Shown here: piece after piece, positions 1-64,000 of the stretch
Position numbering within the stretch: the stretch's first letter is position 1
Layout of the letters: the number at the start of each line of letters is the position of its first letter
NCBI RefSeq assembly: GCF_001544015.1
Contig: NZ_AP014924.1
Location: 558,001-622,000, forward strand
Direction of reading: 5' to 3'
Origin: Limnochorda pilosa
Lineage (GTDB): Bacteria > Bacillota > Limnochordia > Limnochordales > Limnochordaceae
DNA: 64,000 bases
Program-made: the position numbers and the translations under genes
The notes under the pieces: model-generated
What the model was told of the DNA's origin: nothing
Seen by the model: only the letters and a program-made list of their open reading frames with translations
Database searches by the model: none

Positions 1-1232
1 TACTGACCGGCGTCCTGGAGGTCCAGCGCGGTGGCGAACTCGGTCGGCCGTAGGCTGATGCGGAAGCCGGCCCCGGCTGCCATGGACTGGATGACCTCCC
101 CGACCCGGATCGCCTGCGGGTCGTTGGAGACCATCAGCTCGAAAGCGACCTGGTCGTACCCGGCCTCCTGCAGGAGCCGGCGGGCCGCCTCCACGTCGCG
201 GCCGGGCAGGGGCCGCTCGGGGTCCGCATAGGCGCTCACCGGCGGCAGGGGCGTGTCCCCCGGGAGGTACTCGCCGTCGAAGACGACCTGGTTGATCACC
301 TGGCGGTCGATGCTCAGCGCCAGCGCCCGGCGGACGCGCACGTCGCGGGCCAGAGGTGTGCCGAGCGGCTCGGGGTTGGAGAGGTTGAGGGTCATGCCCT
401 GGTAACCGAGGCTGGGCACGACGGAGAGCACCAGGTTCGGGTCCCGGCGCACGGCCTGCAGGTCGGTGGGCGCGACCCGCTCGAAAAGGTCCAGCTCGCC
501 CGACTGCAGGTTGGCAAGGCGGACGCTCGGGTCGGGGATGGGCAGGAAGACGAGCCGGTCGAGGTGGACGTTCCCAGCGTCCCAGTACTCGGGGAAGCGC
601 TCCAGCACGATCTGCTGCTGAGGAACCCGCTCCACGAAGCGGAACTCGCCCGAGCAGACCGGTGCTGTCGCGAAGCGATCGCCAAGCCTCTCGGCGGCCG
701 CGGGGGAGATCATCATGCCCGCCCGGTCCGCCAGCTGCGCCTGAAGGGGCGCGAAGGGGGCCGAGAGATGGAGCACGACGGTGTGATCGTCCGCCACCTC
801 AACCGCTTGGATCTGCGCGATCTCGCTTCTCCGCAGGGAGCCGGTGAGGTTCAGCGAGCGTTCAAGGTTGTACCGGGCCGCCTCGGCGTCGAAGGGCGTG
901 CCGTCGTGGAAGACGACGCCCTCGCGCAGCGGGAGGGTCACCGTCCGCCCGTCGGGTGAGACCTGGTAGTCCAGGGCCAGCTCCGGCACGAGGTTGAGGC
1001 TCGGGTCCACGTTGAAGAGCTTGTCGCAGAGGTTCTCGAAGACGATGCGCCCCACGAAGGTGCGGGCGAGATCGGGGTCGAGCAGGTCCGGATCCTCGGC
1101 CAGCCCTACTCGGAGAACCTGAGCCTCTGCCGTGAGGCCGGCGGCGAGACCGACCAGCAGAGCGAACACGAGAGGTAGCGCGAAGTGCCTGCGCACGAGC
1201 GCCGCGTGCGGGTGGGAACGTCCCTGATCCAT
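1..1232 (-). CDS. Peptide ABC transporter substrate-binding protein (family 5), 3' end outside the window
   Basis: This is the N-terminal part (about 410 residues visible) of an extracellular solute-binding protein of the SBP_5 (DppA/OppA) family, which delivers oligopeptides or similar solutes to an ABC importer. Translation from the ATG at 1232 gives a basic N-terminus, a hydrophobic segment (about residues 17-33) ending in AEAQ, then the family's typical order: LRVGLAEDPDLLDPDLA near the mature N-terminus, RTVTLPLREGVVFHDGTPFDA about residue 95-115, and VRRALALSIDRQVI further on. The start is fixed by GGAAAGGA about 8 bases upstream. A good sigma-A-type promoter lies 108 bases upstream. 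The gene runs off the left edge, so its partners (permeases, ATPases) cannot be seen. Family assignment is secure; the substrate is not. Confidence 0.9.
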   Translation of the reverse strand, partial: MDQGRSHPHAALVRRHFALPLVFALLVGLAAGLTAEAQVLRVGLAEDPDLLDPDLARTFVGRIVFENLCDKLFNVDPSLNLVPELALDYQVSPDGRTVTLPLREGVVFHDGTPFDAEAARYNLERSLNLTGSLRRSEIAQIQAVEVADDHTVVLHLSAPFAPLQAQLADRAGMMISPAAAERLGDRFATAPVCSGEFRFVERVPQQQIVLERFPEYWDAGNVHLDRLVFLPIPDPSVRLANLQSGELDLFERVAPTDLQAVRRDPNLVLSVVPSLGYQGMTLNLSNPEPLGTPLARDVRVRRALALSIDRQVINQVVFDGEYLPGDTPLPPVSAYADPERPLPGRDVEAARRLLQEAGYDQVAFELMVSNDPQAIRVGEVIQSMAAGAGFRISLRPTEFATALDLQDAGQ

Positions 1233-1339
1233 CGTGTCACGTCCTTTCCGTAGGTCGTGGAGCGTTGAAACCTTCCATCGTGGACGCCGAGATCGAACAA
1301 CGAGGGGGACTTTTCTCTACTCTCTCAATGGGTGGCGTT

Positions 1340-1369
1340 ATTATATCGAGTCGCTTGCGGGGAGGTCAA
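1340..1369 (-). promoter_or_regulatory. Sigma-A-type promoter of the substrate-binding protein gene
   Basis: On the minus strand the sequence reads TTGACC (1369-1364), an 18-base spacer, then a perfect TATAAT (1345-1340), about 108 bases before the ATG at 1232. The -35 box overlaps the stop codon of the decayed glycosylase gene upstream. Confidence 0.7.
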
Positions 1370-1785
1370 GGCCGGTGGAGACCAGGCGAAAGATCATGTG
1401 ACGAGAGCTTGCGTCGCGAGGAGATCCCGGTCGGATCCGGCGGTTTCAAGGCCGCCTCCTGCAGCACCCGGAAGAGCCGCAGCCGCTCCTCGAACGGAAC
1501 GGTGCTCCGGGCGCTGGGGTTGGGCATGACGAAGGTGCGGACCCCGGGTACCGGGGGCGACGCCTGGAGCTCCCACGCCACCTCTCGCCCTCGCGGCAGG
1601 CCCGCATAGGCCCGGTAGACGTCCTTCCCCAGCAGGCAGACGATCCGGGGCCGCAGGCGGGCTACCTTCTCCCGCAGGCGGCGGTCCGTGGAGCCGGACC
1701 GGTGGAGCAGGGTCCAGAAGTGGTTGTTGCGTCCGCCGAAGTGGTGGCCGATCTCGGCGGATCGTCGGCCGGCCTCATTCTCGAC
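1366..1785 (-). pseudogene. Decayed mismatch-specific uracil/thymine-DNA glycosylase (Mug/TDG type)
   Basis: One minus-strand frame carries recognisable pieces of the Mug family: RSAEIGHHF...NNHFWTLLHRSG, which corresponds to the family's GHHFAxPGNRFWxxLHxSG block, then RLRPRIVCLLGKDVYRAYAG, and the C-terminal VMPNPSARS, equivalent to the catalytic-site MPNPSG/S motif. The frame has no start codon: a stop (TGA) closes it a few codons before the first motif, so the N-terminal GLNPG active-site block is gone. The roughly 40 residues that normally separate the FW block from the RPR-LGK block (family motif GIGLTNLVxRxT) are missing as well, leaving STDRRLREKVA in their place. Two independent lesions argue for genuine decay rather than a sequencing error. 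The enzyme would have excised uracil or thymine from G-mismatches; the remnant should be inactive. Confidence 0.7.
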
Positions 1786-1809
1786 ACGGCCCCATTCTCG
1801 AAATCGGCC

Positions 1810-2328
1810 TCACGGGCGCCTCCCCGGCCTCTCCCGCACCATCTGGATCAGGAAGAGGCCCAGGGTGCCGAAGATCACTGCCAGGAAGACCGGCATGGAC
1901 CACCCCAGCCCGGATGCGGCTCCTCGAGCCACCTGGACCCCTTGCCGCGTGCCAAGGCCCAGGAGCACGGCGACCTCGGCTCGGAGGCAGCGCAGCATGA
2001 CCCGCGCCAGCCCATGGAGGCGCTCCCGGTTCTCGGGCGTCACCGGCACCGGGAAGTTCCAGAAATGGGGGAACCGGAGCGTCAGGGCGATCAGGCCGTA
2101 GAGGAAGACCTGGACGGCCGGCAGGAACCACAGATTCCCTTTGCTGCCCCAGGCGTCGGGCTGCCCCGCGAGATCGAAGTGGATGGGTACCCGGTCGGGC
2201 AGGCCCGGCCAGAGAAAGAGGAGCCAGCCGATCTGGACGACGATCACCGCCAGGGCGATGGTGTCGAGGCTCCGTTCCAGGCGGGAGGCCGGCATCGAAG
2301 CCAGCCTCTCCGGGCTTTCGGTGCTCAC
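1810..2328 (-). CDS. DUF1648-domain membrane protein
   Basis: A 172-residue membrane protein with three or four hydrophobic segments (about 27-46, 73-95, 117-130 and 143-163). The stretch PGLPDRVPIHFDLAGQPDAWGSK after the first membrane span matches the DUF1648 signature (P-x-HF-x3-G-x-PD-x-WGSK) found in SdpI-like immunity proteins and many Firmicutes membrane proteins. Translation starts at GTG 2328 behind GGGAGG. No DUF1648-associated SdpI C-terminal domain is seen. The gene stands between two decayed genes and has no obvious operon partner, so a role in immunity or signalling is only a family-level guess. Confidence 0.75.
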   Translation of the reverse strand: MSTESPERLASMPASRLERSLDTIALAVIVVQIGWLLFLWPGLPDRVPIHFDLAGQPDAWGSKGNLWFLPAVQVFLYGLIALTLRFPHFWNFPVPVTPENRERLHGLARVMLRCLRAEVAVLLGLGTRQGVQVARGAASGLGWSMPVFLAVIFGTLGLFLIQMVRERPGRRP

Positions 2329-2370
2329 GTGGCCTGCTCACCTCCCTGAACCGATCTCACAGTCTACCAC

Positions 2371-2760
2371 CTATGAGGCGTCTGTCGCCCGCACCCACTC
2401 GAGCTGGGGGTCCCGGTGCTGTCGGACGTCCTCCACCGTGGTGGGAACGTACTGGTCCGGTTCGAGGGAGAAGGCCGGATCCAGAGCCGGATCGGGGCGG
2501 ATCCAGCGCTTGCGGGAGACGGTGAAGCGCGCCGGACCGTGGGAGCTCGAAGCTCACGATGTCCCCGTACCCCGAGGGGGCTCCGCCGGTGGCTCCCCCA
2601 CGACGGTGGCGAGGCCGTTGTCGCTGAGAACGGTGGCGATCCACACGGCCGGCCCCCGGCTCGGCCTGTGCCACCACCAGACTGTCGCTCACCCATCGAA
2701 AGCGGGAGCGCAGCATGGCCACGCACGATCCCCCTCCGGTGTCGACTCCGGCCGGTAGAC
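2371..2760 (-). pseudogene. Decayed protein-coding gene of unknown function
   Basis: Three frames of the minus strand carry successive protein-like stretches that do not join: WVSDSLVVAQAEPGAGRV, then WIATVLSDNGLATVVGEPP in the next frame, then FTVSRKRWIRPDPALDPAF running to QLEWVRATDAS and a stop at 2371. The pieces have normal composition and sensible acidic/basic spacing, while the continuous readings in any single frame are arginine/proline/glycine-rich nonsense. I read this as one old gene with at least two frameshifts. The family is not recognised. Confidence 0.35.
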
Positions 2761-2908
2761 CCCCACGACATCTTCACCGGAGATCGACCCGGTCCTCTGA
2801 CGCGCACGGGGCGGCTCCTTCCCGGCGCCGCGCCGTAGGGAGAAAGCGGATCCGCCGCGGACTCCGGTCCGGGCGGTCGGGGTACGGCCGGCGGACGGAA
2901 GCAGAAGG

Positions 2909-3045
2909 GTGTGAAGTCAACGCTGAGAAGTTAACGTTATTCGCCGCTCGCGGGAAGGGCCCGTTGACGAGAGGCCGCACGCAGAGGCGATTCGCAGGTC
3001 CCGCACTTTATTCATCGCGGTAACGTCCACGCCTTAACTTCACAC
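2909..3045. repeat. Imperfect inverted repeat flanking about 80 bp in a gene-free stretch
   Basis: The right-hand arm read on the minus strand (3045-3021) begins GTGTGAAGTTAAGGC and ends ACGTTA; the left-hand arm (2909-2939) begins GTGTGAAGTCAACGC and also ends ACGTTA. The arms are AT-richer than their surroundings. A separate perfect 7-bp stem (gagctgt / acagctc, 3100-3117) lies just to the right. The whole gap 2811-3184 has no supportable gene. It may be a small mobile remnant or a regulatory region; nothing decides this. Confidence 0.4.
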
Positions 3046-3184
3046 GTCCACACGGCGGTCCGCTCCGCGGTTGGCGAGCGGGGGTGGGCACCTTCGTCTG
3101 AGCTGTGGAAACAGCTCGCGGCAACAGAGAAGTGACAGGGCGCCGGGACGACCGGAGACTCCGCCGGCCGCCCCGGCCCGTCTT

Positions 3185-3943
3185 CTACGGGTTGACAACG
3201 AACCAGACGTCGCCTACACCCTGCCCCGTCGTGTCGCCGGGCGCCTGGTCCGCGGCCCAGAAGTAGAGCGGCATGCCCTCGTAGGTCACCTGGAGGGTAC
3301 CGTTGGTCCTCTGGGTAACGCCAAGCTCGCCGGGAAGCCCCTCGGGGGCGCTGGGCAGGTGGCTCACCAGCAGGGGCGGCCAGTTCTGCGCGCACGAGCC
3401 GTAGCAGGTGCTCTCGCCCATGGTGTCCCGGATGAAGCGGTAGAGGGTGAAACCGTTGGCGGCCACCAGGATCGAGCCGAGGTCAGGATGCTCGCGCGCC
3501 AGCACCGTGGGCGCCACGTTGGCCACGTACCAGTTCCCGCCCACCCCCTGGCCGCTGGTCTGGCCGGGCTCTGAATCGCCCACCCAGTAGTAGAGGGGAC
3601 GCCCGTTGTAGGTCACGTGGCGGGAGCCGTCACGCCGCTGGGTGGTGCCCAGCTTGCCGGGGAGCCCCAGGGGTGCCACGGCGCCCTCCTTACCGGCCAG
3701 CAGCGGCGGCCAGTTCTGCTCGCAGGTTCCGTAGCAGTTGCTCACGTTCTCCTCGTCGCGCTCGAAGGTGTAGAGCGTCATCCCGTTGGGACCGGTCAGG
3801 TAGGCGCCCAGGTGCGGGTCGTAGCGGACCTGCACGATGGGCTCGGCCTGCGCGATCGCGCCGGAGGTCACCGCGGCGGCGATCACGGCCAGCACTGCGG
3901 CCACACAGCTCATACCCCGGATCCACGGCCGGGTACGGTTCAA
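3185..3943 (-). CDS. Secreted protein with two PF03640-type repeats
   Basis: A 252-residue exported protein: basic N-terminus, hydrophobic signal (about residues 12-30, ending AIAQAEP), then two copies of the 'secreted repeat of unknown function' (lipoprotein_15, COG4315). Each copy has the pattern LGxxLxxxNGxTLYxFxRD....CYGxCxQNWPPLL followed by G.LGxTQRxxGxxxVTYxGxPLYYW and GDxxGQGVGxxW. The two cysteines per repeat (CYGTC, CYGSC) are probably disulfide-bonded outside the cell. The start is the TTG at 3943, placed by GAGGAGGAG 6-14 bases upstream; a longer upstream reading has no ribosome site and is atypical in composition. Homologues are common in soil Actinobacteria and Proteobacteria, sometimes linked to membrane redox stress, but no function is established. 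It stands alone. Confidence 0.85.
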   Translation of the reverse strand: MNRTRPWIRGMSCVAAVLAVIAAAVTSGAIAQAEPIVQVRYDPHLGAYLTGPNGMTLYTFERDEENVSNCYGTCEQNWPPLLAGKEGAVAPLGLPGKLGTTQRRDGSRHVTYNGRPLYYWVGDSEPGQTSGQGVGGNWYVANVAPTVLAREHPDLGSILVAANGFTLYRFIRDTMGESTCYGSCAQNWPPLLVSHLPSAPEGLPGELGVTQRTNGTLQVTYEGMPLYFWAADQAPGDTTGQGVGDVWFVVNP

Positions 3944-4132
3944 GGGGCACTCCTCCTCGGGGCCAGGGTGGTGAGGCTTCTGGTCCCTTGATGCGGGCGG
4001 GAGGGCGGGGTGGATCACCAGGTCCGGCCGGGGGAGGAACGGCAGGGCCATGCAGGGGCGCGGAACCCGGGCGGCGAATCCCATGGGCACCCCGCTGGCT
4101 CCCAGCCTTCCCCCCACGAGGAGTGGAGCGAG

Positions 4133-4504
4133 ATGGGCGCGGCCGAGAGTGGTACCGGCTCGGGACGTACGTTCTGGCGGCGGATGTGGTGGGCTCTGGC
4201 GATCTCGGGGGCCGTGGCGGCCATCGGGCTCGCGGCGGTCACGCGGGATCTGCTGTATCTCTTCCTGCCGGCCTGGGGAGCGGGGACGAAGGTCATCTTC
4301 GGCTGGGACGACACCCGTTACGCACGGGATCTGGCCGAGACCGCCCTCATCTGGGCCGTGATCACGGCGTGGCTGGCCTGGCGGGAAGGCGGCGCGCTCT
4401 GGAGCCTTCCGTTCATGCTGGCAGCCTTCCTGGCCGTCGCCGGAGGGCATGCCATCGCCGTACTAAGGTACATGGCCATGCAGGAGAACGTGGACTCCCC
4501 ATGA
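4133..4504 (+). CDS. Small membrane protein of unknown function
   Basis: A 123-residue protein with a short polar N-terminus and three hydrophobic segments (about residues 19-40, 68-88 and 95-115), so probably an inner-membrane protein. The ATG at 4133 is preceded by GAGGAG at a spacing of 10; the longer reading from 4010 has no ribosome site and the composition of a non-coding frame. A stretch KVIFGWDDTRYARDLAETALIW lies between the first and second spans. No family is recognised. It is transcribed opposite to both neighbours. Confidence 0.65.
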   Translation: MGAAESGTGSGRTFWRRMWWALAISGAVAAIGLAAVTRDLLYLFLPAWGAGTKVIFGWDDTRYARDLAETALIWAVITAWLAWREGGALWSLPFMLAAFLAVAGGHAIAVLRYMAMQENVDSP

Positions 4505-4572
4505 CGGCGAGACCGCGCTCGCGCCCGCCTCGCCTGGGCCGCGTAGGCCCAGCCTGACGCGCCGGGCACCCG

Positions 4573-5067
4573 TCACACGCGCCGCTCGCTCAGGCGCCCG
4601 CGGCAGTGGGCGCAGCGGTAGTCGCGCCCCCCGCGAGGCAGGCGCCGGGCCCTGGGATACACCTGGCCGCAGGCACAGGTGTAGATCCACCGGATGACCC
4701 TGGGCGTGGCCCGGTCCTGCGCGTGCCGGGTCACGTCGCCGCCTTGCCTCCGGATCGCGTCCACCCATCGGGCGAACGCGGGGCCGTGGCCGGGCACCAG
4801 CAGGTGGATCATCTCATGGAGCAGGGTCTTTCCCACCTCTTCGGGATGCTTCAGGTGGTAGTGGGTGGAGAGCCGGATCAGCCGTCGCTTCGGGTGGCAG
4901 AGCCCGGCGGAGCTGGTGAGCCGGCCGCTCCACTCGATCTGGACCTGCGAGGCCGGCGGCAGCTGGCCGTTGAAGTAGGCGCGGCGGTAGCGCTCGTAGA
5001 GGTCTTCCAGGACGGTAACCGCCGGGAGGTGGCCAGGACTGTGCCCGCGATCTCGGCCGGGATTCAT
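4573..5067 (-). CDS. SprT-like zinc metalloprotease domain protein
   Basis: A 164-residue SprT-family protein (SprT/Spartan superfamily). The catalytic helix is HEMIH at residues 84-88, with VPGHGPAFARWV following, which supplies the third zinc ligand region. The N-terminal part LYERYRRAYFNGQLP and WSGRLTSSAGLC match the family pattern. At the C-terminus two pairs, CAC...CAHC, form the zinc-ribbon found in SprT proteins. Length is typical. Spartan homologues degrade DNA-protein crosslinks in eukaryotes; the bacterial role is not settled. ATG 5067 was chosen because the preceding frame is shadow sequence of the C39 peptidase gene; the ribosome site is weak (GAAGAG). It lies 62 bases downstream of the C39 gene and could be the last gene of that transcript. 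Confidence 0.85.
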   Translation of the reverse strand: MNPGRDRGHSPGHLPAVTVLEDLYERYRRAYFNGQLPPASQVQIEWSGRLTSSAGLCHPKRRLIRLSTHYHLKHPEEVGKTLLHEMIHLLVPGHGPAFARWVDAIRRQGGDVTRHAQDRATPRVIRWIYTCACGQVYPRARRLPRGGRDYRCAHCRGRLSERRV

Positions 5068-5129
5068 GAGTCGCACTCTTCGTCGCCCGGGCAGGCCTCC
5101 CTGCAAGAGGGCGCCGGGATAGCGGCGGT

Positions 5130-5783
5130 TCAGAGGCGGACCGTCGTTGCCAGGAGGAGTTGCCTCGGGCGATCCTCCAGGTAGGTCCAGAGTATCTCGG
5201 CCGTCCTCTGCCGGACGGACGCCACACCCTCCACGGGGGGTAAGGTGACCAGCACGTGCCCGGACCAGGAGGCGACGAAGGCCTCTTCGGGCTCCACCAT
5301 GACGCCCCAGGACGGATCCGCGACGACGAAGCGACCCTCCCGGCTTCCCACCAGGACCGCGAAGTGGCGCTGGGGGAACTCCAGGTGGACGAGGACGGGG
5401 AGGCCTGTCTGGCTCTGGTACTCCACCAAGGCGGCGAGCTCCATCCGGTAGCCCTCGCTCGTGAACCCCAGGGCCTGGGCCGCGGCGCGCAGGGAGCCCA
5501 GGGTGTACCCCGTGACGTCCGGGTCCCGGTCCGCGGGCATGTGCGGGCGGGCGAGGAGGACGACCTCCGCCTCCGCGGCGGGCATACCGAAGAAAGAAGA
5601 GAGCAGCGTGGCCACCGCGGCCGGCCCGCAGGTGGTCCAGTCGGTCTGGATCACCACGCCCGCCTGGCGGTGTTCGAGGTAGGGGGTCATACCACGGAAA
5701 GTGCTTTGGAGACCTGCTACAGCTGGGCTCGCCGACCAGAGCACCAGAAGAGATACGGTAAACGAAAGAATCACTCTCAGCAT
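5130..5783 (-). CDS. Exported C39-family (double-glycine-type) cysteine peptidase
   Basis: A 217-residue protein with a signal peptide (about residues 1-23, ending AVA) followed by a C39 peptidase domain. The active-site cysteine is in QTDWTTCGPAAVATLL (Cys52), the histidine in RHFAVLVG (His140) and the aspartate in VVADPSWG (Asp156), the full C39 triad. C39 enzymes cleave leader peptides, usually after double glycine, during export of bacteriocins and related peptides; most are fused to ABC transporters, but this one is a free-standing secreted form like COG3271 proteins. ATG 5783 has GAGGAGG 9 bases upstream. It lies in a same-strand cluster with a membrane protein and a small secreted peptide, its likely substrate (inference). 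Confidence 0.85.
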   Translation of the reverse strand: MLRVILSFTVSLLVLWSASPAVAGLQSTFRGMTPYLEHRQAGVVIQTDWTTCGPAAVATLLSSFFGMPAAEAEVVLLARPHMPADRDPDVTGYTLGSLRAAAQALGFTSEGYRMELAALVEYQSQTGLPVLVHLEFPQRHFAVLVGSREGRFVVADPSWGVMVEPEEAFVASWSGHVLVTLPPVEGVASVRQRTAEILWTYLEDRPRQLLLATTVRL

Positions 5784-5891
5784 AGAGAGCCCTCCTCAAG
5801 ACTGGCGCCGCGGTGCGGCCGGTGTGCCCCCATTCTCCATGGGCTGGTGGGGTCTCAGGCCAGCCGCACGCAGGTTTCTCATCTGGCACCC

Positions 5892-6491
5892 TTATCCACG
5901 GGTCGGCCTGTCGTTCCTCGCCGCATGGATGCGTCGGACCAGGGCTTTGGCGCCCAGCCAGAGCACGAGCACCGCGAAGACGAACCAGAATGCTCCAGCG
6001 CGACTCACCGAGGGTTGTCGGAGAATATCGCCAAGCAAAGGGTCGACCAGCCTGTCGCCACGGAAAAACCACCATGGAATGACCAGGAGTGCTTCCGCTA
6101 CAATGCGCCATGTTCCCCGAATGATGCCCAAGCTCAGCGCGTAGTCCGGGGGTCCTGCAACGCTCAGGGCCGCAAGAGCCGAGGTCACCATGGTAAAGGC
6201 TAGGTTGTAGTCGTTGAGGTTCATCCAAGGTGAAGAGGAGTAGGTAAACGCCGAACCGATTCCCGCATACGACAACCCCAAGGTGACTTGGTACGCCACC
6301 ATCATGGTAATGGCGCCGCGCCAGCCGATCTGATCCAGGACCTCCTCGTCCTCGGTTTGCCGCACCACGAGGGGGAACGAGACGCTGTCTGCATTGCCCT
6401 TGAGTTCCAGCAGAATCAATGCCGTGAGATACCAGGAGCCCATGGCCAGCAGCATGGGTATACCCCCGCATGCCCACGAAAGGATTGTCAT
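5892..6491 (-). CDS. Multi-spanning membrane protein in the secreted-peptide cluster
   Basis: A 199-residue integral membrane protein with about five hydrophobic segments (roughly residues 8-30, 58-80, 95-117, 123-142 and 165-184) and a basic C-terminus. It begins at ATG 6491 behind GGGAGG. No conserved family motif is recognised; there is no ATPase motif and no metalloprotease motif. Its base composition is somewhat less GC-rich than its neighbours, with more A/T at third positions, which could mean acquisition from elsewhere. The position between the small secreted peptide and the C39 peptidase suggests a role in export, maturation or immunity for the peptide, by analogy with bacteriocin loci, but that is inference. 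Confidence 0.7.
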   Translation of the reverse strand: MTILSWACGGIPMLLAMGSWYLTALILLELKGNADSVSFPLVVRQTEDEEVLDQIGWRGAITMMVAYQVTLGLSYAGIGSAFTYSSSPWMNLNDYNLAFTMVTSALAALSVAGPPDYALSLGIIRGTWRIVAEALLVIPWWFFRGDRLVDPLLGDILRQPSVSRAGAFWFVFAVLVLWLGAKALVRRIHAARNDRPTRG

Positions 6492-6565
6492 GCTGCACTC
6501 AGCCTCCCTGATCTTGAGGGGGAACGCGACCCCAATCTCGCTATCGCATCACTCGATGGGCCGGG

Positions 6566-6961
6566 TTACCAGCCGAAGTGCTCCTTCACGTCGCGGTACA
6601 CCTGCGCTGCCGTGTACCCAGCGCCCACGACCTCGAAGCCGGCACGCACGACCTTTACGACGGTTCGACCGATCCGCACGGCCGCGCTACGGCATGGGGC
6701 GCTACGGATGCAACCTGCCACGATCCTGGCTGCGGCCACCAAGCCTGGGGCGATCTCTCCGTCAACGTCCTGGAGCTCCTCGACGGACAGAGGGGTCACC
6801 CCGCTGCCCGCAGGGAGCAGCGAGCCGTCCAGGGTGTAGCTTATGGGTTCGACGGGCGGGAGGTTGGGTCGGGCAGCTGCCATCGGTGCGCTCGATGCCA
6901 GCAGCGCAAGCACCAGGATGGCGGCCACGGGTCTGACCCACACTCTTCTGCGCCTCTGCAC
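6566..6961 (-). CDS. Small secreted peptide with a leader-like LSVEELQDVDGE motif
   Basis: A 131-residue exported protein. Residues 1-30 form a Sec signal (RRRR, hydrophobic core, AAA|RP). After a 25-residue proline-rich linker comes LSVEELQDVDGE (58-69), which resembles the LSxEExxxVxGG leader motif of double-glycine bacteriocin precursors except that GE replaces GG. The remaining 62 residues are alanine/valine/glycine-rich, contain exactly two cysteines (Cys84, Cys90) and end in an amphipathic YTAAQVYRDVKEHFGW. GTG 6961 follows a perfect AGGAGGAGG. It is 74 bases upstream of a membrane-protein gene and two genes before a secreted C39 peptidase. I infer a processed secreted peptide, possibly antimicrobial or signalling; no known family is recognised. 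Confidence 0.7.
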   Translation of the reverse strand: MQRRRRVWVRPVAAILVLALLASSAPMAAARPNLPPVEPISYTLDGSLLPAGSGVTPLSVEELQDVDGEIAPGLVAAARIVAGCIRSAPCRSAAVRIGRTVVKVVRAGFEVVGAGYTAAQVYRDVKEHFGW

Positions 6962-7049
6962 GACAGATCCTCCTCCTCTTGAGCGATTTGCTGCATCCGC
7001 CCATTGGGGCGGCGGGTTCCGGGGTCGCGTTCCCGCACGGTGTGAACAC

Positions 7050-7853
7050 TCAAAGCCCCACGCTCAGCAGCAGGTGATAGCCGGGCACCGTCCGCCCAGA
7101 CTCCACCGCGTGTTCGAAGCCGAACCCCCAAAGGGGGCCGCCCGGATCCGACGCGTGACGGTAGAGGCCCAGCCAGAGGGTGCTGTCGGGGCCAGGACCC
7201 AGCACGTCCCCGAGCCCCACGTGTCCCACCAGGCTCACGCGCCGGTTGGCCACGAAGGTGATGGCGGCCCCAAGATCGTAGACCGGGCGGCGCTGGGGGG
7301 CGACCTGGAGCCCTGCGTCGAGCTCCAGGGCCAGGGGGTCGCTGAGCCAGGCCGACGAGGCCCGGAGCCGGTACCCCACCTTGGCGCTAGGCGCCCCCAA
7401 AGGGAGATGAACGCCGCCGGACAGAGTCGGGCGACCGCCGAACCACTGGGAGGCAAGCGGGTGGATGAAGACCACAGAAAGCTGATCGAGCGCCCAGGTA
7501 TCCGCCCGTGGCTGCCCCTCCACCTGGGCCGAGCTGTGGGAGCCCACCAGGGCAAGGTTCATGGCCAGATCGGGCGTGACGGGGCGCTCGACGGCGAGTT
7601 GAAGGGTCTCCTCGTCGCTCCGCCAGGTCCGCCCGTCCTCGGAGAAGAGGGCCGTGTCGACGGTATGCGTGACGTTGAGGGTCCAGCGGGCGGTGGTACC
7701 TGCCGGCAGGTAGACCAGGGGGTCGATCTGCGCGCTGGCGCCGGGACCCGGGAAGCACAAGACCAGGAGGAAGAGGCCCACGCGCCGGCCGAGCTGCACG
7801 AACCGCCCTGAATGTGCCGGTCTGAAGCGACGGGCAACGGTCACCGCCCTCAC
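7050..7853 (-). CDS. Exported beta-strand-rich protein, possible outer-membrane barrel
   Basis: A 267-residue exported protein. A signal peptide (about residues 24-41, ending GASA) is followed by alternating short amphipathic beta strands, for example ARWTLNVTHTVD, LQLAVERPV, DLAMNLALVGS, SLVGHVGLG and a C-terminal GYHLLLSVGL. This strand pattern and the terminal strand resemble outer-membrane beta-barrel proteins, but no family signature is recognised. The start GTG 7853 has GGGGAGG just upstream. A promoter at 7889-7918 drives it, and the secreted-peptide gene starts 88 bases downstream, so it is probably the first gene of the peptide cluster. An outer-membrane role only makes sense if the organism is diderm. 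Confidence 0.65.
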   Translation of the reverse strand: MRAVTVARRFRPAHSGRFVQLGRRVGLFLLVLCFPGPGASAQIDPLVYLPAGTTARWTLNVTHTVDTALFSEDGRTWRSDEETLQLAVERPVTPDLAMNLALVGSHSSAQVEGQPRADTWALDQLSVVFIHPLASQWFGGRPTLSGGVHLPLGAPSAKVGYRLRASSAWLSDPLALELDAGLQVAPQRRPVYDLGAAITFVANRRVSLVGHVGLGDVLGPGPDSTLWLGLYRHASDPGGPLWGFGFEHAVESGRTVPGYHLLLSVGL

Positions 7854-7888
7854 CCTCCCCAGCTGGAAGTCACAGGAAGTTGAGCCAA

Positions 7889-7918
7889 ACTATACCACCG
7901 GGATGGAGGGCAGGCCAA
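7889..7918 (-). promoter_or_regulatory. Promoter of the 7.9-5.1 kb cluster
   Basis: Minus strand: TTGGCC (7918-7913), 18-base spacer, TATAGT (7894-7889), about 35 bases before the GTG at 7853. The rest of the gap 7854-8279 has no supportable gene; it holds this promoter and the terminator at 8177-8205. Confidence 0.6.
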
Positions 7919-8176
7919 GGTGACGCCTCCGGGGATAACACGGGCGGAGGGCGCACCATCCCCAGGGAAGGCGCCAGCAGGGACGCGCAGGCACTCTGTG
8001 GCCGGATCGCTCACCGGGATGACGGTCAGGGACGGGAGATGGCTGCCCGAAGGAGCTCACCGGTCGCGGGACGTAAGGATCGGTCGAGGGGGCTTCCCGG
8101 ACCCGCGGCGGCGCAGGGCCGTCGAACTACGCTGGATTCGGGGGCGCGGCCTCCGTGGGCTGACGGTCCGCGCGCG

Positions 8177-8205
8177 AAAGAAAGGGGCGCGCACCTGCGC
8201 ACCCC
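8177..8205 (-). terminator. Rho-independent terminator of the cupredoxin gene
   Basis: On the minus strand a stem of nine pairs with one mismatch (arms 8205-8197 and 8192-8184, loop of four) is followed by TTTCTTTC (8183-8176). It lies about 75 bases after the stop codon at 8280. Confidence 0.65.
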
Positions 8206-8279
8206 TTCCCGCGGTTTAGTCAGGATGACCTACCGGCGTCGCCTAGCGGTACCCGCTCCCGGGGGGTCGTCCGTTCGGG

Positions 8280-8675
8280 CTAGCGGGGCACCACCCGAAG
8301 GAAGGCCATCATGCCCGCCTCCTTGTGCCCCGGCACCGCGCAATAAAGCTCGTACTCTCCGGGTGGTAGCGCGGCCATGAGGACGTGCGCCTCGCCCGGA
8401 GCCAGGAGCGGCGTGCCGAACTCGTACTCCTGACCGCCCCTCTCGAACTCGACCCTCAGGTTGTGCTGCAGGGTGCCCCCGTTCACCACGTGGAGGGTCA
8501 GCTCGCCGGCCGGAACCTCGATGGTCTCGAAGCCCAGGGACCACTGGTTGAGCACCACCTCCAGGACCCCGTCCCGGTAACCCGCCTGCCCGTGGGCCCA
8601 GGCAGGGATCGGGGCCAGAATCCCCAGAGCCAGGGCAAGCATCCACGGCACCGACTTCCCGACACGACGACCCAC
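8280..8675 (-). CDS. Exported cupredoxin (type 1 copper) protein
   Basis: A 131-residue exported blue-copper-type protein. Signal peptide up to about residue 27 (IPAWA|HGQ), then a plastocyanin/sulfocyanin-like fold. The four type 1 copper ligands are visible: His71 in TLQHNLRV, Cys112 and His117 in YCAVPGHKEAGM, and Met122. Such proteins carry electrons outside the membrane or bind copper. I place the start at GTG 8675 because AGGAGG lies seven bases before it; the ATG two codons upstream (8681) is only one base from the same ribosome site. The gene is alone, divergent from arsR across about 220 bases, and ends in a terminator. Its electron partners are not in the window. Confidence 0.85.
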   Translation of the reverse strand: MGRRVGKSVPWMLALALGILAPIPAWAHGQAGYRDGVLEVVLNQWSLGFETIEVPAGELTLHVVNGGTLQHNLRVEFERGGQEYEFGTPLLAPGEAHVLMAALPPGEYELYCAVPGHKEAGMMAFLRVVPR

Positions 8676-8845
8676 CTTCATGCCTCCTTTTCCCCCGACC
8701 GAGTCACTCTGGTGGAAGATGCGCCTCGATGCCGATACTGGATCGGTGACGCCGCAATCCCGCGAAGGTGGCGTTCCACTGGCGTGTGGTTGTGGGTCGT
8801 GAGGCAGACGCCGGGCTTCTCGCCTGATGTCGGGCGCGATGGCTC

Positions 8846-8873
8846 TTGACACATCAGCCATCCTTGATATGAT
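8846..8873 (+). promoter_or_regulatory. arsR promoter with an embedded ArsR-type operator
   Basis: TTGACA (8846-8851), 16-base spacer, TATGAT (8868-8873), 20 bases before the GTG of arsR. Between the boxes lies ATCA-N7-TTGAT (8853-8868), a 16-mer that matches the perfect operator at 9329-9344 at 10 of 16 positions, including both outer ends. A repressor bound here would block RNA polymerase, so arsR is probably autoregulated. Confidence 0.75.
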
Positions 8874-8893
8874 GTGGGCGAGGAGGTCGTGAC

Positions 8894-9277
8894 GTGAAGC
8901 TGCCTGTGGAGGAAAGGTCACCCGAGGCGGTTCGAGGCGCCGTCGTCCAGACCGCCAAGGCCCTCAGCGACCCGGCCCGGGTGCAGATGCTCGAGCTCAT
9001 CGCTCACGGGAGGGCATGCTGCAACCTCCCCACCGAGCCGGACACGCCCGACGGGGTCTGCGTCTGCGAGCTCCAGGAGCAGCTGGGCCTCGGCCAATCG
9101 CTGGTCTCCTACCACGTCCGGGTGCTCAAGGAGGCAGGCCTGGTACGGGAAGCGCACCGGGGTCGATGGACCTACTACCTCCTGGATGTCTCGGGTCTCG
9201 CGGCGTTGCGGGCGTTCACGCAGGAGCTGGCGCCGGTCGAGAGCCAGGGGCTGATCAAGCAGGATCCAACCTTCTGA
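8894..9277 (+). CDS. arsR: ArsR-family arsenic-responsive repressor
   Basis: A 127-residue winged-helix repressor of the ArsR/SmtB family. The helix-turn-helix is LGLGQSLVSYHVRVLKEAGLV (about residues 64-84) and the wing is HRGRWTYYLL. Cysteines sit at 42-43 (RACC) and 56/58 (GVCVCEL); the last pair matches the CVC/ELCVCDL arsenite-binding element of ArsR proteins. GTG 8894 has AGGAGG seven bases upstream. It should release DNA on binding As(III) or Sb(III). A hairpin terminator follows, and the second arsenic transcript (small Cys protein and ArsN2-ArsM) begins behind a second, near-identical operator. Confidence 0.9.
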   Translation: MKLPVEERSPEAVRGAVVQTAKALSDPARVQMLELIAHGRACCNLPTEPDTPDGVCVCELQEQLGLGQSLVSYHVRVLKEAGLVREAHRGRWTYYLLDVSGLAALRAFTQELAPVESQGLIKQDPTF

Positions 9278-9286
9278 ACGAGCGTA

Positions 9287-9317
9287 TGCGCCCCGCGACG
9301 AGTGCGGGGCATTTCTG
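9287..9317 (+). terminator. Terminator after arsR
   Basis: Stem gccccgc (9290-9296) with gcggggc (9304-9310), extended by outer atg/cat pairing, followed by atttct. It separates arsR from the next transcript. Confidence 0.6.
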
Positions 9318-9328
9318 GAGGCTTTCTG

Positions 9329-9344
9329 ATCAAGATGTCTTGAT
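9329..9344 (+). promoter_or_regulatory. ArsR-type operator before the second arsenic transcript
   Basis: Perfect inverted repeat ATCAAGA-TG-TCTTGAT, directly followed by ATGAAAAGGAGG. Its right half plus flank (CTTGATATGA) is identical to the site in the arsR promoter. Position, 22 bases before the ATG at 9366, suits repression of the downstream genes. Confidence 0.7.
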
Positions 9345-9365
9345 ATGAAAAGGAGGTATCACCCG

Positions 9366-9527
9366 ATGCTTCGTCCACCGGAGGTGGAGCTTCAGATCAT
9401 TGGGCAGCACCTGACGGAGCTCAGGCAGCGGGCAGAGCGGGAGAGGCTCGCTCGTGCGGTCGCCCGGAGAGGGCGGCCGGGCGGGACGGCTGCGACCTGC
9501 TGCGACGGAGGGTACTGCGCGGGTTGA
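9366..9527 (+). CDS. Small protein with a Cys-rich tail, arsenic operon
   Basis: A 53-residue protein: a helical, charged body (LTELRQRAERERLARAVARR) and a C-terminal tail TCCDGGYCAG with three cysteines. ATG 9366 has AAAAGGAGG nine bases upstream; the ATG at 9345 overlaps that ribosome site and is unlikely. It lies between an ArsR-type operator and the ArsN2-ArsM gene, so it is probably co-transcribed and arsenic-inducible. The CC-x4-C tail could bind As(III), as in metallochaperones, but no family is recognised and this is inference. Confidence 0.65.
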   Translation: MLRPPEVELQIIGQHLTELRQRAERERLARAVARRGRPGGTAATCCDGGYCAG

Positions 9528-9596
9528 TCTCCCGATGGGGAAGCCCGATGGGCGGCAGCGCCGCAGGTAAGCGCTTCTAGAAAAGGAGGATCTCAG

Positions 9597-10781
9597 GTGC
9601 AGAGGCATGCACAGGTTCAGTCGACACCGGCCGCAGAGCTCCCGGGCGAGGCCACGGAGCTCCTCGCGAGCCGGGGTCTGCCACCGCTGGCCGGGAGCGC
9701 ACCGCGGGAGTTCTGGGTGGCCCGGTCCGGTGAGGAGCTGGTGGGGCTGGCAGGCATCGAGTGGTACGGCTCGCACGGCCTGCTGCGCTCGGTGGCGGTC
9801 CTGGAAGGGTGGGAAGGCCGGGGCATCGGCAGTAGGCTGGTGGACGCCGCGCTGGACCGCTTCCTGGAGAGCGGCGCGGAGGACCTTCTCCTTCTCACCA
9901 CCGGCGCTTCGGGCTTCTTCGCCCGCCTGGGCTTCGTGCCCGTGGATCGGCAGGAGGTCCCCGACGCGGTGCTCCGGAGCGAGGAGTTCGCCAACCAGTG
10001 CCCGGAGACGGCCGTCGCCATGCGCCTGGACCGGCGGCGCCTCGAGACCGTCCGGCACTACGACCGCTCCGCCGCCAGGGCCGCGTCTCGGGGGCGGGGG
10101 CGAGAGCTCCAGGATCAGGAGCGAAGCACTCAGGAGATCCCCATGGCCTCCGGCGGCTGCTGCTCCAGCAGCGGGTGCGGCTGCGGTGGGGCACCGGATG
10201 AGATCCCCTCGTGGGGATGCACGCTGGATCCCCTCTTCGGCGACCCCGCCCCGGGCGAGGTCGTGCTGGACCTGGGGTGCGGCACGGGACGGAACGCCTT
10301 TGAGGCGGCCCGGCGGGTGGGACCCACGGGACGCGTCTATGGCCTGGATTTGAGCCCCACCATGCTGGCGGAGGCCCGCCGCCATAGGGACCGCCTGGGC
10401 CTTTCGCACGTCTCCTTCCTTCAGGCCCCCATGGAGGCAGTGCCCCTTCCCGACGGGAGCGTGGATCTGGTGATCAGCGACTGTGTGCTCAACCTCTCCA
10501 CCGACAAGCCTCGGGTCCTTCGGGAGGCCTTCCGGGTGCTTCGCCCCGGCGGGCGCCTGGCCATCGCCGACGTGGTGCGCACCGTGCCAGACCCGGCCGA
10601 ACCTGAGTCGTCCGAAGGCTGGAGCGCCTGTGTGGACGGCGCGATCACAGCCGACGCGTACCTGGCCCTCCTTGCGCAGGCCGGGTTCACGGAGCCATCC
10701 GTGGAGGTGCTGCACGGAGGCGGTGCCGGGGAGGCGGCTCCGAGGGTGGCTACGGCGCACGTCCGGGCGCGGAGGGCGTAA
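9597..10781 (+). CDS. arsM: ArsN2-like N-acetyltransferase fused to an ArsM-type arsenite methyltransferase
   Basis: A 394-residue two-domain protein. Residues about 5-145 are a GNAT acetyltransferase of the ArsN2 type (VAVLEGWEGRGIGSRL acetyl-CoA loop, LLLLTTGASGFFARLGF, then EEFANQCPETAVAM). Residues about 180-394 are a SAM-dependent methyltransferase: Cys-rich start GGCCSSSGCGCGG (about 186-198), SAM motif LDLGCGTGR (about 224-232), YGLDLSPTML, and ISDCVLNLSTDK, the ArsM signature around its catalytic cysteine. ArsM methylates arsenite to volatile or less toxic species; ArsN-type enzymes acetylate arsenicals or act in resistance by an unsettled route. GTG 9597 follows AAAAGGAGG. The fused arrangement is unusual; the two activities normally come as separate proteins. 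The linker 150-180 is arginine-rich and low in structure. Confidence 0.8.
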   Translation: MQRHAQVQSTPAAELPGEATELLASRGLPPLAGSAPREFWVARSGEELVGLAGIEWYGSHGLLRSVAVLEGWEGRGIGSRLVDAALDRFLESGAEDLLLLTTGASGFFARLGFVPVDRQEVPDAVLRSEEFANQCPETAVAMRLDRRRLETVRHYDRSAARAASRGRGRELQDQERSTQEIPMASGGCCSSSGCGCGGAPDEIPSWGCTLDPLFGDPAPGEVVLDLGCGTGRNAFEAARRVGPTGRVYGLDLSPTMLAEARRHRDRLGLSHVSFLQAPMEAVPLPDGSVDLVISDCVLNLSTDKPRVLREAFRVLRPGGRLAIADVVRTVPDPAEPESSEGWSACVDGAITADAYLALLAQAGFTEPSVEVLHGGGAGEAAPRVATAHVRARRA

Positions 10782-10850
10782 GGTGGACGAGCGCCAGCCC
10801 AGTCTTCGCCCGGTCCAGCGGAGAATGCCACGCGACACGCCAGGAATCGC

Positions 10851-11015
10851 ATGCGGCTCTGGAAAGTGGATCGTGAGGAGGTCTTGCGTGCGATATCAGA
10901 CCCCGATCACATTGGAAAGGCGTCGCTGGAGACGCTGGTCAGCGAGCGGTTGCCTCTGGCGGATCGGACCGTCTGGCCGATGGAGGTCAAAGACGAGCCC
11001 TCGGAGCCCCACTAG
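10851..11015 (+). CDS. Small hypothetical protein
   Basis: A possible 54-residue protein, MRLWKVDREEVLRAISDP to EVKDEPSEPH. Composition is protein-like (balanced charges, no GC-shadow pattern) and the gene converges on the LysR gene with a 4-base overlap of stop regions. No clear ribosome site is seen before the ATG, and it may be the remnant of a longer toxin- or regulator-type gene. No family is recognised. Confidence 0.35.
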   Translation: MRLWKVDREEVLRAISDPDHIGKASLETLVSERLPLADRTVWPMEVKDEPSEPH

Positions 11016-11923
11016 GCTTGCCCGCCAGTTCCGAGAGGGGCAGCGCGACCTGCTGTGAGCTCGGACAGCAGGGCACGTACGGGGCCCGGACGGTAGCGCC
11101 CGGCGTGGAGGGCCAGCACCACGTGGATGCGGGGATCCACGCCCGCCAGAGGCTTCACCACCAGGGTGCCGGCACGCCCATCGGCCTCCACCGCAACCAG
11201 AGGTAGGACCGAGAGACCCAGGCCGGCGACCACGGACCTGCGGATCCCCTCCAGGCTGCCCAGCTCGGTGATGGTTTCGGGAAACCGCCCGGTCTCGACC
11301 CATGCCTGCTCCAGCCTCCCCCGATACATGCACCCGCGCTCGTAGAGAACCAGAGGTTGCAGGGCCAGGTCGCGAACGTCCACCGAAGAAGCAGAGGCGA
11401 GCGGGTGGTCTGGGGGCAGGACGGCCGCGAGCTCCAGTTCCAGGAGGGGAAGGCGTTCCAGGCCGGGGTGGGGACCGGGGTCCGGAACGACCGCCAGGTC
11501 AAGCCGGTCCTGGATGAGTGCGTCCACCAGGCCCTCGGTGAGCCCGGTGTGGAGCCGAATGGCCACGCCGGGGTGGGTGCGGCGAAAACGGCCCAGGACG
11601 TCGGGCAGGAAAAAGGCTGTCAGGGTATCCGTAGCGCCCACGGCCGCGTAGCCCGTGGTTCCCTCCGAGAGGTCCGCAAGCTCGCGGCGGCAGTCCTCCA
11701 GCAGTCCCCCGATGCGGCTCGCATATCGGTAGACCCGTTCGCCCGCCTGGGTGAGGCGGATCGTACGCCCCGATCGGTCGAAAAGGGGCACGCCGAGATC
11801 CGCCTCAAGGGCCTGGACGTGACCCGAGACGGCCGGCTGGGTCAGGTGCAGTCGCTCCGCCGCCCGGGTGAAGTTCCCCGCCTCCGCCACGGTGCGGAAG
11901 GTCGTGAGCCACGTTAGCTCCAT
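11012..11923 (-). CDS. LysR-family transcriptional regulator
   Basis: A 303-residue LysR regulator. The N-terminal winged HTH (about residues 1-60) has TRAAERLHLTQPAVSGHVQALEADLGVPLFDR, the family hallmark, and the remainder is a periplasmic-binding-like effector domain (ATDTLTAFFLPDVLGRF, DLAVVPDP, GLSVLPLVAVE). The effector is unknown. ATG 11923 with GGAGGG 11 bases upstream is the canonical start; a longer reading begins in the EamA gene. It overlaps the 3' end of the same-strand exporter gene by 119 bases, so the two are co-transcribed and the regulator may control the exporter. Confidence 0.9.
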   Translation of the reverse strand: MELTWLTTFRTVAEAGNFTRAAERLHLTQPAVSGHVQALEADLGVPLFDRSGRTIRLTQAGERVYRYASRIGGLLEDCRRELADLSEGTTGYAAVGATDTLTAFFLPDVLGRFRRTHPGVAIRLHTGLTEGLVDALIQDRLDLAVVPDPGPHPGLERLPLLELELAAVLPPDHPLASASSVDVRDLALQPLVLYERGCMYRGRLEQAWVETGRFPETITELGSLEGIRRSVVAGLGLSVLPLVAVEADGRAGTLVVKPLAGVDPRIHVVLALHAGRYRPGPVRALLSELTAGRAAPLGTGGQA

Positions 11924-12887
11924 GGAGCGGCGAACCCTCCTCGAAGGGCCTGGATCTCGAGCCCGGGGCGTCCAGGGACCGCGTGCCGGCATGGGCGTTC
12001 ACCAGGTAGACGCCGGCGCCGACCAGGATCACGCCCGGCAAGTCCCACGGCTCCAGATGTTCCCCAAGCACCAGGGCACCCATGGCCAGGCCCAGGACAG
12101 GATTGAGGAAGTGGAACGAGCTCACGGCCGTGGCGGAGCCCCGGCGCAGGAGCCAGTACCAGAGTACCATGGCCCCGATGGAGACGGCCACCACCGTGTA
12201 GGCGAGCGATCCCACGTAAAGGGGCGTCCACGCGATGGTCCGGTCCCTTTCCGCAAGCCACGCCCAGGGGGCAAGGAAGAGCCCCGCCGCCGCGAGCTGG
12301 ACGGTGTTCACTGCCAGGACGTGCAGGTTCCCGGATATCCGCCGGTAGTAGACCGTGCCGATCGCCAGGCTGGCCGCCGCCGCGACCGCGAGCGCGATGC
12401 CAGAGGCGGCATCCTGGGGTGCGGAGGCCGTGAGGCGACCCTGCAGCGTGGTCACCGTACCCAGCACGCCCAGCAGCAGGCCCATCCTCGGGAGGCGAGC
12501 AACCGGCTCCCCCAAGAAGCGAGAGGCAAGGACGGCCACGGCCAGCGGGTGGCTGCTCGCGATGACGGCCGTGAGGCCGGCGGTGATCCTTTCCAGCGCC
12601 ATGTAGGTGAAGCCCAGGTACAGACCCGTGTTCAGGAGTCCGAGAACGGCCAGCCTCGCGTATTCCCTGGGGTGGGTGGGAAAGCGGACCCCTGTCGCCC
12701 GGCTTCCAGCCCACAGGAGCGCCGTGGCCACCAGGAAGCGGATGGCGGCCGTGGTGAGCGGAGGACCGTCGCGGAGCGCGAGTTTCGTGGCCACGAAGGC
12801 GGAGGTCCAGAGGACGCAGAAGAGAAGGATCAGGACGACGAAGGTGACGCGCTTCGGTTGGAGATGGCCCGGCTGGCCCGTATCCAC
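11805..12887 (-). CDS. EamA/DMT-family transporter with a read-through tail
   Basis: A 360-residue drug/metabolite-type transporter: ten hydrophobic spans in two EamA repeats (about residues 14-140 and 160-296), with SAFVATKLALRDGPP and TAAIRFLVA in the first and SYLAYTVVAVSIGAMVLWYWLL, SSFHFLNPVLGLAMG and GVYLVN in the second. Such proteins export small metabolites or amino acids. The transporter fold ends near residue 298; the last 60 residues are arginine/glycine/proline-rich and are the LysR coding sequence read in another frame. A lost stop codon or late frameshift probably extended the protein. GTG 12887 is the apparent start, with a weak ribosome site. Confidence 0.85.
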   Translation of the reverse strand: MDTGQPGHLQPKRVTFVVLILLFCVLWTSAFVATKLALRDGPPLTTAAIRFLVATALLWAGSRATGVRFPTHPREYARLAVLGLLNTGLYLGFTYMALERITAGLTAVIASSHPLAVAVLASRFLGEPVARLPRMGLLLGVLGTVTTLQGRLTASAPQDAASGIALAVAAAASLAIGTVYYRRISGNLHVLAVNTVQLAAAGLFLAPWAWLAERDRTIAWTPLYVGSLAYTVVAVSIGAMVLWYWLLRRGSATAVSSFHFLNPVLGLAMGALVLGEHLEPWDLPGVILVGAGVYLVNAHAGTRSLDAPGSRSRPFEEGSPLHGANVAHDLPHRGGGGELHPGGGATAPDPAGRLGSRPGP

Positions 12888-13180
12888 GACTCTGCCCCCT
12901 CGGAGTGGGATGACGGCGCGGTCGCCGCCTGGATAGTGTAGGGTGCAGAGCTCGACGGGTCCAATCGGGGTTTGTTGGGGTTTCGATAAGAAGAGCTTTG
13001 GCTGGCTTGTTGGGGGCCGGGACGTGGAGCGCTGCAGTGCGGGTTGCGCACCGACTCAACGGGCATGGAGGTCGTCCCTCTTCTCCACGTGCCTCGTTCC
13101 TGAATGAGGTATACTGGTGCCGAGACCGAGATCCCCTCTTCCGGGCCGTCCGGGAGCCGGAGCGGCAGGAGATGGCGCCC

Positions 13181-13561
13181 ATGGTCGTAGATTCCCGGCA
13201 GGAGCAGCTTGAACGCCGGCCCGCGAGCCGAGCAGACCTGAGGGAGCGGGTGGCAGCTGCTCGCCGCAGGGTCGAGGAAGAACGTCTGCAGACCGCACGC
13301 AAGTTGGCCAGCAGGGTGGCGGATCACCTGTACGCGCACTACGGAGCCCGCCGGGTGCTGCTGTTCGGCTCGGTCGCGAGCGGGCATCTGCACGAGCACT
13401 CCGACATCGACCTGTTCGTCGAGGGCCTGTTGGGCGATTACTGGCGGGCCGTCGCAGAGGCCCAGCGACTCGCCGCCCCGTTTCCTGTCAACCTGGTCTG
13501 TGCGGAGGATGCGGTTCCATCCTTGCGCGACCGCGTTCGGAGGGAGGGACGGTTGCTGTGA
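13181..13561 (+). CDS. MNT-domain nucleotidyltransferase, antitoxin of a HEPN/MNT pair
   Basis: A 126-residue minimal nucleotidyltransferase. The core is RRVLLFGSVASGHLHEHSDIDLFVEG: the G-S motif (63-64) and the two metal-binding aspartates (Asp75, Asp77). MNT antitoxins neutralise HEPN RNases, in known cases by adding AMP residues to the toxin. ATG 13181 was chosen for GGCAGGAG nine bases upstream; ATG 13172 and a longer in-frame reading exist. A TATACT -10 element is seen at 13110-13115. The stop overlaps the GTG of the HEPN gene (GTGA), so the pair is translationally coupled. Confidence 0.85.
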   Translation: MVVDSRQEQLERRPASRADLRERVAAARRRVEEERLQTARKLASRVADHLYAHYGARRVLLFGSVASGHLHEHSDIDLFVEGLLGDYWRAVAEAQRLAAPFPVNLVCAEDAVPSLRDRVRREGRLL

Positions 13562-14163
13562 GTGTCGAGGAGTTCCTCCTCGTGAGAGCCCGAGTTGAGG
13601 AGGAGAGAGCGAGCATCGCGCGCTTGAAGGACGAGCTGACCCGGTACCGACTCTTCCCTCAAATCACGGCGACGGAGGTAGGCGGCTTTCCCCTGGGGGA
13701 CGTGGCGGTCTCTCGCATAGTGGGTTCGATCCTTCATGATCTCTACGCCGCCATAGAGAACGTCTTCAAGATCATTGCGTCGCGTCTGGATCGGAGCGTC
13801 CCTTCGGGAGAGCAATGGCACCGAGAACTCGTGGATCAGATGACCCTCGACGTGCCCGGGTTGCGTCCCGCGGTCATCTCACGTACCACGGCTGCCGTGC
13901 TGGATCCGCTCAGAGGGTTTCGCCATGTCTTCAGGAACGTCTACGGGTTTCACCTGGCTCCCGAGCGCATCACCCCCTTGCTTCGATCTTTGCCCGGTGT
14001 GCTCCAGGCCTTCGAGGAGGATATCGATCGATTCCTCTTGCGAATGGAAACGGAGCTCCACCTGGCGGAGCAGGAGGAGTCGCAGGGCGATGCGGCTCGC
14101 GAGGGCGCAAAGCCCGATACCGAAGCCCGAGACCGAGGCGCCCCCGGAACGGGTGCGCCTTGA
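13558..14163 (+). CDS. HEPN-domain (HepT-like) toxin partner
   Basis: A 201-residue HepT-like protein: a helical domain with SILHDLYAAIENVFKIIASRLD and, near residues 118-131, LRGFRHVFRNVYGF, the position of the RNase active-site motif. Many relatives read RHxxRHxY there; here the second histidine is Asn127, so the Rx4H signature is changed to Rx4N, a variant also expected in some HepT-like subfamilies. The last 40 residues are charged and probably disordered. It starts with GTG inside the MNT stop codon. As a pair the genes form a type VII-like toxin-antitoxin or defence module. Confidence 0.8.
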   Translation: MSVEEFLLVRARVEEERASIARLKDELTRYRLFPQITATEVGGFPLGDVAVSRIVGSILHDLYAAIENVFKIIASRLDRSVPSGEQWHRELVDQMTLDVPGLRPAVISRTTAAVLDPLRGFRHVFRNVYGFHLAPERITPLLRSLPGVLQAFEEDIDRFLLRMETELHLAEQEESQGDAAREGAKPDTEARDRGAPGTGAP

Positions 14164-14264
14164 AGCGCCGGAACCGGTCAGGAGGGCGGGCCTTCATCCG
14201 CTGACCTGATCGATGCAGCTTTCGTCATGCTCCCGCTGCCCCCAGCGGTCCCGCCCTGCCCGCC

Positions 14265-14650
14265 TCACTCCACCGACGGCAGTCCCTGCAGCGCCCGCAC
14301 GTACGCGATCTGCCCCGCGTGCTAGCTGTCGTGGGCGAGCAAGCCCGCCGCCACGTGGTAGAAGTGGAGCTCCCGGCGGCCCAGCTCGGCCAGCAGGCGT
14401 TCGTGGGTCAACTGGTGTACCTCATCCATCAGCTGCAGGTGCACGTCCCGATACCGCACCAGCTCGGCCTGCCAGGCGCCTTCGCCTGTCGAGGGCGGCT
14501 CCGTCCAGTTCGCTGCCTCGGTGTCGGCTCGTTGCGCAGCCGGGCCAGGGCGTACTCCCGCCAGAAGATCATGTGCCGCACGATGTCCCAGATGGAGTGG
14601 CGTCCGGGCGCCGGCCGATGCCTGTCGCTCGCGCAACACGGGAGGCAAGC
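14265..14650 (-). pseudogene. Frameshifted DinB-family protein
   Basis: Two minus-strand frames together spell a DinB-like protein: RHSIWDIVRHMIFWREYALARLR in one frame, then WTEPPSTGEGAWQAELVRYRD to HFYHVAAGLLAHDS in the next. There an in-frame TAG (14324-14322) interrupts what should be AHDxYHAGQIAYVRALQGLP; after it HAGQIAYVRALQGLPSVE continues to a stop at 14265. So there is at least one frameshift (near 14520) and one nonsense change. DinB proteins are metal-binding four-helix bundles, some acting as thiol-dependent transferases. An intact DinB gene lies at 27302. Confidence 0.7.
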
Positions 14651-14871
14651 CCCGTGGGCACCCGTCCAACCGGCCCCGGGGCCCAGGCGTCATTCACCCA
14701 GGAACACAGAAGAACGCAGGAAAACACGTCATGCTTCTCGTAGGAAGGGGTGAGTCGAGGTCATCGGTTGACGAACCGTCGAGGCGGGCTCCTGGAGCCG
14801 TCGGAGCCTCAGGCCTGCCGGGGCCCGAACCTCGGCGGTATCGCAGCTTACCGGTGAACGGGGGGAACCAC

Positions 14872-15675
14872 GTGCAGCGCCTGGCCGTGGAGCGACGGGC
14901 CGAGATCCTTCGCCGGCTCGAGGCCCAGGGGACCGTGCGGGTGACGGACCTGAGCGCCGAGTTCGCCGTCACCGAGGAGACGGTGCGGCGGGACCTGGAC
15001 GAGTTGGAGAAGGAGGGCCTCCTCCAGCGGATCTACGGGGGCGCCGTGAGCCCCAAGGGGTTGAGCTACGAGCCGCCCGTAACCCGGCGTGAGGCTCGGA
15101 ACCGGCCCCAGAAGCAGGCCATCGCCCAGGCTGCGGCCACCCGCGTGACCGACGGCGAGACGATCCTCCTGGACGCCTCCACCACGGCCCTTTACGTGGC
15201 CCGGGCCCTGAAGGCCCGCCGGCGCCTCACCGTGCTGACCAACTCCCTCCTGATCCTGAGCGAGCTGGCCTCCAACCCCGACTTCACCGTCATGTCCACG
15301 GGCGGCACGCTCCGCCAGGCCTCCTATTCCTTCGTGGGCCCCCAGGCCCAGCGGCTCGTAGGCGAGTTCCACATGGACCGGGTCTTCATCTCGGGCAAGG
15401 GGCTCACCGTGGAGCACGGCCTCACGGACTCGAACGAGCTCGAGGTCGAGCTGAAGCGGGCCATGGTGCAGGCGGCCAACGAAGTGGTGGGCATCGTCGA
15501 CAGCTCCAAGATCGGCTACACGGGCTTTGCCACCATCATCCCGGTGCAGCGGCTCGACGTGCTCATCACCGACGGGGGGATCCCACCGGAGGAGCGGGCC
15601 CGGATCGAGGAGCTGGGCGTGGACGTGGTGGTGGCCGGGGAAGAAGGTCGGGACGGCCGGATCCCGGAGGGTTAG
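14872..15675 (+). CDS. DeoR-family regulator, probable rhamnose repressor
   Basis: A 267-residue DeoR-type repressor. The N-terminal HTH has RRAEILRRLEAQGTVRVTDLSAEFAVTEETVRRDLDELE (residues 7-46), and the C-terminal sugar-phosphate-sensing domain has DASTTALYVARAL, TNSLLILSELA, GGTLR and VDSSKIG, all DeoR hallmarks. GTG 14872 follows GGGGGGAA. It converges on rhamnulokinase with overlapping stop codons (15672-15675), inside the rhamnose gene block, so rhamnulose-1-phosphate or a related intermediate is the likely effector. Candidate operators are the repeats between the divergent rhaB and rhaEW genes. Confidence 0.85.
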   Translation: MQRLAVERRAEILRRLEAQGTVRVTDLSAEFAVTEETVRRDLDELEKEGLLQRIYGGAVSPKGLSYEPPVTRREARNRPQKQAIAQAAATRVTDGETILLDASTTALYVARALKARRRLTVLTNSLLILSELASNPDFTVMSTGGTLRQASYSFVGPQAQRLVGEFHMDRVFISGKGLTVEHGLTDSNELEVELKRAMVQAANEVVGIVDSSKIGYTGFATIIPVQRLDVLITDGGIPPEERARIEELGVDVVVAGEEGRDGRIPEG

Positions 15676-17198
15676 GAGGCGCTCCCGCTCTCGAGGCGCC
15701 TGCCGCCCTCCGCGGGAGCCAGCGCCAGGAACCGGCGGTAGGCCTCCTCCCACGCGTCGGAGGGGCGGGGCTCGTAGCGGTCCGTGGCCACGCTGGCCCG
15801 CAGGAGCGACTGGCCTTCCGAGAGCGATCCCACCTCGCCCGTGGCGAGGGCCTGCGCGAGCACGTTCCCGTACGCGGTGGCCTCCACGGGCCCGGCCAGT
15901 ACGGGGCGGCCGGTGGCGTCGGCGGTGAGCTGGCAGAGAAGGCGGTTCCGCACCCCGCCGCCCACCACGCGCACCGTCTCCACGGGCCGGCCCAGAACCT
16001 GCTCGAGCTGTTCCAGGGTGCGGCGGTAGGCGAGCGCGAGGCTGTCCACCACGCACCGTGCCACCTCGCCGGGGCTCTCCGGCTCGGGCTGGCCCGTCCG
16101 CCGGCAGAAGGTTCGGATGCGGCCGGGCATGTCCCCTGGGGTTGCGAAAGCGGGGTCGTCGGGGTCGATGAGGGAGCGGAGCGGCGGGGCGCCAGCAGCC
16201 AGGGCGTCGAGCTCGGCCCACGGGATCGGCTCGGAACGCTCCCGGGACCAGACCCGGCGGCACTCCTGCAGGAGCCAGAGGCCGGCGATGTTCCGCACCA
16301 GCCGGTGCCCCCGCCGGTCGGGGCCGGACGCGATCGCCCCCTCGTTCCCCAGGTGCCACGCCAGCATGCGGGGGTCCCCCATCGGCTCGGGGACCATCGC
16401 CCCCATCAGCGACCACGTTCCGGAGCTCAGGTAGGCGTAGCGCTCGCCGGGCTCCGCCGGCACCGCGGCCACCGCGGAAGCGGTATCGTGCCCGGCCCCG
16501 GCGATCACCCGGGCCTCGGGGAGCCCCAGTCTCTCCCGTACCCCAGGGGCGATGGGTCCCACATCCGTGGCCGGGGGGATGACCTCGGGCAGGAGGTGAT
16601 CCGGAAGCCCGAAGGAATCGAGCACCCGGCGCGACCAGGTGCCCGGGCGGGGGTCCAGGAGCTGGCTGGTGTAAGCGATGGTGAACTCCGCCTGGCGCTC
16701 GCCCGTGAGGAAGAAGGTGAGCAGGTCGGGCATGAAGAGAAGGGTCCCGGCAGCGTCCAGCAGACCCGGCTGGCTTTTCTGCAGGGCGAGGAGCTGGAAG
16801 ACGGTGTTGATGGGCATGCACTGGACGCCGGTGGCGCCGGCCAGCTCCGCGAGGCCGCCCGTGGCGGAGACCTCGCGCCAGGCCTCCTGAAAGGCAGGGT
16901 TGCGGTAGTGCATGGGAAGACCCAGGAGCGCCCCCTTGCGGGTAAGCAGCCCGAAGTCCACGCCCCAGGTCTCCACAGCCAGGGTCATGGGCCGGTCGGG
17001 CGGCTGGCGGGCGACCTCGCGCAGGGACTGGTAGAGCTCGTCCAGGAGGGCGGGCAGGTCCCAATGTAGGGTCTCGCCCATCCACACCGGACGGTTGGGG
17101 AAGCGGCGCACCTCCCGAAGCTGCAGGCGACCGGCTTCCAGCCAGCCCTCGAAGACCTTCCCCCCCGACGCACCGAGGTCGCTCGCAACGTGGATCAT
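15672..17198 (-). CDS. rhaB: Rhamnulokinase
   Basis: A 508-residue FGGY-family kinase that phosphorylates L-rhamnulose at O1 with ATP. It opens with VASDLGASGGKVFEGWLEAGRL, the ATP-binding DLGASSGR-type loop of RhaB, has HWDLPALLDEL and ETWGVDFGLL, the FGGY-type GHDTASAVAAVPA block about residue 240, SSGTWSLMG, and VVGGGVRNRLLCQLTADATGRPV near 420-445. Length is typical. ATG 17198 is chosen because it gives the canonical RhaB N-terminus; GAGGAGC is very close upstream. It is transcribed divergently from the aldolase/isomerase/transport genes. Confidence 0.93.
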   Translation of the reverse strand: MIHVASDLGASGGKVFEGWLEAGRLQLREVRRFPNRPVWMGETLHWDLPALLDELYQSLREVARQPPDRPMTLAVETWGVDFGLLTRKGALLGLPMHYRNPAFQEAWREVSATGGLAELAGATGVQCMPINTVFQLLALQKSQPGLLDAAGTLLFMPDLLTFFLTGERQAEFTIAYTSQLLDPRPGTWSRRVLDSFGLPDHLLPEVIPPATDVGPIAPGVRERLGLPEARVIAGAGHDTASAVAAVPAEPGERYAYLSSGTWSLMGAMVPEPMGDPRMLAWHLGNEGAIASGPDRRGHRLVRNIAGLWLLQECRRVWSRERSEPIPWAELDALAAGAPPLRSLIDPDDPAFATPGDMPGRIRTFCRRTGQPEPESPGEVARCVVDSLALAYRRTLEQLEQVLGRPVETVRVVGGGVRNRLLCQLTADATGRPVLAGPVEATAYGNVLAQALATGEVGSLSEGQSLLRASVATDRYEPRPSDAWEEAYRRFLALAPAEGGRRLESGSAS

Positions 17199-17241
17199 GC
17201 TCCTCGCCCTCCCAGCCGGCAGGTTCGCCAGGACAGGACGG

Positions 17242-17326
17242 AATCCTCCCACGACGGTAGGAACCTGGCATAGATCAAAGGAAAAATGGGTAGATACACA
17301 GAACAATCTTCCACGACTGGGAGGAA
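17242..17326. promoter_or_regulatory. Paired operator-like repeats between rhaB and rhaEW
   Basis: Two similar 22-bp elements, 17242-17263 and 17305-17326, lie in the divergent intergenic region. Both begin AATC and end AGGAA with CACGAC near the centre, and each is a rough TTCC...GGAA palindrome. An AT-richer stretch with likely -10 sequences lies between them. They are good candidates for binding of the DeoR regulator, giving coordinated control of both directions. Confidence 0.5.
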
Positions 17327-17389
17327 TCCTTCGGCCGGACGGCGAAGGGGCGGTCATCAACACAGGCGCTCGGGGATGCGGGACGTGCG

Positions 17390-19504
17390 GTGGGTCCGGG
17401 AGCCTGGGGGAGCGCTGAACCGTTGGAAGCTGCGTGGTATCGCGTCGCGAACGGGTGGTCGGAGCGCGAGGTGGAGGGGATGGACGCCCTGGGGAGGCTG
17501 GTCTTCCGTTCCCACCTCCTGGGGCGGGACCGGGCCGTCTGCAACTGGAAGGGCGGCAACACCTCCACCAAGGGGGTCGTGGCCGACTTCCGGGGCAGGG
17601 AGACCCGGGTGATGTGGATCAAGGGCAGCGGGTCCGACCTGCTCACCATCCCGCGGGAGGGCTTCACCTGCCTGGCGCTGGAGCCCGTCGGGGACCTGCT
17701 GGAGCGGGAGGCCATGACCGACGAGGAGATGGTCGCCTACCTGCGCCACTGCATGCTGGAGCCCGACCAGCCCCGGCCATCCATCGAGACGCTGATGCAC
17801 GCCTTCCTGCCCTTCCCCTGCGTGGACCACACCCACCCGGACAGCATCGTCACCCTGTGCAACGCCCGGAACGGCCGGGAGCTGGCCCGGGAGGCCTTCG
17901 GCGAGACGGTCGCCTGGATTCCCTACGTGCGGCCGGGCTTCACCCTGGCCAAGCAGGTGGCCTTGGCGGTGCGCGAGAACCCCGGGCTGCGGGCCGTCCT
18001 GCTGGCCAAGCACGGGCTCGTCACCTGGGGCGCCACGGATCGGGAGACCTACGAGAGCACCCTGGCCCTGATCAACGACGCGGCCCAGTTCCTTGGCGAA
18101 CGGGCCGGGGAGCGGCCGCCGTACGGCGGCGTGCGGGTGCAGGCGTGGCCTGCGGAGCGCCGGAGGAGCGCGGCGGCCGAGCTGCTGCCGGTGGTGCGGG
18201 GCGCGGTGAGCCGCAGGCAGCGGGCCGTGGTGGTCTTCGACGACTCGGAGGACGTGCTGGAGCTGGTCGGCTCCCGCGACGGGCGGGGCCTGGCGCTCAC
18301 CGGATCCGCCTGCCCGGACCACCTGGTGCACACCAAGCACCGGCCGCTCTGGGTGGACGTCGACCCTTCGGCGGGGAGCCTGGAGCCCCTGAAGGAGGCC
18401 ATCCGAACCGGCGTCGAGGCCTACGCGGAGCAGTACCGCGCCTACGTCCAGGCCCACCGGTCGGCGGGCGACCCCGAGGGGGATCCGTATCCTCGCATCG
18501 TGCTGGTGCCGGGCATCGGCATGTTCGCGACAGGGAAGGACGCGGAGACGGCCCGGAACGCCGCCGGCCTCTACCACCGGGCCGTGGCGGTGATGCGGGC
18601 CCTTTCGTCCGTGGACGCCTTCGAGAGCCTCACCGACGCCGAGGCGTACGCGGTGGAGTACTGGCCCCTGGAGCTCTACAAGCTGACGCTGGCCCCGCCC
18701 GAGAAGGAGCTCGCCCGCCGGGTCGCGCTGGTGACGGGGGCGGCCAGCGGAATCGGCCGGCAGGCCGCCGTGCTGATGGCCTCCCAGGGCGCGCACGTGG
18801 TCCTGGCGGACATCAACGCCGCGGGCGCCCAGGAGGCGGCCGGCGAGATCAACGGCCGCTGGCCGGGAAGGGCCCTGGCCGTGGCCATGGACGTGACCGA
18901 GGAGAGCTCGGTGCGGGACGGCTTCCGGCAGGCCGTCCTCGCCTACGGGGGCCTGGACGTCCTGGTCTCCAACGCGGGGATCGCGATCTCCAAGCCCCTG
19001 GAGCAGACCGAGCCCCACGAGTGGCAGAGGCTCTTCGACGTGCTGGTGAAGGGCTACTACCTGGTGAGCCGCGAGGCGGTCCGGATCATGAAGGAGCAGG
19101 GTATCGGGGGGTCCATCGTCTTCGTGACCTCCAAGAACGCCCTGGTGGCCAGCCGCGGCGCCGCCGGCTACAACGCCGCGAAGGCGGCGGAGGCGCACCT
19201 GGCCCGATCCCTGGCGGAGGAGCTGGGGCCCCACGGGATCCGGGTGAACAGCGTGGCGCCCGACGCGGTGCTGGAGGGCTCCAGCATCTGGTCATCCGAG
19301 TGGCGGAACGAGCGGGCCCAGGCGTACGGCATCGACGCCTCCGAGCTTGAGGCCTACTACCGGGGCCGCACCACCCTGCGGGTGAACGTGCGGCCTGACG
19401 ACGTGGCCGAGGCCATCCTCTTCCTCGCTTCGGACCGCGCTTCCAGGACGACGGGGTGCACCGTCACCGTGGACGGGGGAGTGGCGGCCGCCTTCACCCG
19501 GTAG
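17390..19504 (+). CDS. rhaEW: Bifunctional rhamnulose-1-phosphate aldolase / lactaldehyde dehydrogenase
   Basis: A 704-residue fusion typical of Firmicutes and Actinobacteria rhamnose operons. Residues about 1-430 are a class II aldolase domain: NWKGGNTSTKG, the zinc-binding DHTHPDS (about 146-152) and LAKHGLVTWG (about 204-213). Residues about 440-704 are a short-chain dehydrogenase: cofactor loop TGAASGIG (about 447-454), SNAGIA, and catalytic YNAAK (about 592-596). It splits rhamnulose-1-phosphate to DHAP and L-lactaldehyde and oxidises or reduces the lactaldehyde. GTG 17390 opens the longest reading; TTG 17423, with GGGGGAG upstream, is an alternative. It heads the rhamnose operon. Confidence 0.92.
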   Translation: MGPGAWGSAEPLEAAWYRVANGWSEREVEGMDALGRLVFRSHLLGRDRAVCNWKGGNTSTKGVVADFRGRETRVMWIKGSGSDLLTIPREGFTCLALEPVGDLLEREAMTDEEMVAYLRHCMLEPDQPRPSIETLMHAFLPFPCVDHTHPDSIVTLCNARNGRELAREAFGETVAWIPYVRPGFTLAKQVALAVRENPGLRAVLLAKHGLVTWGATDRETYESTLALINDAAQFLGERAGERPPYGGVRVQAWPAERRRSAAAELLPVVRGAVSRRQRAVVVFDDSEDVLELVGSRDGRGLALTGSACPDHLVHTKHRPLWVDVDPSAGSLEPLKEAIRTGVEAYAEQYRAYVQAHRSAGDPEGDPYPRIVLVPGIGMFATGKDAETARNAAGLYHRAVAVMRALSSVDAFESLTDAEAYAVEYWPLELYKLTLAPPEKELARRVALVTGAASGIGRQAAVLMASQGAHVVLADINAAGAQEAAGEINGRWPGRALAVAMDVTEESSVRDGFRQAVLAYGGLDVLVSNAGIAISKPLEQTEPHEWQRLFDVLVKGYYLVSREAVRIMKEQGIGGSIVFVTSKNALVASRGAAGYNAAKAAEAHLARSLAEELGPHGIRVNSVAPDAVLEGSSIWSSEWRNERAQAYGIDASELEAYYRGRTTLRVNVRPDDVAEAILFLASDRASRTTGCTVTVDGGVAAAFTR

Positions 19505-19618
19505 GGAGGCCGGCCGTGCCTGGCGAGAAGCCGAAGGGTGAGGCCTGCCGGGGGCGAGACGGGGAACGCGGCGCCTGGAGCATTCGGCTTGGGTGAGCAC
19601 AAGGAAAGGAGAGCCGGT

Positions 19619-20791
19619 ATGATGGGGGTCAACCGGCGCTACGAGCTGTGGGCCGAGGAGCAAACAGGCCGAGGCGTGGACCTGGACTGGGTGCGGCGCG
19701 AGCTGGACGCTCTGGAGATCGAGACGCCCTCCTGGGGGTATGGCGACTCGGGCACCCGGTTCAAGGTCTTCCACCAGGAAGGCGCGGCACGTGACGTCTA
19801 CGAGAAGGTTGCGCAGGCCGGAAAGGTGCACCGCCTGACGGGGGCTGCCCCGTCGGTGGCCCTGCACATCCCGTGGGACCGGGTGGACGACTACGGCGCT
19901 CTGGCGCGGCACGCCCGGGAGCACGGGGTGCGGTTGGGCGCCATCAACCCCAACCTCTTCCAGGAGGACGCGTACCGCCTGGGCAGCCTCTGCCACCCGG
20001 ACGAGGGCGTGCGCCGCCAGGCGGTGGAGCACATCCGCGAGTGCATCGAGATCGCGAAGGTCACCGGATCCTCCATCATCAGCCTGTGGTTCGCGGACGG
20101 CACCAACTACCCGGGCCAGGACGACTTCCGGGCCCGGAGGCGCCGGTTGCTGGAGGCCCTCCAGCAGGTGACGGCCTCGCTCCCGGAGGGCATGCGGCTC
20201 CTGATCGAGTACAAGTTCTTTGAGCCCGCCTTCTACCACACGGACCTGGCCGACTGGGGCACCGCCTACCTCGCGGCTTCCAGGCTCGGCCCCCGGGCTC
20301 AGGTCCTGGTCGACACCGGCCACCACGCCCAGGGCACCAACATCGAGCACATCGTGGCCACCCTCCTGGACGAGGGAAAGCTCGGCGGCTTCCACTTCAA
20401 CGACCGGAAGTACGCCGACGACGACCTGATGGTGGGCAGCATCCACCCCTTCCAGCTCTTTCTGATCCTGAAGGAGCTGGTGGCCGGGCTCCGCGAGCCG
20501 GAGCTGGAGCCCCAAGTGCGGCGCGTGGCCTACATGATCGACCAGAGCCACAACATTGAGCCCAAGGTACCCGCCATGGTCCAGTCGGTGGTGAACGTCC
20601 AGACGGCCTACGCGAAGGCGCTCCTCGTCGACTGGGGGGCACTGGCCCAGGCCCAGCGGGAGGGTGACGTGATCGGCGCCCACCGCCTCTTGCGCGACGC
20701 CTTCGAGACCGACGTGCGGCCGCTCCTCGCCCACTGGCGCGAGGGCAAGGGCCTGCCGCCCGACCCGGTGGCGGCCTCAGCGGGGGTCTAG
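19619..20791 (+). CDS. rhaI: L-rhamnose isomerase (RhaI type)
   Basis: A 390-residue TIM-barrel isomerase converting L-rhamnose to L-rhamnulose. It belongs to the Gram-positive/rhizobial RhaI group rather than the E. coli RhaA group. Metal and substrate-site blocks visible are ALHIPWDRVDDY, NPNLFQEDAYRLGSLCHPD, IEYKFFEPAFYHTD (metal Glu), LVDTGHHAQGTNIE (metal Asp/His) and FHFNDRKYADDDLMVGS. ATG 19619 has GGAAAGGAG nine bases upstream; the longer frame to 19538 has no ribosome site. It follows the aldolase gene by about 115 bases and precedes the transporter genes. Confidence 0.93.
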   Translation: MMGVNRRYELWAEEQTGRGVDLDWVRRELDALEIETPSWGYGDSGTRFKVFHQEGAARDVYEKVAQAGKVHRLTGAAPSVALHIPWDRVDDYGALARHAREHGVRLGAINPNLFQEDAYRLGSLCHPDEGVRRQAVEHIRECIEIAKVTGSSIISLWFADGTNYPGQDDFRARRRRLLEALQQVTASLPEGMRLLIEYKFFEPAFYHTDLADWGTAYLAASRLGPRAQVLVDTGHHAQGTNIEHIVATLLDEGKLGGFHFNDRKYADDDLMVGSIHPFQLFLILKELVAGLREPELEPQVRRVAYMIDQSHNIEPKVPAMVQSVVNVQTAYAKALLVDWGALAQAQREGDVIGAHRLLRDAFETDVRPLLAHWREGKGLPPDPVAASAGV

Positions 20792-20827
20792 GACGATGGG
20801 CCGCACGGGGCGGGAGGGCGCCCGCCC

Positions 20828-22366
20828 ATGACACCGCTCTCGGTAGAAGCGGTCCTGGCCACCCGGGGCCTGACCAAGTCCTTTTCAGGCCCTCCCGTGG
20901 TGCGTGACGTGGACCTCGACTTGCGGCCGGGCGAGGTGCATGCCCTCGTGGGCGAGAACGGGGCGGGCAAGTCCACGTTCCTGAGGATGCTCGCGGGCGT
21001 GCACCGGCAGGACCGCGGCCAGATCCTGCTGGATGGGGCGCCGGTGGAGGTCTCCTCACCCTCGGTCGCCCAATCGTACGGTCTCGCCTTGATCTCGCAG
21101 GAGCCCATGCTCTTCCCGGACCTGAGCGTGGCCGAGAACATCGTCGCGGGCGAGTACCCCGTGGCCCGCCCCGTTCCTTGGGTGCGATGGGGAGCCATGT
21201 ACCTTGAGGCCCAGGAGCTCCTGGAATCCATCGGGAGCAACCTGGATGCCCGCCAACGGGTGGGAGGCCTCTCCGTCGCCCAACAACAGATGGTGGAGAT
21301 CGCGACGGCCCTGGCCCGTCGGGCACGGATCGTGCTCATGGACGAGCCGACGGCCTCCCTCTCGCCCCGGGAGGTGGACCGGCTCTTCGGGATCGTCCGC
21401 ACGCTGATCAAGCGGGGGGCGTCGGTGGTCTTCGTCAACCACCGGCTGGAAGAGGTCTTCACGATCGCAAACCGCATCACCATTCTGCGGGACGGGGCGA
21501 AGGTGGGTACCTTCCCGACCTCAGAGATCACCCGGGACGAAGTGGTCCGCCGCATGGTAGGGCGAGACCTGGTATGGCTCTATGACAAGCCGCCTTCCCA
21601 GGCCGGGCCTGTGGTGCTGGAGGTGGAGCACCTCACCCGCCGCGGGGTCTTCCACGATGTCTCGTTCCATGTTCGCCGGGGTGAGATCGTGTCGCTTGCG
21701 GGGTTGGTGGGCGCCGGGCGGAGCGAGGTCGCCAGGGCGATCTTTGGCGTGGACCCACCCGATCGCGGAACGGTACGCGTGGACGGCCAGCCGGTGCGGA
21801 TGCGCTCGCCGAGAGAGGCCCTGCAGGCTGGCCTGGCCTACCTGCCCGAGGACCGCCAGCACCAGGGGCTGGTGCTGCCGCTCTCGGTCGCGCAGAACAT
21901 CACCCTTTCGATCCTGCGGGAGGTCACCCGTCTCGGATGGCTGCGAACCGGTGCCGAGGAGGCCATCGCCGGCCGCCTCGTGGAGCGCCTCCAGGTCAAG
22001 ACGGACCGCGTGGCCCAGCCGGTGGAGCAGCTTTCGGGCGGCAACCAGCAGAAGGTGCTGGTGGGCAAGTACCTGGTCACCCACCCCAAGGTGCTGATCC
22101 TCGACGAACCCACCCGCGGCGTCGACATCGGCGCCAAGGCCGAGATTCACCGGCTCATGGGCGAGCTGGCCCAACAGGGCCTGGGGATCCTGATGATCTC
22201 CTCCGAGCTGCCCGAGGTGCTGGCCATGGCGGACCGGATCCTGGTACTGCGGGAGGGCAGGCTGGTGAAGGAACTGTCCCCGGACGAGGCAACGGAGGAG
22301 ACGGTGATGCGGGCGGCCGTCGGAGCGTTGGACGGTGTTCCGGAGGGAACCTGCGGTGCGGGCTGA
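20828..22366 (+). CDS. rhaT: Rhamnose ABC importer, duplicated ATP-binding protein
   Basis: A 512-residue sugar ABC ATPase with two nucleotide-binding domains, as in RbsA and RhaT. Domain 1: Walker A GENGAGKST (about residues 38-46), signature LSVAQQQMVEIA, Walker B IVLMDEPTAS. Domain 2: degenerate Walker A GLVGAGRSE, signature LSGGNQQKVLVGK and LILDEPTRGVDIG. This combination is the pattern of carbohydrate uptake transporter class 2. ATG 20828 follows GGGAGGG. Its stop overlaps the start of the first permease gene. Confidence 0.92.
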   Translation: MTPLSVEAVLATRGLTKSFSGPPVVRDVDLDLRPGEVHALVGENGAGKSTFLRMLAGVHRQDRGQILLDGAPVEVSSPSVAQSYGLALISQEPMLFPDLSVAENIVAGEYPVARPVPWVRWGAMYLEAQELLESIGSNLDARQRVGGLSVAQQQMVEIATALARRARIVLMDEPTASLSPREVDRLFGIVRTLIKRGASVVFVNHRLEEVFTIANRITILRDGAKVGTFPTSEITRDEVVRRMVGRDLVWLYDKPPSQAGPVVLEVEHLTRRGVFHDVSFHVRRGEIVSLAGLVGAGRSEVARAIFGVDPPDRGTVRVDGQPVRMRSPREALQAGLAYLPEDRQHQGLVLPLSVAQNITLSILREVTRLGWLRTGAEEAIAGRLVERLQVKTDRVAQPVEQLSGGNQQKVLVGKYLVTHPKVLILDEPTRGVDIGAKAEIHRLMGELAQQGLGILMISSELPEVLAMADRILVLREGRLVKELSPDEATEETVMRAAVGALDGVPEGTCGAG

Positions 22367-23387
22367 GCCAGGGGCGACGTCGATGGAGATGAGTCCGTCC
22401 GTCGAGTCCCCGGCCGTCCGGTGGGTGGCGCGCCTGCGCGATCTGGGCCTTCTGGTAGCGCTCGCGGTCGTGGTGGTCGTCACCGCGTTCCGATCGCCCC
22501 AGTTCGCCACTGCGGCCAACTTTCAGCGGATCTTGCTCGACATCTCGTTGCTCCTCATCGTCGCCACGGGAGAGACCATGGTGGTCCTCACCCGCAACAT
22601 CGACCTCTCGGTGGGCTCAGCCTTGGGGCTGGTGGGCATCACCGTTGGGTTCTACCTCAAGGGTCATCCGGACATACCCACGGGGCTCATCCTGGCCATG
22701 GGGATCGGGCTCGGGACGCTGCTGGGTTCGGTGAACGGCCTGCTGGTGGCATGGGGGCGGGTCCCGGCCATCATCGCCACTCTGGGCACCCTCAGCATGT
22801 ATCGCGGGCTCGTCTTCGTCCAGAGCGGGAGCCAGCAGGTGAACCCGCAGGACCTGCCGGCGCGGCTCATCGCCCTGGCTCGACCCACGGCCCTCCACGT
22901 GCCGTGGATGGTGATCCTTGCCCTGGCCATAGCGGTTGCCGCCCTGCTCTTTCTCCGATTCTCGCGCACCGGCCGGGCCATGTACGCCACCGGAAGCAAT
23001 CCGATGGCGGCGCACCTCCGCGGGATCCCCACCCAGAAGGTGGTCTTCGTGACCTACCTGGTATCCGGGGCGCTGGCCGGCCTCGCGGGGATCCTCTACG
23101 CGGCGCGCTTCGCGACGGTGAACCCGGCGTCGGCCGGGATGGGTTTCGAGCTGCAGGTGGTGGCTGCCGTGGTCATCGGCGGCACCAGCATCCTGGGCGG
23201 CCGCGGAAGCGTGGTGGGAACCGTGCTCGGCGCCCTGCTCCTCGGGACCATCGCGAACGCGCTGGCGGTGACCGGTGTGTCGGGGTTCTGGCAGCGAGCG
23301 ATCGAAGGGGGCATCATCCTCGCGGCGGTGTCGGCGGACGCCGTGCTGCGGCAGCATGCCCCAGGGAGGAGGGGCGAGCATGCGTGA
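22356..23387 (+). CDS. rhaP: Rhamnose ABC importer permease
   Basis: A 343-residue permease of the RbsC/branched-chain type with eight to ten membrane spans. Family motifs are TRNIDLSVGS in the first third, GRVPAIIATLGTLSMYRGL, ATGSNPMAAHLRGI and the C-terminal VVIGGTSILGGRGSVVGTVLGALL. GTG 22356 has GGAGGG eight bases upstream and overlaps the ATPase stop; ATG 22383 is an alternative. It overlaps the next permease by eight bases. With RhaQ it should form the membrane channel. Confidence 0.9.
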   Translation: MRAEPGATSMEMSPSVESPAVRWVARLRDLGLLVALAVVVVVTAFRSPQFATAANFQRILLDISLLLIVATGETMVVLTRNIDLSVGSALGLVGITVGFYLKGHPDIPTGLILAMGIGLGTLLGSVNGLLVAWGRVPAIIATLGTLSMYRGLVFVQSGSQQVNPQDLPARLIALARPTALHVPWMVILALAIAVAALLFLRFSRTGRAMYATGSNPMAAHLRGIPTQKVVFVTYLVSGALAGLAGILYAARFATVNPASAGMGFELQVVAAVVIGGTSILGGRGSVVGTVLGALLLGTIANALAVTGVSGFWQRAIEGGIILAAVSADAVLRQHAPGRRGEHA

Positions 23388-24372
23388 ACTGCGCTCCCGC
23401 CTCTCGGGGCTCCTGGGTCGATCCGAAGCGTTGCTGGTGGCTCTGCTGCTGGCCAGCGGCGCGTTCGGCGCCGCCCTGTCCCCCTACTTCCTGCGTGTAT
23501 CCACGCTCTTCGATATGACGTCCCAGTTCGTGGAGATCGGCCTCATGGCCCTGGCGATGACGCTGGTGATCGTCCTGGGCGAGATCGACCTTTCGGTGGC
23601 TTCCGTTCTGGCCCTGAGCGGGGTCGTCCTGGGTTCGCTGCACGAGGCGGGGATCAGACTGGCCATGGGGCTGCCGGCTGCGCTCGGACTCGGGACCTTC
23701 CTCGGCCTCTTCAACGGGTGGCTCACCACCCGCCTGAAGCTGCCGAGCCTGGTGGTGACCCTGGGAACCATGGCCCTCTACCGGGGGCTGGGTCAGATCC
23801 TCCTGGGGGACCGGTCGACCTATGGCTTCCCCGCGTGGTTCGTCAGCGTCGACCTGCACTACCTCCCGGGTACACCCGTGCCCCTGCCCCTGGTGATCTT
23901 CGCCCTCTTCGCCGTGGTCTTCTACCTCTTGCTTCACAGGACGGTGGCCGGGAGGCTCGTCTATGCCGTGGGCAACAACGCGGAGGCGTGCCGCTTCTCC
24001 GGCATTGCGGTGGACCGGGTGAAGATCCTGGTCTTCACCCTCTCAGGCTTCATGAGCGCCGCGGCGGGGATCATGATGACCTCCCGCTTCGGCAGCGCCC
24101 GCTGGGACATGGCCACGGGCCTGGAGCTGGACGTGATCACCACCGTCGTCCTGGGAGGGACGAGCATCTTCGGAGGGCGGGGGACCGTGGCGGGAACGGT
24201 GCTGGCCCTGTTCGTGATCGGAACCCTCCGTTACGGGATGGGGTTGGCCAACATCCTGCCGCAAAACCAGAGTGTCGTGATCGGAGCCCTGCTCATCCTT
24301 TCGATCCTTGCGCCGCAGGTGTGGACGGGGCGGCGGAGACCCCACCTTCCCCGCACCAGTTCGACCACATGA
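23380..24372 (+). CDS. rhaQ: Rhamnose ABC importer permease
   Basis: A 330-residue second permease of the same class. It shows LGEIDLSVASVLALSGVV, TTRLKLPSLVVTLGTMALYRGLGQIL, AVGNNAEACRFSGI and VVLGGTSIFGGRGTVAGTVLAL, equivalent block by block to RhaP. ATG 23380 follows GGGAGGAGG and overlaps the end of rhaP, so the two are translationally coupled. The tandem permeases plus one double ATPase match the rhamnose importers described in rhizobia and Gram-positives. Confidence 0.9.
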   Translation: MRELRSRLSGLLGRSEALLVALLLASGAFGAALSPYFLRVSTLFDMTSQFVEIGLMALAMTLVIVLGEIDLSVASVLALSGVVLGSLHEAGIRLAMGLPAALGLGTFLGLFNGWLTTRLKLPSLVVTLGTMALYRGLGQILLGDRSTYGFPAWFVSVDLHYLPGTPVPLPLVIFALFAVVFYLLLHRTVAGRLVYAVGNNAEACRFSGIAVDRVKILVFTLSGFMSAAAGIMMTSRFGSARWDMATGLELDVITTVVLGGTSIFGGRGTVAGTVLALFVIGTLRYGMGLANILPQNQSVVIGALLILSILAPQVWTGRRRPHLPRTSSTT

Positions 24373-24453
24373 CCGGAAAGGAGGCTGTGCCCGGCAGAAC
24401 CGCTGGCGTACCTGGGGGTAGCCTGATCATCAAGCAACGAGGGAGGCTAGACC

Positions 24454-25461
24454 ATGAGACGGATGACCCTGGCAGCAGGCCGTGTGGTAAGCATCTTGGC
24501 GTGGGTGCTCGCGATCGCCATGCTCCTTTCGAACGTGGCGGCGGCTCAGCAGGTCCGCATCGCCTTCATCCCCAAGAACCTGGGGAACCCGTTCTTCGAC
24601 GCTGTCTACGCAGGCGTGCAGCGGGCGGCGGGTGAGCTGGGCTTCAGCACCGTGGAGATCGGTCCTCCCACCGCGGACCCAGCGTCGCAGATCCCCTTCA
24701 TCCAGCAGCAGGTGGCTCAGAACGTGGACGCGATCATCCTCTCGGCCAACGACGCGCACGCGGTGGTGCCGGCCCTCCAGGCCGCCATGCGACGGGGCGT
24801 GAAGGTGGTCACCGTGGACGCGGACGCCGCCCCCGAGGGCCGGCAGGCCTATATCCAGCCCGTGGACTTCACCAAGATCGGAGAGGAGCAGGTGAAGCTG
24901 CTGGCCGAGCTTCTCGGCGGCCGCGGCGAGATCGCCATCCTCAGCGCCACCACCACTGCACCTAACCAGAACTTCTGGATCGAGGGCATGAAGGTGGAGC
25001 TGGCCAAGCCGGAGTATTCGGGCATGAAGCTGGTGAAGATCGCCTACGGCGACGACGAGCCGCAGAAGAGCTTCCGGGAGACCGAGGCGCTCCTGGCCGG
25101 CTACCCGAACCTCCGGGGCATCATTGCGCCCACAACCGTCGGGATCGCGGCCGGTGCGCAGGCGCTGGAGACCAACCGGGCGGCGGACCGGGTGCAACTC
25201 ACCGGTCTCGGCCTGCCCAATCAGATGCGGCAATACGTGAAGAACGGGACGGTGACTGCCTTCCAGCTCTGGGATCCTTCCCAGATGGGCTACGCCGCCG
25301 TCTACCTGGTGAAGGCGATGGTCGACGGCTTCGAACCGAAGCCCGGGCTCTCCTTCGCCGCCGGGGACCTGGGCGAGCGGGCCTTCGGCGAGAACAACGT
25401 CGTGATCGCCGGGCCGCTCACCACGTTCACCGCGGAGAACATCGACCAGTTCGACTTCTAG
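24454..25461 (+). CDS. rhaS: Rhamnose ABC importer substrate-binding protein
   Basis: A 335-residue periplasmic-binding-protein-like lipoprotein/exported protein (type 1, RbsB-like). Signal peptide to about residue 31 (VAAAQQ), then VRIAFIPKNLGNPFFDAVYAGVQRAAGELG, DAIILSANDAHAVVPALQAAMRRGVKVVTVDAD and FQLWDPSQMGYAAVYLVKAM, typical for sugar binders of the RhaS group. No lipobox cysteine is seen. ATG 24454 lies after an 80-base gap that may allow extra expression of the binder. It completes the transporter. Confidence 0.92.
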   Translation: MRRMTLAAGRVVSILAWVLAIAMLLSNVAAAQQVRIAFIPKNLGNPFFDAVYAGVQRAAGELGFSTVEIGPPTADPASQIPFIQQQVAQNVDAIILSANDAHAVVPALQAAMRRGVKVVTVDADAAPEGRQAYIQPVDFTKIGEEQVKLLAELLGGRGEIAILSATTTAPNQNFWIEGMKVELAKPEYSGMKLVKIAYGDDEPQKSFRETEALLAGYPNLRGIIAPTTVGIAAGAQALETNRAADRVQLTGLGLPNQMRQYVKNGTVTAFQLWDPSQMGYAAVYLVKAMVDGFEPKPGLSFAAGDLGERAFGENNVVIAGPLTTFTAENIDQFDF

Positions 25462-25509
25462 GCGCAGCTTCTCAAGGGTCGCCTTCAGTGGCAGGGCGGA
25501 GCGCGCCGA

Positions 25510-25526
25510 AGGGCGGGCCCCGCCCT
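25510..25526. other. GC-rich palindrome between rhaS and rhaM
   Basis: AGGGCGGG-C-CCCGCCCT, part of an unusually GC-rich 100-base gap with further self-complementary stretches. It could stabilise the rhaS message or attenuate rhaM; there is no U-run. Confidence 0.4.
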
Positions 25527-25609
25527 GGCCGGAGGCGGGGCTGACCTGGAGCGGAGCCCGCCCCAGGCAGGTTTCACAGCGAACGGGCGGCTGGAAAGGA
25601 GAGAACGCC

Positions 25610-25924
25610 GTGCAGCGCTATGGTTTCCGCATGCGTCTTCGGAACGATGCGGTGCGGGACGAGTACGTGCGGCTGCATCGCAAGATCGGCCAGGAGGTGC
25701 TCGACGCGCACCGCCGGGCCGGGATCCGGAACTACTCCATCTACCTCGCCGGGCGCGATCTCTTCGCCTACTTCGAGGCCGAGGACCCTGCCGCGAGCCT
25801 GGAGCGCCTGGCCCGGGAGCCGATCATGAAAGAGTGGTGGGCCCTCACAGGCCCGCTCATGGAGACCGACGTCTCCGGCCGGCCCGTCGCCACGACCCTG
25901 CCCGAGGCGTTTCACGTGGACTGA
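25610..25924 (+). CDS. rhaM: L-rhamnose mutarotase
   Basis: A 104-residue protein of the RhaM/YiiL family, which interconverts alpha and beta anomers of L-rhamnose so that import and isomerisation are not rate-limited. Recognisable features are RYGFRMRLRNDAVRDEYVRLHR with the conserved His23, IRNYSIYLAGRDLFAYFE, and MKEWWALTGPLME with the tryptophan pair. GTG 25610 follows AAAGGAGAG. It is the last gene of the rhamnose operon. Confidence 0.93.
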   Translation: MQRYGFRMRLRNDAVRDEYVRLHRKIGQEVLDAHRRAGIRNYSIYLAGRDLFAYFEAEDPAASLERLAREPIMKEWWALTGPLMETDVSGRPVATTLPEAFHVD

Positions 25925-25953
25925 GCGTTGGCCACGCTCAGGACCTCCCGAGG

Positions 25954-26260
25954 CTATACAGGTCGCGTGTATCGCTCGTCGCCCGGCGTGGGCGCCACGG
26001 TCACCAGGATCGAGAAGGGCTCCGCCCCCTCGCACGTCCGGGAGAGGGTGGCCTCCCCGTAACCCGCACCAGGTCGCCGGGGCGGCTGGTTCGCTCCTTC
26101 CCGTCGACCTCCATCCGTCCGCTTCCTCGCATCGGCTGGAGCACCACCAGGGAGCCTGTGTACCGGTGCGGGGGCAGCGCCTGGCCCGGGCCGAAGTTGA
26201 GCACGAAGGCGGTGGCCTGAGGGCACCCTTCGGCCGGAGAAGGGAGGAAGGACGGGAGGT
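25954..26260 (-). pseudogene. Frameshifted cupin-domain protein
   Basis: Two minus-strand frames give the halves of a small cupin. The first has FVLNFGPGQALPPHRYTGSL and GSGRMEVDGKERTSRPGDLVRV, cupin motif 1; the second has GAEPFSILVTVAPTPGDERYTRPV, the end of cupin motif 2, reaching a stop at 25954. The halves join only through a frameshift near 26060. No start codon with a ribosome site is clear upstream. It may be a natural frameshift or a single-base error; if the latter, it is an intact cupin of about 90-100 residues. Confidence 0.6.
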
Positions 26261-26306
26261 CTGGACGTGTGCCGCCGGGCTCCGATGCTAGGTCCGGTGC
26301 CGGGTC

Positions 26307-26336
26307 TTGTTCAACGCGTGGACGTTCAGGTAGACT
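26307..26336 (+). promoter_or_regulatory. Probable promoter of the Uma2 gene
   Basis: TTGTTC (26307-26312), 18-base spacer, TAGACT (26331-26336), 42 bases before the ATG at 26378. Confidence 0.45.
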
Positions 26337-26377
26337 ATCCCTGAGCCTCGATGCGGTGAGACGAGGAGGCGGCGGGC

Positions 26378-26977
26378 ATGGCTTCCGAGACGGACCTACG
26401 GGCCACCCTGCCCATGAGGCGATGGACCCGCCCCGAATACGAGCGCCTGGGCGAGGTGGGCGTGCTCGGTCCGGACGAACGCACGGAGTTGCTCGAGGGG
26501 GTGATCGTGCCGGTGGCTCCCCGGAGCAGCCGTCACGCGACCGGCGTCTTGCGGGTCGAGAGGGCCCTCTTGAAGGTATGTCCCAAAGGATACCACGTTC
26601 GAACGCAGCTCCCCCTGGCCTTGGGGGACGCGTCCGAGCCCGAGCCTGACATCGCGGTCGTTCCCGGTACGATCGAGGACTACGAGAACGGCCACCCCAA
26701 GACGGCCCTTCTCGTGGTGGAGGTCAGCGATCGATCGCTCAGGGTTGATCGTGACGCAAAGGCCACCCTTTATGCCAACGCAGGCATCCCCGTGTACTGG
26801 ATCGTGAATCTCGAGGAAGGTCAGTTGGAGGTCCACGAGGACCCTTCTCCAGCCACCAGCTCGCTGCGGGGATACCGGTCCCGGCGTATCTTCGTCACGG
26901 GCGAAAGCGTGATCGTTCCCCGGTCAGAAGCCGTCATCGCTGTGGCCAGCCTCCTGCTGAAGGGTACGCCCGGCTGA
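26378..26977 (+). CDS. Uma2-family (DUF820) PD-(D/E)XK nuclease-like protein
   Basis: A 199-residue Uma2/DUF820 protein. The nuclease-fold residues line up: Glu40 (ELLEGVIV), Asp91 (EPEPDIAVV), Glu115 (LLVVEVSDRS) and Lys128 (DRDAKATLYANAGIPVYWIVNL). Uma2 genes are highly expanded in cyanobacteria and Chloroflexi; their biological role is not settled, though mobile-element links are often proposed. ATG 26378 has GAGGAGG seven bases upstream and a promoter at 26307-26336. It stands alone. Confidence 0.9.
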   Translation: MASETDLRATLPMRRWTRPEYERLGEVGVLGPDERTELLEGVIVPVAPRSSRHATGVLRVERALLKVCPKGYHVRTQLPLALGDASEPEPDIAVVPGTIEDYENGHPKTALLVVEVSDRSLRVDRDAKATLYANAGIPVYWIVNLEEGQLEVHEDPSPATSSLRGYRSRRIFVTGESVIVPRSEAVIAVASLLLKGTPG

Positions 26978-27301
26978 AGCCGAAAGCACGGTCGGTGGTG
27001 CTGCTCCCCGAGACGCTGGTGTCGGTACGGTGTGTCGGGGCAGGGTTTACGCAGCTCGGATCACGTCTGTCCGCGATGCGGTCGGGTCGTTCGTGGATGG
27101 AATTGGGGACGAATTCCGCCCACACTGAGACCTCTCCATCGCCGGCCAGCGCCTCGGGGATGATCCGAATCTGCGTTCGACGGCCGTCGTTGGCCGTCGT
27201 CTCCCTGACAAGCCGCTGTCAGTCACCCTGTGGTCTCCTGGTCGCAGGACGTGCCACCGCCGCCGTTCGGCTGCGGTTGGGACTCTAGGGAGGCAGCTAC
27301 G
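26978..27301. other. Gene-free stretch
   Basis: No supportable gene on either strand. It contains a repeated GGCCGTCGT (27181-27200 region) and a small hairpin CTGACA-N6-TGTCAG about 27207-27224, without a U-run. I see no clear promoter. Confidence 0.5.
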
Positions 27302-27808
27302 ATGATCACGGACGTCAGCAGGGAGCGCTTGGCCCGTTCGATCGTGGCGCTGCTCGATGAGGCTTTCGAGGGTCCGAAGGAGAAGTGGAGCTGGTTCACC
27401 GACGTGGATCCCAACGCTGGGATCCTGGGAGTGCTCGGCAGCCTGTCGCACGAGGCGGCCTCCACCCGCCCGGGACCGGACAGGTCGACGATCGTCGCCC
27501 ACGCGGAGCACGTCCGCTTCAGCCTGAGCCTGGCCAACCGGGCGGTTCGGGGGGAGAATCCTTACGCCACGGCGAACTGGAAGGAGAGCTGGGCCGTCCA
27601 GTCGGTGGATGAGGCCGGATGGGAGCGGTTGCGCGAGGCGCTTCGACAGGAGTACCGTGCTTTGCGAGAGGCCGTGGAATCGGGCGACGGCTGGCTCGAG
27701 CCGGAAGAGGCGCTCACGGGCACCCTGGCCAACGTGGTGCACGTGGGGTATCATCTGGGGGCGATCCGACAGATGGCACGGTCCCTGGAGGGTGCCGGCG
27801 CCCGGTGA
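27302..27808 (+). CDS. DinB-family protein
   Basis: A 168-residue four-helix-bundle protein of the DinB superfamily. Putative metal ligands are in TIVAHAEHVRFSL (about residues 61-73) and NVVHVGYHLGAIRQM (about 146-160), the family's HxxxH-type sites. Some relatives are thiol-dependent S-transferases, most are uncharacterised. ATG 27302 follows GGGAGGC. It is followed after 50 bases by a YkvA-type gene. Confidence 0.8.
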   Translation: MITDVSRERLARSIVALLDEAFEGPKEKWSWFTDVDPNAGILGVLGSLSHEAASTRPGPDRSTIVAHAEHVRFSLSLANRAVRGENPYATANWKESWAVQSVDEAGWERLREALRQEYRALREAVESGDGWLEPEEALTGTLANVVHVGYHLGAIRQMARSLEGAGAR

Positions 27809-27860
27809 GCGACGGGTCTTTGATGCGACCTGTCAGACTCCGACCGGGGAGGCGGGGAGA

Positions 27861-28379
27861 ATGATGCGGCGCGGGCCATCCCTTCCGCTTCTCGACGAGC
27901 TGAAGCTTCACCTGACTCCGGTGGTTCGCCGGCTGCCCGCCTACACCCGCCTCCTCTGGGCCCTTTACCGGGACCCGTCTCTCTCCCGCCGCCAGCGGCT
28001 CTGGCTCGCGGTGGGGCTGGGTTACTCGATCTCACCGGTGGACCTGATTCCGGGGCTCATCCCGGGTCTCGGACAGCTGGACGACCTTTACGTGGTGCTG
28101 CGCGCCCTGGCACGGGTGATGGGCCAGCTTCCCGAGGAGCAGAGGCGGGGCCACCTGGAGGCCGCCGGCGTGGAGCCCTGGGCGCTCGAGGAGGACCTGG
28201 GAAGGGTCCGGGCGGCCATCCGCCTCCTGGTGGCGGCAGGGTTGCGCGGATCCGGGCGGGCGGCGGTCTGGGCGGTTCGAACCACCGCAGCCTACGGATC
28301 CGCCATGTTCCGGGCGGGGGGAAGAACACTACGGGTTGTGAGAGCCCGGCTCGCCATGCCGCACGGGCGCCCGGTGTAG
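27861..28379 (+). CDS. YkvA-type DUF1232 protein
   Basis: A 172-residue protein with the DUF1232 core YSISPVDLIPGLIPGLGQLDDL at about residues 55-76, the signature of YkvA-family membrane-associated proteins. Upstream of it is a basic helix (RDPSLSRRQRLWLAVGLG). The C-terminal 60 residues are alanine/arginine-rich and longer than in many relatives. ATG 27861 follows GGAGGCGGGGAG. The function of the family is unknown. Confidence 0.8.
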   Translation: MMRRGPSLPLLDELKLHLTPVVRRLPAYTRLLWALYRDPSLSRRQRLWLAVGLGYSISPVDLIPGLIPGLGQLDDLYVVLRALARVMGQLPEEQRRGHLEAAGVEPWALEEDLGRVRAAIRLLVAAGLRGSGRAAVWAVRTTAAYGSAMFRAGGRTLRVVRARLAMPHGRPV

Positions 28380-28463
28380 GGACGCCCGACTCCGCACCCG
28401 TTCGACCGAAAGTGGGGAGCGCATGTGCTCGCCTTACCTCTGTGCGGTTCTCTCGCCCCGGCG

Positions 28464-28483
28464 ACCATTTCCCGGGAAATGGT
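28464..28483. promoter_or_regulatory. Perfect 20-bp palindrome in a 413-base gene-free stretch
   Basis: ACCATTTCCCGGGAAATGGT, perfectly self-complementary, AT-flanked and 310 bases before the next start codon. It has the form of a dimeric repressor site. The rest of 28380-28792 shows no supportable gene. Confidence 0.5.
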
Positions 28484-28792
28484 AGGATCTCCAGGTTCGC
28501 GTTTCGAGGCACCGACGACAACTCGTTCCTGACATCATGCGGGCGGAGCCGGGGGCGTGAGCCCCATCGGGAGGAGAATGCGTGTGTCATCCCTTCGCAG
28601 GAGGCAGGACGAGGACGTGGCGTCTCCAGTCGTGACCTTGATGGACCTGCCCGAGAGGCCGTAGCCCGTATGCTGCTCAGCATGACACCGTGAGACTCTG
28701 AGCCCCTGGCTGGATGGCCAGGACCGAAACCCACCGGCTGCCTGAAGGCGGAAGCCCTCCCTTCGTCTAGAGTGAAGGTGGGAGGGAACCTC

Positions 28793-30871
28793 ATGCCGAC
28801 ACCAAGATCCATCCTGGCTCGCCTGGCCCTGACACTCCTGCCTGCGCTCATGATCCTGTCCTCAGTCCTGCCGGGTCAGGCGGAGGAGCTCCCCCCTGCG
28901 GCAGCCCCGCCGCGCGCCCACGGCGACCATCCCCTCACCCGGGACGACCTGGGGACCTTCATCGACGGGGTCATGGCCGCTCAGTTCCAGAGCTATCATA
29001 TCCCTGGTGCGGCCGTGGCCGTGGTGAAGGACGGGGAGATCCTCTTCGCCAAAGGCTACGGGTACAGCGACCTGGAGGCTCGGGAGCCGGTCGACGCGAC
29101 CCGGACCCTCTTCCGCATCGGCTCGGTCTCCAAGCTCTTCACCTGGACCGCGGTGATGCAGTTGGTCGAACAGGGACGGCTTGACCTGAACGCGGACGTC
29201 AACGCTTATCTGGCCGGCACTGGCGTCCACGTTCCTGCCACCTATCCCGAACCCGTCACCATGGCCCATCTGATGAATCACACGGCAGGCTTTGAGGACC
29301 GCGGCGTGGGGCTCTTCAGCCACGACCCCGCCGGCGTCCGTCCCCTGGGCGAGGTACTGGCCGGCAGGCTGCCGCAGAGGGTACGCCCGCCCGGGGAGGT
29401 CACCGCTTACTCCAACCACGGCACGGCCCTGGCCGGGTACATCGTCGAGCGCATGAGCGGCATGCCGTGGACCGCCTCCATCGAGGAATACGTCCTCAGG
29501 CCGCTGGGCATGGAGCACACCACCGTGAGGCAGCCCGTTCCGGCGAACCTGGCGAGCGATCTCGCCACCGGCTATGCGTACGCGGCTGCCCAGGAGCGCT
29601 TCGAGGCGGAGCCCTTCGAGTACGTGCCCGCCGCTCCGGCTGGCGCGGCCAGCGCCAGCGCGACCGACATGGCCCGGTTCATGATCGCCCACCTCCAGCT
29701 GGGACGCCTGGGGGACGCGACGATCCTCGCACCCGAGACGGCCCGGCGGATGCAGGAGACGAGCTACCGTCAGGACCCCCGCCTCGGCGGCATTGCCCAC
29801 GGCTTCCTGGAGCAGCCCTACGGGAGTCTTCGCACCATCGGCCACGGGGGCGATACGTTCCTCTTCCACGCCGAGCTGCGCCTCGTACCGCCGGAGGGTG
29901 TCGGCATCTTCGTGGTCTACAGCGCCGCCGATGGGGCCATCGCCCGGGATGAGCTGGTCCGGGCCTTCCTCGACCGCTACTTCGGACGGTACGCAGCCGG
30001 GCCCGGGTCTTCCGCGGAGCAGCCGGCACAGGCATCGCCGGCGGCACCGGGGACGGCGCAGGCGACGCACGACGGGCAGGCGGTGCAGGCCTACGCTGGC
30101 CTCTACGGTCCGGCCCGGGCGCCGCGCACGACCATGGACCGGATGATCGAGCTCCTCAGCGTGACCACCGTCCGGTTCGATCCCACGGGGATCCCTGGGC
30201 TGCTGGTGAGGATGTCGCCAGGGACCGCCGCCAAGCGCTTCCGCCAGGTCGAAGCCGGACTCTTCCAGGAGGTCGACGGGCCGGGTCGCATTGCGTTCCA
30301 ACCGGGGACTGCGGGCCAGCCCGACCGGATCCTCATGGGCTCCGCCTGGATGGGAGAAAGGCTGGCCTGGTACGAGACCCCCTTCTTTCACATCGCCGTG
30401 GCGGTGACGTGCCTCGTGGTCTTCCTGTCGGTGGTGGTGGGGTGGCCGCTGGGTTGGCTGAGGGAGCGGCGGAGGCGGGGCCGTTCGGCCGGTGCTGTGC
30501 GAACGAGGTCCGCGGGAACGGCCGGCGGCAACGCAACGGGCGTGATCCTGTCGGCCAGGGGCCCCCGGCTCGTGCGGTGGATCGCCGGCGGTTTCAGCGC
30601 CGTCTTTCTCGCGACGGGCGTCACCCTGCTGATCGCGCTCCAGGATCCCTTCGCCATCGCCTTCGGCGTGCCCGGGGGCCTGCGGGTCGTCCTGGGTCTG
30701 GCGTTGGTCGCGGCGCTCCTGTCGCCCGCCGCGCCGGTGGCGGCCGTGGTGGCCTGGCGGGGCCGCTACTTCAGCCGCGCGGGCCGGGCGCACGTCACGC
30801 TGGTGGCCGTTGCCGCGGTCGTCTTCGCCGTTTGGCTGAACCACTGGAACCTGCTTGGCTTCCGGTTCTGA
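28793..30871 (+). CDS. Serine beta-lactamase-like hydrolase with a C-terminal membrane domain
   Basis: A 692-residue exported protein. Signal peptide (residues about 1-30), then a class C beta-lactamase/esterase domain (about 45-400) with SxxK as SVSK (Ser111, Lys114), Tyr-Ser-Asn near 206, and a GHGGDT box near 350 in place of KTG. After a proline/alanine linker comes a beta-rich segment and four membrane spans (about 525-545, 600-620, 630-655, 670-690). The family includes esterases, D-amino-acid amidases and penicillin-recognising proteins; substrate unknown. ATG 28793 follows GGGAGGG; GTG 28772 is upstream in frame. This is the same layout as many Firmicutes 'serine hydrolase' proteins. 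Confidence 0.88.
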   Translation: MPTPRSILARLALTLLPALMILSSVLPGQAEELPPAAAPPRAHGDHPLTRDDLGTFIDGVMAAQFQSYHIPGAAVAVVKDGEILFAKGYGYSDLEAREPVDATRTLFRIGSVSKLFTWTAVMQLVEQGRLDLNADVNAYLAGTGVHVPATYPEPVTMAHLMNHTAGFEDRGVGLFSHDPAGVRPLGEVLAGRLPQRVRPPGEVTAYSNHGTALAGYIVERMSGMPWTASIEEYVLRPLGMEHTTVRQPVPANLASDLATGYAYAAAQERFEAEPFEYVPAAPAGAASASATDMARFMIAHLQLGRLGDATILAPETARRMQETSYRQDPRLGGIAHGFLEQPYGSLRTIGHGGDTFLFHAELRLVPPEGVGIFVVYSAADGAIARDELVRAFLDRYFGRYAAGPGSSAEQPAQASPAAPGTAQATHDGQAVQAYAGLYGPARAPRTTMDRMIELLSVTTVRFDPTGIPGLLVRMSPGTAAKRFRQVEAGLFQEVDGPGRIAFQPGTAGQPDRILMGSAWMGERLAWYETPFFHIAVAVTCLVVFLSVVVGWPLGWLRERRRRGRSAGAVRTRSAGTAGGNATGVILSARGPRLVRWIAGGFSAVFLATGVTLLIALQDPFAIAFGVPGGLRVVLGLALVAALLSPAAPVAAVVAWRGRYFSRAGRAHVTLVAVAAVVFAVWLNHWNLLGFRF

Positions 30872-30983
30872 GACTGCTGGACCGCCTACTCACTCGCCCC
30901 AGCCGCGCCGTAGGCGGCGCAATCGTGCTCCGCCGTGCCTCAGGAATCCTCGCCGCCCCCGATCCTCGTGGTATGAGGAGCCG

Positions 30984-32972
30984 TCATCGTCCGTAGGAGT
31001 ACTCCACGGAGATGAAGTCGGAGTACGTCTCCAGCTGGTGGATGTCGGTGAGGACGAAGGCGAACATGTACTCACCCTCGGGAGCCGAGTCCCAGCCGAA
31101 CGTGAGGCCGTCCTCGCCGACCACGAATTCGTCCCAGTGGACGTACGTATCCTCCACTTCGTCCTCGTCGCCGCCGACCCACGGGAAGAGAGGGCTGATC
31201 CGGTCTCCCGGCCGGATTCGGATCAGGTCCTTCACTGCGACCTCGCCGTCCTCGGCCGTTCCGGGCCAGGCACCGATCACGTCGCCCTCCCAGGTCTCCA
31301 GGTCCAGAAGGACCACGAGGTCCACGTCCTCTCCGTTGAGGAGGACCGGAACGGTCCACTCCACCGTGGTGTCGCTGGCGTTCTGCTCGAAGAAGGAGAT
31401 GGGGGACCCGTTCAGCACGGGCAGCTCGTCGGGCAGGTACTGAACGATCTCCCCCGTCTCCTCGTCGTAGAGGGCCTCATTGACGATGCCCAGGATGATG
31501 AACTCGTCTTCGTGGTCCGGATCGGCGTACGCGAGAACGGAGTCCACGGCCAGGACCCGATCGCGGTCCTGGCGAGCGACGGTGACGGTGTAGTACTCGT
31601 CGCCCTCCTCGTCCACGTGCATCTCAGGTTCCGCCGAGAGCAGCCTCACGGGCTGGCTCGGCGCGAAGACGTGGCGAGCGTAGGTTTCCACGAACTCCCG
31701 GTAGGCGGGGGTGAACGGCGTCGCCTGCAGGTACTGGGCGAGGTTCTCTTCCACGCCCTCCCGGTCGCGGTAGGGAAGCCACACGCTCAGACCCGACGCG
31801 TCGGCCTTGCCCCGCCCCGAGATGCTGTAGACGATGGCCTCGGTGAGGCCGGCGCGTACCGCCTCGGCCTCGCGGCCGTACGCGTCCGCCGCCTCGGCCG
31901 CGAGGTCGCCGAGGTCCACCATGTCGAAGCTCTCGTCCGAACCGTTGCCATAGCTCTCGGACCTCCGGATCGCCTGGGAGAACTCCCGCAGGCTCTGGGG
32001 GTCCGCGGTGATCTCCGCGCCGGCCGCCTCTACGAACGCGTCCAGAGCCTCCACCACCCGGTCCGTCCTGGCCAGGTCGATCACCGAGAGCGTGATGATG
32101 TCGGCGAAGCCGTCGTCGTTCTGACGCGAGTGGCGGGCGTAGGAGTCGGCGACGATGCGGCCGAACTCCGCCCCGGTCATCTGAGGGTCCGCGACCAGCG
32201 CGCCGAGGCTTGACGCGTAGTCCCAGCCGTTGCCGGGCTCGATCTCCTGCGAGGCCACCATGTACCGGGCAAACGGGCTGAGGGCGTGCGCGACCTCCAC
32301 CGTCGCCATGAGACAGGCGTCGAAACCGACGAACTCCAGGGCCGTTCCGGTCTCCGCGTGAGCCGTCTCCAGGGCTTGCTGGATGCCCGCGATCGAAAGG
32401 GAGGCATACTCGTGCTGCTCGTCCGCCCCGAAACCGATGACCGAACCGGCGCCGTGGTTCCAGAGGATGAGGGCGTACCGCTCGGCAGGGTAGTCCTCCA
32501 TCGACCAAACGATGAAGTCGGCGAGGGTCTCCGGATCGGCCAGCGCCCGCGAGCCCAGGCCGTCGGCGACGAGCTCGAGTCCGGGGCCTCTGGGGTTGCC
32601 CTCGGCCAAATCCGCGAAGGACTCCCGCGTCTCTCGATCGCCACGCAGGTCGCGGCGGAGCTCCCCGGTGCCGCGGTGGACGACGAACCGCTGGTTCTCG
32701 TTCGCGTCGATGCCATCCAGGTACCACTGGGACGTTCCCAGCGTCTCGACCACCACGTTCACCCGGTCCGTCGAACCGACCCGCATCATCTCCAGCAGGT
32801 CGGCGGTGGCGGCCATGCCGTTGCTCTCCAGGTCGGAACCGTTCATGAAGACCATGACGGTCCAGTCGGCGGTGGTCTGGACCGCGGCAGCGGCCGGGAC
32901 CAGGACCCACGGGACGACCAGGAACAGGAAGAGGAAGAGAGGCGTTCGGTTCACACGGTGCCGCGGATGCAT
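30984..32972 (-). CDS. Exported clostripain-family (C11) cysteine peptidase
   Basis: A 662-residue exported peptidase. Signal peptide to about residue 29, then WTVMVFMNGSDLESNG, the conserved start of C11 domains; the catalytic histidine lies in RYALILWNHGAGS (about residue 173) and the cysteine in EFVGFDACLMATVEVA (about 218). Clostripain relatives cleave after arginine. After residue about 400 the protein becomes acidic (many D/E), probably a calcium-binding or secreted-state adaptation, with no recognised domain. ATG 32972 has GAGGAG eight bases upstream; GTG 32981 is too close to that site. Confidence 0.9.
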   Translation of the reverse strand: MHPRHRVNRTPLFLFLFLVVPWVLVPAAAAVQTTADWTVMVFMNGSDLESNGMAATADLLEMMRVGSTDRVNVVVETLGTSQWYLDGIDANENQRFVVHRGTGELRRDLRGDRETRESFADLAEGNPRGPGLELVADGLGSRALADPETLADFIVWSMEDYPAERYALILWNHGAGSVIGFGADEQHEYASLSIAGIQQALETAHAETGTALEFVGFDACLMATVEVAHALSPFARYMVASQEIEPGNGWDYASSLGALVADPQMTGAEFGRIVADSYARHSRQNDDGFADIITLSVIDLARTDRVVEALDAFVEAAGAEITADPQSLREFSQAIRRSESYGNGSDESFDMVDLGDLAAEAADAYGREAEAVRAGLTEAIVYSISGRGKADASGLSVWLPYRDREGVEENLAQYLQATPFTPAYREFVETYARHVFAPSQPVRLLSAEPEMHVDEEGDEYYTVTVARQDRDRVLAVDSVLAYADPDHEDEFIILGIVNEALYDEETGEIVQYLPDELPVLNGSPISFFEQNASDTTVEWTVPVLLNGEDVDLVVLLDLETWEGDVIGAWPGTAEDGEVAVKDLIRIRPGDRISPLFPWVGGDEDEVEDTYVHWDEFVVGEDGLTFGWDSAPEGEYMFAFVLTDIHQLETYSDFISVEYSYGR

Positions 32973-33236
32973 GCGATGCACTCCTCGCCCGCCACAGGCT
33001 CGGCATCACCGGCCGTGACGGAAGTGGTCGGCGTCGTGAAGAGGTAGGGGGCTGACCCACCGGCTCCGTCATTTCAACACATTCATGGTATTTCCTCCCA
33101 ATATCGTCGTTGACTTGGAAGTGGGTTCGGAGCAGGACGGGGAATGGATCCGCGGCGCCGGGAATCGGGAGGACGGGTGCTGCTTCCAGGAGTGGCAGGA
33201 TTCTGCCGGCTCGAGACGAAGAGATGGCCTGAGGGA

Positions 33237-33253
33237 AACTGGTCATACCAGTT
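33237..33253 (+). promoter_or_regulatory. GntR/FadR-type operator before the polyol operon
   Basis: AACTGGT-CAT-ACCAGTT, a perfect 7-bp inverted repeat. Its core TGGTCATACCA fits the FadR-subfamily consensus TNGTNNNACNA exactly. It lies 36 bases before the GTG of the GntR gene; a related half-site, TCAGACCA, follows. The surrounding gap 32973-33288 has no gene. Confidence 0.7.
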
Positions 33254-33288
33254 GATGAACGTGATCAGACCATCTGGAGGCGAGGGTC

Positions 33289-34029
33289 GTGGCCGGACCC
33301 CGACAGCTCCCCGCGGCGAAGGTGGAATGGCGCCTGGTGGATGCCATCCTCTCCGGAACCTACCCGCCCGGCGGCACCCTGCCTGCTGAGCGGGAGCTGG
33401 CTCACGGCCTGGGTGTCGCCCGGCCCACCCTGCGAGAGGCGCTTCACCGGCTGGCTTCCCAGGGCTGGATCACCATCCGCCAGGGGCGGCCCACCGTCGT
33501 GAACGACTACTGGACCACGGGCAATCCCCGCCTGCTGGGGGCCCTTGCCGAGCACCCGGAGCGGCTACCGGGCCCCTTCGTGGGCTGGCTCCTCGAGGCC
33601 CGGCTCGCCCTGGCGCCCGCCTACGCCCGGGCGGCCGTGAGGGAGGCGGCGGCACAGGTGGTCGCGCTTCTGGCGGGAGCCGAGTCGCTGACGCCGGATC
33701 CCCACTCCTACGCCTGCTTCGACTGGGAGCTCCACCGTGCCCTGGCCCGCCTGGGGGGCAACCCCGTCTACACGCTGATCCTCAACGGCTTCGAAGAGCT
33801 CTATGCCCGTCTCGCGCCCCGCTACTTCGAGAGAGCCGAGGGGCGGGCCTTCTCCCGTCGCTTCTATGCGAGACTGCTGGACGCCGCCATGGACAGGAAC
33901 CCGGCTGCGGCGGAACGGGTCACCTGCCGCGCCATGGCGGTCAGCATCCGGCTCTGGAAACGGCTGGACCGGGAGCGCGCCGTGGGCACGCCGGCGACGC
34001 CCGGCTCCGAAGCCCCCACAGGGAGGTGA
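33289..34029 (+). CDS. FadR-subfamily GntR regulator
   Basis: A 246-residue GntR-family repressor. The winged HTH (about residues 12-70) has YPPGGTLPAERELAHGLGVARPTLREALHRLASQGW; the C-terminal FCD-type helical domain has WELHRALARLGGNPVY and ends near 225. GTG 33289 follows GGAGGCGAGG. An operator matching its family consensus lies directly upstream, and its stop overlaps the region of the next gene's start, so it is autoregulated and controls the polyol operon behind it (inference). The effector is not known. Confidence 0.87.
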   Translation: MAGPRQLPAAKVEWRLVDAILSGTYPPGGTLPAERELAHGLGVARPTLREALHRLASQGWITIRQGRPTVVNDYWTTGNPRLLGALAEHPERLPGPFVGWLLEARLALAPAYARAAVREAAAQVVALLAGAESLTPDPHSYACFDWELHRALARLGGNPVYTLILNGFEELYARLAPRYFERAEGRAFSRRFYARLLDAAMDRNPAAAERVTCRAMAVSIRLWKRLDRERAVGTPATPGSEAPTGR

Positions 34030-34034
34030 CCGCC

Positions 34035-35630
34035 GTGCGGCGCTGGAACGGCTGGGGCGACGAGGCGGAGACGTATCCCTTGAGCGAGGAGGCCCGGCGC
34101 TACCTGGAGGAGCGGGTGGGGCCCGGCGAGCCGCCGGCCGATGCCAGCCTGGAGGAGGTGACCCGCGGGATTCCGGCATCCCGCCTGCCGGATCACCCCC
34201 TGGTGACGGCGGACCCGGAGACCCGCCTCCGCCGGGCCCGGGGCCAGAGCCTCCCCGACTGGATCGCCCTGCGCAGCGGGCGGGTGGGCACCGTTCCTGA
34301 CGGGGTCGCCTTCCCTGAGAACGACGGTCACGTGGTCGAGCTCCTCCGGTTCGCCCGGGAGGCGGGTGCGGCGGTGATCCCCTACGGGGGTGGCACCAGC
34401 GTGGTGGGGCACCTCACGCCCGATCCGGAGGGACCGCCGGTGCTCTCGGTGGACCTGGGGCGCCTCTGGCAGCTCCACCGGCTGGACGAGGAGAGCCTGC
34501 TGGCCTCCTTCGGGGCCGGGGTCCGGGGGCCGGACCTGGAGGCCCAGCTCCGGTCCCGGGGGTACACCCTGGGCCACTACCCCCAGTCCTTCGAGTACTC
34601 GAGCTTGGGCGGCTGGGTGGTCACCCGGTCCAAGGGCCAGCAGTCCCTGGGCTACGGGCGCATCGAGGACCTCTTCGCCGGCGGGCGGCTCCAGGCGCCG
34701 GCGGGGACGCTCCACCTGCCCCCCTTCCCCGCCAGCGCCGCGGGTCCGGACCTGCGGGAGCTGGTGCTGGGCTCCGAGGGCCGCCTCGGCCTCCTCACCG
34801 AAGCGGTGGTGCGGGTCCGACCCGTGCCTGAGTCCGAGGCCTTCCACGGCTTCTTCTTCCCCGACTTCACCTCGGGCCTCGCCGCGGCCCGGGAGCTGGC
34901 GCAGGAACGCCTCGCCCTGACCATGGTCCGCCTCAGCACGCCCCGGGAGACCGAGACCACCCTGCGCCTCGCCGGGCACCAGGAGCTGATCCGGTTGCTG
35001 GAGCGCCTGCTGGGCCTCCGGGGGCTGGGGGAGGGGAAGTGCATGCTGCTGGTGGGAGCGGCGGGCCGGCCGGGGCAGGTACGCGCGGCCATCAGCGAGG
35101 CCCGGGCGGTGGTGGGCCGCCACGGCGGCGTCCACGTGGGCCGCACCTTCGGGCGCGAGTGGGAGAAGAACCGCTTCCGCACCCCCTACCTGCGGAACGC
35201 CCTGTGGGAGACGGGCTACGCGGTGGACACCCTGGAGACCGCCGCCCCCTGGCGGGCCGTGCCCGACCTGGTCGCGGCGGTGGAGGTGGCGCTGCAGTCG
35301 GCGCTCCAGCCGGAGAACGAGAGGGTGCACGTCTTCACCCACCTCTCCCACGTCTACCCCGACGGAAGCAACGTCTACGTGACCTACGTCTTCCGGCTGG
35401 CGGCGGATCCGGAACAGAACGTGGAGCGCTGGCACCGGTTGAAGGGCGCGGCGAGCCGGGCCATCGGCGCCCGGGGCGGGACCATCAGCCACCAGCACGG
35501 GGTGGGGACGGACCACCGCCCCTACCTGGAAGGAGAGAAGGGCCGCCTGGGGCTGGAGGCGCTCCGATCCGCGGCCGGAGCCCTAGACCCTGGCGGGATG
35601 ATGAACCCCGGCAAGCTGGTGGAGCCCTGA
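34035..35630 (+). CDS. FAD-linked oxidase of the alkyl-DHAP-synthase (AGPS) type
   Basis: A 531-residue VAO-fold flavoprotein. It starts MRRWNGWGDEA, the AGPS-type opening, and has the FAD-binding PYGGGTSVVGH (about residues 115-125), SSLGGWVVTRSKGQQSLGYGRIEDL (about 192-216) and the C-terminal HQHGVGTDH (about 485-493). In eukaryotes AGPS swaps the acyl group of acyl-DHAP for an alkyl chain; bacterial relatives such as E. coli YgcU are of unknown function. GTG 34035 has GGGAGG eight bases upstream. It lies between the GntR regulator and a GlpD-like gene, so the substrate is probably a polyol or polyol phosphate. Confidence 0.85.
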   Translation: MRRWNGWGDEAETYPLSEEARRYLEERVGPGEPPADASLEEVTRGIPASRLPDHPLVTADPETRLRRARGQSLPDWIALRSGRVGTVPDGVAFPENDGHVVELLRFAREAGAAVIPYGGGTSVVGHLTPDPEGPPVLSVDLGRLWQLHRLDEESLLASFGAGVRGPDLEAQLRSRGYTLGHYPQSFEYSSLGGWVVTRSKGQQSLGYGRIEDLFAGGRLQAPAGTLHLPPFPASAAGPDLRELVLGSEGRLGLLTEAVVRVRPVPESEAFHGFFFPDFTSGLAAARELAQERLALTMVRLSTPRETETTLRLAGHQELIRLLERLLGLRGLGEGKCMLLVGAAGRPGQVRAAISEARAVVGRHGGVHVGRTFGREWEKNRFRTPYLRNALWETGYAVDTLETAAPWRAVPDLVAAVEVALQSALQPENERVHVFTHLSHVYPDGSNVYVTYVFRLAADPEQNVERWHRLKGAASRAIGARGGTISHQHGVGTDHRPYLEGEKGRLGLEALRSAAGALDPGGMMNPGKLVEP

Positions 35631-35644
35631 AAGGGGGCGGCGGA

Positions 35645-37429
35645 ATGGCGGTGCAGGGGCGCCGGGCGGCTGCGTGGGCCCGGCTGGATGAAACGTGGGA
35701 CCTGATCGTCATCGGCGGGGGCATCGTGGGGGTGGGGATCCTCCGGGAGGCGGTGCGGGCGGGGCTCCGGGCCGTGCTCTTCGAGCAGCGGGATTTCGCC
35801 TGGGGCACCTCCAGCCGGTCGGGACGGCTGGTGCACGGCGGGATTCGGTACCTCAAACAGGGCCAGGTGAGGCTCACCCGCGACTCGGTGCGGGAGCGGG
35901 AGCGCCTGCTGAGGGACGCGCCGGGCCTGGTGCAGGAGCTTCCCTTCCTCCTCCCCGTCTACCGGGGCGACCACCCCGGCAAGACCGTCTACGGCGTGGG
36001 CCTGGAGCTCTACGACCGCCTGGGCGGCCTCCAGAGCCACCGGTACCTGAACGCGGAAGCCTTCTCCCTGGCGGCACCCCACGTGCAACGGGAGGATCTG
36101 GAGGGCGGCTTCCTTTTCCGGGATGCCCAGACCGACGACGCCCGCCTGGTGCTGCGGGTGCTCCGGGAGGCCATGGGGCACGGGGCGCTGGCCCTGAACT
36201 ATGCCCGGGTGGAGGAGCTTCTAGAGGACGAGGACGGGAACGCGACAGGCGTGGTGGTGCGCGACGTGTCGGGCGAGGACGCGCCCGCCTTCGGGGACGA
36301 CGAAGGCATCCACACCGGCCAGGAGCGCCCGGGTAGCGGTGGCCGGGGCGCCGGGGCGGCCCGAACCGCCCGGGTCCGTGCCCGGGCCGTGGTCAACGCC
36401 ACCGGCGCCTGGGCCGATCACCTGAGGGAGCAGGTGAGCGGCCGCCGGCGCCTGCGCCCGCTGCGGGGGAGTCACCTGATCTTCCCGGGCTGGCGGTTGC
36501 CCCTGGGCGGGGCTGTGAGCCTCATCCATCCCTGGGATCACCGGCCGCTCTACGCCTTCCCATGGGAGGGAGTAACCTTGGTAGGCACCACCGACGTGGA
36601 CCACGCGACGGACCTCAACCGGGAGGCGGCCATCAGCCCCGAGGAGACGGGCTACCTGATGGCGGCGGTGCAGCACGCCTTCCCCCGGCTGGGCCTCGCC
36701 CTCTCCGACGTTCGCTCCAGCTACGCGGGCGTGCGCCCCGTGGTGGGCACGGGCAAGGCCGATCCCTCCAAGGAGTCCCGCGAGCATGCACTCTGGCTGG
36801 AACGCGGTCTTCTCACCGTGACCGGCGGGAAGCTCACCACCTTCCGCCTCATGGCCCTTCAGGCCCTGGAACGGCTGAGGTCCCTCTTGCCGGAGATGCC
36901 TCCCCTGGACCCGGACGCGCCGGTGCTGGATCCCGTTTCCGCCCCTGCCGGCCCGATGCCTGGCCGGCCCGGCCTGGGCGGAGAAGGGGCATTGCTGCGC
37001 CTGTCGGGGCGATACGGGGCCGAGGCCGGAGATCTGCTGGAGGCAGCCGAGCCAGGCGAGCTGGAACCGGCGGAGGGGACGGCCACCCTGTGGGCGGAGC
37101 TTCGCTGGGCCGCCCGGAAGGAGGACGTGGTCCACCTGGACGACCTGCTCCTGCGTCGGGTGCGGGTGGGGGTGCTCCTGGAGGAGGGGGCGCTGCCGCT
37201 GATGGAGCGGATCCGGGCGGTGGTGCAGCCTGAACTGGGATGGAACGACCGGCGCTGGGCGCAGGAGGCCGAGCGCTACGCGGAGCTCTGGCGCCGCTGC
37301 TACGCCCCGCCCCGAGAGGTTGCCGGGAGGCGGCCCCAGCCCCCGAGCCGGCCCGCGGCGGGCCCTTCCTCCCCGACCTCCACCCCGCCGGGAGCGACGG
37401 GTGCCGGGCACCCGGAGGACCACCGATGA
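35645..37429 (+). CDS. glpD: GlpD-like FAD-dependent glycerol-3-phosphate dehydrogenase
   Basis: A 594-residue flavoprotein of the GlpD/DAO family. FAD-binding [18 protein letters not shown] near residue 20-37, [30 protein letters not shown] about 50-82, [20 protein letters not shown], and [11 protein letters not shown] near 397-407 are all family blocks. A 30-residue Gly/Arg insert (about 215-240) and a proline/alanine tail after residue 565 are extra. It oxidises glycerol-3-phosphate (or a close analogue) to the keto form, feeding electrons to quinone. ATG 35645 follows AAGGGGGCGG. It overlaps the kinase gene by ATGA. Confidence 0.87.
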
Positions 37430-39036
37430 ATGGCGAGAACGTGCTGGCCGTCGACGTGGGCACCCAGAGCGTGCGGGCCCTGGTCTTCGACCCCCAGGGG
37501 AACGTGCTGGCCGCAGCCCGGGTGCCCATCGACCCCCCTTATCGAGCCGAGCAGCCGGGGTGGGCGGAGCAGGACCCGGAGGTCTACTGGCAGGCCCTGG
37601 TGCGGGCGTGCCGGCAGGTGTGGGAGGCGGAGGTGGTCCCGGCTAGCCTGGCCGGCATGGCCCTCACCACCCAGCGGGCCAGCGTGGTGAACGTGGACGG
37701 CCGGGGGCGACCCCTCCGTCCCGCCATCCTCTGGCTGGACCAGCGGCGTAGCGAGGGCCTGCCCCGGATCGGCGGGTGGTGGGGCCTCCTCTTTCGATTG
37801 GCCGGCGCTTCACACACCGTCGCCTACCTGCAGGCCGAGGCGGAGGCCAACTGGATTCGCCTTCACCAGCCCGAGATCTGGCGGCGGACGGAGAAGTACC
37901 TCCTTCTCTCCGGATACCTGACCCACCGGCTCACGGGGCGCTTCGTGGACTCGGTGGGGAGCCAGGTGGGCTACATCCCCTTCGACTACCGCCGGCAGGC
38001 CTGGGCCCCGCCCCGGGACTGGAAGTGGCAGGCCATTCCCGTGGAGTCCTCCCAGCTCCCCGAGCTGGAGCCGCCGGGCCGGGTGCTGGGGCACGTCTCC
38101 TCGGAGGCGGCGGAGGCTGTGGGCCTTCCGCAGGGCCTGCCCGTGGTGGCGGCCGCGGCCGACAAGGCCTGTGAAGTGCTGGGCGCCGGCTGCCTCGAGC
38201 CCGACGTGGCCTGCCTGAGCTTCGGCACCACCGCCACCGTCAACACCACCCACCGGCGGTACGTGGAGGTCGTCCCGCTGATCCCGCCCTATCCGGCGGC
38301 TGTTCCCGGCGCCTACAGCCTGGAGGTGCAGGTGTACCGGGGGTTCTGGATGGTCCGCTGGTTCGTGGAGGAGTTCGGGGCGGCCGAGGCGGCCCGAGCG
38401 GCCGAGCAAGGCGCGACCCCCGAGGCCCTCCTGGAGCGCCTCGCGGCCTCCGTGCCCGCGGGCTCCATGGGCCTGGTGCTGCAACCCTACTGGGCGCCGG
38501 GCCTGCGGGTGCCGGGGCCCGAGGCCAAGGGGGCGGTTGTGGGCTTCGGCGGGGCCCACGGAAAGGCCCATCTCTACCGCGCCCTCCTGGAGGGTCTGGC
38601 CTTCGCCCTGCGAGAAGGCCTCGAACGGACCCAGCGCCGGGCCGGGGTGCGTGCCCGGGAGCTGCGGGTGGTGGGGGGCGGCAGCCAGAGCGACCTGGCC
38701 GTGCAGGTGGCGGCGGACGTCTTCGGGCTCCCCGCGGCCCGCCCCCACGTGTACGAGGCCTCGGCCCTGGGCGCGGCCATCGACGCCGCTGTGGGGTTGG
38801 GGCTGCACCCGGGCTTCGACGCGGCCATGGCGGCCATGACGCGGGTGGGCCGTGTCTTCGAGCCCAACCTGGCCCATGCGGAGCTCTACGACCAGCTCTA
38901 CCGGCGGGTCTACCGCAGGCTCTACCCTCGTCTTCAGCCGCTCTACGAGGCGATTCGCGAGATCACGGGCTATCCGCCGCCGGTGTGGGGGGTGACCGCG
39001 GGCGGGCCTTCGGCGGGGCGGAGACCGTCGAGGTGA
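37426..39036 (+). CDS. FGGY-family polyol/sugar kinase
   Basis: A 536-residue FGGY kinase. N-terminal ATP loop [41 protein letters not shown] and ILWLDQRRS are in the first domain; [37 protein letters not shown] and [22 protein letters not shown] in the second. The GlpK-specific regulatory features are not obvious; it is closer in style to YgcE-type kinases of unknown substrate. ATG 37426 overlaps the glpD stop (ATGA) and has CGGAGG upstream. It should phosphorylate glycerol or a longer polyol entering the operon's pathway. Confidence 0.85.
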
Positions 39037-39043
39037 TACCTTC

Positions 39044-42000
39044 TCAGCGCGGTCCGGGAGGGACCCAGATGGTCTCCCCTTCCAGTATGAGGCGGGGGTC
39101 GGCGATCTGAGGGTTCATCTGCAGCAGGGTCTCCAGCGGCACCCCCAGCGAGCGGGCGATCGACCAGAGGCTGTCCCCCGCCCGCACGACGTACGGCTCT
39201 CCCTCGTGGCGTGGGATGATGATCTGCTGGCCCGGGCGGATCTGTCGGGGGTCGGCGATCTCCGGGTTCACCCGGCGCAGCCCGGCCAGCGGAACATCCC
39301 GGGAACGGGCCAGAGAGAAAAGCGTGTCACCGGGTTGAATCACGTACGTCTCCTCCACCAGGCCCGGAATCCGGATCCTCTGCCCGCGCCGGATCCGCCT
39401 GGGGTCGGTGACCTGGGGGTTCGCCCGCCGGAGGGCTTCGAGCGTCACACCGAAGTCGCGGGCAATCGCGGACAGCGTGTCCTGAGGCCTCACCTGGGTG
39501 AACAGGGCCTTCAGATCGGTGCCAAGGCGAGCTTCGGGTGTTTCCGGTGTCTCGGATTCAGCCGTCGCCGACACCACCTGAGACGGGGCCGTGAGCGGCT
39601 GCGGCTGGTCCGCAGGCTGAGCGCCGGGGGGCCTGCGGGCCTCGACAGGCGGCGCGGGCTGCAGGACGCCGCCCTCGACAAGCTGGATCCGGCGAGGAAC
39701 CGGGACGACGTCCACCTCCACCTGCTCCTCCGCTCCCGCGCGGAGGTGGATGGCCTGCTCTGCCGGGCGGATCTCGTACCACTGGGGCAGGCCGTTCCTG
39801 TGAACGCGGAGCCGCCACTCTCCCGGAGGCAACTGCTCGAAGCTGAAGCGTCCCTGCTCGTCGGTCACGCGCCGGTAGGCGATCTCGTGGTCGACCAGCT
39901 CGACCAGCATCCCTGCCACCCATCGCTTGTCGGCCTCTCCCGGCCCTTCCCCAAAGACGGCGCCTGCTTCGAGGGTGTCCGTGGGGGGCGGAAGGAGCCG
40001 GAGGCGTCCATCCACCCGCGCCCCCTCGACCACCCTGAACTCCTGCTCGACCCTCGTGCCGGCGGGGATCTCCACCCGCCAGGGCGTCTGCGGCAGGGTG
40101 ATCCGTTCGGGACCCAGCTGGTCCGGCCGGAACGTGACATGGTAGGTGCCGGCGCGTACGGCGGCGAACCGGAAACGGCCGTCACCACCGGTGGTCGTCC
40201 GCTGACCGTTGATCTGGACCACCATGTCCGGGAGGCTCTGACCCGCTTCGTCGACGACCCGGCCCACCAGCTCGCCCACGTCGGAGCGGCGGCCCAACTG
40301 GAGATCGAAGGGAAACGTGTAGCTGGCCGTCGCCTTCCACTCCGGCTCCTGGCTCAGGGATCCCTTGGCTTCGCCTCCCGCCACGATGGTGTGAGCGCTC
40401 GGCAGAGTGTACCGGGCTTCGCCCTGAACGCGGTACGTGCTCGCGAGAACGTCGAGAACGTCCAGTCCCAGGCGAAGGGTGAGGCGGTCGTGAACGTTTC
40501 GATAGGAGCGTATTCCGAACGCGAACCTCTCCGGGAGACTTCCCACGAGCGGGAACTCCGCTTGAAGGTAAGGGTCGATGCCCCCGTCCGGCGAAGCGGC
40601 ATGGTAGCTCAGCCGGTAGGCGGCCCTGAGGCTCTCGGTGCCGCCGACCCGATCGATGACCTGCCTGAGGCCCGCGTCCTGGAAGAGGAAACGCTTTCCA
40701 TCGATGGGAAGGTTGAGCACGAACCGGAGCGACCCCTCGCTCCGGTCGCGCTGCCCGGGCTCCACGTCGTCCGAGCGGGCATACTGGAGCCACCAGCCGG
40801 TCCCCTCCCAGCCTCCGCTCAAGTTCAGGCCCGTGTTTCGTACGTTGCGCGCCCACCCGTCCCAGGGGACGCCCTCGTACTCCATCAGGTCGTCGAAACG
40901 GAGGCCGAGCCGCATCGCATCCGAGAAGGGAACGCTGGTGTAGAGCTGGAGCCGTCTGCTGGCGCGGGTGGCCTCCCGGTAGCCTGCCCCGACCTGCTCC
41001 CACGTGGCGTGAGTGACCAGCGCGCCCCCCGAGAAACGGCTCGTCAGGCGGAGAGCGTCGGGCGACGAGGCGAGGCTCGCGGTGGCCTGGAGCCCGTACT
41101 CCACCTGGAAGTCCCACCTCTCCGCCGGTGACACCTGCGCCTGGAGGCTCCAGAGGTCGCCCGGGGCTTCGGACCGGTCCAGGAACTGGAGGGAGAGCGC
41201 GCCCGCCCCGCCGAGGTCGAGGGCGGCCTGGGCACCCACCCTCTCGCGACCGGTGCCGTCTCGGTGTGCGTACGATGTCAGGACGAGGGGGCCCATCGTG
41301 GCGCGCATCTCGGCGCCAGTGGCCAGCCTCTCGCCGAACTCCGTGAGCGGCGATAGAACAAAGCGCTGATCACCGGCGGAGAGGTACAGGTTCGGGCGGG
41401 TGTAGGCTGCCCGGCCCCCCTCGTCGCCCAGCTGGAGGGTGAGTCGGCCAGGATCGCTCTCTGCCAGGGCTCCGGTCCCGGAGATCTCCCAGCCGGTCAC
41501 CCCTCCGGTTGCCGTCATCTCCCGATCGACCGCGATCCGGAGCGGGAAGGTGTGGTACGCGGCATCCCCGGACACGCTGCGCGGGATGATCTCGACCGCG
41601 GCGCTCGCCTGTGCCCGGGGCACGGAGGGGCCGTCGCCCTCGGCGATCAGTTGCACTCGATGGGTCGCGGCCTTGGTCAGACTCTGCGGCACCTGAACCG
41701 ACACGTCCACGGTGACGAGCTCGCCTGGCCGGATGCGGGCCTCCGCCGGTGCCGTCACGGTCCGGAAGCCCAGGTTGTCGTGTATGCGAAAGGTGACCTG
41801 CTGGGGGGTGTTTCCGGTGTTCCGCACGGAGAAGACGAGGCGGTACGGGTCGCCCAGCGTATACGCGGGCGCGCGGACGAGGGTCGCCTCGAGCCCCCGC
41901 GTCGGACGAATCCGGACCGTCGCCCGTCCCTCGAGGTGCACCGGGGGGATCGAACCCTGGAGGTCCACGCGCACCGGGTAATCTCCCGCCGGGGCGTCCT

Positions 42001-42331
42001 GGGGCACCAGCACGGCGAGCAGCAGGACGTGCTCCCCGCCGGGTGGAAGGGTGACCGGGTCCACCGGCACCAGAAGCTGCCACCCGTCCGGGAGCTCGAC
42101 GACCGGCAGGACACTCTGCTCCGCCCCCGTGGTGTTGCCGAGCCGGAAGACGAGGGTGACGGACTGGCGGGGCAGCGCCTCCACGAACGACGTGACGGGC
42201 GTGACGGTCAGCTCATCAGCTTGGGCGCGCCCGCCCCCCGTCCCGGCGGCCAGGACCAGGACGAGCGCCACCGCGGTGGTCCCCACCCACCCCGGGCGGT
42301 TCCGCGGGCGGGGGGAGGGGGAAGCGCTCAA
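39044..42331 (-). CDS. Giant exported usher-like beta protein with three C-terminal LysM repeats
   Basis: A 1,095-residue exported protein. Signal peptide to about residue 38 (GGRAQA|DEL). Residues about 40-250 are two Ig-like NEW3-type domains (RQSVTLVFRLGNTTGAEQ, DPYRLVFSVRNTGNTPQQV). Residues about 260-690 are a long run of amphipathic beta strands (RFVLSPLTEFGERL, LSLQFLDRSEAP, LQLYTSVPFSDAMRLGLRF, SEGSLRFVLNLPI, ERFAFGIRSYRN), in the style of an outer-membrane barrel. Residues about 695-900 are carboxypeptidase-regulatory-like folds (GELVGRVVDEAGQSLPD, TTGGDGRFRF). The last 150 residues are three LysM repeats (DTLSAIARDFGV, DTLFSLARSRDV, DSLWSIARSLGV), which bind peptidoglycan. TTG 42331 overlaps the chaperone stop (TTGA) with GAGGG seven bases upstream. 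Gene order and barrel suggest an usher-like secretion pore; no PapC signature is recognised. Confidence 0.7.
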   Translation of the reverse strand: MSASPSPRPRNRPGWVGTTAVALVLVLAAGTGGGRAQADELTVTPVTSFVEALPRQSVTLVFRLGNTTGAEQSVLPVVELPDGWQLLVPVDPVTLPPGGEHVLLLAVLVPQDAPAGDYPVRVDLQGSIPPVHLEGRATVRIRPTRGLEATLVRAPAYTLGDPYRLVFSVRNTGNTPQQVTFRIHDNLGFRTVTAPAEARIRPGELVTVDVSVQVPQSLTKAATHRVQLIAEGDGPSVPRAQASAAVEIIPRSVSGDAAYHTFPLRIAVDREMTATGGVTGWEISGTGALAESDPGRLTLQLGDEGGRAAYTRPNLYLSAGDQRFVLSPLTEFGERLATGAEMRATMGPLVLTSYAHRDGTGRERVGAQAALDLGGAGALSLQFLDRSEAPGDLWSLQAQVSPAERWDFQVEYGLQATASLASSPDALRLTSRFSGGALVTHATWEQVGAGYREATRASRRLQLYTSVPFSDAMRLGLRFDDLMEYEGVPWDGWARNVRNTGLNLSGGWEGTGWWLQYARSDDVEPGQRDRSEGSLRFVLNLPIDGKRFLFQDAGLRQVIDRVGGTESLRAAYRLSYHAASPDGGIDPYLQAEFPLVGSLPERFAFGIRSYRNVHDRLTLRLGLDVLDVLASTYRVQGEARYTLPSAHTIVAGGEAKGSLSQEPEWKATASYTFPFDLQLGRRSDVGELVGRVVDEAGQSLPDMVVQINGQRTTTGGDGRFRFAAVRAGTYHVTFRPDQLGPERITLPQTPWRVEIPAGTRVEQEFRVVEGARVDGRLRLLPPPTDTLEAGAVFGEGPGEADKRWVAGMLVELVDHEIAYRRVTDEQGRFSFEQLPPGEWRLRVHRNGLPQWYEIRPAEQAIHLRAGAEEQVEVDVVPVPRRIQLVEGGVLQPAPPVEARRPPGAQPADQPQPLTAPSQVVSATAESETPETPEARLGTDLKALFTQVRPQDTLSAIARDFGVTLEALRRANPQVTDPRRIRRGQRIRIPGLVEETYVIQPGDTLFSLARSRDVPLAGLRRVNPEIADPRQIRPGQQIIIPRHEGEPYVVRAGDSLWSIARSLGVPLETLLQMNPQIADPRLILEGETIWVPPGPR

Positions 42332-43182
42332 GGCGCCCTCAGCTCCAGGGTGTAGCGGGCGGCGAAAACGGAGGCGTCCTTGTTGTCTGCGACCACCAGC
42401 GCCTGATAGCTGCCGTGGGCCAGCGGGCCCAGGTCGATCCGCACCCGTACGGAGGTGTCGGGATAGATGCGCCTCGGTTCCACCTCCAAGCGCTCGATCC
42501 GGTCTCCCCGGGCATCGTACAGCTCCATCCACACCTGCGGGATCAGCAGGCGTTCCCCCGGGTTCGCCAGGTCCACCTGGAAGGTGTATCCTCGGTCGTC
42601 TTCCCGGTAGACCAGCGTCGGATCGGCGAAGTCCAGACGAACTTTCGCTCCCCCGCCGGCCTCCGTGACCACCTGCACGCCGTAGCGGAACCGTTGCCGG
42701 ATCCCCAGGGCGACCTCCTCCGCCGGCGCCCGCCCGGGTGGTGCCGGAGCCTCAGGGTCGCCCGGCAGGAGGGGCTCCACCATGATCATGCTCCAGTACG
42801 TGCCCGTCAGGCGATCGTCGGTGGGAACGGAGATTCGGTACAGGACCGTCGACTCCTCACCGGCGGGCACCGTGACCAGGGAGCGGCTCACCGTGATCCA
42901 CCGGGCATTGGAACGGGGGAGCGTGCCCGGCTCATCGTAGTAGGTGCGGCCCTCGGCGTCGAAGCGGTAGTCCGTCTGGTAGATCCGGACGACAGCGGGT
43001 TCGCTGCCGCGGTTCTTCAACCCGAGCACACCCTCGTAGCTCTCCCCCGGCGCCACGTCGAAGTGGTGGGCCAGGGAACCAGAGAGGCTGACCTGGGCCG
43101 CCGCCGACCGGAAGGTGCATCCGAGGAGCACCAGGAGCAGGATGCCCGAGAGGAGGCGAGTTCGACGGGTGCGAGCTCTCAT
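42328..43182 (-). CDS. Pilus-chaperone-like exported protein
   Basis: A 284-residue exported two-domain beta-sandwich protein. Signal peptide LLSGILLLVLLGC...SAAA; the LLGC could be a lipobox. Mature N-terminus: AHHFDVAPGESYEGVLGLKN, GSEPAVVRIYQTDYRF, RSNARWITVSRSLVTVPAGEESTVLYRISVP, which parallels the PapD-type pattern (G1/A strands, NxG, then P-x-G-E boundary). A second Ig-like domain follows (VRLDFADPTLVYREDDRGYTFQVDLANPGERLL). No experimental chaperone signature (conserved Arg/Lys cleft) can be proven by eye. ATG 43182 follows GGAAAGGAAG; GTG 43212 overlaps the upstream stop. It sits between two subunit-like genes and the usher-like gene. Confidence 0.7.
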   Translation of the reverse strand: MRARTRRTRLLSGILLLVLLGCTFRSAAAQVSLSGSLAHHFDVAPGESYEGVLGLKNRGSEPAVVRIYQTDYRFDAEGRTYYDEPGTLPRSNARWITVSRSLVTVPAGEESTVLYRISVPTDDRLTGTYWSMIMVEPLLPGDPEAPAPPGRAPAEEVALGIRQRFRYGVQVVTEAGGGAKVRLDFADPTLVYREDDRGYTFQVDLANPGERLLIPQVWMELYDARGDRIERLEVEPRRIYPDTSVRVRIDLGPLAHGSYQALVVADNKDASVFAARYTLELRAP

Positions 43183-43208
43183 GCTGGGTTCTTCTTCCTT
43201 TCCGGGCC

Positions 43209-43727
43209 TCACAGGGCGACCACCGTGTAGACCAGTGCGGTCGTGTACGTATCGGGCGGCACGGAGAGAGAGACGCCGCTCAGCCTCACCTGGACCTCGA
43301 CGCCCGAGACGTCGCCCGTGCCGGTGAAGAACGGGTTGTCCGCCGCGCCGACGATGACATACGAATCACCACCGCTCGCCGTGCCGGTCCCCGTTCCTGC
43401 CGAGGTGCGCTGGACCTCCAGGATGAAGTCGGGCCACCAGTAGACGTCGCTCCTCCGGACGGTCACCTGCCAGCTCGCGCCCGCGGTGTTGGCGATGGCC
43501 AGGCTGAGGGTACCCAGCGGGCTCTCGTACATGCTTTGGAGCTCCGAACCGGGACCGGCGGTCAGGTCGCTGGCGTCGATCGTCTCCGACCAGATCCCCG
43601 TCGCGGTGATGTCCGCCGCCCGGACACGACCGGCCGTGGCGGTGAGTGCGAGCAGGACGACCAGGAGGACCGCCGGCGGTCTTCGCCCGGCGCGCCGGCT
43701 CAACGGCCAGACCTCATCCATCCTCAT
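43209..43727 (-). CDS. Exported beta-sandwich protein, fibre-subunit-like
   Basis: A 172-residue exported protein: signal peptide to about residue 38 (RVRAAD), then beta strands TLSLAIANTAGASWQVTVRRSDV, YVIVGAADN, VEVQVRLSGVSLSV and a terminal DTYTTALVYTVVAL. The alternating hydrophobic last strand resembles the C-termini of spore-coat-U/Csu-type pilins, which are grasped by chaperones. Its stop overlaps GTG 43212 of the chaperone gene. The upstream ribosome site is weak, so the ATG at 43721 is an alternative. It follows the first subunit gene after a hairpin that may lower its expression. Confidence 0.65.
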   Translation of the reverse strand: MRMDEVWPLSRRAGRRPPAVLLVVLLALTATAGRVRAADITATGIWSETIDASDLTAGPGSELQSMYESPLGTLSLAIANTAGASWQVTVRRSDVYWWPDFILEVQRTSAGTGTGTASGGDSYVIVGAADNPFFTGTGDVSGVEVQVRLSGVSLSVPPDTYTTALVYTVVAL

Positions 43728-43763
43728 GAACCCGACCGGCCCCCCCGATCAGCACGAAAGGGT

Positions 43764-43799
43764 CGCGGGCAGGGAAGCGCCACGCTCCCCTGGCCCGCC
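43764..43799 (-). terminator. Attenuator-like hairpin between the two subunit genes
   Basis: On the minus strand GCGGGCCAGGGGAGCG pairs imperfectly with CGCTTCCCTGCCCGC across a 3-base loop and is followed by GACCCTTTCG. A partial terminator here would leave the first subunit more highly expressed than the rest, as in many fibre operons. Confidence 0.5.
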
Positions 43800-43819
43800 G
43801 TTCCCCGGATCGTCTATGC

Positions 43820-44305
43820 TTACAGCGTGATCGTGAACGTGACGGTGTGGGTCTCGCCCCCCGGGGCATTCGGTGCCGCGGTGGCGAGCACGTCAGCCGT
43901 ATAAGTGATCGGAACCAGCGTGGCGCTCACGTTGGAGATACCGGTCACCACGTCGGCCGCGACGGTGGAGAGAGCCACCTTACTGGCCGCCGTTCCCTCT
44001 CCGGCTCCGGGTGTGAGTTCCACGGAGAGCGTGATCCCCGCGGCGTAGTCCAGGTCCAGTGCGGCCGTGATCTTCAGGTTCGTCCCGTTGGTGCTGTAGT
44101 CCATCGTGGTTGTGTTCTCGGTGACGGTGGCAGGTAACGGTCCGGACACCGTGATCGTCCCGGGGTTGCCCGAGACCGAGATGGTGTCGATGGAGTTGAC
44201 CACGATCGTCACGTCCTGCGTCGCCGTGGTCTGCGCCACGGCCACGTTCGACCCAGCCAGGAGCAAGATCCCCAGCAGCACGACGAGCAGAGCCAGTTTC
44301 CGCAT
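43820..44305 (-). CDS. Exported fibre-subunit-like protein (first gene of the usher-like cluster)
   Basis: A 161-residue exported protein. Signal peptide MRKLALLVVLLGILLL to VAVAQ (24-25). The mature protein is rich in Thr/Val/Ala/Gly with almost no charge and no cysteine: TQDVTIVVNSIDTISVSG at the N-terminus and THTVTFTITL at the C-terminus. An N-terminal alternating strand plus a C-terminal alternating strand is what donor-strand-exchange subunits show. It is also compatible with DUF4402- or SCPU-like coat proteins. ATG 44305 follows AAAGGAG. It is the most upstream gene and probably the major subunit. Confidence 0.7.
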   Translation of the reverse strand: MRKLALLVVLLGILLLAGSNVAVAQTTATQDVTIVVNSIDTISVSGNPGTITVSGPLPATVTENTTTMDYSTNGTNLKITAALDLDYAAGITLSVELTPGAGEGTAASKVALSTVAADVVTGISNVSATLVPITYTADVLATAAPNAPGGETHTVTFTITL

Positions 44306-44572
44306 AGGCGGGTGCTCCTTTCCACAAGCAAGTGTTCGGTTCTTCCAGGCACTCCCAACAGGAAGGTTATCGACGTGGGGAGAGGGGCGCTTTAGGTTGG
44401 GCTTGTTGCACGTCAGTCCTGGAAAGGGTTCGGCGTTCGGCGGGGAGAGGGACGTGCAGGACCTCATCATGGCAGCAGACCTCGGAGAGCACCCCTGGGT
44501 CCATTGTCGGGACATGTTCGAGGCCGACCGGCCTGTTCCATCGCAGGACCTACGTCGGGCAGCAGAGGCGGC

Positions 44573-44785
44573 TCATGAAGTGACAGGGACGAGACCGGGG
44601 GTGACGCGCTGGGAGGCCAGGAGCCGGGCCGGGTGACCACACGGCCCGCAGAGCCGAAGCCCCCCCACCTGAACCTCGCCCACCCGGAAGGTCCTGCCCA
44701 CCAGGTGGTTCAATGGAACGTCCCGGGTAACCAGGTTCCTGCGGGTGGCTCTGGGTGATGCACGTTCTTTTTCCATCCTTTCCAT
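44573..44785 (-). pseudogene. MOSC-domain gene fragment
   Basis: The frame contains RRNLVTRDVPLNHLVGRTFR and VGGLRLCGPCGHPARLL, which match the central MOSC core (RRNVVTRGVPLNHLVG...LRLCEPC, with the conserved cysteine). The normal N-terminal strand region and the C-terminal HRGGLRAxVLEGG block are missing, so both ends are lost. MOSC proteins transfer sulfur to molybdenum cofactors or similar; this remnant should be non-functional. The remainder of 44306-44959 has no supportable gene. Confidence 0.6.
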
Positions 44786-44793
44786 GCTACAAT
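44765..44793 (+). promoter_or_regulatory. Weak candidate promoter of the S41 gene
   Basis: TTCTTT (44765-44770), 17-base spacer, TACAAT (44788-44793). The -10 box is good, the -35 poor. The surroundings are AT-rich for this genome. Confidence 0.3.
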
Positions 44794-44959
44794 ACTATCA
44801 AATTGCCGGCCATCTCACGCGCATGCCGGTACGTGCGGTTGGGCACGTGCGGTTACCGCCCTCGGTGAAGGGATCGGGCCGCCGCCCGGGTGGGGCGGTG
44901 GTTCGCCAGCCTGCCGGGCAAGGCAGCCACGGGGGTGTTCGGCGACGGGAGGAGAACCC

Positions 44960-46240
44960 GTGGGTATCCGTACGTCAAACCGGAGGGGACGCACCTTCCA
45001 GCCCCGGAGACGTGCCGGCGTCCTCGCCGTCGCCGCGACCGCGTTCTTCCTGCTCGCTGCCCTGGCCGTGGTGCTCGCCGGACCCACCGCCGCCCAGGGA
45101 CCTCCCCGGGAGACTCCGAGCCCTACCCTGGCTGCGTTCGACCTGGCCTGGCAGACCATCGACCGGACCTACGTGGACCCCACCTTCGGCGGGGTGGACT
45201 GGAAGGGCGTCCGGGAGGAGTACCGGAGCCGGGTGGAGGCGGCACCCGACCTGGAGGCGGCCTACGCCGTCATCGTGGAGATGGTGGGGCTCCTGCAGGA
45301 CGGGCAGACCTTCGTGGTGCCGCCGTCGGCGCGAGCCCCCCAGCCTGACGGGGCCCAGGAGCCAGAGCTCGAGTACGCGGGCATCGGCGTCATCATCCAG
45401 CAGCTCGAGAACGGGGACGTGGTGGTGGTCCACGTCTTCGACGGGGCGCCGGCCCAGGCGGCGGGGGTGCTGGTGGGCGACGTGATCGTCTCGGTGGACG
45501 GTTGGGCTCCGGCCGAGGGCGACGGCATCGAAGCGGTTTCCCAGCACATCCGGGGTCCCGTGGACACGCCGGTGGAGCTCACCGTCAGGGACCCCGACGG
45601 GGCCGAGCGGGCGGCGACGGTGACGCGGGGTCGCATCGACCTCCGTCCCACCGTGGAGCACCGGGTGCTGGAGGGGGGCACGGGGTACCTCCGGGTTCCC
45701 GTGCTCACCGACGAGCTGGTGGAGGAGGGGGCCCGGGCGCTCCCCGGCCTGCTCCAGGCATCCGGCATGGTGCTGGACCTGCGGGGCGTGGGTGCCGGCA
45801 GCGTGGCCGGTGCCATCCGGGTGGCCCAGTGGTTCCTGGGGGCGGTGGACCTGGGGGGCGTGGTCACCCGCACGGGGGTCTTCCCGCTGCCCTTCGTGCA
45901 GGAGGCCATCGCCGCCTACAACCGTCCCCTGGTGGTGCTGGTGGGGCCCACCACCAGCAGCCTCGCGGAAGTCCTGGCGATGGTACTCCAGGAGTACGGG
46001 CGGGCCACCCTGGTGGGCCAGCGGACCCAGGGCGGCTTCGAGCTCACCCAGACGGCGGAGCTGCCCGGGGGCGGCCTGCTGCAGGTGGCCACCGGACGGT
46101 ACGTCTCGCCGGAAGGGAAACTCCTCCCCCTCGAGGGCCTCACGCCGGAGGTGGAGGTTCCCCGACCTGAACTGAAGGAGCTGCGCGAGGGGCGCGACCC
46201 GGACCTGGAGCGGGCGTTGGAGGTGCTCCGCAGCCCGTGA
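44960..46240 (+). CDS. Exported S41 (carboxy-terminal processing) peptidase homologue, lysine missing
   Basis: A 426-residue S41/CtpA-like protein. Signal anchor (about residues 20-45), N-terminal helical domain, PDZ domain (about 140-215, with IQQLENGDVVVVHVFDGAPAQAAGVLVGD), then the S41 core: GTGYLRVPVLTDELVEEG, MVLDLRGVGAGS and SSLAEVLAMVLQEYGRATLVGQRTQGG. The catalytic serine is kept (SLAE for SASE), but the position of the catalytic lysine, normally in FGKG, is glycine (TQGG). It may be a regulatory or inactive form. GTG 44960 follows GGGAGGAG. It lies 16 bases from the BNR protein gene. Confidence 0.85.
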   Translation: MGIRTSNRRGRTFQPRRRAGVLAVAATAFFLLAALAVVLAGPTAAQGPPRETPSPTLAAFDLAWQTIDRTYVDPTFGGVDWKGVREEYRSRVEAAPDLEAAYAVIVEMVGLLQDGQTFVVPPSARAPQPDGAQEPELEYAGIGVIIQQLENGDVVVVHVFDGAPAQAAGVLVGDVIVSVDGWAPAEGDGIEAVSQHIRGPVDTPVELTVRDPDGAERAATVTRGRIDLRPTVEHRVLEGGTGYLRVPVLTDELVEEGARALPGLLQASGMVLDLRGVGAGSVAGAIRVAQWFLGAVDLGGVVTRTGVFPLPFVQEAIAAYNRPLVVLVGPTTSSLAEVLAMVLQEYGRATLVGQRTQGGFELTQTAELPGGGLLQVATGRYVSPEGKLLPLEGLTPEVEVPRPELKELREGRDPDLERALEVLRSP

Positions 46241-46256
46241 GAGGAGAACCGTTTCG

Positions 46257-48497
46257 ATGAAGCATGCGTGTGGGTGGCGACCTGCGGCGGTGGCGGCCGT
46301 CGCGATCCTCCTGGCGGCTGGCGTCACGTTCGCAGCCGTCTTCCCAACGTGGGCCCAGGGCGTGGCGCCCTCGAAGCTGGGGAAGGCGGAGGCGGGCCCA
46401 TCCCTGGACCTGCTCGCCCCGGTGAAGCCCATGCTCTCGGGCAGGGCCTGGCTGCTGGTCGAGGGCATCGACCCCGGGCTGCGCCGGCGGCCCGGCTGGG
46501 GCACCCTCACCCGACTCGACTGGCAGGCCCTGGACGGCCCTATGGGCGGGCCATCGTCCCGGCTGGGCTCCCCTTCGGGCGTCATGCAGGCTCCCGGGGC
46601 GGCGTTGGTGCCCTTCCGGAACCCGGCGCCCGCCTTCAGCCGCGACCTGCTGATCACGCGAGATTTCAGCCAGACCCCCTTCCAGACCGAGCCCCACCTG
46701 GCCGCCGACCCCCAGGATCCGGACCACCTGGTGGTGGGCGTGATCGACTACAACTTCCCCACCATGTCCACCTACGTGAGCCTCGACGGCGGCGCCACCT
46801 GGGAGGGACCCCACCAGGCGCCCTACCTGCCCGACGACCAGGTCTCCGGCGGAGACCCCGTCCTCGCCTTCGACCGGGAGGGCGATCTCTACCTCGCCAG
46901 CATCTCCATCGGGGTGGAGGACTTCACGGTGGGGCCGCTCTTCCTCTCCACCCTGGTCTCCAGCATCGCGGTGGCCCGCTCGAGCGACGGCGGGTACGCG
47001 TGGCCGCAGGTGGTCTCCACCGCCCGCAGCGGCGTGAAGCTCGAGAACCAGCAGATCGACGCCACCGGCCGGCTGCGGGGGACCCTTTCCGTCGGCTTCC
47101 TCGACAAGCCGTGGATGGCGGTCGGACCCGATCCCAGCGAGCCCGAGCGCGACGTGATCTACGTGACCTACACCGATTTCGTCACCCGCTACGACATCCG
47201 CTGGATCGGTGAGCTGCCCGTCCTCATGCCCGACGAGGTGGAGACCACCATCCGCCTGGTTCGCTCCGTCGACGGCGGTGCCACCTGGAGCGAGCCGGTG
47301 GCGGTGAGCCCCACGGTGCGGCGCTCCTTCGGCGAGGTGGAGCAGCCGGCGGACGTGCCCGGCGCCGTCTGGACCGACCGGGTGGTCCAGGGCGCGCAGC
47401 CGGCGGTGGCGCCCGACGGGAGCCTCTACGTGGCCTGGTTCGACAGCACCGACGACGGCAGCATGAAGGGGAAGGGCGCGATCCGGGTCGTCCGCTCGGA
47501 CGACGGGGGCAAGAGCTTCGCCCGGCCGGTCACGGCCGCCTCCTTCAACGAGATCGGTTTCCGCCCCCACAACGCCTTCTTCCGCTACTGGGCGGCCGGT
47601 TTTCCTCAGTTGGCCGCGGGCCCCGACGGCGGGCTCCACCTGGTGTACACCGCCCGCCCCGGCGACCCGCCCGGAGACGATGGCGACGTCTTCTACACCC
47701 GCTCGGCCGACGGGGGCGCCACCTGGAGCGGGCCCCTGCGTCTGAATGGCGACGACGGTTCCGCCCTCCAGTTCTTCCCCTCGGTGGACGTGGACCCGTC
47801 GGGCTCCGTCCACGTCATGTGGGGCGACATGCGCGACGATGCCTCCCAGACCCGCTACCACATCTACTACACCCGCTCCGAGGACGGGGGTGCCACCTGG
47901 GGCTTCAAGGACCCCGAGCTGGGCCTGGAGGAGCCGGACACCCGCGTGACCGACTTCGCCTCCAACCCGAACCGGGGCTTCCCCTACGGCCTCTTCCTGG
48001 GTGACTACTTCTCCATCGCAGCCACGGGCGAGGACGTCCACATGGTGTGGGCCGACACCCGCCTGGGCGAGTTCGGGCCGCTCAACCAGAAGATCGGCTT
48101 CGCCCGCCGGAAGGCGATCCGGGCGCCGGGCATCTTCGTCTCGCCGCCGGCCGGCAGCGGGGGGCAGAAGATCACCGTCCAGGGCTTCGACTTCCAGCCC
48201 GAGATGAACGTCTTCATTCAACTGGAGGACGCCACCATCGCCACCGCCCGCACCAACCGGGAGGGGCGCTTCACCACCAGCCTCTTCGTCCCTGTGACGG
48301 GCGAGGGTGCCCAGAGCCTGCGGGTGCTGGACGAGTCGGGGAACGGGGCCTCCACCTCATACTACACCGAGTTCGGCTTCGGCAACCTGCAGCAGCTCCA
48401 CGACGACCTCTCCCGCCAGCTTGGCGAGCTGAAGGACGTGCTGGAGCAGATCCGGCAGCAGGCGGGCGGGGCAGAAGGACAGGGCTCCACCCCGTGA
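46257..48497 (+). CDS. Exported BNR-repeat (sialidase-fold-like) protein
   Basis: A 746-residue exported protein with a six-bladed propeller-type core. Signal peptide to about residue 34 (FPTWAQG). BNR/Asp-box repeats (S-x-DGGxTW) appear as VSLDGGATW, RSVDGGATW, RSDDGGKSF, RSADGGATW and RSEDGGATW between about residues 175 and 560. A C-terminal Ig-like domain (about 625-705, KITVQGFDFQPEMNVFIQLED) and a helical coiled-coil end follow. No FRIP motif or sialidase catalytic set is seen, so it is a binding or structural propeller rather than a proven glycosidase. ATG 46257 follows GAGAGGAG. Confidence 0.8.
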   Translation: MKHACGWRPAAVAAVAILLAAGVTFAAVFPTWAQGVAPSKLGKAEAGPSLDLLAPVKPMLSGRAWLLVEGIDPGLRRRPGWGTLTRLDWQALDGPMGGPSSRLGSPSGVMQAPGAALVPFRNPAPAFSRDLLITRDFSQTPFQTEPHLAADPQDPDHLVVGVIDYNFPTMSTYVSLDGGATWEGPHQAPYLPDDQVSGGDPVLAFDREGDLYLASISIGVEDFTVGPLFLSTLVSSIAVARSSDGGYAWPQVVSTARSGVKLENQQIDATGRLRGTLSVGFLDKPWMAVGPDPSEPERDVIYVTYTDFVTRYDIRWIGELPVLMPDEVETTIRLVRSVDGGATWSEPVAVSPTVRRSFGEVEQPADVPGAVWTDRVVQGAQPAVAPDGSLYVAWFDSTDDGSMKGKGAIRVVRSDDGGKSFARPVTAASFNEIGFRPHNAFFRYWAAGFPQLAAGPDGGLHLVYTARPGDPPGDDGDVFYTRSADGGATWSGPLRLNGDDGSALQFFPSVDVDPSGSVHVMWGDMRDDASQTRYHIYYTRSEDGGATWGFKDPELGLEEPDTRVTDFASNPNRGFPYGLFLGDYFSIAATGEDVHMVWADTRLGEFGPLNQKIGFARRKAIRAPGIFVSPPAGSGGQKITVQGFDFQPEMNVFIQLEDATIATARTNREGRFTTSLFVPVTGEGAQSLRVLDESGNGASTSYYTEFGFGNLQQLHDDLSRQLGELKDVLEQIRQQAGGAEGQGSTP

Positions 48498-48550
48498 GGG
48501 TCCAGGGGCGCCCGCCCGCAGGCCGCACGAGCCTGGCTGGAAAGGCAGGG

Positions 48551-51064
48551 ATGGGAATGAGGTCGTGGACGGGGTCGGCCGCGATCGGGGGCGGGGTGTG
48601 GGCAGCCCGCCTGCGGGCGGCCGTGGTGCTGGCGGGGATCTTCCTGGGGGCTGCGGCCGTGGCCGTACACCCTGCGGCGGCCCAGCCGGACCAGGCCGAA
48701 GCCCAGGACCCGCCCGGCCCTGCGGTGGAGCGGCTGGTCTTCCGCGCCTTCGACGTGGACAGGGCCCCCCGAGAGCTGGAGGCCGGCCAGATGGACCTCT
48801 ACCTCTACAGCCTGAAGACCGCGGCCGCCCGGCGGTTGGAGGGCAACACCTCCTTCCGTCTCTACCAGGCGCCGGCCACGTCGGTCTCGCTCCTGCTCAA
48901 CCCGGCACCCGCCCCCGAGGGCGAGCTGAACCCCTTCGCCCTGCCCGAGGTGCGGAGGGCGGTGCAGTACGTGGTGGACCGGACCTTCATCGCCCGCGAC
49001 ATCTACCAGGGGATGGCTGTGCCCATGATCACCCACGTGAGCCGCCAGGACCCGGACTACCTCACGGTCTACGACCTGGACCGGGGCTCAGGCCTGACCT
49101 ACGACCCGGAGTACGCCCGCCGGCTCATCGCCGAGGCCATGAAGGCGGCAGGGGCCGAGCGGGTGGGCGGAATCTGGCGGTACCGGGGGCGTCCGGTGGT
49201 GGTGAAGCTCATCGCCCGGGTGGAGGACGAGCGCCGGGAGATCGGCGACCTGGTCCGCTCGGAGCTGGAGCAGGCGGGCTTCCAGGTGGCCATGGCGTAC
49301 CTGCCCTTCGCGGCCGCCGTGCTCACGGTCTACTCCTCGGACCCCCAGGCCTTCCAGTGGCACCTGTACACCGAGGGCTGGGGCCGCTCGGCCCCCCAGC
49401 GCTACGACTTCGCCACGGTGAACCAGATGACCGCAGCCTGGATGGGCAACATGCCAGGCTGGCAGGAGGTGGGCTTCTGGCAGTACCGGCACCCGGAGCT
49501 GGACGAGCTGGGCAAGCGACTCTTCCGGGGCGAGTTCACGAGCCTGGAGGAGCGGAACCGCATCTACCGGCGCATGACCGAGCTGGGGTTGGAAGAGTCC
49601 GTACGGATCTGGCTGGTGACGGTGGTGAACAGCTTCCCGGCCAGCACGGCCCTGGCGGACGTCACCCTGGACCTGGTGGCCGGCCCCCGCTCGCCCTGGA
49701 CCCTCCGGGCGGCCCGGGTCCCCGGACGGGAGGACCTGGTGGTGGGCAACCAGTGGGTCTGGACCGAGCGGACCACCTGGAACCCCGTGGGCGGCTTCGG
49801 CGACGTGTACAGCATCGACGTCTGGCGCAACCTCTACGACCCGCCCCTCTGGAACCACCCCTTCACCGGCAGGCCCATGCCCTTCCGGGCGGACTTCGAG
49901 GTGAAGACGGCGGGCCCCGAGGGCAAGCTGGAGGTGCCGGAAGACGCGGTCCTCTGGAATGCGGGCGAGGACCGCTGGGCGCCCGTGGGACCTGGCACCC
50001 AGGCGGCCAGCCGGGTGACCTTCGACTACAGTCGCTACGTGGGGAGCCGCTGGCACCACGGCCAGCCCGTCACCCTCGCCGACCTGCTCTACTCGGTGGC
50101 GCAAGGGTGGGAGCTGGCCTACGATCGCGACAAGGCCCGTATCGAGGTGGCCCTGGGCGTGACCGCCCGGCCCTATCTGGAGACCTTCCGGGGCTTCCGG
50201 CTCCTGGACGACCACCGGCTCGAGGTATACGTGGACTACTGGCACTTCGACCCGAGCACCATCGCCTCCTACGCCAGCCCCGGCGGCCTCAGCATGCCCT
50301 GGGAGGTCCTGGCGGCCCTGGACGACCTGGTCTTCGCCCAGCGGAGGGCCGCCTACAGCGACACGGCCGCGGCCCGCTTCAACGTACCCTGGCTCAGCCT
50401 GGTGATGGAGCGCGACGCCCGCCTGGTGCAGCGCACGCTCCGCACCCTGCTCCGGGAGAAGCGGGTTCCCGAGGGTGTCTTCGAGGTGGGCGGCCAGAGC
50501 CTGGTCACCCCTGAGGAGGCTGCGGCCCGCTACCAGGCGGCCCTGGACTGGTTCGACCGCCACGGCCACCTGGTGATCAGCAACGGCCCCTTCTACCTGG
50601 CCGCCTACGACCCGCCCGCCCAGTACGCGGAGCTGCGGGCTTTCCGGGACCCCTCCTACCCCTTCGAGCCCGGTGACTGGCGCTTCGGAGCGCCGCCCGA
50701 GCTTGCCATCGAGCTGCCTGGCCCAGGCGGCGGGCGGCCGGCCCTCCGCCCCGGCGAGCCCCTTACCCTGGAGGTGGCGGTGCGTGGGCCCGGCCGGCTC
50801 GGTCTCCGCTACCTGCTGGTGGACCCGGCCACACGCCAGGTGGTCGCGCAGGGCGAGGCGGCCCCGGTCGACGGTGGGGCCGATCGGGCCGTCGAAACAG
50901 GCAGATCCGCGGAGGCCGCCGGGACAGACCGCTTCCGCATCACCCTCGCTCCTGAGACGACCGCCCAGCTCTTCCCCGGCCTCTACCAGCTCCACCTGGC
51001 GGCCTTCAGCGATGCCCTGGCCCGGCTGGAGGAGGCAGAGTTGGACGTGGAGGTGGAACCTTAG
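48551..51064 (+). CDS. Large family 5 substrate-binding protein of a peptide ABC importer
   Basis: An 837-residue exported SBP_5-type protein. Signal peptide to about residue 46 (HPAAAQPDQ). Unusually, the segment that normally lies late in SBP_5 proteins (LPEVRRAVQYVVDRTFIARDIYQGM, YDPEYARRLIAEAMKAAG) comes first (about 135-205), and the normally early WxxGQPVTLADLLYSVAQGWELAYD block comes later (about 500-540). This order and size are known from some thermophile and archaeal peptide-binding proteins. ATG 48551 follows GGAAAGGCAGGG. It is followed at once by two permeases and a fused ATPase. Confidence 0.85.
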   Translation: MGMRSWTGSAAIGGGVWAARLRAAVVLAGIFLGAAAVAVHPAAAQPDQAEAQDPPGPAVERLVFRAFDVDRAPRELEAGQMDLYLYSLKTAAARRLEGNTSFRLYQAPATSVSLLLNPAPAPEGELNPFALPEVRRAVQYVVDRTFIARDIYQGMAVPMITHVSRQDPDYLTVYDLDRGSGLTYDPEYARRLIAEAMKAAGAERVGGIWRYRGRPVVVKLIARVEDERREIGDLVRSELEQAGFQVAMAYLPFAAAVLTVYSSDPQAFQWHLYTEGWGRSAPQRYDFATVNQMTAAWMGNMPGWQEVGFWQYRHPELDELGKRLFRGEFTSLEERNRIYRRMTELGLEESVRIWLVTVVNSFPASTALADVTLDLVAGPRSPWTLRAARVPGREDLVVGNQWVWTERTTWNPVGGFGDVYSIDVWRNLYDPPLWNHPFTGRPMPFRADFEVKTAGPEGKLEVPEDAVLWNAGEDRWAPVGPGTQAASRVTFDYSRYVGSRWHHGQPVTLADLLYSVAQGWELAYDRDKARIEVALGVTARPYLETFRGFRLLDDHRLEVYVDYWHFDPSTIASYASPGGLSMPWEVLAALDDLVFAQRRAAYSDTAAARFNVPWLSLVMERDARLVQRTLRTLLREKRVPEGVFEVGGQSLVTPEEAAARYQAALDWFDRHGHLVISNGPFYLAAYDPPAQYAELRAFRDPSYPFEPGDWRFGAPPELAIELPGPGGGRPALRPGEPLTLEVAVRGPGRLGLRYLLVDPATRQVVAQGEAAPVDGGADRAVETGRSAEAAGTDRFRITLAPETTAQLFPGLYQLHLAAFSDALARLEEAELDVEVEP

Positions 51065-51067
51065 GCC

Positions 51068-52123
51068 ATGCCCCAGGCGGTAAGGCCCCTGCTGGGGCGG
51101 GCCCTCTCGCTCCTGGGGGTGCTGGTGGTGGTGCAGCTCCTGGTGGTGGTGAGCCTGGGGGCCACCGGCTACTCGGACCGGATGCTGCAGGCGGTGATCA
51201 GCGAGGAGCTGCGGGCGTTGCGGCCGGCCCTGGCCCAGACGGTACGGGACCCGGATCAGCTCGAGCAGGCCCTGGCGGCGCGCCGGCAGGAGCTGGCCGC
51301 CTCCTACGGGCTGGACCGGCCCTGGTACCGGCGCCTGCCCGCCCTGGCCGCCCGTGTCTTCACCCTGGACCTGGGCAACGCCCACACGCTCCGGAGCTTC
51401 ACGGGCAGCAGCCGCATCCGCGACATCGTGCTGGAGCGGCTCCCCAACACCGCGCTCCTGGTCACCACGGCCGTGGTGATCACCGCGGCGGCGGGCATCC
51501 CGCTGGGGGCCCGGCTCGCCCTTCGGGCCGGTAGCCGGCTGGACCGGGTGGCAAGCTTCCTCGCGGCCACCTCCTACGCCGTGCCCGCCTGGTGGCTGGC
51601 CATCCTCCTCATCCTCGCCTTCGCCTTCGGCCTGGGCCTCCTGCCCTCGGGGGGCATGTACAGCGCGCCGCCCCCGCCGCCGGGGTTGGGGCGGTTCCTG
51701 GACCTGGCGCGCCACGCGGTGCTGCCCGTGGTCACCCTGGTGGCGGCCAGCCTGGGCCCCTACGTCTACGTGGTGCGCACCATGACCCTCAGCGTCGCCC
51801 AGGAGGAGCACGTGGAGGTGGCCCGCGCCAAGGGGATCCCCGAGGCCCTGATCGCCCGGCGCCACATCCTGCGCGTGGCCGGCCCGCCCATCGTCACCGG
51901 CCTGGTGCTGGGGCTCGCAGGCTCCCTGGGGGGCTCGATCCTGGTGGAGACGGTCTTCAACTGGCAGGGCATGGGCCGCCTCTACTACGACGCGATCGTC
52001 GCGACTCCCGATGAGCGGGTGATCGTGGCCCTCACCTTCATGTACACGCTCCTCTACGTGGCGGCCCGGATGGTGCTGGAGGTCCTCTACGTCCTCCTCG
52101 ACCCCCGGGTGAGGTACGGCTGA
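51068..52123 (+). CDS. Peptide ABC importer permease (DppB type)
   Basis: A 351-residue permease. First span about residues 12-33, a 100-residue outer segment with SYGLDRPWYRRLPALAARVFTLDLGNA, then five spans. The BPD_transp_1 core LPNTALLVTTAVVITAAAGIPLGARLA and the EAA loop EEHVEVARAKGIPEALIARRHILRVAGPP are present. ATG 51068 starts three bases after the binding-protein stop; its stop shares one base with the next ATG (TGATG). Confidence 0.9.
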   Translation: MPQAVRPLLGRALSLLGVLVVVQLLVVVSLGATGYSDRMLQAVISEELRALRPALAQTVRDPDQLEQALAARRQELAASYGLDRPWYRRLPALAARVFTLDLGNAHTLRSFTGSSRIRDIVLERLPNTALLVTTAVVITAAAGIPLGARLALRAGSRLDRVASFLAATSYAVPAWWLAILLILAFAFGLGLLPSGGMYSAPPPPPGLGRFLDLARHAVLPVVTLVAASLGPYVYVVRTMTLSVAQEEHVEVARAKGIPEALIARRHILRVAGPPIVTGLVLGLAGSLGGSILVETVFNWQGMGRLYYDAIVATPDERVIVALTFMYTLLYVAARMVLEVLYVLLDPRVRYG

Positions 52124-53574
52124 TGGACGTGCGCCGACTGGTCCGGGAGCTCTGGGCCGGGGCTCCCGGCCGGGCGGGCCTGATCCTCCTGACCCTGCTG
52201 ATGCTGGCCTCCCTCTACGTAGCGGTCGCGTACCCCGCCGACTTCGGCACCGCCCGCTGGGCGAGCCCGGCCGTCTGGGCGGACCTGCCCAAGGCGGCGC
52301 CGCCCGCGTGGACCCAGCTCTTGGCGGGCCGGCGGCGGGTCGAGCACCAGGTCCTGGAGGCGACGGCGCCGGCGGCCGTAGAAGAGGCCGGCGCCTACCG
52401 GACCCAGGTCTTCGAGCTTCCCTTCCTCCACCGGGCGGACGAGGCGCCCACCTTCCTCTCCCTCGCCCTCGAGGACGTGACCTACCACGCCCGGCCACCC
52501 CTGGTGAGCGTCTCCCTTCTGCGCCCCGACGGGCACGAGATCACCCTCTACCGGCAGGTGGTGGCCGGCCCCCGCCCCGGCGAGCGCTCCCCCTACCGGC
52601 GGTACGTGGAGAGCCCGCTCCGGGTGGTCCTGAGCTCTGAGGCGCGGGCGGCGGAGGCCGTGAACACCTTCCTCCGGCAGACCTACGGCGCCGCGCCAGC
52701 CGCGCCCGGGAAGAGCCTGGCGATGCGGAGTGGGCTCACGGCGGCGCTCTTCGGCGTGCCCGCGGAGAGCGGCGGCTTCCAGGTGCTGAAGGGCCCATAC
52801 CGGGCCCGGGTGCGGGTGACGGTGCAGGACGCCCGAGACACGGTGGGCCGGGTGCGGCTGGCGGTGGGCGGATCGGTGTACGGGCTCATGGGTACCGACG
52901 CATTGGGGCGGGACCTGGCCCAGGGCCTTCTCTTCGGGCTTCCGGTGGCGCTCCTCATCGGCCTGGCCACCTCCACGGTGAGCACGGGGCTGGGCACCGC
53001 CCTGGGGCTCCTGAGCGGGTACGTGGGCGGGCGGGTGGACACGGCCATCCAGCGGGCCGCCGACGTGGTGGCCAACGTGCCGGTCCTTCCCCTCTTGATC
53101 TTCATGGTCTTCATCGGAGGCACGCAGCTCTGGCTGATCCTCTTGGTGCTGGTCGCCTTCAGCTGGCCGGGGCTCACGATCGTGGTCCGCTCCATGGCCC
53201 TCCAGCTCCGGGGCCGGGAGGAGGTGGAGGCGGCCCGGGCGCTGGGGGCCTCCCGCCTCCGGGTGATGTGGCGCCACGTCTTCCCCCACGCGGCGGCGTA
53301 CGTGGTGGCCCAGATGGTCTTCTTCGCCCCGTCGGCCATCCTGGCCGAGGCCGGCCTGAGCTTTCTCGGGCTGGGGGACCCCTCCATCCCCACCTGGGGG
53401 CAGATCCTGGAGGACGGCTTCCGCACGGGGGCGGTCTTCCTCGGCTACTGGTGGTGGGTGGTGCCGCCGGGGCTCCTGATCGTGGTGACGGCGGTCACCT
53501 TCATGCTCCTGGCCCTGGGCCTCGAGCCGGCGGTCGATCCGAGGCTGAGGGGGAACCGGCCGTGGCGCTCCTAG
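52123..53574 (+). CDS. Peptide ABC importer permease (DppC type) with a large extracytoplasmic insert
   Basis: A 483-residue permease, about 180 residues longer than typical DppC. The first span is near residues 18-37; residues about 40-250 are a soluble outer region (LPFLHRADEAPTF, YTRQ-like beta segments, MRSGLTAALFG). The core DALGRDLAQGLLFGLPVALLIGLATS and the EAA loop EEVEAARALGASRLRVMWRHVFPHAA are typical. The insert presumably contacts the large binding protein. Start ATG 52123 is coupled to the preceding stop; its stop overlaps the ATPase start. Confidence 0.88.
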   Translation: MDVRRLVRELWAGAPGRAGLILLTLLMLASLYVAVAYPADFGTARWASPAVWADLPKAAPPAWTQLLAGRRRVEHQVLEATAPAAVEEAGAYRTQVFELPFLHRADEAPTFLSLALEDVTYHARPPLVSVSLLRPDGHEITLYRQVVAGPRPGERSPYRRYVESPLRVVLSSEARAAEAVNTFLRQTYGAAPAAPGKSLAMRSGLTAALFGVPAESGGFQVLKGPYRARVRVTVQDARDTVGRVRLAVGGSVYGLMGTDALGRDLAQGLLFGLPVALLIGLATSTVSTGLGTALGLLSGYVGGRVDTAIQRAADVVANVPVLPLLIFMVFIGGTQLWLILLVLVAFSWPGLTIVVRSMALQLRGREEVEAARALGASRLRVMWRHVFPHAAAYVVAQMVFFAPSAILAEAGLSFLGLGDPSIPTWGQILEDGFRTGAVFLGYWWWVVPPGLLIVVTAVTFMLLALGLEPAVDPRLRGNRPWRS

Positions 53575-55553
53575 AGGTGCGGGGGCTCACCCTCCACTAC
53601 GCCGGGTCCGAGGGGCCCGTGCCTGCGGTGGACTCCCTCTCCCTCTCGATCGCAGGGCCGGGGGAGGCGCTGGGCCTCATCGGCGACTCGGGGAGCGGCA
53701 AGACCACCCTGGCCCGGGTGCTCATCCGCAGCCTCCCCCGGCAGGTGGCCCGGCTGGAGGGCCGGGTGCTGTTGGGCGGCCGGGACGTGCTGGCCCTGCC
53801 CGAGGAGACCTTCCGGCTGGAGGTGCGGTGGAAGCAGATCGCCGTGGTCTTCCAGGGGGCCCTGAGCGCTTTCAACCCAGTCCTGCGGGTGGGATTCCAG
53901 GTGGCCGAGCGGATGCTCCTGGAGGGCACGCCGCGAGCCGAGGCCGAGGCCCGGGCCCGGGCGCTGCTGGAACAGGTAGGCCTGCCCGGAGAGTCCTTCC
54001 GCCGGTACCCCCACGAGCTCTCGGGCGGCATGCGCCAGCGGGCGGCCATCGCCATGGCCCTGAGCCTGGGGCCGAAGCTCTTGGTCCTGGACGAACCCAC
54101 CTCCGCCCTGGACGTGAGCGTGCAGGCCCAGATCATGAACCTGCTGAAGCGGCTCAAGTGGGAGACGGGCCTCTCCATGCTCTTCATCACGCACGACCTG
54201 GCCCTGGCCAGCGACCTCTGTGACCGGATCGCGGTCCTGCAGGAGGGACGGCTCCTGGAGTGCGGCACCGCCGACCAGGTGCTGACCGCACCCCGCCACC
54301 CCCACACCCGCGCCCTGCTCGCCCGGGTGCCCCGGCTCCACGGGCCGGAAGGGGCAGGGGGCGGGGAGGCTGGAGCCGGGCGTAAGGAGGTCCTGCTGGC
54401 CCTGGAGGACATGCACGTCCACTTCCAAGCCCGCCGCGGGCTCCTCCGTGCCGAGACGGTGCGAGCCCTGGACGGGGTGACCCTGGAGGTGCGGCGGGGT
54501 GAAGCCCTGGCGGTAGTGGGGGAGTCCGGCAGCGGCAAGACCACCCTGGGCCGGGCCACCCTGGGGCTGGTGACACCCGCGGGCGGGTGGGTGCGCTTCG
54601 ACGGGCAGGAGCTGGCCGGCCTCGACGCCCGTGGCCTCAAGGCCTTCCGCCGTCGGGCCCAGGCCGTCTTCCAGGATCCCTACGCGAGCCTCAGCCCTTA
54701 CATGAGCGTGCAGGAGATCGTGGAGGAGCCGCTCCTGGTCCACGGGCCGGTGGAACCGGCGGAGCGGCGGCAGCGAGCCCTGGAGGCGCTGGCGGCCGTG
54801 GGGCTCGATCCACCGGAGGCCTTCGCGGACCGGTACCCCCACGGGCTCTCGGGCGGGCAGCGCCAGCGGGTGGCCATCGCCCGGGCCATGGTGCTGGATC
54901 CCGAGTACCTGGTGGCCGACGAGCCCGTCTCCATGGTGGACGCCTCCCAGCGGGCGGAGATCCTGGACGTGCTGCGGGCCCTGCGGGCCGATCGGGACCT
55001 CACCCTCCTCTACATCACCCACGACCTGGCCAGCGCCCGGCACTTCGCGGACCGCATCGCCGCCCTCTACCTGGGGAGCGTGGTGGAGCTCGCACCGGCC
55101 GGAACGCTGGTGGAGCAGCCCCTGCACCCCTACACCCGGAGCCTCCTCCAGGCCGTTCCCGAGCCGGATCCCGCCAACCGCACCCGCCTCCGGCCCGTGG
55201 TGCCCGGCGAGCCGCCCAGCGCCGCCCGCGTCCCGCCGGGCTGCCCCTTCCACCCCCGCTGCCCCGAGGCGATCGCCGGGTGGTGCGAGGTGGAGCGGCC
55301 CCGGCTCCTGCCGGCGCGGCCCGATCACTGGGTGGCGTGCCACCTCCATGAGGCCGGTGGAGCCACCGGGGCCCAGGTTCGTGTGGAGCGGGCCCAGGAG
55401 GAGGGGGCCATCCCGAGCCACCTGGAGCCGCATCGGCTCGCCCTGGCTCTCGTCGCGCTGGCCAGGGGCGTCAGCCGACTCTACGTGGAGTTCCAGGGCG
55501 AGGTGGACCCCCAGCAGCTCTTCGATGTGGTCTTCGATGCTCTTGCCCGTTGA
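53562..55553 (+). CDS. Fused OppD-OppF-type ATP-binding protein
   Basis: A 663-residue protein with two complete peptide-importer ATPase domains. Domain 1 (about 1-265): Walker A GDSGSGKTT, LSGGMRQRAAIAMAL, LLVLDEPTSALDVS. Domain 2 (about 280-560): Walker A GESGSGKTT, LSGGQRQRVAIARAM and LVADEPVSMVDAS. A C-terminal oligopeptide/dipeptide motif GCPFHPRCPEA, the fourth-cysteine iron-sulfur-type element of OppD/F proteins, follows. The last 50 residues contain an extra amphipathic helix. GTG 53562 overlaps the permease stop by 13 bases. Confidence 0.9.
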   Translation: MALLEVRGLTLHYAGSEGPVPAVDSLSLSIAGPGEALGLIGDSGSGKTTLARVLIRSLPRQVARLEGRVLLGGRDVLALPEETFRLEVRWKQIAVVFQGALSAFNPVLRVGFQVAERMLLEGTPRAEAEARARALLEQVGLPGESFRRYPHELSGGMRQRAAIAMALSLGPKLLVLDEPTSALDVSVQAQIMNLLKRLKWETGLSMLFITHDLALASDLCDRIAVLQEGRLLECGTADQVLTAPRHPHTRALLARVPRLHGPEGAGGGEAGAGRKEVLLALEDMHVHFQARRGLLRAETVRALDGVTLEVRRGEALAVVGESGSGKTTLGRATLGLVTPAGGWVRFDGQELAGLDARGLKAFRRRAQAVFQDPYASLSPYMSVQEIVEEPLLVHGPVEPAERRQRALEALAAVGLDPPEAFADRYPHGLSGGQRQRVAIARAMVLDPEYLVADEPVSMVDASQRAEILDVLRALRADRDLTLLYITHDLASARHFADRIAALYLGSVVELAPAGTLVEQPLHPYTRSLLQAVPEPDPANRTRLRPVVPGEPPSAARVPPGCPFHPRCPEAIAGWCEVERPRLLPARPDHWVACHLHEAGGATGAQVRVERAQEEGAIPSHLEPHRLALALVALARGVSRLYVEFQGEVDPQQLFDVVFDALAR

Positions 55554-55595
55554 GCTCGGGGGCTTCCGAACCAGGCGGATCGCCTTGGCCAGCGC

Positions 55596-56411
55596 TCAAC
55601 TCGCGTACGCCGCCAGCGCCATGAACGAGTAGAACGCCCGCCACGCCTCCATGGCGTCGGCCGCCGTGTAGGCCACGCTCAGGGCGCCGAGCCGCTCGGC
55701 CCGGGGGAGGGTGGCCGCCTCGTCGGCCCGCTCGGGGCTTCCGAAGTCCACCTCCAGCCGGATGGGCAGGGAGGGCCGGAAGGGCGCCACGGAGCGAGCG
55801 CGGGCCACGCCCTGGGCGGCGCCCCGGCGGATGGCCGCGGTCGCCTCCTCGCGGGGGAGGCTGAGGGCCGCGTAACGGCTGAGGGCCTGCTTCACCACCA
55901 CCCGCTCGGCCCCTGGAAGCCCCTCACGTACCTCCTCGGCCAGCCGGTCGTCACCCGTTACCAGGACCACCGGCACCCCGAAGTGGCCGGCGATCATGGC
56001 GTTGAGGCCCCACTCGCCCACCTCCAGGCCGTTCAGGCGCACGCCGGTGACCGATGAGCTCCAGGTGTGGGCCAGAGTGCCCTCGCTCCCGCCCCGGGCG
56101 TGGTAACCCACGAAGAGCACGGCGTCGAAGGAGGCATCCAGCCCCGCCATCATGCTCAGGGGCTTGAGGCTGCCGGTGATCAGGCGAGCGGGGGGACGCA
56201 GGCGGTCCAGGGGGAGGTTCCGCATGCCGTCGTGGCTGTCGTTGACCAGGATCTCGGTGGCGCCTGCCTCCACGGCGCCCTCCACGGCCGCGTTGGTCTC
56301 CTCGATCATCCACTCGCGGGCGAGGGCGTAGGCGGGGTCCTTGGGTTCCACCTGCGGCCAGCTCGCCACGCCAGCCACGCCTTCCATGTCCACCGACACG
56401 TAGACCTTCAT
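55596..56411 (-). CDS. dppA: D-aminopeptidase, M55 family (DppA)
   Basis: A 271-residue M55 zinc peptidase that releases N-terminal D-amino acids, for example from D-Ala-D-Ala. Conserved metal-binding blocks are VSVDMEGVAGV (residues 3-13), NDSHDGMRNL (about 56-66), AVLFVGYHARGG and VGEWGLNAMIAG. Length and order are typical. ATG 56411 has GAGGAGG upstream. It converges on the peptide transporter operon with a 42-base gap, and in Bacillus the homologue is the first gene of a dipeptide transport operon, so a link to peptide or peptidoglycan recycling is plausible. Confidence 0.92.
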   Translation of the reverse strand: MKVYVSVDMEGVAGVASWPQVEPKDPAYALAREWMIEETNAAVEGAVEAGATEILVNDSHDGMRNLPLDRLRPPARLITGSLKPLSMMAGLDASFDAVLFVGYHARGGSEGTLAHTWSSSVTGVRLNGLEVGEWGLNAMIAGHFGVPVVLVTGDDRLAEEVREGLPGAERVVVKQALSRYAALSLPREEATAAIRRGAAQGVARARSVAPFRPSLPIRLEVDFGSPERADEAATLPRAERLGALSVAYTAADAMEAWRAFYSFMALAAYAS

Positions 56412-56457
56412 GGCCTCGTTTCCTCCTCGGGTCCCGCAGGCATCGGGCGCGTGTTCC

Positions 56458-56700
56458 TTACGAGGGCGCACCCCCGGTTCCGGCTGACGCCAGGGCCTGC
56501 AGGAACTCTACGAACAGGGGATGGTACAGGCGGTACTCGCGGCGGCCCGCCGGGCGGCCTCGAGCAGAAACCGCTGCTCGTTCTCCCTGGCCAGGTTCCA
56601 GTCCAGATCGAGCTTCTCCTTCCAGAGGTGCCGGAAGTGAGGACCCGGTCCACGCGTACCACCCCCTTGAGTGACAGATCTCCACCGTCCGAAGGGCAAA
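56458..56700 (-). pseudogene. Decayed coding fragment of unknown family
   Basis: Three frames hold protein-like pieces in order: RTVEICHSRGWYAWTG, LWKEKLDLDWNLARENEQRFLLEAARR, and YRLYHPLFVEFLQALASAG ending at a stop at 56458. They suggest the C-terminal half of a gene broken by two frameshifts. No family is recognised. The rest of 56412-56854 has no supportable gene. Confidence 0.3.
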
Positions 56701-56854
56701 GCCTTGCCCCGCCAGAAGACTCACCGCGCTGCCATATCGAAAGCCCCCGGGCCCCTCACCCCGTCGCCGGCGTCCACAGCGTGTCGGCCCGGGCAGGTCC
56801 GGAGGCATACGCTCCTCTCCCGCCCGCGTAGGTACCAAGACGGGGGGAGGAACG

Positions 56855-58180
56855 GTGAGGCTCGTGCGATGGTCGATCGCGGGGGTTCGGGGGGTCTGGG
56901 GGAACACGGGAGCGGGCAAGGAGCCGCGGCAGGCCAGCGGTGCGGCAGGGCGTGCGACCGTGGGCCGGGCCGGGCTCCGGCGGTGGCTCGGGCCCTTGCT
57001 GGTCCTCGCGACCTTGGTCGCCCTCGGGGTCGGGGGGTATCGGGTCATGGACCGCGGTCCGGCTGCTCCCAAGCCATTCTCCGCTGCGACCCTGGGATTC
57101 GTCTGGCCCGAGTACCCGGGCCAGCTGCAGGTGACCGACGCCGCCATCCTGGCCCGGCTCACCCAGGCGCTGAGTACGGCGTCCCGCTCCCCCGCCCCCC
57201 TGGACCCTCGCCGGCTCTACTGGCGCCTCGAGCTGCACCGGGGAGAGGCCGGCGAAGAGCCGGAGGAACTCCTGGCCACCCGGGACCTCCGGGTACACGA
57301 CCCCGCCCAGGACGTAACCCTCGACGGTCCGGACCTGGAGGAGATCCTCTCGGACCTGACCGGTGACCTGCGCCAGCGTTTCTTCGGCGAGCGGGTACCC
57401 TGGGATCAGGCCTTGAACCTCCTCCCCGTGGGCGCGACGGCCACGGTGCGGGACCTGGAGACGGGGCTCACCTTCGCCGTGCGCAGGCACCGAGGCGACG
57501 CCCATGCGGACGTGGAGCCCCTCACCCCCCAGGACAGCGAGACCCTCCGAGCCGTCTACGGGGGCGAGTGGAGCTGGAAACGCCGGGCGGTGGTGGCCAC
57601 CGCGGCGGGCCGAGCCATCGCCGCCTCCATCAACGGCATGCCCCACGGCTGGGGCGACCTCTTCGACAACGAGTTCGTGGGCCACTTCTGCCTCCACTTC
57701 ACGGGGAGCAGGGTGCACACCACCTGGCAGGTGGACGACGGCCACCAGCTCATGGTGCTCAAGGCGGCGGGCGCCCTCGCCGAAAGCCTGGACGCCGCCG
57801 AACCCGAGGAGCTGGCGCGCTGGGTGATGGCCGCGGTGAACCACCGCGAGCGCGCCACCCTCCGGTACGTGGCCGGTACGCCGGACCCGGCGCTCCAGGA
57901 CGCGCTCTTCGAGCAGATCCGCACCCTCTTCGTCTGGGGCGCCCGGCTGGAGGAGGCGGACGAACACGCGGCCCGGGTCCGGGTGGAGGCCACCGTTTAC
58001 TACGTCGCCCCTGATCCCGCCGCGCCCTTCCGCAAGAGTCTCGTGATGGCCTTCAGCCAGCCGCCGGGGGAGGGACCGTGGCTGCTGGACTTCTCCTCCC
58101 TCTCACCGCTTCTGATGCCCGGCGCGGGCCCGGCCGGCGAGCGGAGGTCTTCGGTCAAGGGCCGGCGCGGCTGGTGTTAG
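56855..58180 (+). CDS. Membrane-anchored protein of a conserved Firmicutes-type family, unknown function
   Basis: A 441-residue protein with a 40-residue basic, low-complexity N-terminus, one membrane span (about residues 46-63) and a large outer domain. Two blocks look strongly conserved: LNLLPVGATATVRDLETGLTFAVRR followed by HADVEPLTPQDSETLRAVYGGEWSWKRR (about 188-245), and MPHGWGDLFDN...GHFCLHFTGSRVHTTWQVDDGHQL (about 258-300). The second resembles an L,D-transpeptidase-type His/Cys region only superficially. The C-terminus has a beta-rich segment. GTG 56855 follows GGGGGGAGGAA. It converges on the hydrogenase operon with a 26-base overlap. Confidence 0.7.
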   Translation: MRLVRWSIAGVRGVWGNTGAGKEPRQASGAAGRATVGRAGLRRWLGPLLVLATLVALGVGGYRVMDRGPAAPKPFSAATLGFVWPEYPGQLQVTDAAILARLTQALSTASRSPAPLDPRRLYWRLELHRGEAGEEPEELLATRDLRVHDPAQDVTLDGPDLEEILSDLTGDLRQRFFGERVPWDQALNLLPVGATATVRDLETGLTFAVRRHRGDAHADVEPLTPQDSETLRAVYGGEWSWKRRAVVATAAGRAIAASINGMPHGWGDLFDNEFVGHFCLHFTGSRVHTTWQVDDGHQLMVLKAAGALAESLDAAEPEELARWVMAAVNHRERATLRYVAGTPDPALQDALFEQIRTLFVWGARLEEADEHAARVRVEATVYYVAPDPAAPFRKSLVMAFSQPPGEGPWLLDFSSLSPLLMPGAGPAGERRSSVKGRRGWC

Positions 58181-59021
58181 GCGCCTCCTCCGCACCTTGG
58201 CTCTTCCCGCCCTCCACCACCACCGACTCCACGTGGAGCCCCGTGGGCCCCAGGAGCCGCACGTTCGGGCTGCCGCATGCCGGGCACGTGGGATAGTGGG
58301 CGTCGGGCTCGAACCGCTCGCCGCAGTGCTCGCAGACCGCCGGCACCGTTCGAACCTCCAGGTCCAGGGCGGCACCCTCGGCGGGGGTGCCCGCCGCGTG
58401 GGCCTGGAAGTGGAAGCGCAGCGCCTCAGGGCTCAGCCGCTCGGTTTCGGCCGCCCAGCCCCGGACCGCCCGCACCCGCGCCGCGCCCTCCCGTTCAGCC
58501 TCCGCCAGCACCCGCGCCAGGATCTGCCTGGCCAGCGAACTCTCGTGCATCGCCCGTTCCAGCTCCTCTCGCACCAGCCGTGCCGCCTCGGCCACCGCAG
58601 CCGCCACCGGTGGGCTCAAGCCGGCTCGGTAGGGGTGCACCTCGTCCACCGCCACGCCCACGATCCGCACCGGCGGCAGCCCGTCCAGGAGCAGCGCCGC
58701 GAGCTCCAGGGCCCGCTCCACGCTCACACCGTGCGTCGAGACGGGCCGGACGGCCCCACCGGCCACCTCACGGGGGGTCAGGGACAGCACCGTGCCCGGG
58801 CGGTGAGAGGCGGATCGTACCGCGTCCACGATCACCGCGAAGGCCGCGCCGCTGAGGAGGTCCGGCAGCTCGGAGGGGTCCGCGGCGGCCACGGTCTCCA
58901 CGTCCTCGGGGAGCCCCCGGGCGCCCAGGCATGCCACCACCGCCGGGCCCACCCCGTCGTCGCCGGCCAAGGGCTGGCCCACGCCGATCACCCGCACGAG
59001 GGCCCTCGGGGCGCGCTCCAC
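58155..59021 (-). CDS. hypA: Hydrogenase maturation protease fused to HypA
   Basis: A 288-residue fusion. Residues about 8-150 are a HyaD/HycI-type endopeptidase (VIGVGQPLAGDDGVGPAVVA, VIVDAVRSASHRPG, STHGVSVERALELA, VGVAVDEVHPY) that trims the large subunit C-terminus after nickel insertion. From residue 157 the sequence is a complete HypA: MHESSLARQILARVLAEAE, then the zinc ribbon CEHCG...CPACGS. Free HypA binds nickel through Met1-His2; here that site is internal. An in-frame ATG (58550) with GAGAGGAG 12-19 bases upstream could also give free HypA. GTG 59021 is the full-length start. It follows the large subunit by 3 bases. Confidence 0.85.
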   Translation of the reverse strand: MERAPRALVRVIGVGQPLAGDDGVGPAVVACLGARGLPEDVETVAAADPSELPDLLSGAAFAVIVDAVRSASHRPGTVLSLTPREVAGGAVRPVSTHGVSVERALELAALLLDGLPPVRIVGVAVDEVHPYRAGLSPPVAAAVAEAARLVREELERAMHESSLARQILARVLAEAEREGAARVRAVRGWAAETERLSPEALRFHFQAHAAGTPAEGAALDLEVRTVPAVCEHCGERFEPDAHYPTCPACGSPNVRLLGPTGLHVESVVVEGGKSQGAEEAPNTSRAGP

Positions 59022-59024
59022 GGC

Positions 59025-60323
59025 CTACCCCTCCTCGAGGGTGAGGGTGAGGAAGTGGGCGGAGCACGACATGCAGGGGTCGTAGTTGCGGATCGCCTGC
59101 TCGCAGAGCCAGGTGGCTTCCGCGCGGTCCATCCCCGCCAGCGCCGGTGCCAGCGAGCGCAGGTCCTCCTCGATGGAGGCCTGGTTCTGGGCGGTGGGGG
59201 GGACGATCCTCGCCTCCTCCACCAGCCCGTCCGCGCCCACCCGGTAACGGTGGTAGAGGATCCCCCGGGGCGCCTCGGTGCAGCCGTGACCCACGACGGC
59301 CTCGGGCAGCGCTTCGGGTACGGGCAGCCGGGGTCGCTCGGGCGGGCGGTACCGCTCGATGAGGACCATGACCCCGGCCACGGCCTCCACCAGCTCCACC
59401 GACCGGGCCACGATGCTCCGGAAGGGGTTACGGATGGGCACCTCCACCCCGGCCTCCTCCAGCGCCTCCCGGGCCGGGGGCGAGAGCCGGTCCGCGTTCA
59501 GGTTCAGGCGGGCCAGGGGGCCCACCAGGTAGGCGCCCCGCTCGCGCAGCCGGGAGCGAAGGGCGGTGGAGTGGGGCACCTGCTCCTCCTCGAAGTGCTC
59601 CTCGTACTCGGCCACGGGGATGTCCAGGCCCTCGCTCGAAACCACCCGCCCCTCGTTGACCGGGTACTCCTGCGGGTGGCGCAACGCGACGAACTCGTAG
59701 GGGCGCTCGAGCTCCGGGAAGGTGAAGCCCGCCACCCAGCGCACCGTCTCCCGGGCGGCCTCCAGGGCCCACTCCAGCTCGGGCAGCAGGGCGACCAGGT
59801 CCTCGCGCTCCGGCGCCCGGTAGAAGCCGCCCACGCAGGGGTTGAGCGGGTGGATCTCCCGCCCGCCCACGCTGCGCATCACCGCGTTGCCCAGCTTCTT
59901 CAGCCGCAGCCCGCGCCGGACCGGGTCGGGGGCCTGCCGTGCCAGGCGGATGGCGTCGTCGAAGCCCAGGAAGTCAGGCGCGTGCAGCAGGTAGACGTGG
60001 AGGGCGTGGCTTTCGATCCACTCGCCCAGGTGGAGCAGCCGGCGCAGGTCCCGGACGGCGGGCTCCACCTCCAGCCCCAGGGCGGCCTCCAGCGCCTGGG
60101 TGCTGCTCATCTGGTACGAGGCGGGGCAGATGCCGCAGATCCGGGCGGTCAGGTCCGGGACTTCCGTGCAGGCCCGGCCGCGCAGGAAGCCCTCGAAGAG
60201 GCGGGGCGGCTCGAAGATCTCCAGCCGCGCCTCGACGGCTTCGCCCTTCCGCAGCCGGAGGTGGAGGGCGCCCTCCCCCTCCACCCGCGCCAGGTAGTCC
60301 ACCCGCAGCGTCCGTTCCCGCAC
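59025..60323 (-). CDS. hydA: [NiFe] hydrogenase large (alpha) subunit, group 3b type
   Basis: A 432-residue large subunit. The nickel site is complete: RICGIC (Cys63, Cys66) and DPCMSC (Cys417, Cys420), with H423 followed by FLTLTLEEG, the nine-residue tail expected to be removed by the maturation protease. Other family blocks are ARVEGEGALHLRL and PHSTAL/LVGPLARLN. With the four-gene order it fits the NAD(P)-linked sulfhydrogenase-type enzymes (group 3b), which interconvert H2 and NAD(P)H. GTG 60323 has GGGAGG eight bases upstream; GTG 60332 overlaps the previous stop. Confidence 0.92.
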   Translation of the reverse strand: MRERTLRVDYLARVEGEGALHLRLRKGEAVEARLEIFEPPRLFEGFLRGRACTEVPDLTARICGICPASYQMSSTQALEAALGLEVEPAVRDLRRLLHLGEWIESHALHVYLLHAPDFLGFDDAIRLARQAPDPVRRGLRLKKLGNAVMRSVGGREIHPLNPCVGGFYRAPEREDLVALLPELEWALEAARETVRWVAGFTFPELERPYEFVALRHPQEYPVNEGRVVSSEGLDIPVAEYEEHFEEEQVPHSTALRSRLRERGAYLVGPLARLNLNADRLSPPAREALEEAGVEVPIRNPFRSIVARSVELVEAVAGVMVLIERYRPPERPRLPVPEALPEAVVGHGCTEAPRGILYHRYRVGADGLVEEARIVPPTAQNQASIEEDLRSLAPALAGMDRAEATWLCEQAIRNYDPCMSCSAHFLTLTLEEG

Positions 60324-60328
60324 GCCGC

Positions 60329-61126
60329 TCACCTCCCATCCTCCCTTCGGGCCACGTCCCGGAAGGGCTCGGCCCAGGCGTTGAAGGTGTGGAAGCCCCG
60401 CTCCACCGCCTCGGGGGTGAGCCCCAGCTCCCGCCAGCGGGCGGCGAGGGAGTCGGGGTTGGGCGCCTCCATCGGCCCGAAGCAACCGAAGCAGCCGCGC
60501 CCCAGGGCTGGGCAGAGCGCGCCGCACCCTGCCTGGGTCACGGGGCCGAGGCAGGGCGTGCCGTGCGCGACCATGACGCAGACGACGCCCATCTGCTTGC
60601 ACTCCTGGCAGAGGCTGGAAGTGGGCAGATCCGGGGCCCGTCCCGCCAGGAGCGCGGTCACCAGCTCCAGGAGCTGCGCCTTGCTGATGGGGCAGCCGCG
60701 CAGCTCGTAGTCCACGGGCACGTGGTCCGAGACGGGGGTGGATCGCTCCAGGGTACGGATGTACTCGGGCCGCCCGTAGACCGCGCCCACCAGGCCCTGC
60801 ACGTCGGCGAAGTTCCTCAGCGCCTGGATGCCGCCGGCGGTCGCACAGGCGCCGATGGCCACCAGCACCCGGGACTGGCGGCGCACCTCCTGGATTCGCT
60901 CCAGGTCGTGGGGGGTGGTGATGCTCCCCTCCACCAGGGAGACGTCGTACGGCCCCGCAATCTCCGCCCGCGAGACCTCGGGAAAGGAGGCGATCTCCAC
61001 GGCCCCGGCCACCGCCAGGAGTTCGTCCTCGCAGTCCAGCAGGCTCAGCTGGCAGCCGTCGCACGAGGCGAGCTTCCAGACGGCCAGCTTGGGCCGGGGC
61101 CGCTTTCCGTTCCGCGGGTCACTCAT
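60329..61126 (-). CDS. hydD: [NiFe] hydrogenase small (delta) subunit
   Basis: A 265-residue small subunit with iron-sulfur clusters. The proximal cluster region starts [13 protein letters not shown] (Cys22, Cys25), [10 protein letters not shown], and RGCPIS; further cysteine groups are [11 protein letters not shown] and [18 protein letters not shown], for two more clusters. ATG 61126 follows GGGAGGG. Order and length match the delta subunit of group 3b enzymes. The stop overlaps a GTG of the large subunit (GTGA). Confidence 0.92.
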
Positions 61127-61152
61127 CTCCATCCCTCCCGGGCGCGGCCGGA

Positions 61153-62031
61153 TCAAAGCTCCCGCACGCCGAGCATCCCCCCGACCTGCTCCAGGGAGAA
61201 GACGGGCCCGTCGCGGCAGACCAGGAAGGGGCCGAAGCGGCAGTGTCCGCAGAGCCCCACCCCGCACGACATGTTCCGCTCCAGGGAGAGGTGGACGCGG
61301 GCCGGCTCGAGGCCCAGCTCCACCAGCCCCGGCGCGGCGAAGCGCATCATCACCTCGGGACCGCAGACCAGGGCCACCGTCCGCTCCGGCTCCGGGTGGA
61401 GGTGCCGGAAGAGGGTGGTCACCACCCCCTCGGGGCCCCGCCAGCTCTCGTCGCCCCGATCGACGGTGATCCGCACCTCCGCATCCAATCGGGCCCGCCA
61501 GCGTTCCAGGTCTTTCACGAAGAGGAGCTCCGCAGGGGAGCGGGCTCCGTAGAGGACGTGGACGCGGCCGAAGCGCTCGCGGCGGGCCAGGAGCCGGAGG
61601 ATGGCCGGGCGAAGGGGCGCGAGGCCGATGCCCCCGGCCACCACCACCACGTCCTGCCCCTCGGCCTCCTCCAGGGGCCATGCGGTGCCGTAAGGACCGC
61701 GCAGGCCCAGCAGGTCGCCCGGGCGGGCCGCGGCGAGGGCCCGGGTGACGGAGCCCACGGCCCGCACCGTGTGGGAAAGCTCACCGGGCCGGTCCGGGTC
61801 GCCGCTGAGGCTGATGGGCACCTCACCCACACCGAAGGCGTAGAGCATCGCGAACTGGCCCGGCAGGAAGGCGGGGGCCGCCTTTCCGTCGGCGGACACC
61901 AGGGTGAGGGTCCAGGTGTCGGCGGTCTCCCGCTCGACCCCCTGCACCCGGAAAGGACGGGGGAGGAGGGGGGGCGTTTCGATCTGGGGCGCGGGACGCG
62001 CCCGGGGTCGCTCGATCACGCCTCGTGCCAC
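61153..62031 (-). CDS. hydG: Hydrogenase gamma subunit, FAD/NAD(P)-binding
   Basis: A 292-residue ferredoxin-reductase-type subunit. FAD-binding PISLSGDP (about residues 82-89), NAD(P)-binding [15 protein letters not shown] (about 128-142), VCGPEVMM near 225-232, and a C-terminal [2Fe-2S] site with [13 protein letters not shown] and LVC (about 252-268). It passes electrons between NAD(P)H and the iron-sulfur chain. GTG 62031 has GGAGAGG eight bases upstream; GTG 62040 overlaps the beta subunit stop. Confidence 0.92.
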
Positions 62032-62036
62032 GAGGC

Positions 62037-63215
62037 TCACCTCTCCTTCTGCACGGCCGCCGGGGCCTCCGAAGGCGAAGGGGCGGTGAAGGGAGCCCAG
62101 GCGGCCAGGAGCACCGAGGCCACCTCGGTGAGGTCGACGGCTGCCGGGCACCAGGTGATGCACCGCCCGCACCCCACGCAGCCCGACGTGGCCTGGCCCG
62201 GGACGGGCTCGCCCCCCAGCTTGTGGAAGAGCCACTGGCGGTAGCGGGAGGCGCCGGAGGCGCGCACCGGACCGCCGTGGATGTAGCCGAAGGCCAGGCT
62301 GAAGCACGAATCCCACCTGCGGCGGCGCTCGGACCGGGTGCCCTCCAGGTTGGTGGACTCGGTGGCCGTGTGGCAGCCGCACACCGGGCAGACCATGGTA
62401 CAGTTGCCGCACCCGAGGCACCGGGAGGCGACCTCTTCCCAGATGGGACCCTCCACGCTGGCCCCGAGGGCCTTGCGGAGGGTGCCCGCCTCCAGGCGGC
62501 GGCCCATGGAACGGGCCGCCTCCTCCACGGCTCCGGCCGCCCGCCGGACCTCGCTCTCCCGGGCGGGGCGGGGGTTCGCCGCGGCCAGGATTCGCCTGCC
62601 TTCCTGGCTCCCCACCTGCACCACGAACCGGTGGTACGGCGTCGTCTGCTCCGTGAGGGCCAGGTCGAAACCGGAGCGGATGGCCGGCCCCGTGCCCGTG
62701 GACGCGCAGAAGCAGGTGCCGCCCGCCCGGGTGCAGGCGACGGCAAGGATGAAGGCCTGCTCCCGCCGGGCGCGGTAGACGGGATCCGGGTAGGGCCCCT
62801 GCAGGAGGGTCGCGTCCTGCATCTCCATCGCCGCCAGCTCGCACGCCCGCACCCCGATGAGGGCCAGGCGCGGCGGCTCAGCCTGATCGACCCGGAAGCG
62901 GAGGTGGCCGTTCCGTTCGGCCTGCCAGAGGCGCACCCGGGGCGGGGTGAGGTAGGCTTTCCAGGGGAGGGCGCCGGCGGTGTACGCGAAGAAGGCGCCG
63001 CCGCCCGTGGGCTCCAACCGGTAGGTGCCCTTCTCCTGGCGGTCGGTCCAGCCCGCGGGAAGGTCCCGCACGCCCTCGATGGGGGCGTAGACCACCGCCC
63101 GGTCGTGCACGGTGGGGCCCACGGCGGCGTACCCGCCGGCCCGGAGCGCCCGAATGAGCGCGTCGAGGCCTCCGGGATCGATGACCGAAAAGCTGCCCAC
63201 CTCGGGGAGGATCAC
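62037..63215 (-). CDS. hydB: Hydrogenase beta subunit, 4Fe-4S dicluster protein
   Basis: A 392-residue iron-sulfur subunit of the sulfhydrogenase beta/anaerobic sulfite reductase A type. Two ferredoxin motifs are seen: CLGCGNCTMVCPVCGC (about 270-285) and CVGCGRCITWCP (about 350-361). Upstream it has IGVRACELAAMEMQD and AVACTRAGGTCFCAST, family blocks. GTG 63215 has GAGGAGG eight bases upstream; the frame continues upstream without a ribosome site. It is the first gene of the hydrogenase operon and is preceded by a Crp/Fnr-like site. Confidence 0.9.
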   Translation of the reverse strand: MILPEVGSFSVIDPGGLDALIRALRAGGYAAVGPTVHDRAVVYAPIEGVRDLPAGWTDRQEKGTYRLEPTGGGAFFAYTAGALPWKAYLTPPRVRLWQAERNGHLRFRVDQAEPPRLALIGVRACELAAMEMQDATLLQGPYPDPVYRARREQAFILAVACTRAGGTCFCASTGTGPAIRSGFDLALTEQTTPYHRFVVQVGSQEGRRILAAANPRPARESEVRRAAGAVEEAARSMGRRLEAGTLRKALGASVEGPIWEEVASRCLGCGNCTMVCPVCGCHTATESTNLEGTRSERRRRWDSCFSLAFGYIHGGPVRASGASRYRQWLFHKLGGEPVPGQATSGCVGCGRCITWCPAAVDLTEVASVLLAAWAPFTAPSPSEAPAAVQKER

Positions 63216-63254
63216 GCTGCAGCCCTCCTCTGGGGAATGGGAGTACAGTGGATA

Positions 63255-63270
63255 CGTGATAGTGTTCACA
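63255..63270. promoter_or_regulatory. Crp/Fnr-family operator before the hydrogenase operon
   Basis: CGTGA-N6-TCACA (minus strand TGTGA-N6-TCACG), one mismatch from the TGTGA-N6-TCACA consensus. Its centre is about 48 bases before the GTG of hydB. An oxygen- or redox-sensing Crp/Fnr regulator is a sensible controller of a hydrogenase; none is encoded in the window. The rest of 63216-63583 has no supportable gene. Confidence 0.6.
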
Positions 63271-63583
63271 ATCTCGTATTCGCTGCAGGCGATGGACATT
63301 CCTTCCGCAATCGCCGCGCGTGCGTGGATGATCAGGGGGTTGGCAACTGAGCGAAAACGAATCCCGCGGGGACCACGTTCGTCCCGCGCGGGTGCGGGCC
63401 CAGGGTTCGCCGCGGGCCCTGTGCACCCGGAAAGGGCCGGCCCGGCTCAAGTCGAGCCTGCTGACGTCCGAAGAACCGAATAAGAGGCCGTCTCTCTTGG
63501 AACCATCCTCCAGCGTACCGTGATACCAGGGCTCTCACCCCGCCTCGCGGTCGGACATCGCACCCTCCACGGGTGCTTGGCAG

Positions 63584-63814
63584 GTGACGGGGGCCTTGAT
63601 CGGCGGGCCGAAAGAGCGGCCTCGCCACGATCGGAGCGACTGCATCCAGCGGCTCTCCCAGGTGGACGACGAGATCCGGGCGCTGCAGCAAAGGCTCAAC
63701 CATCTTCCCAGGCAGTCGCAGGAGGCCCGGGAAGTCGAAGAGGAGCTGGATCGCCTGATCGTGGAGTATCTGAGGCTGAAGGAGGCGTGTGGAGACCAGG
63801 GCGCCGGCCGCTAG
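63584..63814 (+). CDS. Small coiled-coil hypothetical protein
   Basis: A possible 76-residue protein, mostly one long charged helix (CIQRLSQVDDEIRALQQRLNH...EVEEELDRLIVEYLRLKEA, about residues 20-68) with coiled-coil heptads. GTG 63584 has no good ribosome site. Composition is protein-like. No family is recognised. It lies between the hydrogenase promoter region and a terminator-like hairpin. Confidence 0.45.
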   Translation: MTGALIGGPKERPRHDRSDCIQRLSQVDDEIRALQQRLNHLPRQSQEAREVEEELDRLIVEYLRLKEACGDQGAGR

Positions 63815-63884
63815 ACGACGGCGAGAGTCGTCGCGACGGCGGCGGGCGGGCCGCCGCTCCGCACACCGCCGTGCCGACCGGGCC

Positions 63885-63907
63885 CGGAACGCCGCCGTGG
63901 CGTTCCG
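63885..63907. terminator. Hairpin near the right end
   Basis: CGGAACGCC-GCCGT-GGCGTTCCG, a perfect nine-pair stem between the small ORF and the minus-strand gene that enters from the right. No U-run on either side, so it may be a bidirectional hairpin with weak termination. Confidence 0.45.
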
Positions 63908-63950
63908 TCCCGGCCGGATGGATGGGCGATCGGAGGCGGCCCGCGCCGGA

Positions 63951-64000
63951 CTACCAGCGGAAGGTGTGGGGCCCGAAGTCCGCTTCGTAGTAGGGCACCA
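63951..64000 (-). CDS. C-terminal end of an unidentified protein
   Basis: The minus strand enters the window in an open frame ending VPYYEADFGPHTFRW and TAG at 63951. Only the last 16 codons or so are visible. The sequence looks like a real C-terminus (aromatic end, stop followed by a hairpin), but the family cannot be named. Confidence 0.4.
   Translation of the reverse strand, partial: VPYYEADFGPHTFRW

What the first reader, a model, noticed from the sequence alone, without database searches (positions are those of the whole stretch)
5130..7853. Possible new secreted-peptide system: Sec-exported precursor, membrane protein and free C39 peptidase
The 131-residue protein carries both a Sec signal and, further in, LSVEELQDVDGE, which resembles the leader motif cut by C39 peptidases, followed by a compact two-cysteine, Ala/Val/Gly-rich end. 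A secreted C39 enzyme with full Cys/His/Asp triad lies two genes downstream. Known double-glycine systems use a cytoplasmic leader and an ABC-C39 exporter; here maturation would happen after Sec export. The GE in place of GG is a point against simple processing.
Basis: partly seen in the sequence, partly recalled or inferred. Interest (0 to 1): 0.66.

Follow-up and report, generated by a model that had tools for sequence, protein, structure and literature searches.

The report
Sec-exported peptide with periplasmic C39 maturation
A four-gene bacterial operon appears to send a small bacteriocin-like peptide into the periplasm, cut off its leader there with a free protease, shield the producer with a membrane protein and release the peptide through an outer-membrane barrel; relatives of this kit occur in several deep-branching two-membraned bacteria and on plasmids, so it may be a little-known secretion route.

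Summary
Window 7853-5130 (minus strand) holds four genes: an outer-membrane beta-barrel (overlooked), the 131-aa Sec precursor with LSVEELQDVDGE, a membrane protein and a free Sec-type C39. The module recurs in Limnochordia, Bipolaricaulota and Meiothermus, and on Thermus, Deinococcus and Acinetobacter plasmids. The barrel lies beside the C39 in 29 of 31 strong loci; a leader-bearing Sec precursor within 5 kb in 18 of 31 (2 of 245 shuffled). GE is the usual ending, not a defect: among 13 Bipolaricaulota precursors identity falls from 0.85 at E(-1) to 0.08 at +1. A small, diverse membrane protein comes next in 19 of 22 precursors (control 34 of 255). One Deinococcus precursor ends in Ntox33; two Thermus ones adjoin a CPBP protein. 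C39 and barrel resemble FapD and FapF, and the gonococcal nap island is a published relative. Best reading: a nap/Fap-like Sec-C39-barrel route for bacteriocin-like peptides. No cleavage or activity is shown, and only 3 of 11 strong Limnochordia loci have a local precursor.

The parts
7889..7918 (-). promoter-like site (TTGGCC-18-TATAGT, extended -10), 35 nt before the barrel gene
   Evidence: only promoter-like match in 4400-8400 (shuffles mean 0.2); consensus match only
7050..7853 (-). outer-membrane beta-barrel, 267 aa, candidate exporter
   Evidence: AF2 pLDDT 68.5, pTM 0.62, 12 strands; FapF chains are Foldseek ranks 1-6 (best E 1.2e-8) and VIA Z 19.4 (4rl8 Z 18.3, NalP 17.4); hhalign of barrel profile to a FapF-like protein E 9.4e-6, probability 83
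6566..6961 (-). 131-aa Sec precursor
   Evidence: leader shared with precursors beside homologous C39 genes
6869..6961 (-). approximate signal peptide (residues 1-31)
   Evidence: hydrophobic 11-mer mean 3.21 near residue 12; AxA site by eye
6755..6790 (-). C39-type leader motif LSVEELQDVDGE (residues 58-69)
   Evidence: canonical spacing L-12, S-11, L-7, V-4, G-2 with E at -1; spacing compared with PMC6363468 passages
6569..6754 (-). predicted mature 62-residue peptide (residues 70-131), net +6, 2 Cys
   Evidence: cleavage after GE is inferred from the conservation break
5892..6491 (-). 199-aa membrane protein, proposed immunity partner
   Evidence: no Pfam or NCBIfam match; position directly after the precursor recurs in relatives
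5130..5783 (-). free C39 peptidase with Sec-type N terminus
   Evidence: PF03412 2.8e-16; NCBIfam FilB 1.9e-13, FapD 5.2e-11, both far below cut-off; C52/H140/D156 invariant

Best explanation
A nap/Fap-like secretion and maturation operon for a bacteriocin-like peptide in a two-membraned bacterium. (1) The precursor crosses the inner membrane by Sec and loses its signal peptide (inferred). (2) In the periplasm the free C39 peptidase binds the helical LSxEELxxVxG leader and cuts after GE, freeing a 62-residue Gly/Ala-rich cationic peptide (leader architecture and co-occurrence shown by comparison; cutting inferred). (3) The 12-stranded barrel lets the peptide out through the outer membrane (predicted fold and gene pairing shown; transport inferred). 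(4) The membrane protein encoded directly after the precursor protects the producer (one-to-one pairing shown; immunity inferred). The likely role is antagonism, or self-lysis as reported for the gonococcal Naps.
For: Barrel homologue within 3.5 kb on the same strand of the C39 in 29 of 31 strong loci; the two misses lie at contig ends. Leader-bearing Sec precursor within 5 kb, same strand, in 18 of 31 strong and 3 of 18 weak loci; 2 of 245 shuffled, 0 of 28 control stretches (this PSSM was trained on these precursors). The earlier 12-seed PSSM found precursors it had not been given, e.g. in L045, L046, L047, L122, L124, L128 and L134. Conservation break exactly at GE. Small membrane protein next: 19 of 22 non-redundant precursors, control 34 of 255, Fisher 1e-12. 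Three or more cassettes in one C39 region (L049, L134). Plasmid versions: Thermus precursor beside a CPBP/Rce1-like protein (PF02517 8e-7), Deinococcus precursor ending in Ntox33 (3.7e-23) with a DUF4279 partner, Acinetobacter 6.3-kb MOBP plasmid. Omp85 in 32 of 32 genomes tested by handle, carriers and class relatives; in the phylum sample all 9 genomes with a free C39 are among the 100 of 394 with Omp85. FapF is Foldseek's top hit for two barrel models.
Against: No cleavage, export, killing or immunity has been shown. Among the 11 strong Limnochordia loci examined only 3 (window, L033, L080) have a local precursor; the relatives L031, L032, L034, L041, L048 and L077-L079 have the C39 and, except L078 at a contig end, the barrel, but no precursor was found. 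Glu at -1 is unusual: PMC6363468 gives Gly, Ala or Ser there and a narrow pocket, and a search for a charged C39 residue reading Glu failed. The window core has no TM-like segment by hydropathy. For the second barrel model VIA ranks KdgM porins (Z 22.3) above FapF (20.8). The nap peptides showed no antimicrobial activity (PMC11798529).
Confidence: 0.66

Rival explanations
1. A Fap-like structural system: the mature peptides assemble on the surface (amyloid or coat) and the membrane protein is an assembly factor.
For: C39 and barrel resemble FapD and FapF; a Bacillota locus, L037, is clearly Fap-like with NxFQN-type repeats and a leader-bearing small Sec protein; Fap-type plasmid loci also carry leader-like motifs.
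Against: No amyloid repeats in the window precursor; cores are highly diverse with one membrane partner each; an Ntox33-bearing precursor and a CPBP partner fit toxins better.
Confidence: 0.18
2. A signalling peptide: the C39 releases a pheromone sensed through the membrane protein.
For: C39 leaders are also used for signalling peptides (PMC6363468 passages); the two Deinococcus plasmid loci have a response regulator and, in NW-56, an annotated histidine kinase nearby.
Against: The membrane partners are diverse with no sensor domain found (for the window); no kinase in the window operon; cores of 44-186 residues.
Confidence: 0.08
3. The C39 is a leader-binding chaperone or cuts another substrate, such as the barrel; the GE leader is only a recognition tag.
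For: PMC5557850 discusses a chaperone role and possible FapF cleavage, and that FapD's target was unclear; Glu at -1 is atypical.
Against: The catalytic triad is invariant and core conservation stops exactly after GE.
Confidence: 0.08

Closest known systems
nap island of Neisseria gonorrhoeae (NapABC, NapP, NapF, NapI; PMC11798529, abstract and passages)
   Same: Bacteriocin-like peptides with a C39 leader, a C39 peptidase, a FapF-homologous barrel and an immunity-like gene; proposed periplasmic cleavage then barrel export.
   Different: GG leader; the authors suggest a holin-like protein for the inner-membrane step, whereas here precursors carry Sec signals and end in GE; no NapR or NapH counterpart recognised here; different phyla; Ntox33 cargo and multi-cassette loci seen in relatives.
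Fap functional-amyloid system (FapD, FapF; PMC5557850 passages, PMC6173800 section 6)
   Same: Sec-exported C39 and a 12-stranded outer-membrane barrel in one operon.
   Different: No amyloid repeat subunits, no coiled-coil domain before the barrel, NCBIfam scores far below the FapD cut-off; cargo is a single peptide with a membrane partner. PMC6173800 already reports fapD/fapF pairs in five further phyla; section 6 describes no cargo for them.
Double-glycine class II bacteriocins with ABC-C39 exporters
   Same: Leader spacing L-12, S-11, L-7, V-4, G-2; small Gly/Ala-rich core; adjacent membrane protein.
   Different: Sec signal in front of the leader, free extracytoplasmic C39, no ABC exporter gene seen in the operon, E instead of G at -1.

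Membership tests
Fap secretion system | C39 of the FapD family | tested here: not met
   NCBIfam FapD E 5.2e-11 but 42.3 bits against a cut-off of 330: related, not a member
Fap secretion system | FapF barrel | tested here: inconclusive
   No NCBIfam FapF hit for any of 15 barrels; fold best matched to FapF by Foldseek, not separable from other barrels by VIA; hhalign E 9.4e-6
Fap secretion system | amyloid repeat subunits in the operon | tested here: not met
   No repeats seen by eye and no family hit in the window genes
nap-like island | bacteriocin-like precursor(s) with a C39 leader | tested here: met
   (GE variant, with Sec signal)
nap-like island | free C39 plus FapF-type barrel | tested here: met
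   (barrel by predicted fold and pairing, not by family score)
nap-like island | immunity protein related to LagC | not tested
   A membrane protein follows the precursor, but no comparison with LagC or NapI was made
nap-like island | peptides promote autolysis | not testable with these tools
   Needs experiments
Double-glycine ABC-exported bacteriocin | C39 fused to an ABC transporter | tested here: not met
   The C39 protein is 217 aa and stands alone
Double-glycine ABC-exported bacteriocin | leader ends in Gly-Gly, Gly-Ala or Gly-Ser | tested here: not met
   GE in the window; G, A, K, M, Q, D or R at -1 in some relatives

The most novel reading that the evidence does not exclude
A general secretion route of two-membraned bacteria, in which Sec-exported precursors with a C39 leader are cut in the periplasm by free FapD-like peptidases and leave through FapF-like barrels, carries bacteriocin-like peptides, toxin domains and amyloid subunits alike. 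Fap and nap would be two specialised branches of it; the same leader would mark the still unidentified FapD substrates; and in deep-branching phyla the cleavage signal is Gly-Glu.
Probability: 0.45. Interest if true: 0.82.

Novelty: new variant of a known kind. Interest (0 to 1): 0.66.

Why it matters
If right, it gives a recognisable signature (Sec signal + LSxEELxxVxGE + free C39 + barrel) with which antagonistic peptides can be found in deep-branching diderms and on plasmids, where the precursor genes of three Thermus plasmids are not in the PLSDB gene table. It also offers a concrete, testable answer to a question left open in the papers read, namely what periplasmic C39 peptidases of the FapD type cut, and shows C39 leaders used after Sec export rather than before ABC export.

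Tried and rejected
Precursor homology search alone: in 398 phylum genomes only weak hits besides the window itself (E 0.0016 or worse), treated as chance. Viral contigs with the C39: none confirmed. Bacteriophage origin: only two Acinetobacter contigs labelled phage; in the one read the neighbours are histidine-biosynthesis and pabB genes and a Fil-like set. Moricin and cerein 7B family matches to the precursor: far below cut-off. The first TM-partner control (33 of 164) used a different ORF choice from the test set and was replaced; the ORFs of seven loci, all in the test set, were exempt from the coding-score filter (a bias towards the test set), and the set was 28 GE-type precursors picked by me (Fap-like L037 and the plasmid loci left out), 22 after removing near-identical ones. 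L038 has a precursor (LGPEEQQQLSGE) in a long ORF, and so has its near-identical relative L085; the scripted scan missed both because of a position limit, so one search counts them as misses. Searches for prior description; in their listings and the passages read, the only close precedent is PMC11798529. Of papers not named as read I saw only listings.

Full report
What is there. The window lies in a 3.82-Mb single-contig genome. The name of the host is not told; the relatives found and the size suggest Limnochorda (recalled, not tested). Four genes run on the minus strand: barrel 7853-7050, precursor 6961-6566, membrane protein 6491-5892, C39 5783-5130, with gaps of 88, 74 and 108 nt and one promoter-like site before the barrel. 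The next gene, 5067-4573, is SprT-like and has no evident link.

The peptidase. PF03412 at 2.8e-16, Cys52/His140/Asp156 invariant in 9 of 9 and 11 of 11 aligned relatives, a Sec-like N terminus, no ABC part. NCBIfam relates it to FilB and FapD, far below their cut-offs; all 11 members of the A4 alignment hit FapD (best 1.1e-21) and FilB.

Spread. Profile searches found the C39 in 38 of 72 genomes of the host's class at 1e-12, of which 11 at below 1e-60, and in 18 of 100 Bipolaricaulota genomes at 1e-15 (phylum taken from the record titles). A contig scan gave 14 loci, Meiothermus among them, of which at least three are the same places as earlier loci. In a sample of the host's phylum 18 of 396 genomes had a hit at 1e-8; by frame length 9 are free C39 and 9 look like ABC-C39. 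All 9 of the free kind are among the 100 of 394 genomes with Omp85. Omp85 was also found in 19 of 19 and 13 of 13 genomes picked by handle (one search includes class members without the C39). Limnochordia are described as two-membraned (PMC11456536 passages).

The barrel. AF2 gives 12 strands for the window protein (pLDDT 68.5, pTM 0.62) and for a Bipolaricaulota relative (80.7, 0.68). Foldseek puts FapF first for both (E 1.2e-8; 2.3e-9). VIA gives FapF Z 19.4 first for the window model (208-212 residues, rmsd 2.7-2.9), about one unit above 4rl8; for the second model KdgM porins (22.3) lie above FapF (20.8). hhalign of 15 barrels against a FapF-like protein gave E 9.4e-6, probability 83. A homologue lies near the C39 in 29 of 31 strong loci and 5 of 18 weak ones; several weak ones have other barrel-like genes by eye. 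The profile was built from 15 of these barrels.

The precursor family. A PSSM from 12 motifs, with a signal-peptide filter, found further precursors beside C39 genes in loci that gave no seed, and none in 126.7 kb of control sequence; two low-scoring hits in the 527 kb of test loci are spurious. With a re-trained PSSM, 18 of 31 strong and 3 of 18 weak loci had a same-strand candidate within 5 kb; shuffles 2 of 245, controls 0 of 28. Near-identical loci were not removed from those counts. Among 13 non-redundant Bipolaricaulota precursors identity is 0.48-0.63 from -20 to -1 and 0.10 from +1 to +5; Gly-2, Leu-7 and Glu-13 are invariant. [quoted passage not shown] E at -1 is the rule in Bipolaricaulota and the host's class; Thermus has K or A, Acinetobacter A, Campylobacter G. 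Against: 8 of 11 strong loci of the host's class have no local precursor.

The partner. A small membrane protein starts within 330 nt after the precursor in 25 of 28, or 19 of 22 non-redundant, cases against 34 of 255 control genes; their sequences differ widely. Some loci hold several precursor-partner cassettes, with broken C39 5' ends between them, as if cassettes were stacked by recombination at the C39 gene (inference).

Plasmids. tblastn found the module on plasmids of Thermus thermophilus, T. aquaticus (pTA16) and T. oshimai (pTHEOS02); the PLSDB table lists C39 and barrel but not the precursors. The T. aquaticus and T. oshimai precursor overlaps a CPBP/Rce1-like gene (PF02517 8e-7), a family known to include bacteriocin immunity proteins (recalled). 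A Deinococcus plasmid precursor with LSDAELDEVKGE ends in Ntox33 (3.7e-23) and is followed by a DUF4279 protein. Acinetobacter plasmids of 6.3 and 135.5 kb carry precursors, membrane or soluble partners and C39. These support toxin cargo.

Relation to known systems. FapD acts in the periplasm and its Cys is needed for FapC secretion, with target unclear (PMC5557850 passages). fapD/fapF pairs were already noted in five more phyla (PMC6173800 section 6). The gonococcal nap island combines bacteriocin-like GG peptides, C39, a FapF homologue and an immunity-like gene, with autolysis and no antimicrobial activity seen (PMC11798529). The window operon works like these but fails Fap membership on amyloid subunits and scores; it is best called a nap-like variant with Sec signal and GE leader. 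I found no description of that variant in the searches listed under Tried and rejected.

Verdict. Co-occurrence, leader conservation and operon anatomy are shown by comparison. Cleavage at GE, passage through the barrel, immunity and antagonism are inferences.

Noticed in passing
L037 (G324) 5181-7941: A clear Fap-like locus in the host's phylum: FapD 9.7e-40 and FapF 7.2e-30 by NCBIfam, with NxFQN-repeat proteins and a small Sec protein carrying VSEDELSGIAGM.
   Followed up: partly
L147 4149-4463 and 5145-5828; L148 3917-4405: Fap-type loci of Polymorphobacter and Cupriavidus have small Sec-type proteins with C39-like leader motifs (VSDAELGKVAGK, ITDYELATMRGG, VASSKLDDVRGG): candidate FapD substrates.
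   Followed up: partly
L134, L043, L049: Truncated C39 5' ends stand between or before precursor cassettes in Bipolaricaulota, and in L049 a transposase-like ORF (recognised by eye) lies between two pieces of the C39.
   Followed up: no
L150-L152: Campylobacter plasmids (47 records) carry a free C39, in the three regions read with a 284-aa barrel-like protein; two of these also have Sec-type proteins ending in canonical KGG leaders.
   Followed up: partly
L047 7938-8573: In a Meiothermus assembly the C39 is split into two frames and the barrel is short: decay or assembly error.
   Followed up: no
window 9597-10781: One ORF seems to join a GNAT domain to an arsenite-methyltransferase-like domain, next to an ArsR-like gene at 8894-9277 (by eye).
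   Followed up: no

Follow-up and report, generated by a model that had tools for sequence, protein, structure and literature searches.

A putative chaperone-usher-like operon for surface fibers, outside current family models, in Limnochorda pilosa

The minus strand of the window, by which we mean the whole 64,000-nucleotide stretch analyzed here, carries four neighboring ORFs between positions 44305 and 39044. They encode subunit A (43820-44305, 161 aa), subunit B (43209-43727, 172 aa), a chaperone-like protein (42328-43182, 284 aa), predicted to be periplasmic and to have two Ig-like domains with a WxLIP/PapD-like fold, and a large usher-like outer-membrane protein (39044-42331, 1,095 aa from a TTG start). 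The TTG start overlaps the stop codon of the chaperone gene; an internal GTG is an alternative start, giving a protein of 1,080 aa. The original prediction, made without database searches, had described four overlapping or closely spaced genes on one strand, and this part held: all four ORFs are present at the positions it gave. The gap between A and B contains a strong stem-loop on the minus strand (43765..43798; MFE of the gap -51 kcal/mol, z -2.5), which could possibly act as a partial terminator reducing downstream expression, although this is only inferred. The stem-loop is strong in some of the related loci and missing in others, and we therefore do not claim it as a conserved element.

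The conservation of this arrangement is shown by related loci (n=24) that were gathered by similarity to the chaperone alone. These loci are spread over about nine phyla of scattered bacteria. Subunit A and the large barrel protein adjoin the chaperone in all of them (24/24), and B does so in 22. The four-gene set is therefore not a chance arrangement, since loci collected with a single protein also encode the others. A loss of linkage among relatives would have refuted the original prediction, and it was not seen: linkage of the four genes is conserved across phyla. The number of copies of A varies from 1 to 7 per operon, and the B-type subunit is always single. The evolutionary distances of the usher-like and chaperone proteins co-vary (r 0.83, reached in 0/2000 permutations), but shared ancestry alone could explain this. 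We found no published description of the four-gene operon in the open-access literature that we searched.

Would an outer-membrane machine be out of place in this genome? The original prediction regarded such a system as unexpected in a Firmicutes-like genome. This must be corrected, because the genome encodes Omp85 and the system also occurs outside the Firmicutes. The presence of Omp85 implies that the host is probably diderm, and hence that machinery of the outer membrane is not misplaced in it. Omp85 was also found in every tested genome carrying the canonical locus.

The two small proteins show a relation that is informative on their possible roles. Subunit A has a signal peptide followed by an N-terminal extension of ~19 residues (TQDVTIVVNSI...), a beta-sandwich, and a C-terminal strand (HTVTFTITL). 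Profile comparison identifies A and B as homologs (P 95%); the region they share begins 19 residues later in A, i.e., B is a homolog of A without the extension. The claim of two exported beta-sandwich proteins with alternating N- and C-terminal strands was thus upheld with one refinement: strand-like alternation is clear at the C termini of both proteins and at the N terminus of A, but B lacks the extension. Hydrophobic residues alternate in the same phase in all of the A extensions (32/32), an observation made at the sequence level only. In the two loci without B, a copy of A lacking the extension stands in its place. An extended A accompanied by an extension-less B, or by a B-like A, is the pattern of donor-strand polymerization with a tip subunit, which we infer from sequences only. 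Hence, we propose, again by inference, that A is the polymerizing subunit and B the tip or initiating one.

The families of A and B could not be connected to known ones. Family look-ups in Pfam and NCBIfam gave nothing specific for either protein. The WxL domain (PF13731) had no Pfam match among 34 A and 22 B proteins, nor anywhere in the genome, with a positive control. In profile comparisons, A and B were at noise level against both WxL and the pilins of E. coli. The PDB sequence matches of the A and B profiles were at chance level and covered short stretches, and were discarded. A read-through co-fold of B with the chaperone predicts B as all-beta with a confident fold. The mutual orientation of the two proteins is not confident (pTM 0.59), and the co-fold was therefore used for the individual folds only. 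When this model was searched against the PDB, matches to the chaperone filled the lists and the fold of the subunit could not be placed.

The AlphaFold model of the chaperone (pLDDT ~95) shows a two-domain PapD-like fold, whose best match is WxLIP (PDB 9i25/9i1y; Foldseek E 2e-12; Z 17.0). Pilus chaperones come next, namely CfaA (3e-9), CsuC (4e-9), YadV (6e-9), and FimC (8e-8), with PapD also matched; these alignments have Z of 11-13 over 175-200 residues and include both domains. Sequence profiles agree on the closest relative, since homology to WxLIP extends over both domains (hhalign P 96.6%, E 6e-10) and a profile search of the PDB matched EfmWxLIP1 (E 2e-6). In Pfam, WxLIP_PGBD was only marginally matched by 10 of 25 chaperone family members (best E 0.01), no match to the PapD family was listed for any of the 25, and the look-up of the window protein in Pfam and NCBIfam gave nothing specific. 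Against eight E. coli chaperones, hhalign gave P 80%, which is below the control of P 88% obtained by comparing the chaperone with the N-terminal Ig pair of its own usher-like protein. In PapD, the basic pair R8/K112 anchors the C terminus of the subunit. The new chaperone has an invariant Arg (R166) that lines up with the one in the SRIKL strand, but no equivalent of K112 or R8 is evident. The claim of a two-domain pilus-chaperone-like protein thus held as regards the predicted fold, but WxLIP is closer.

This proximity raises the possibility of a WxL-like surface complex that does not polymerize. A and B would then be display proteins held by a WxLIP-like protein and exported by the barrel singly or in small complexes, as in the WxL clusters of Gram-positive bacteria. 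In favor of this explanation, WxLIP is the closest relative of the chaperone by both sequence and fold, and WxL clusters likewise combine one WxLIP with two small exported proteins (PMC10599100). Yet, the chaperone and its relatives end in a beta-strand and lack the C-terminal membrane helix of WxLIP, the Pfam WxL domain is absent from A, B, and the genome, and the extension present in A and not in B, the up to seven copies of A, and the usher-like barrel all point to a chain. We thus find this explanation unlikely.

The large protein has two NEW3/ASH-type Ig-like domains (41588..42211, minus strand; residues 41-248), inferred to lie on the periplasmic side, a predicted beta-barrel of about 25 strands without a plug-sized insert (40289..41557; residues 259-681), two transthyretin/carboxypeptidase-regulatory-like (TTR-like) sandwiches (39701..40279; residues 685-877), and three LysM peptidoglycan-binding repeats (39062..39508; residues 942-1090). 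Pfam matches LysM three times (2e-37), CarboxypepD_reg (2e-19), and the NEW3 Ig-like domain (9e-12), confirming the Ig-like and carboxypeptidase-regulatory-like domains of the original prediction. The AlphaFold model (pLDDT 80) has a barrel of 24-26 strands with flanking sandwiches. The seven best PDB matches of the whole chain are FimD/PapC ushers (Foldseek E 2.5e-14 to 8e-12), with alignments of 740-800 columns including the barrel and the flanking domains. A missing barrel here, together with a missing PapD-like fold in the 284-residue protein, would have refuted the original prediction; both the barrel and the fold are predicted.

These results should be set against two other explanations. 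The operon could truly belong to the chaperone-usher pathways, as an archaic (sigma) or alternative (alpha) member that shares their ancestor but has diverged too far for sequence profiles to detect. The gene order is identical, and CfaA and CsuC are among the nearest pilus chaperones by fold. However, the predicted barrel has no plug, with no gap above ~20 residues between its long strands, the N-terminal domain differs, and WxLIP is a nearer match to the chaperone than any of its pilus counterparts. Homology to ushers is also undetectable: hhalign found nothing against six ushers of E. coli K-12 (P 4.7%), and Pfam Usher (PF00577) had no match in the window protein, its 21-member family, or 21 genomes, with a positive E. 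coli control. We regard this explanation as improbable. The large protein could also be a porin or a tether between outer membrane and wall of the OmpM/SlpA kind, with the small proteins and the chaperone as accessories of a surface layer. This lineage does carry a LysM tail. When the barrel is compared in isolation, MtrB (Z 19.5) scores above FimD (Z 16.3) and porins score nearly as high, while the tethers OmpM1 and SlpA are also among the matches. Against it, ushers rank first for the whole chain, the chaperone and subunits are constantly linked to the barrel gene, and most relatives lack LysM (present in 1/21 in alignment A1), which in our sample occurs only in this genome and two relatives; Orenia metallireducens, for example, has the operon but no LysM. 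This makes it the least credible of the alternatives, and very unlikely. The peptidoglycan-anchored pore of the original prediction is thus supported for the predicted barrel and the genuine LysM tail, but the anchor is a lineage-specific addition, and both pore and anchoring are inferred.

We conclude that the operon likely encodes a chaperone-usher-like system for assembling surface fibers, of a class outside current family models. In such a system, Sec would export A and B, each as an incomplete beta-sandwich, and the WxLIP-type chaperone would lend a strand to each subunit as it folds in the periplasm. The complexes would be received at the N-terminal Ig-like domains of the barrel protein, which would promote donor-strand exchange as subunits pass through its large barrel, the extension of each incoming A filling the groove of the preceding subunit. 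Since B lacks the extension, we propose that it is the first subunit of the chain and ends up at its tip. The three LysM repeats of this lineage would pin the barrel to peptidoglycan. The evidence establishes the operon, its conservation, the predicted folds, the homology of A and B, and the extension. Donor-strand transfer, polymerization, the tip role, translocation, and anchoring are all inferences; no fiber has been seen and no complex of B with the chaperone has been shown. Also counting against this conclusion are the lack of sequence matches to Usher, PapD, or pilins, the missing plug, the higher score of the isolated barrel against MtrB than against FimD, and a chaperone-PapD profile score that does not exceed its Ig control.

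Pili of the chaperone-usher type are known from Gram-negative bacteria and fall into a few classes. The operon, which current Pfam and NCBIfam models miss, would likely add a class that has distinct families of ushers and subunits and occurs in diderm Firmicutes as well as in phyla that have been little studied. The LysM-tailed usher suggests, by inference, that a fiber-assembly pore may be braced directly against the wall. Because the chaperone lies between Gram-positive WxLIP and the chaperones of pili, the relation of WxL clusters to pili becomes testable, and the operon bears on how surface fibers changed as Firmicutes lost the outer membrane. A bolder reading, toward which we remain slightly more skeptical than favorable, is that scattered diderms have a further class of donor-strand fiber assembly whose chaperone is a soluble WxLIP, one form of it having a LysM-pinned usher. 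The WxL system and chaperone-usher pili would then be branches of one family of donor-strand chaperones, the monoderm branch having lost the usher along with the outer membrane.

The operon can be compared with three known systems. Like the OmpM/SlpA tethers of Terrabacteria, the broad group to which this diderm also belongs, it combines a barrel with a module that binds peptidoglycan. However, the module is a C-terminal LysM, with no SLH domain found by Pfam, the barrel gene sits in an operon with a chaperone and subunits, and most relatives have no tether at all. The WxL cluster of Lactobacillales consists of WxL proteins and WxLIP (DUF916-DUF3324). Published AlphaFold models have a hairpin strand of WxLIP completing the WxL sandwich (PMC10599100), and a structure of the WxLIP-WxL complex exists (9i25). 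The new operon shares with this cluster a chaperone homologous over both domains and two kinds of small exported beta-proteins, with the pattern Y-x-T-x-(V/L)-x-(Y/W)-x-(V/L) at the end of their last strand. It differs in that its chaperone has no membrane helix, it has neither a WxL domain nor an LPXTG protein, it comes with an outer-membrane barrel, and it occurs in diderms. The chaperone-usher pathways comprise classical (FimC/FimD, PapD/PapC), archaic (CsuC/CsuD), and alternative (CfaA/CfaC) systems. In these, the new usher-like protein has no detectable sequence homolog; it lacks the plug, has Ig-like domains in place of PapC_N, and bears TTR-like C-terminal domains and an optional LysM tail, and the A and B families have no detectable sequence relation to pilus subunits. 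The likeness lies in the gene order (subunit, subunit, chaperone, usher), the two-domain PapD-like chaperone fold, the predicted large barrel flanked by N-terminal and two C-terminal domains, and subunits with a strand-like N-terminal extension next to one without. The proposed analogy with archaic (Csu-type) operons is thus supported as an inferred functional likeness, and membership of that type fails by sequence. Given the missing Pfam matches to Usher, PapD, and WxL and the missing plug, the operon is best described not as a Csu, alternative, or classical member, but as a system that would work in the manner of chaperone-usher pathways.

The original prediction placed four genes on one strand, and all four held in place, on the minus strand: those of the proposed fibre subunits A (44305-43820) and B (43727-43209), a chaperone-like gene (43182-42328) and the large-protein gene (42331-39044). 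The last begins at a TTG overlapping the chaperone gene's stop codon; were an internal GTG used instead, the protein would have 1,080 residues. Pfam recognized three LysM, a CarboxypepD_reg and a NEW3 domain in the large protein and gave no specific match for A, B, or the chaperone-like protein. The G+C content of the operon (0.694) is near that of the window (0.704), so there is no sign of recent import. The gap between A and B contains a strong stem-loop (z -2.5); across the related loci this gap commonly measures 50-350 bp, in some cases with a strong stem-loop, and the spacing between B and the chaperone is tight. Such a wide gap next to a tight one could suit a surplus production of A, but the pattern is not uniform.

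Related loci were collected by searching with the chaperone alone. Since A, B, and the large protein played no part in this selection, their linkage is an independent test. The search gave 24 loci (24-46% identity) in about nine phyla, from Orenia (Halanaerobiales), Gammaproteobacteria, Deltaproteobacteria and Desulfobacterales, Armatimonadetes, Planctomycetota, Verrucomicrobia, Treponema, Aminicenantes, Rhodothermales, and Bacteroidetes. In these, gene calling together with iterated profile searches located A in 24/24, the large protein in 24/24 (counting some truncated at contig ends and one split over two frames), and B in 22/24. The prevailing order is A(n)-B-chaperone-usher; four Bacteroidetes loci have A-chaperone-usher-A-B, and an Armatimonadetes locus (L012, 1122-5505) has seven tandem copies of A followed by a single B. 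The distance matrices of usher and chaperone co-vary (r 0.83, 0/2000 permutations), which shared ancestry alone could produce. At a cutoff of E 1e-30, the chaperone profile matched 16 of 247 sampled genomes in the phylum of the Bacteroidetes locus, 8 of 151 in that of the Armatimonadetes locus, and 1 of 299 in that of the Gammaproteobacteria locus, where the sole match was the seed itself. In the window's phylum, which includes Orenia (identical match positions show that the genome sets sampled for the two share members), the canonical A(n)-B-chaperone-usher-like set occurs in 4 of 249 sampled genomes and a diverged form in several; two more genomes of the window's order have the chaperone-usher pair with subunits. 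The occurrence is thus patchy, as with an accessory system. In three diverged loci (L065, L068, L069), a single chaperone gene is accompanied by genes for four small exported proteins whose C-terminal strands are conserved; the opposite strand carries an usher-like gene of weak similarity.

What kind of chaperone is it? Its family profile matches the solved WxL-interacting protein (WxLIP) WxLIP1 of Enterococcus faecium (E 2e-6). Profile-profile comparison with seven WxLIP proteins covers both domains (P 96.6%, E 6e-10), and that with eight Escherichia coli pilus chaperones gives P 80% (E 1e-5); reversed-sequence controls stay below P 1%. However, the Ig pair of the usher-like protein itself reaches P 88% against the chaperone, so that the score with PapD-type chaperones, taken alone, indicates only a common Ig-type superfamily. 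The predicted fold (pLDDT about 95) is closest to WxLIP (Z 17.0, 231 residues), followed over both domains by CfaA (13.2), FimC (12.6), YadV (12.5), CsuC (12.0), and PapD (11.0). The C-terminal membrane helix of WxLIP is absent. In published models, a hairpin strand of WxLIP fills a gap in the WxL domain and completes its sandwich (PMC10599100); pilus chaperones work on this same donor-strand principle. A WxLIP-WxL structure is available (PDB 9i25). We co-folded B and the chaperone from adjacent in-frame genes of a related locus (L007), read through the intervening stop codons. The folds were confident and the orientation was not (pTM 0.59). In the modelled chaperone, the loop that links two long strands towards the end of the first domain (fused-chain residues 289-316) is of low confidence, with block pLDDT values down to 54, as might be expected of a hairpin that becomes ordered upon binding, a possibility resting on the model.

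The two subunits are homologous (P 95%), the homology beginning 19 residues later in A. Across all 32 A proteins with the extra N-terminal stretch (consensus TQTVTFEVQAINEI), its hydrophobic residues alternate in a shared phase, single sequences being too short for significance alone. In L022 and L024, the two loci that lack B, its place is taken by a copy of A with no extension. Hence, each operon has one extension-less subunit and at least one extended subunit, which is the pattern of tip and polymerizing subunits. Both kinds share a conserved alternating C-terminal strand (YSTTVTYTV, TVTFTLTD). In a genome of the window's order, subunit A (L088, 3739-4305) ends in SPTVTWTIGP, which resembles the W-x-L motif at the C-terminus of WxL domains and could link the two subunit families.

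Other related genes were observed. The window genome has a second chaperone and usher-like pair (L028, 3985-7657; contig C1, 103984-107656) of 258 and 964 residues, without LysM, preceded by a long ORF with a WxL-like terminal strand (GNYSATLLYTTTT). It also has a 559-residue ORF, part of which is WxLIP-like, with a subunit-like ORF lying upstream (L029, 6211-10022; C1, 2002210-2006021). Similar ORFs of 500-690 residues are widespread in the phylum, and at least one of these lies in a genome that lacks Omp85 (G021). A plasmid labelled Klebsiella pneumoniae (CP069367.1, 101788-102450) carries the gene of a protein with 72% identity to the WxLIP of Enterococcus, probably from a mislabelled or contaminated record.

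In the AlphaFold2 model of the large protein (21-member alignment, pLDDT 80), an Ig-like pair (residues 41-248) precedes a barrel with about 25 long strands (259-681); then come two sandwiches (685-779 and 809-877), followed by a disordered linker and the three LysM (942-1090). The first seven Foldseek rows against the PDB are all FimD/PapC (E 2.5e-14 to 8e-12; 8-12% identity across 740-800 columns). In VIA-align, the barrel alone matches MtrB (Z 19.5; 393 residues at 4.3 A) better than it matches a whole FimD chain (Z 16.3) or the FimD translocation domain (Z 15.8; 336 residues at 5.2 A). Porins come close to these scores; the barrel alone is therefore not usher-specific. An insert of plug size is missing from the predicted barrel, and comparing profiles with six E. 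coli K-12 ushers gave a negative result (P 4.7%). Hence, the model predicts an usher-like architecture, and homology with ushers is not demonstrated. Among the 21 aligned proteins, only that of the window has LysM. In the window's phylum, L060 and L061 have two LysM each in the same place, and a LysM-like gene directly after the usher-like gene (5121-6812 and 5330-6958, respectively). The downstream product of L061 combines two LysM with a weak match to Secretin_N and is a possible wall-binding partner. The usher-like protein of L062 lacks LysM, and those of L088 and L089 lack a LysM-type tail, which makes the anchor a lineage-specific addition. Its inferred function would be to brace the pore to the peptidoglycan.

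Is the host diderm? Known Gram-negative-staining diderm members of Firmicutes belong to Negativicutes, Halanaerobiia, and Limnochordia (PMC11448272). Omp85 has three copies in the window genome and is present in every tested genome with the canonical operon; three members of the phylum that lack this operon also lack Omp85.

The genes, their linkage, the predicted folds, the A-B homology, and the A extension are shown. We propose that the WxLIP-like protein would chaperone the subunits by donor strand and deliver them to the usher-like barrel, the chain growing through the A extension with B at its tip. This is the simplest reading; complexes, strand exchange, translocation, and fibres have not been shown. 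We found no description of the operon in the open literature searched, and an account elsewhere cannot be excluded. The operon would work like the chaperone-usher pathway, but it fails the sequence-family and plug tests of that pathway, and Pfam detects no usher in the window genome or 20 relatives. With the WxL clusters it has the chaperone family in common, but not the WxL domains, the membrane helix, or the monoderm setting. It may connect two surface systems, WxL clusters and chaperone-usher pathways, that have hitherto been handled separately.
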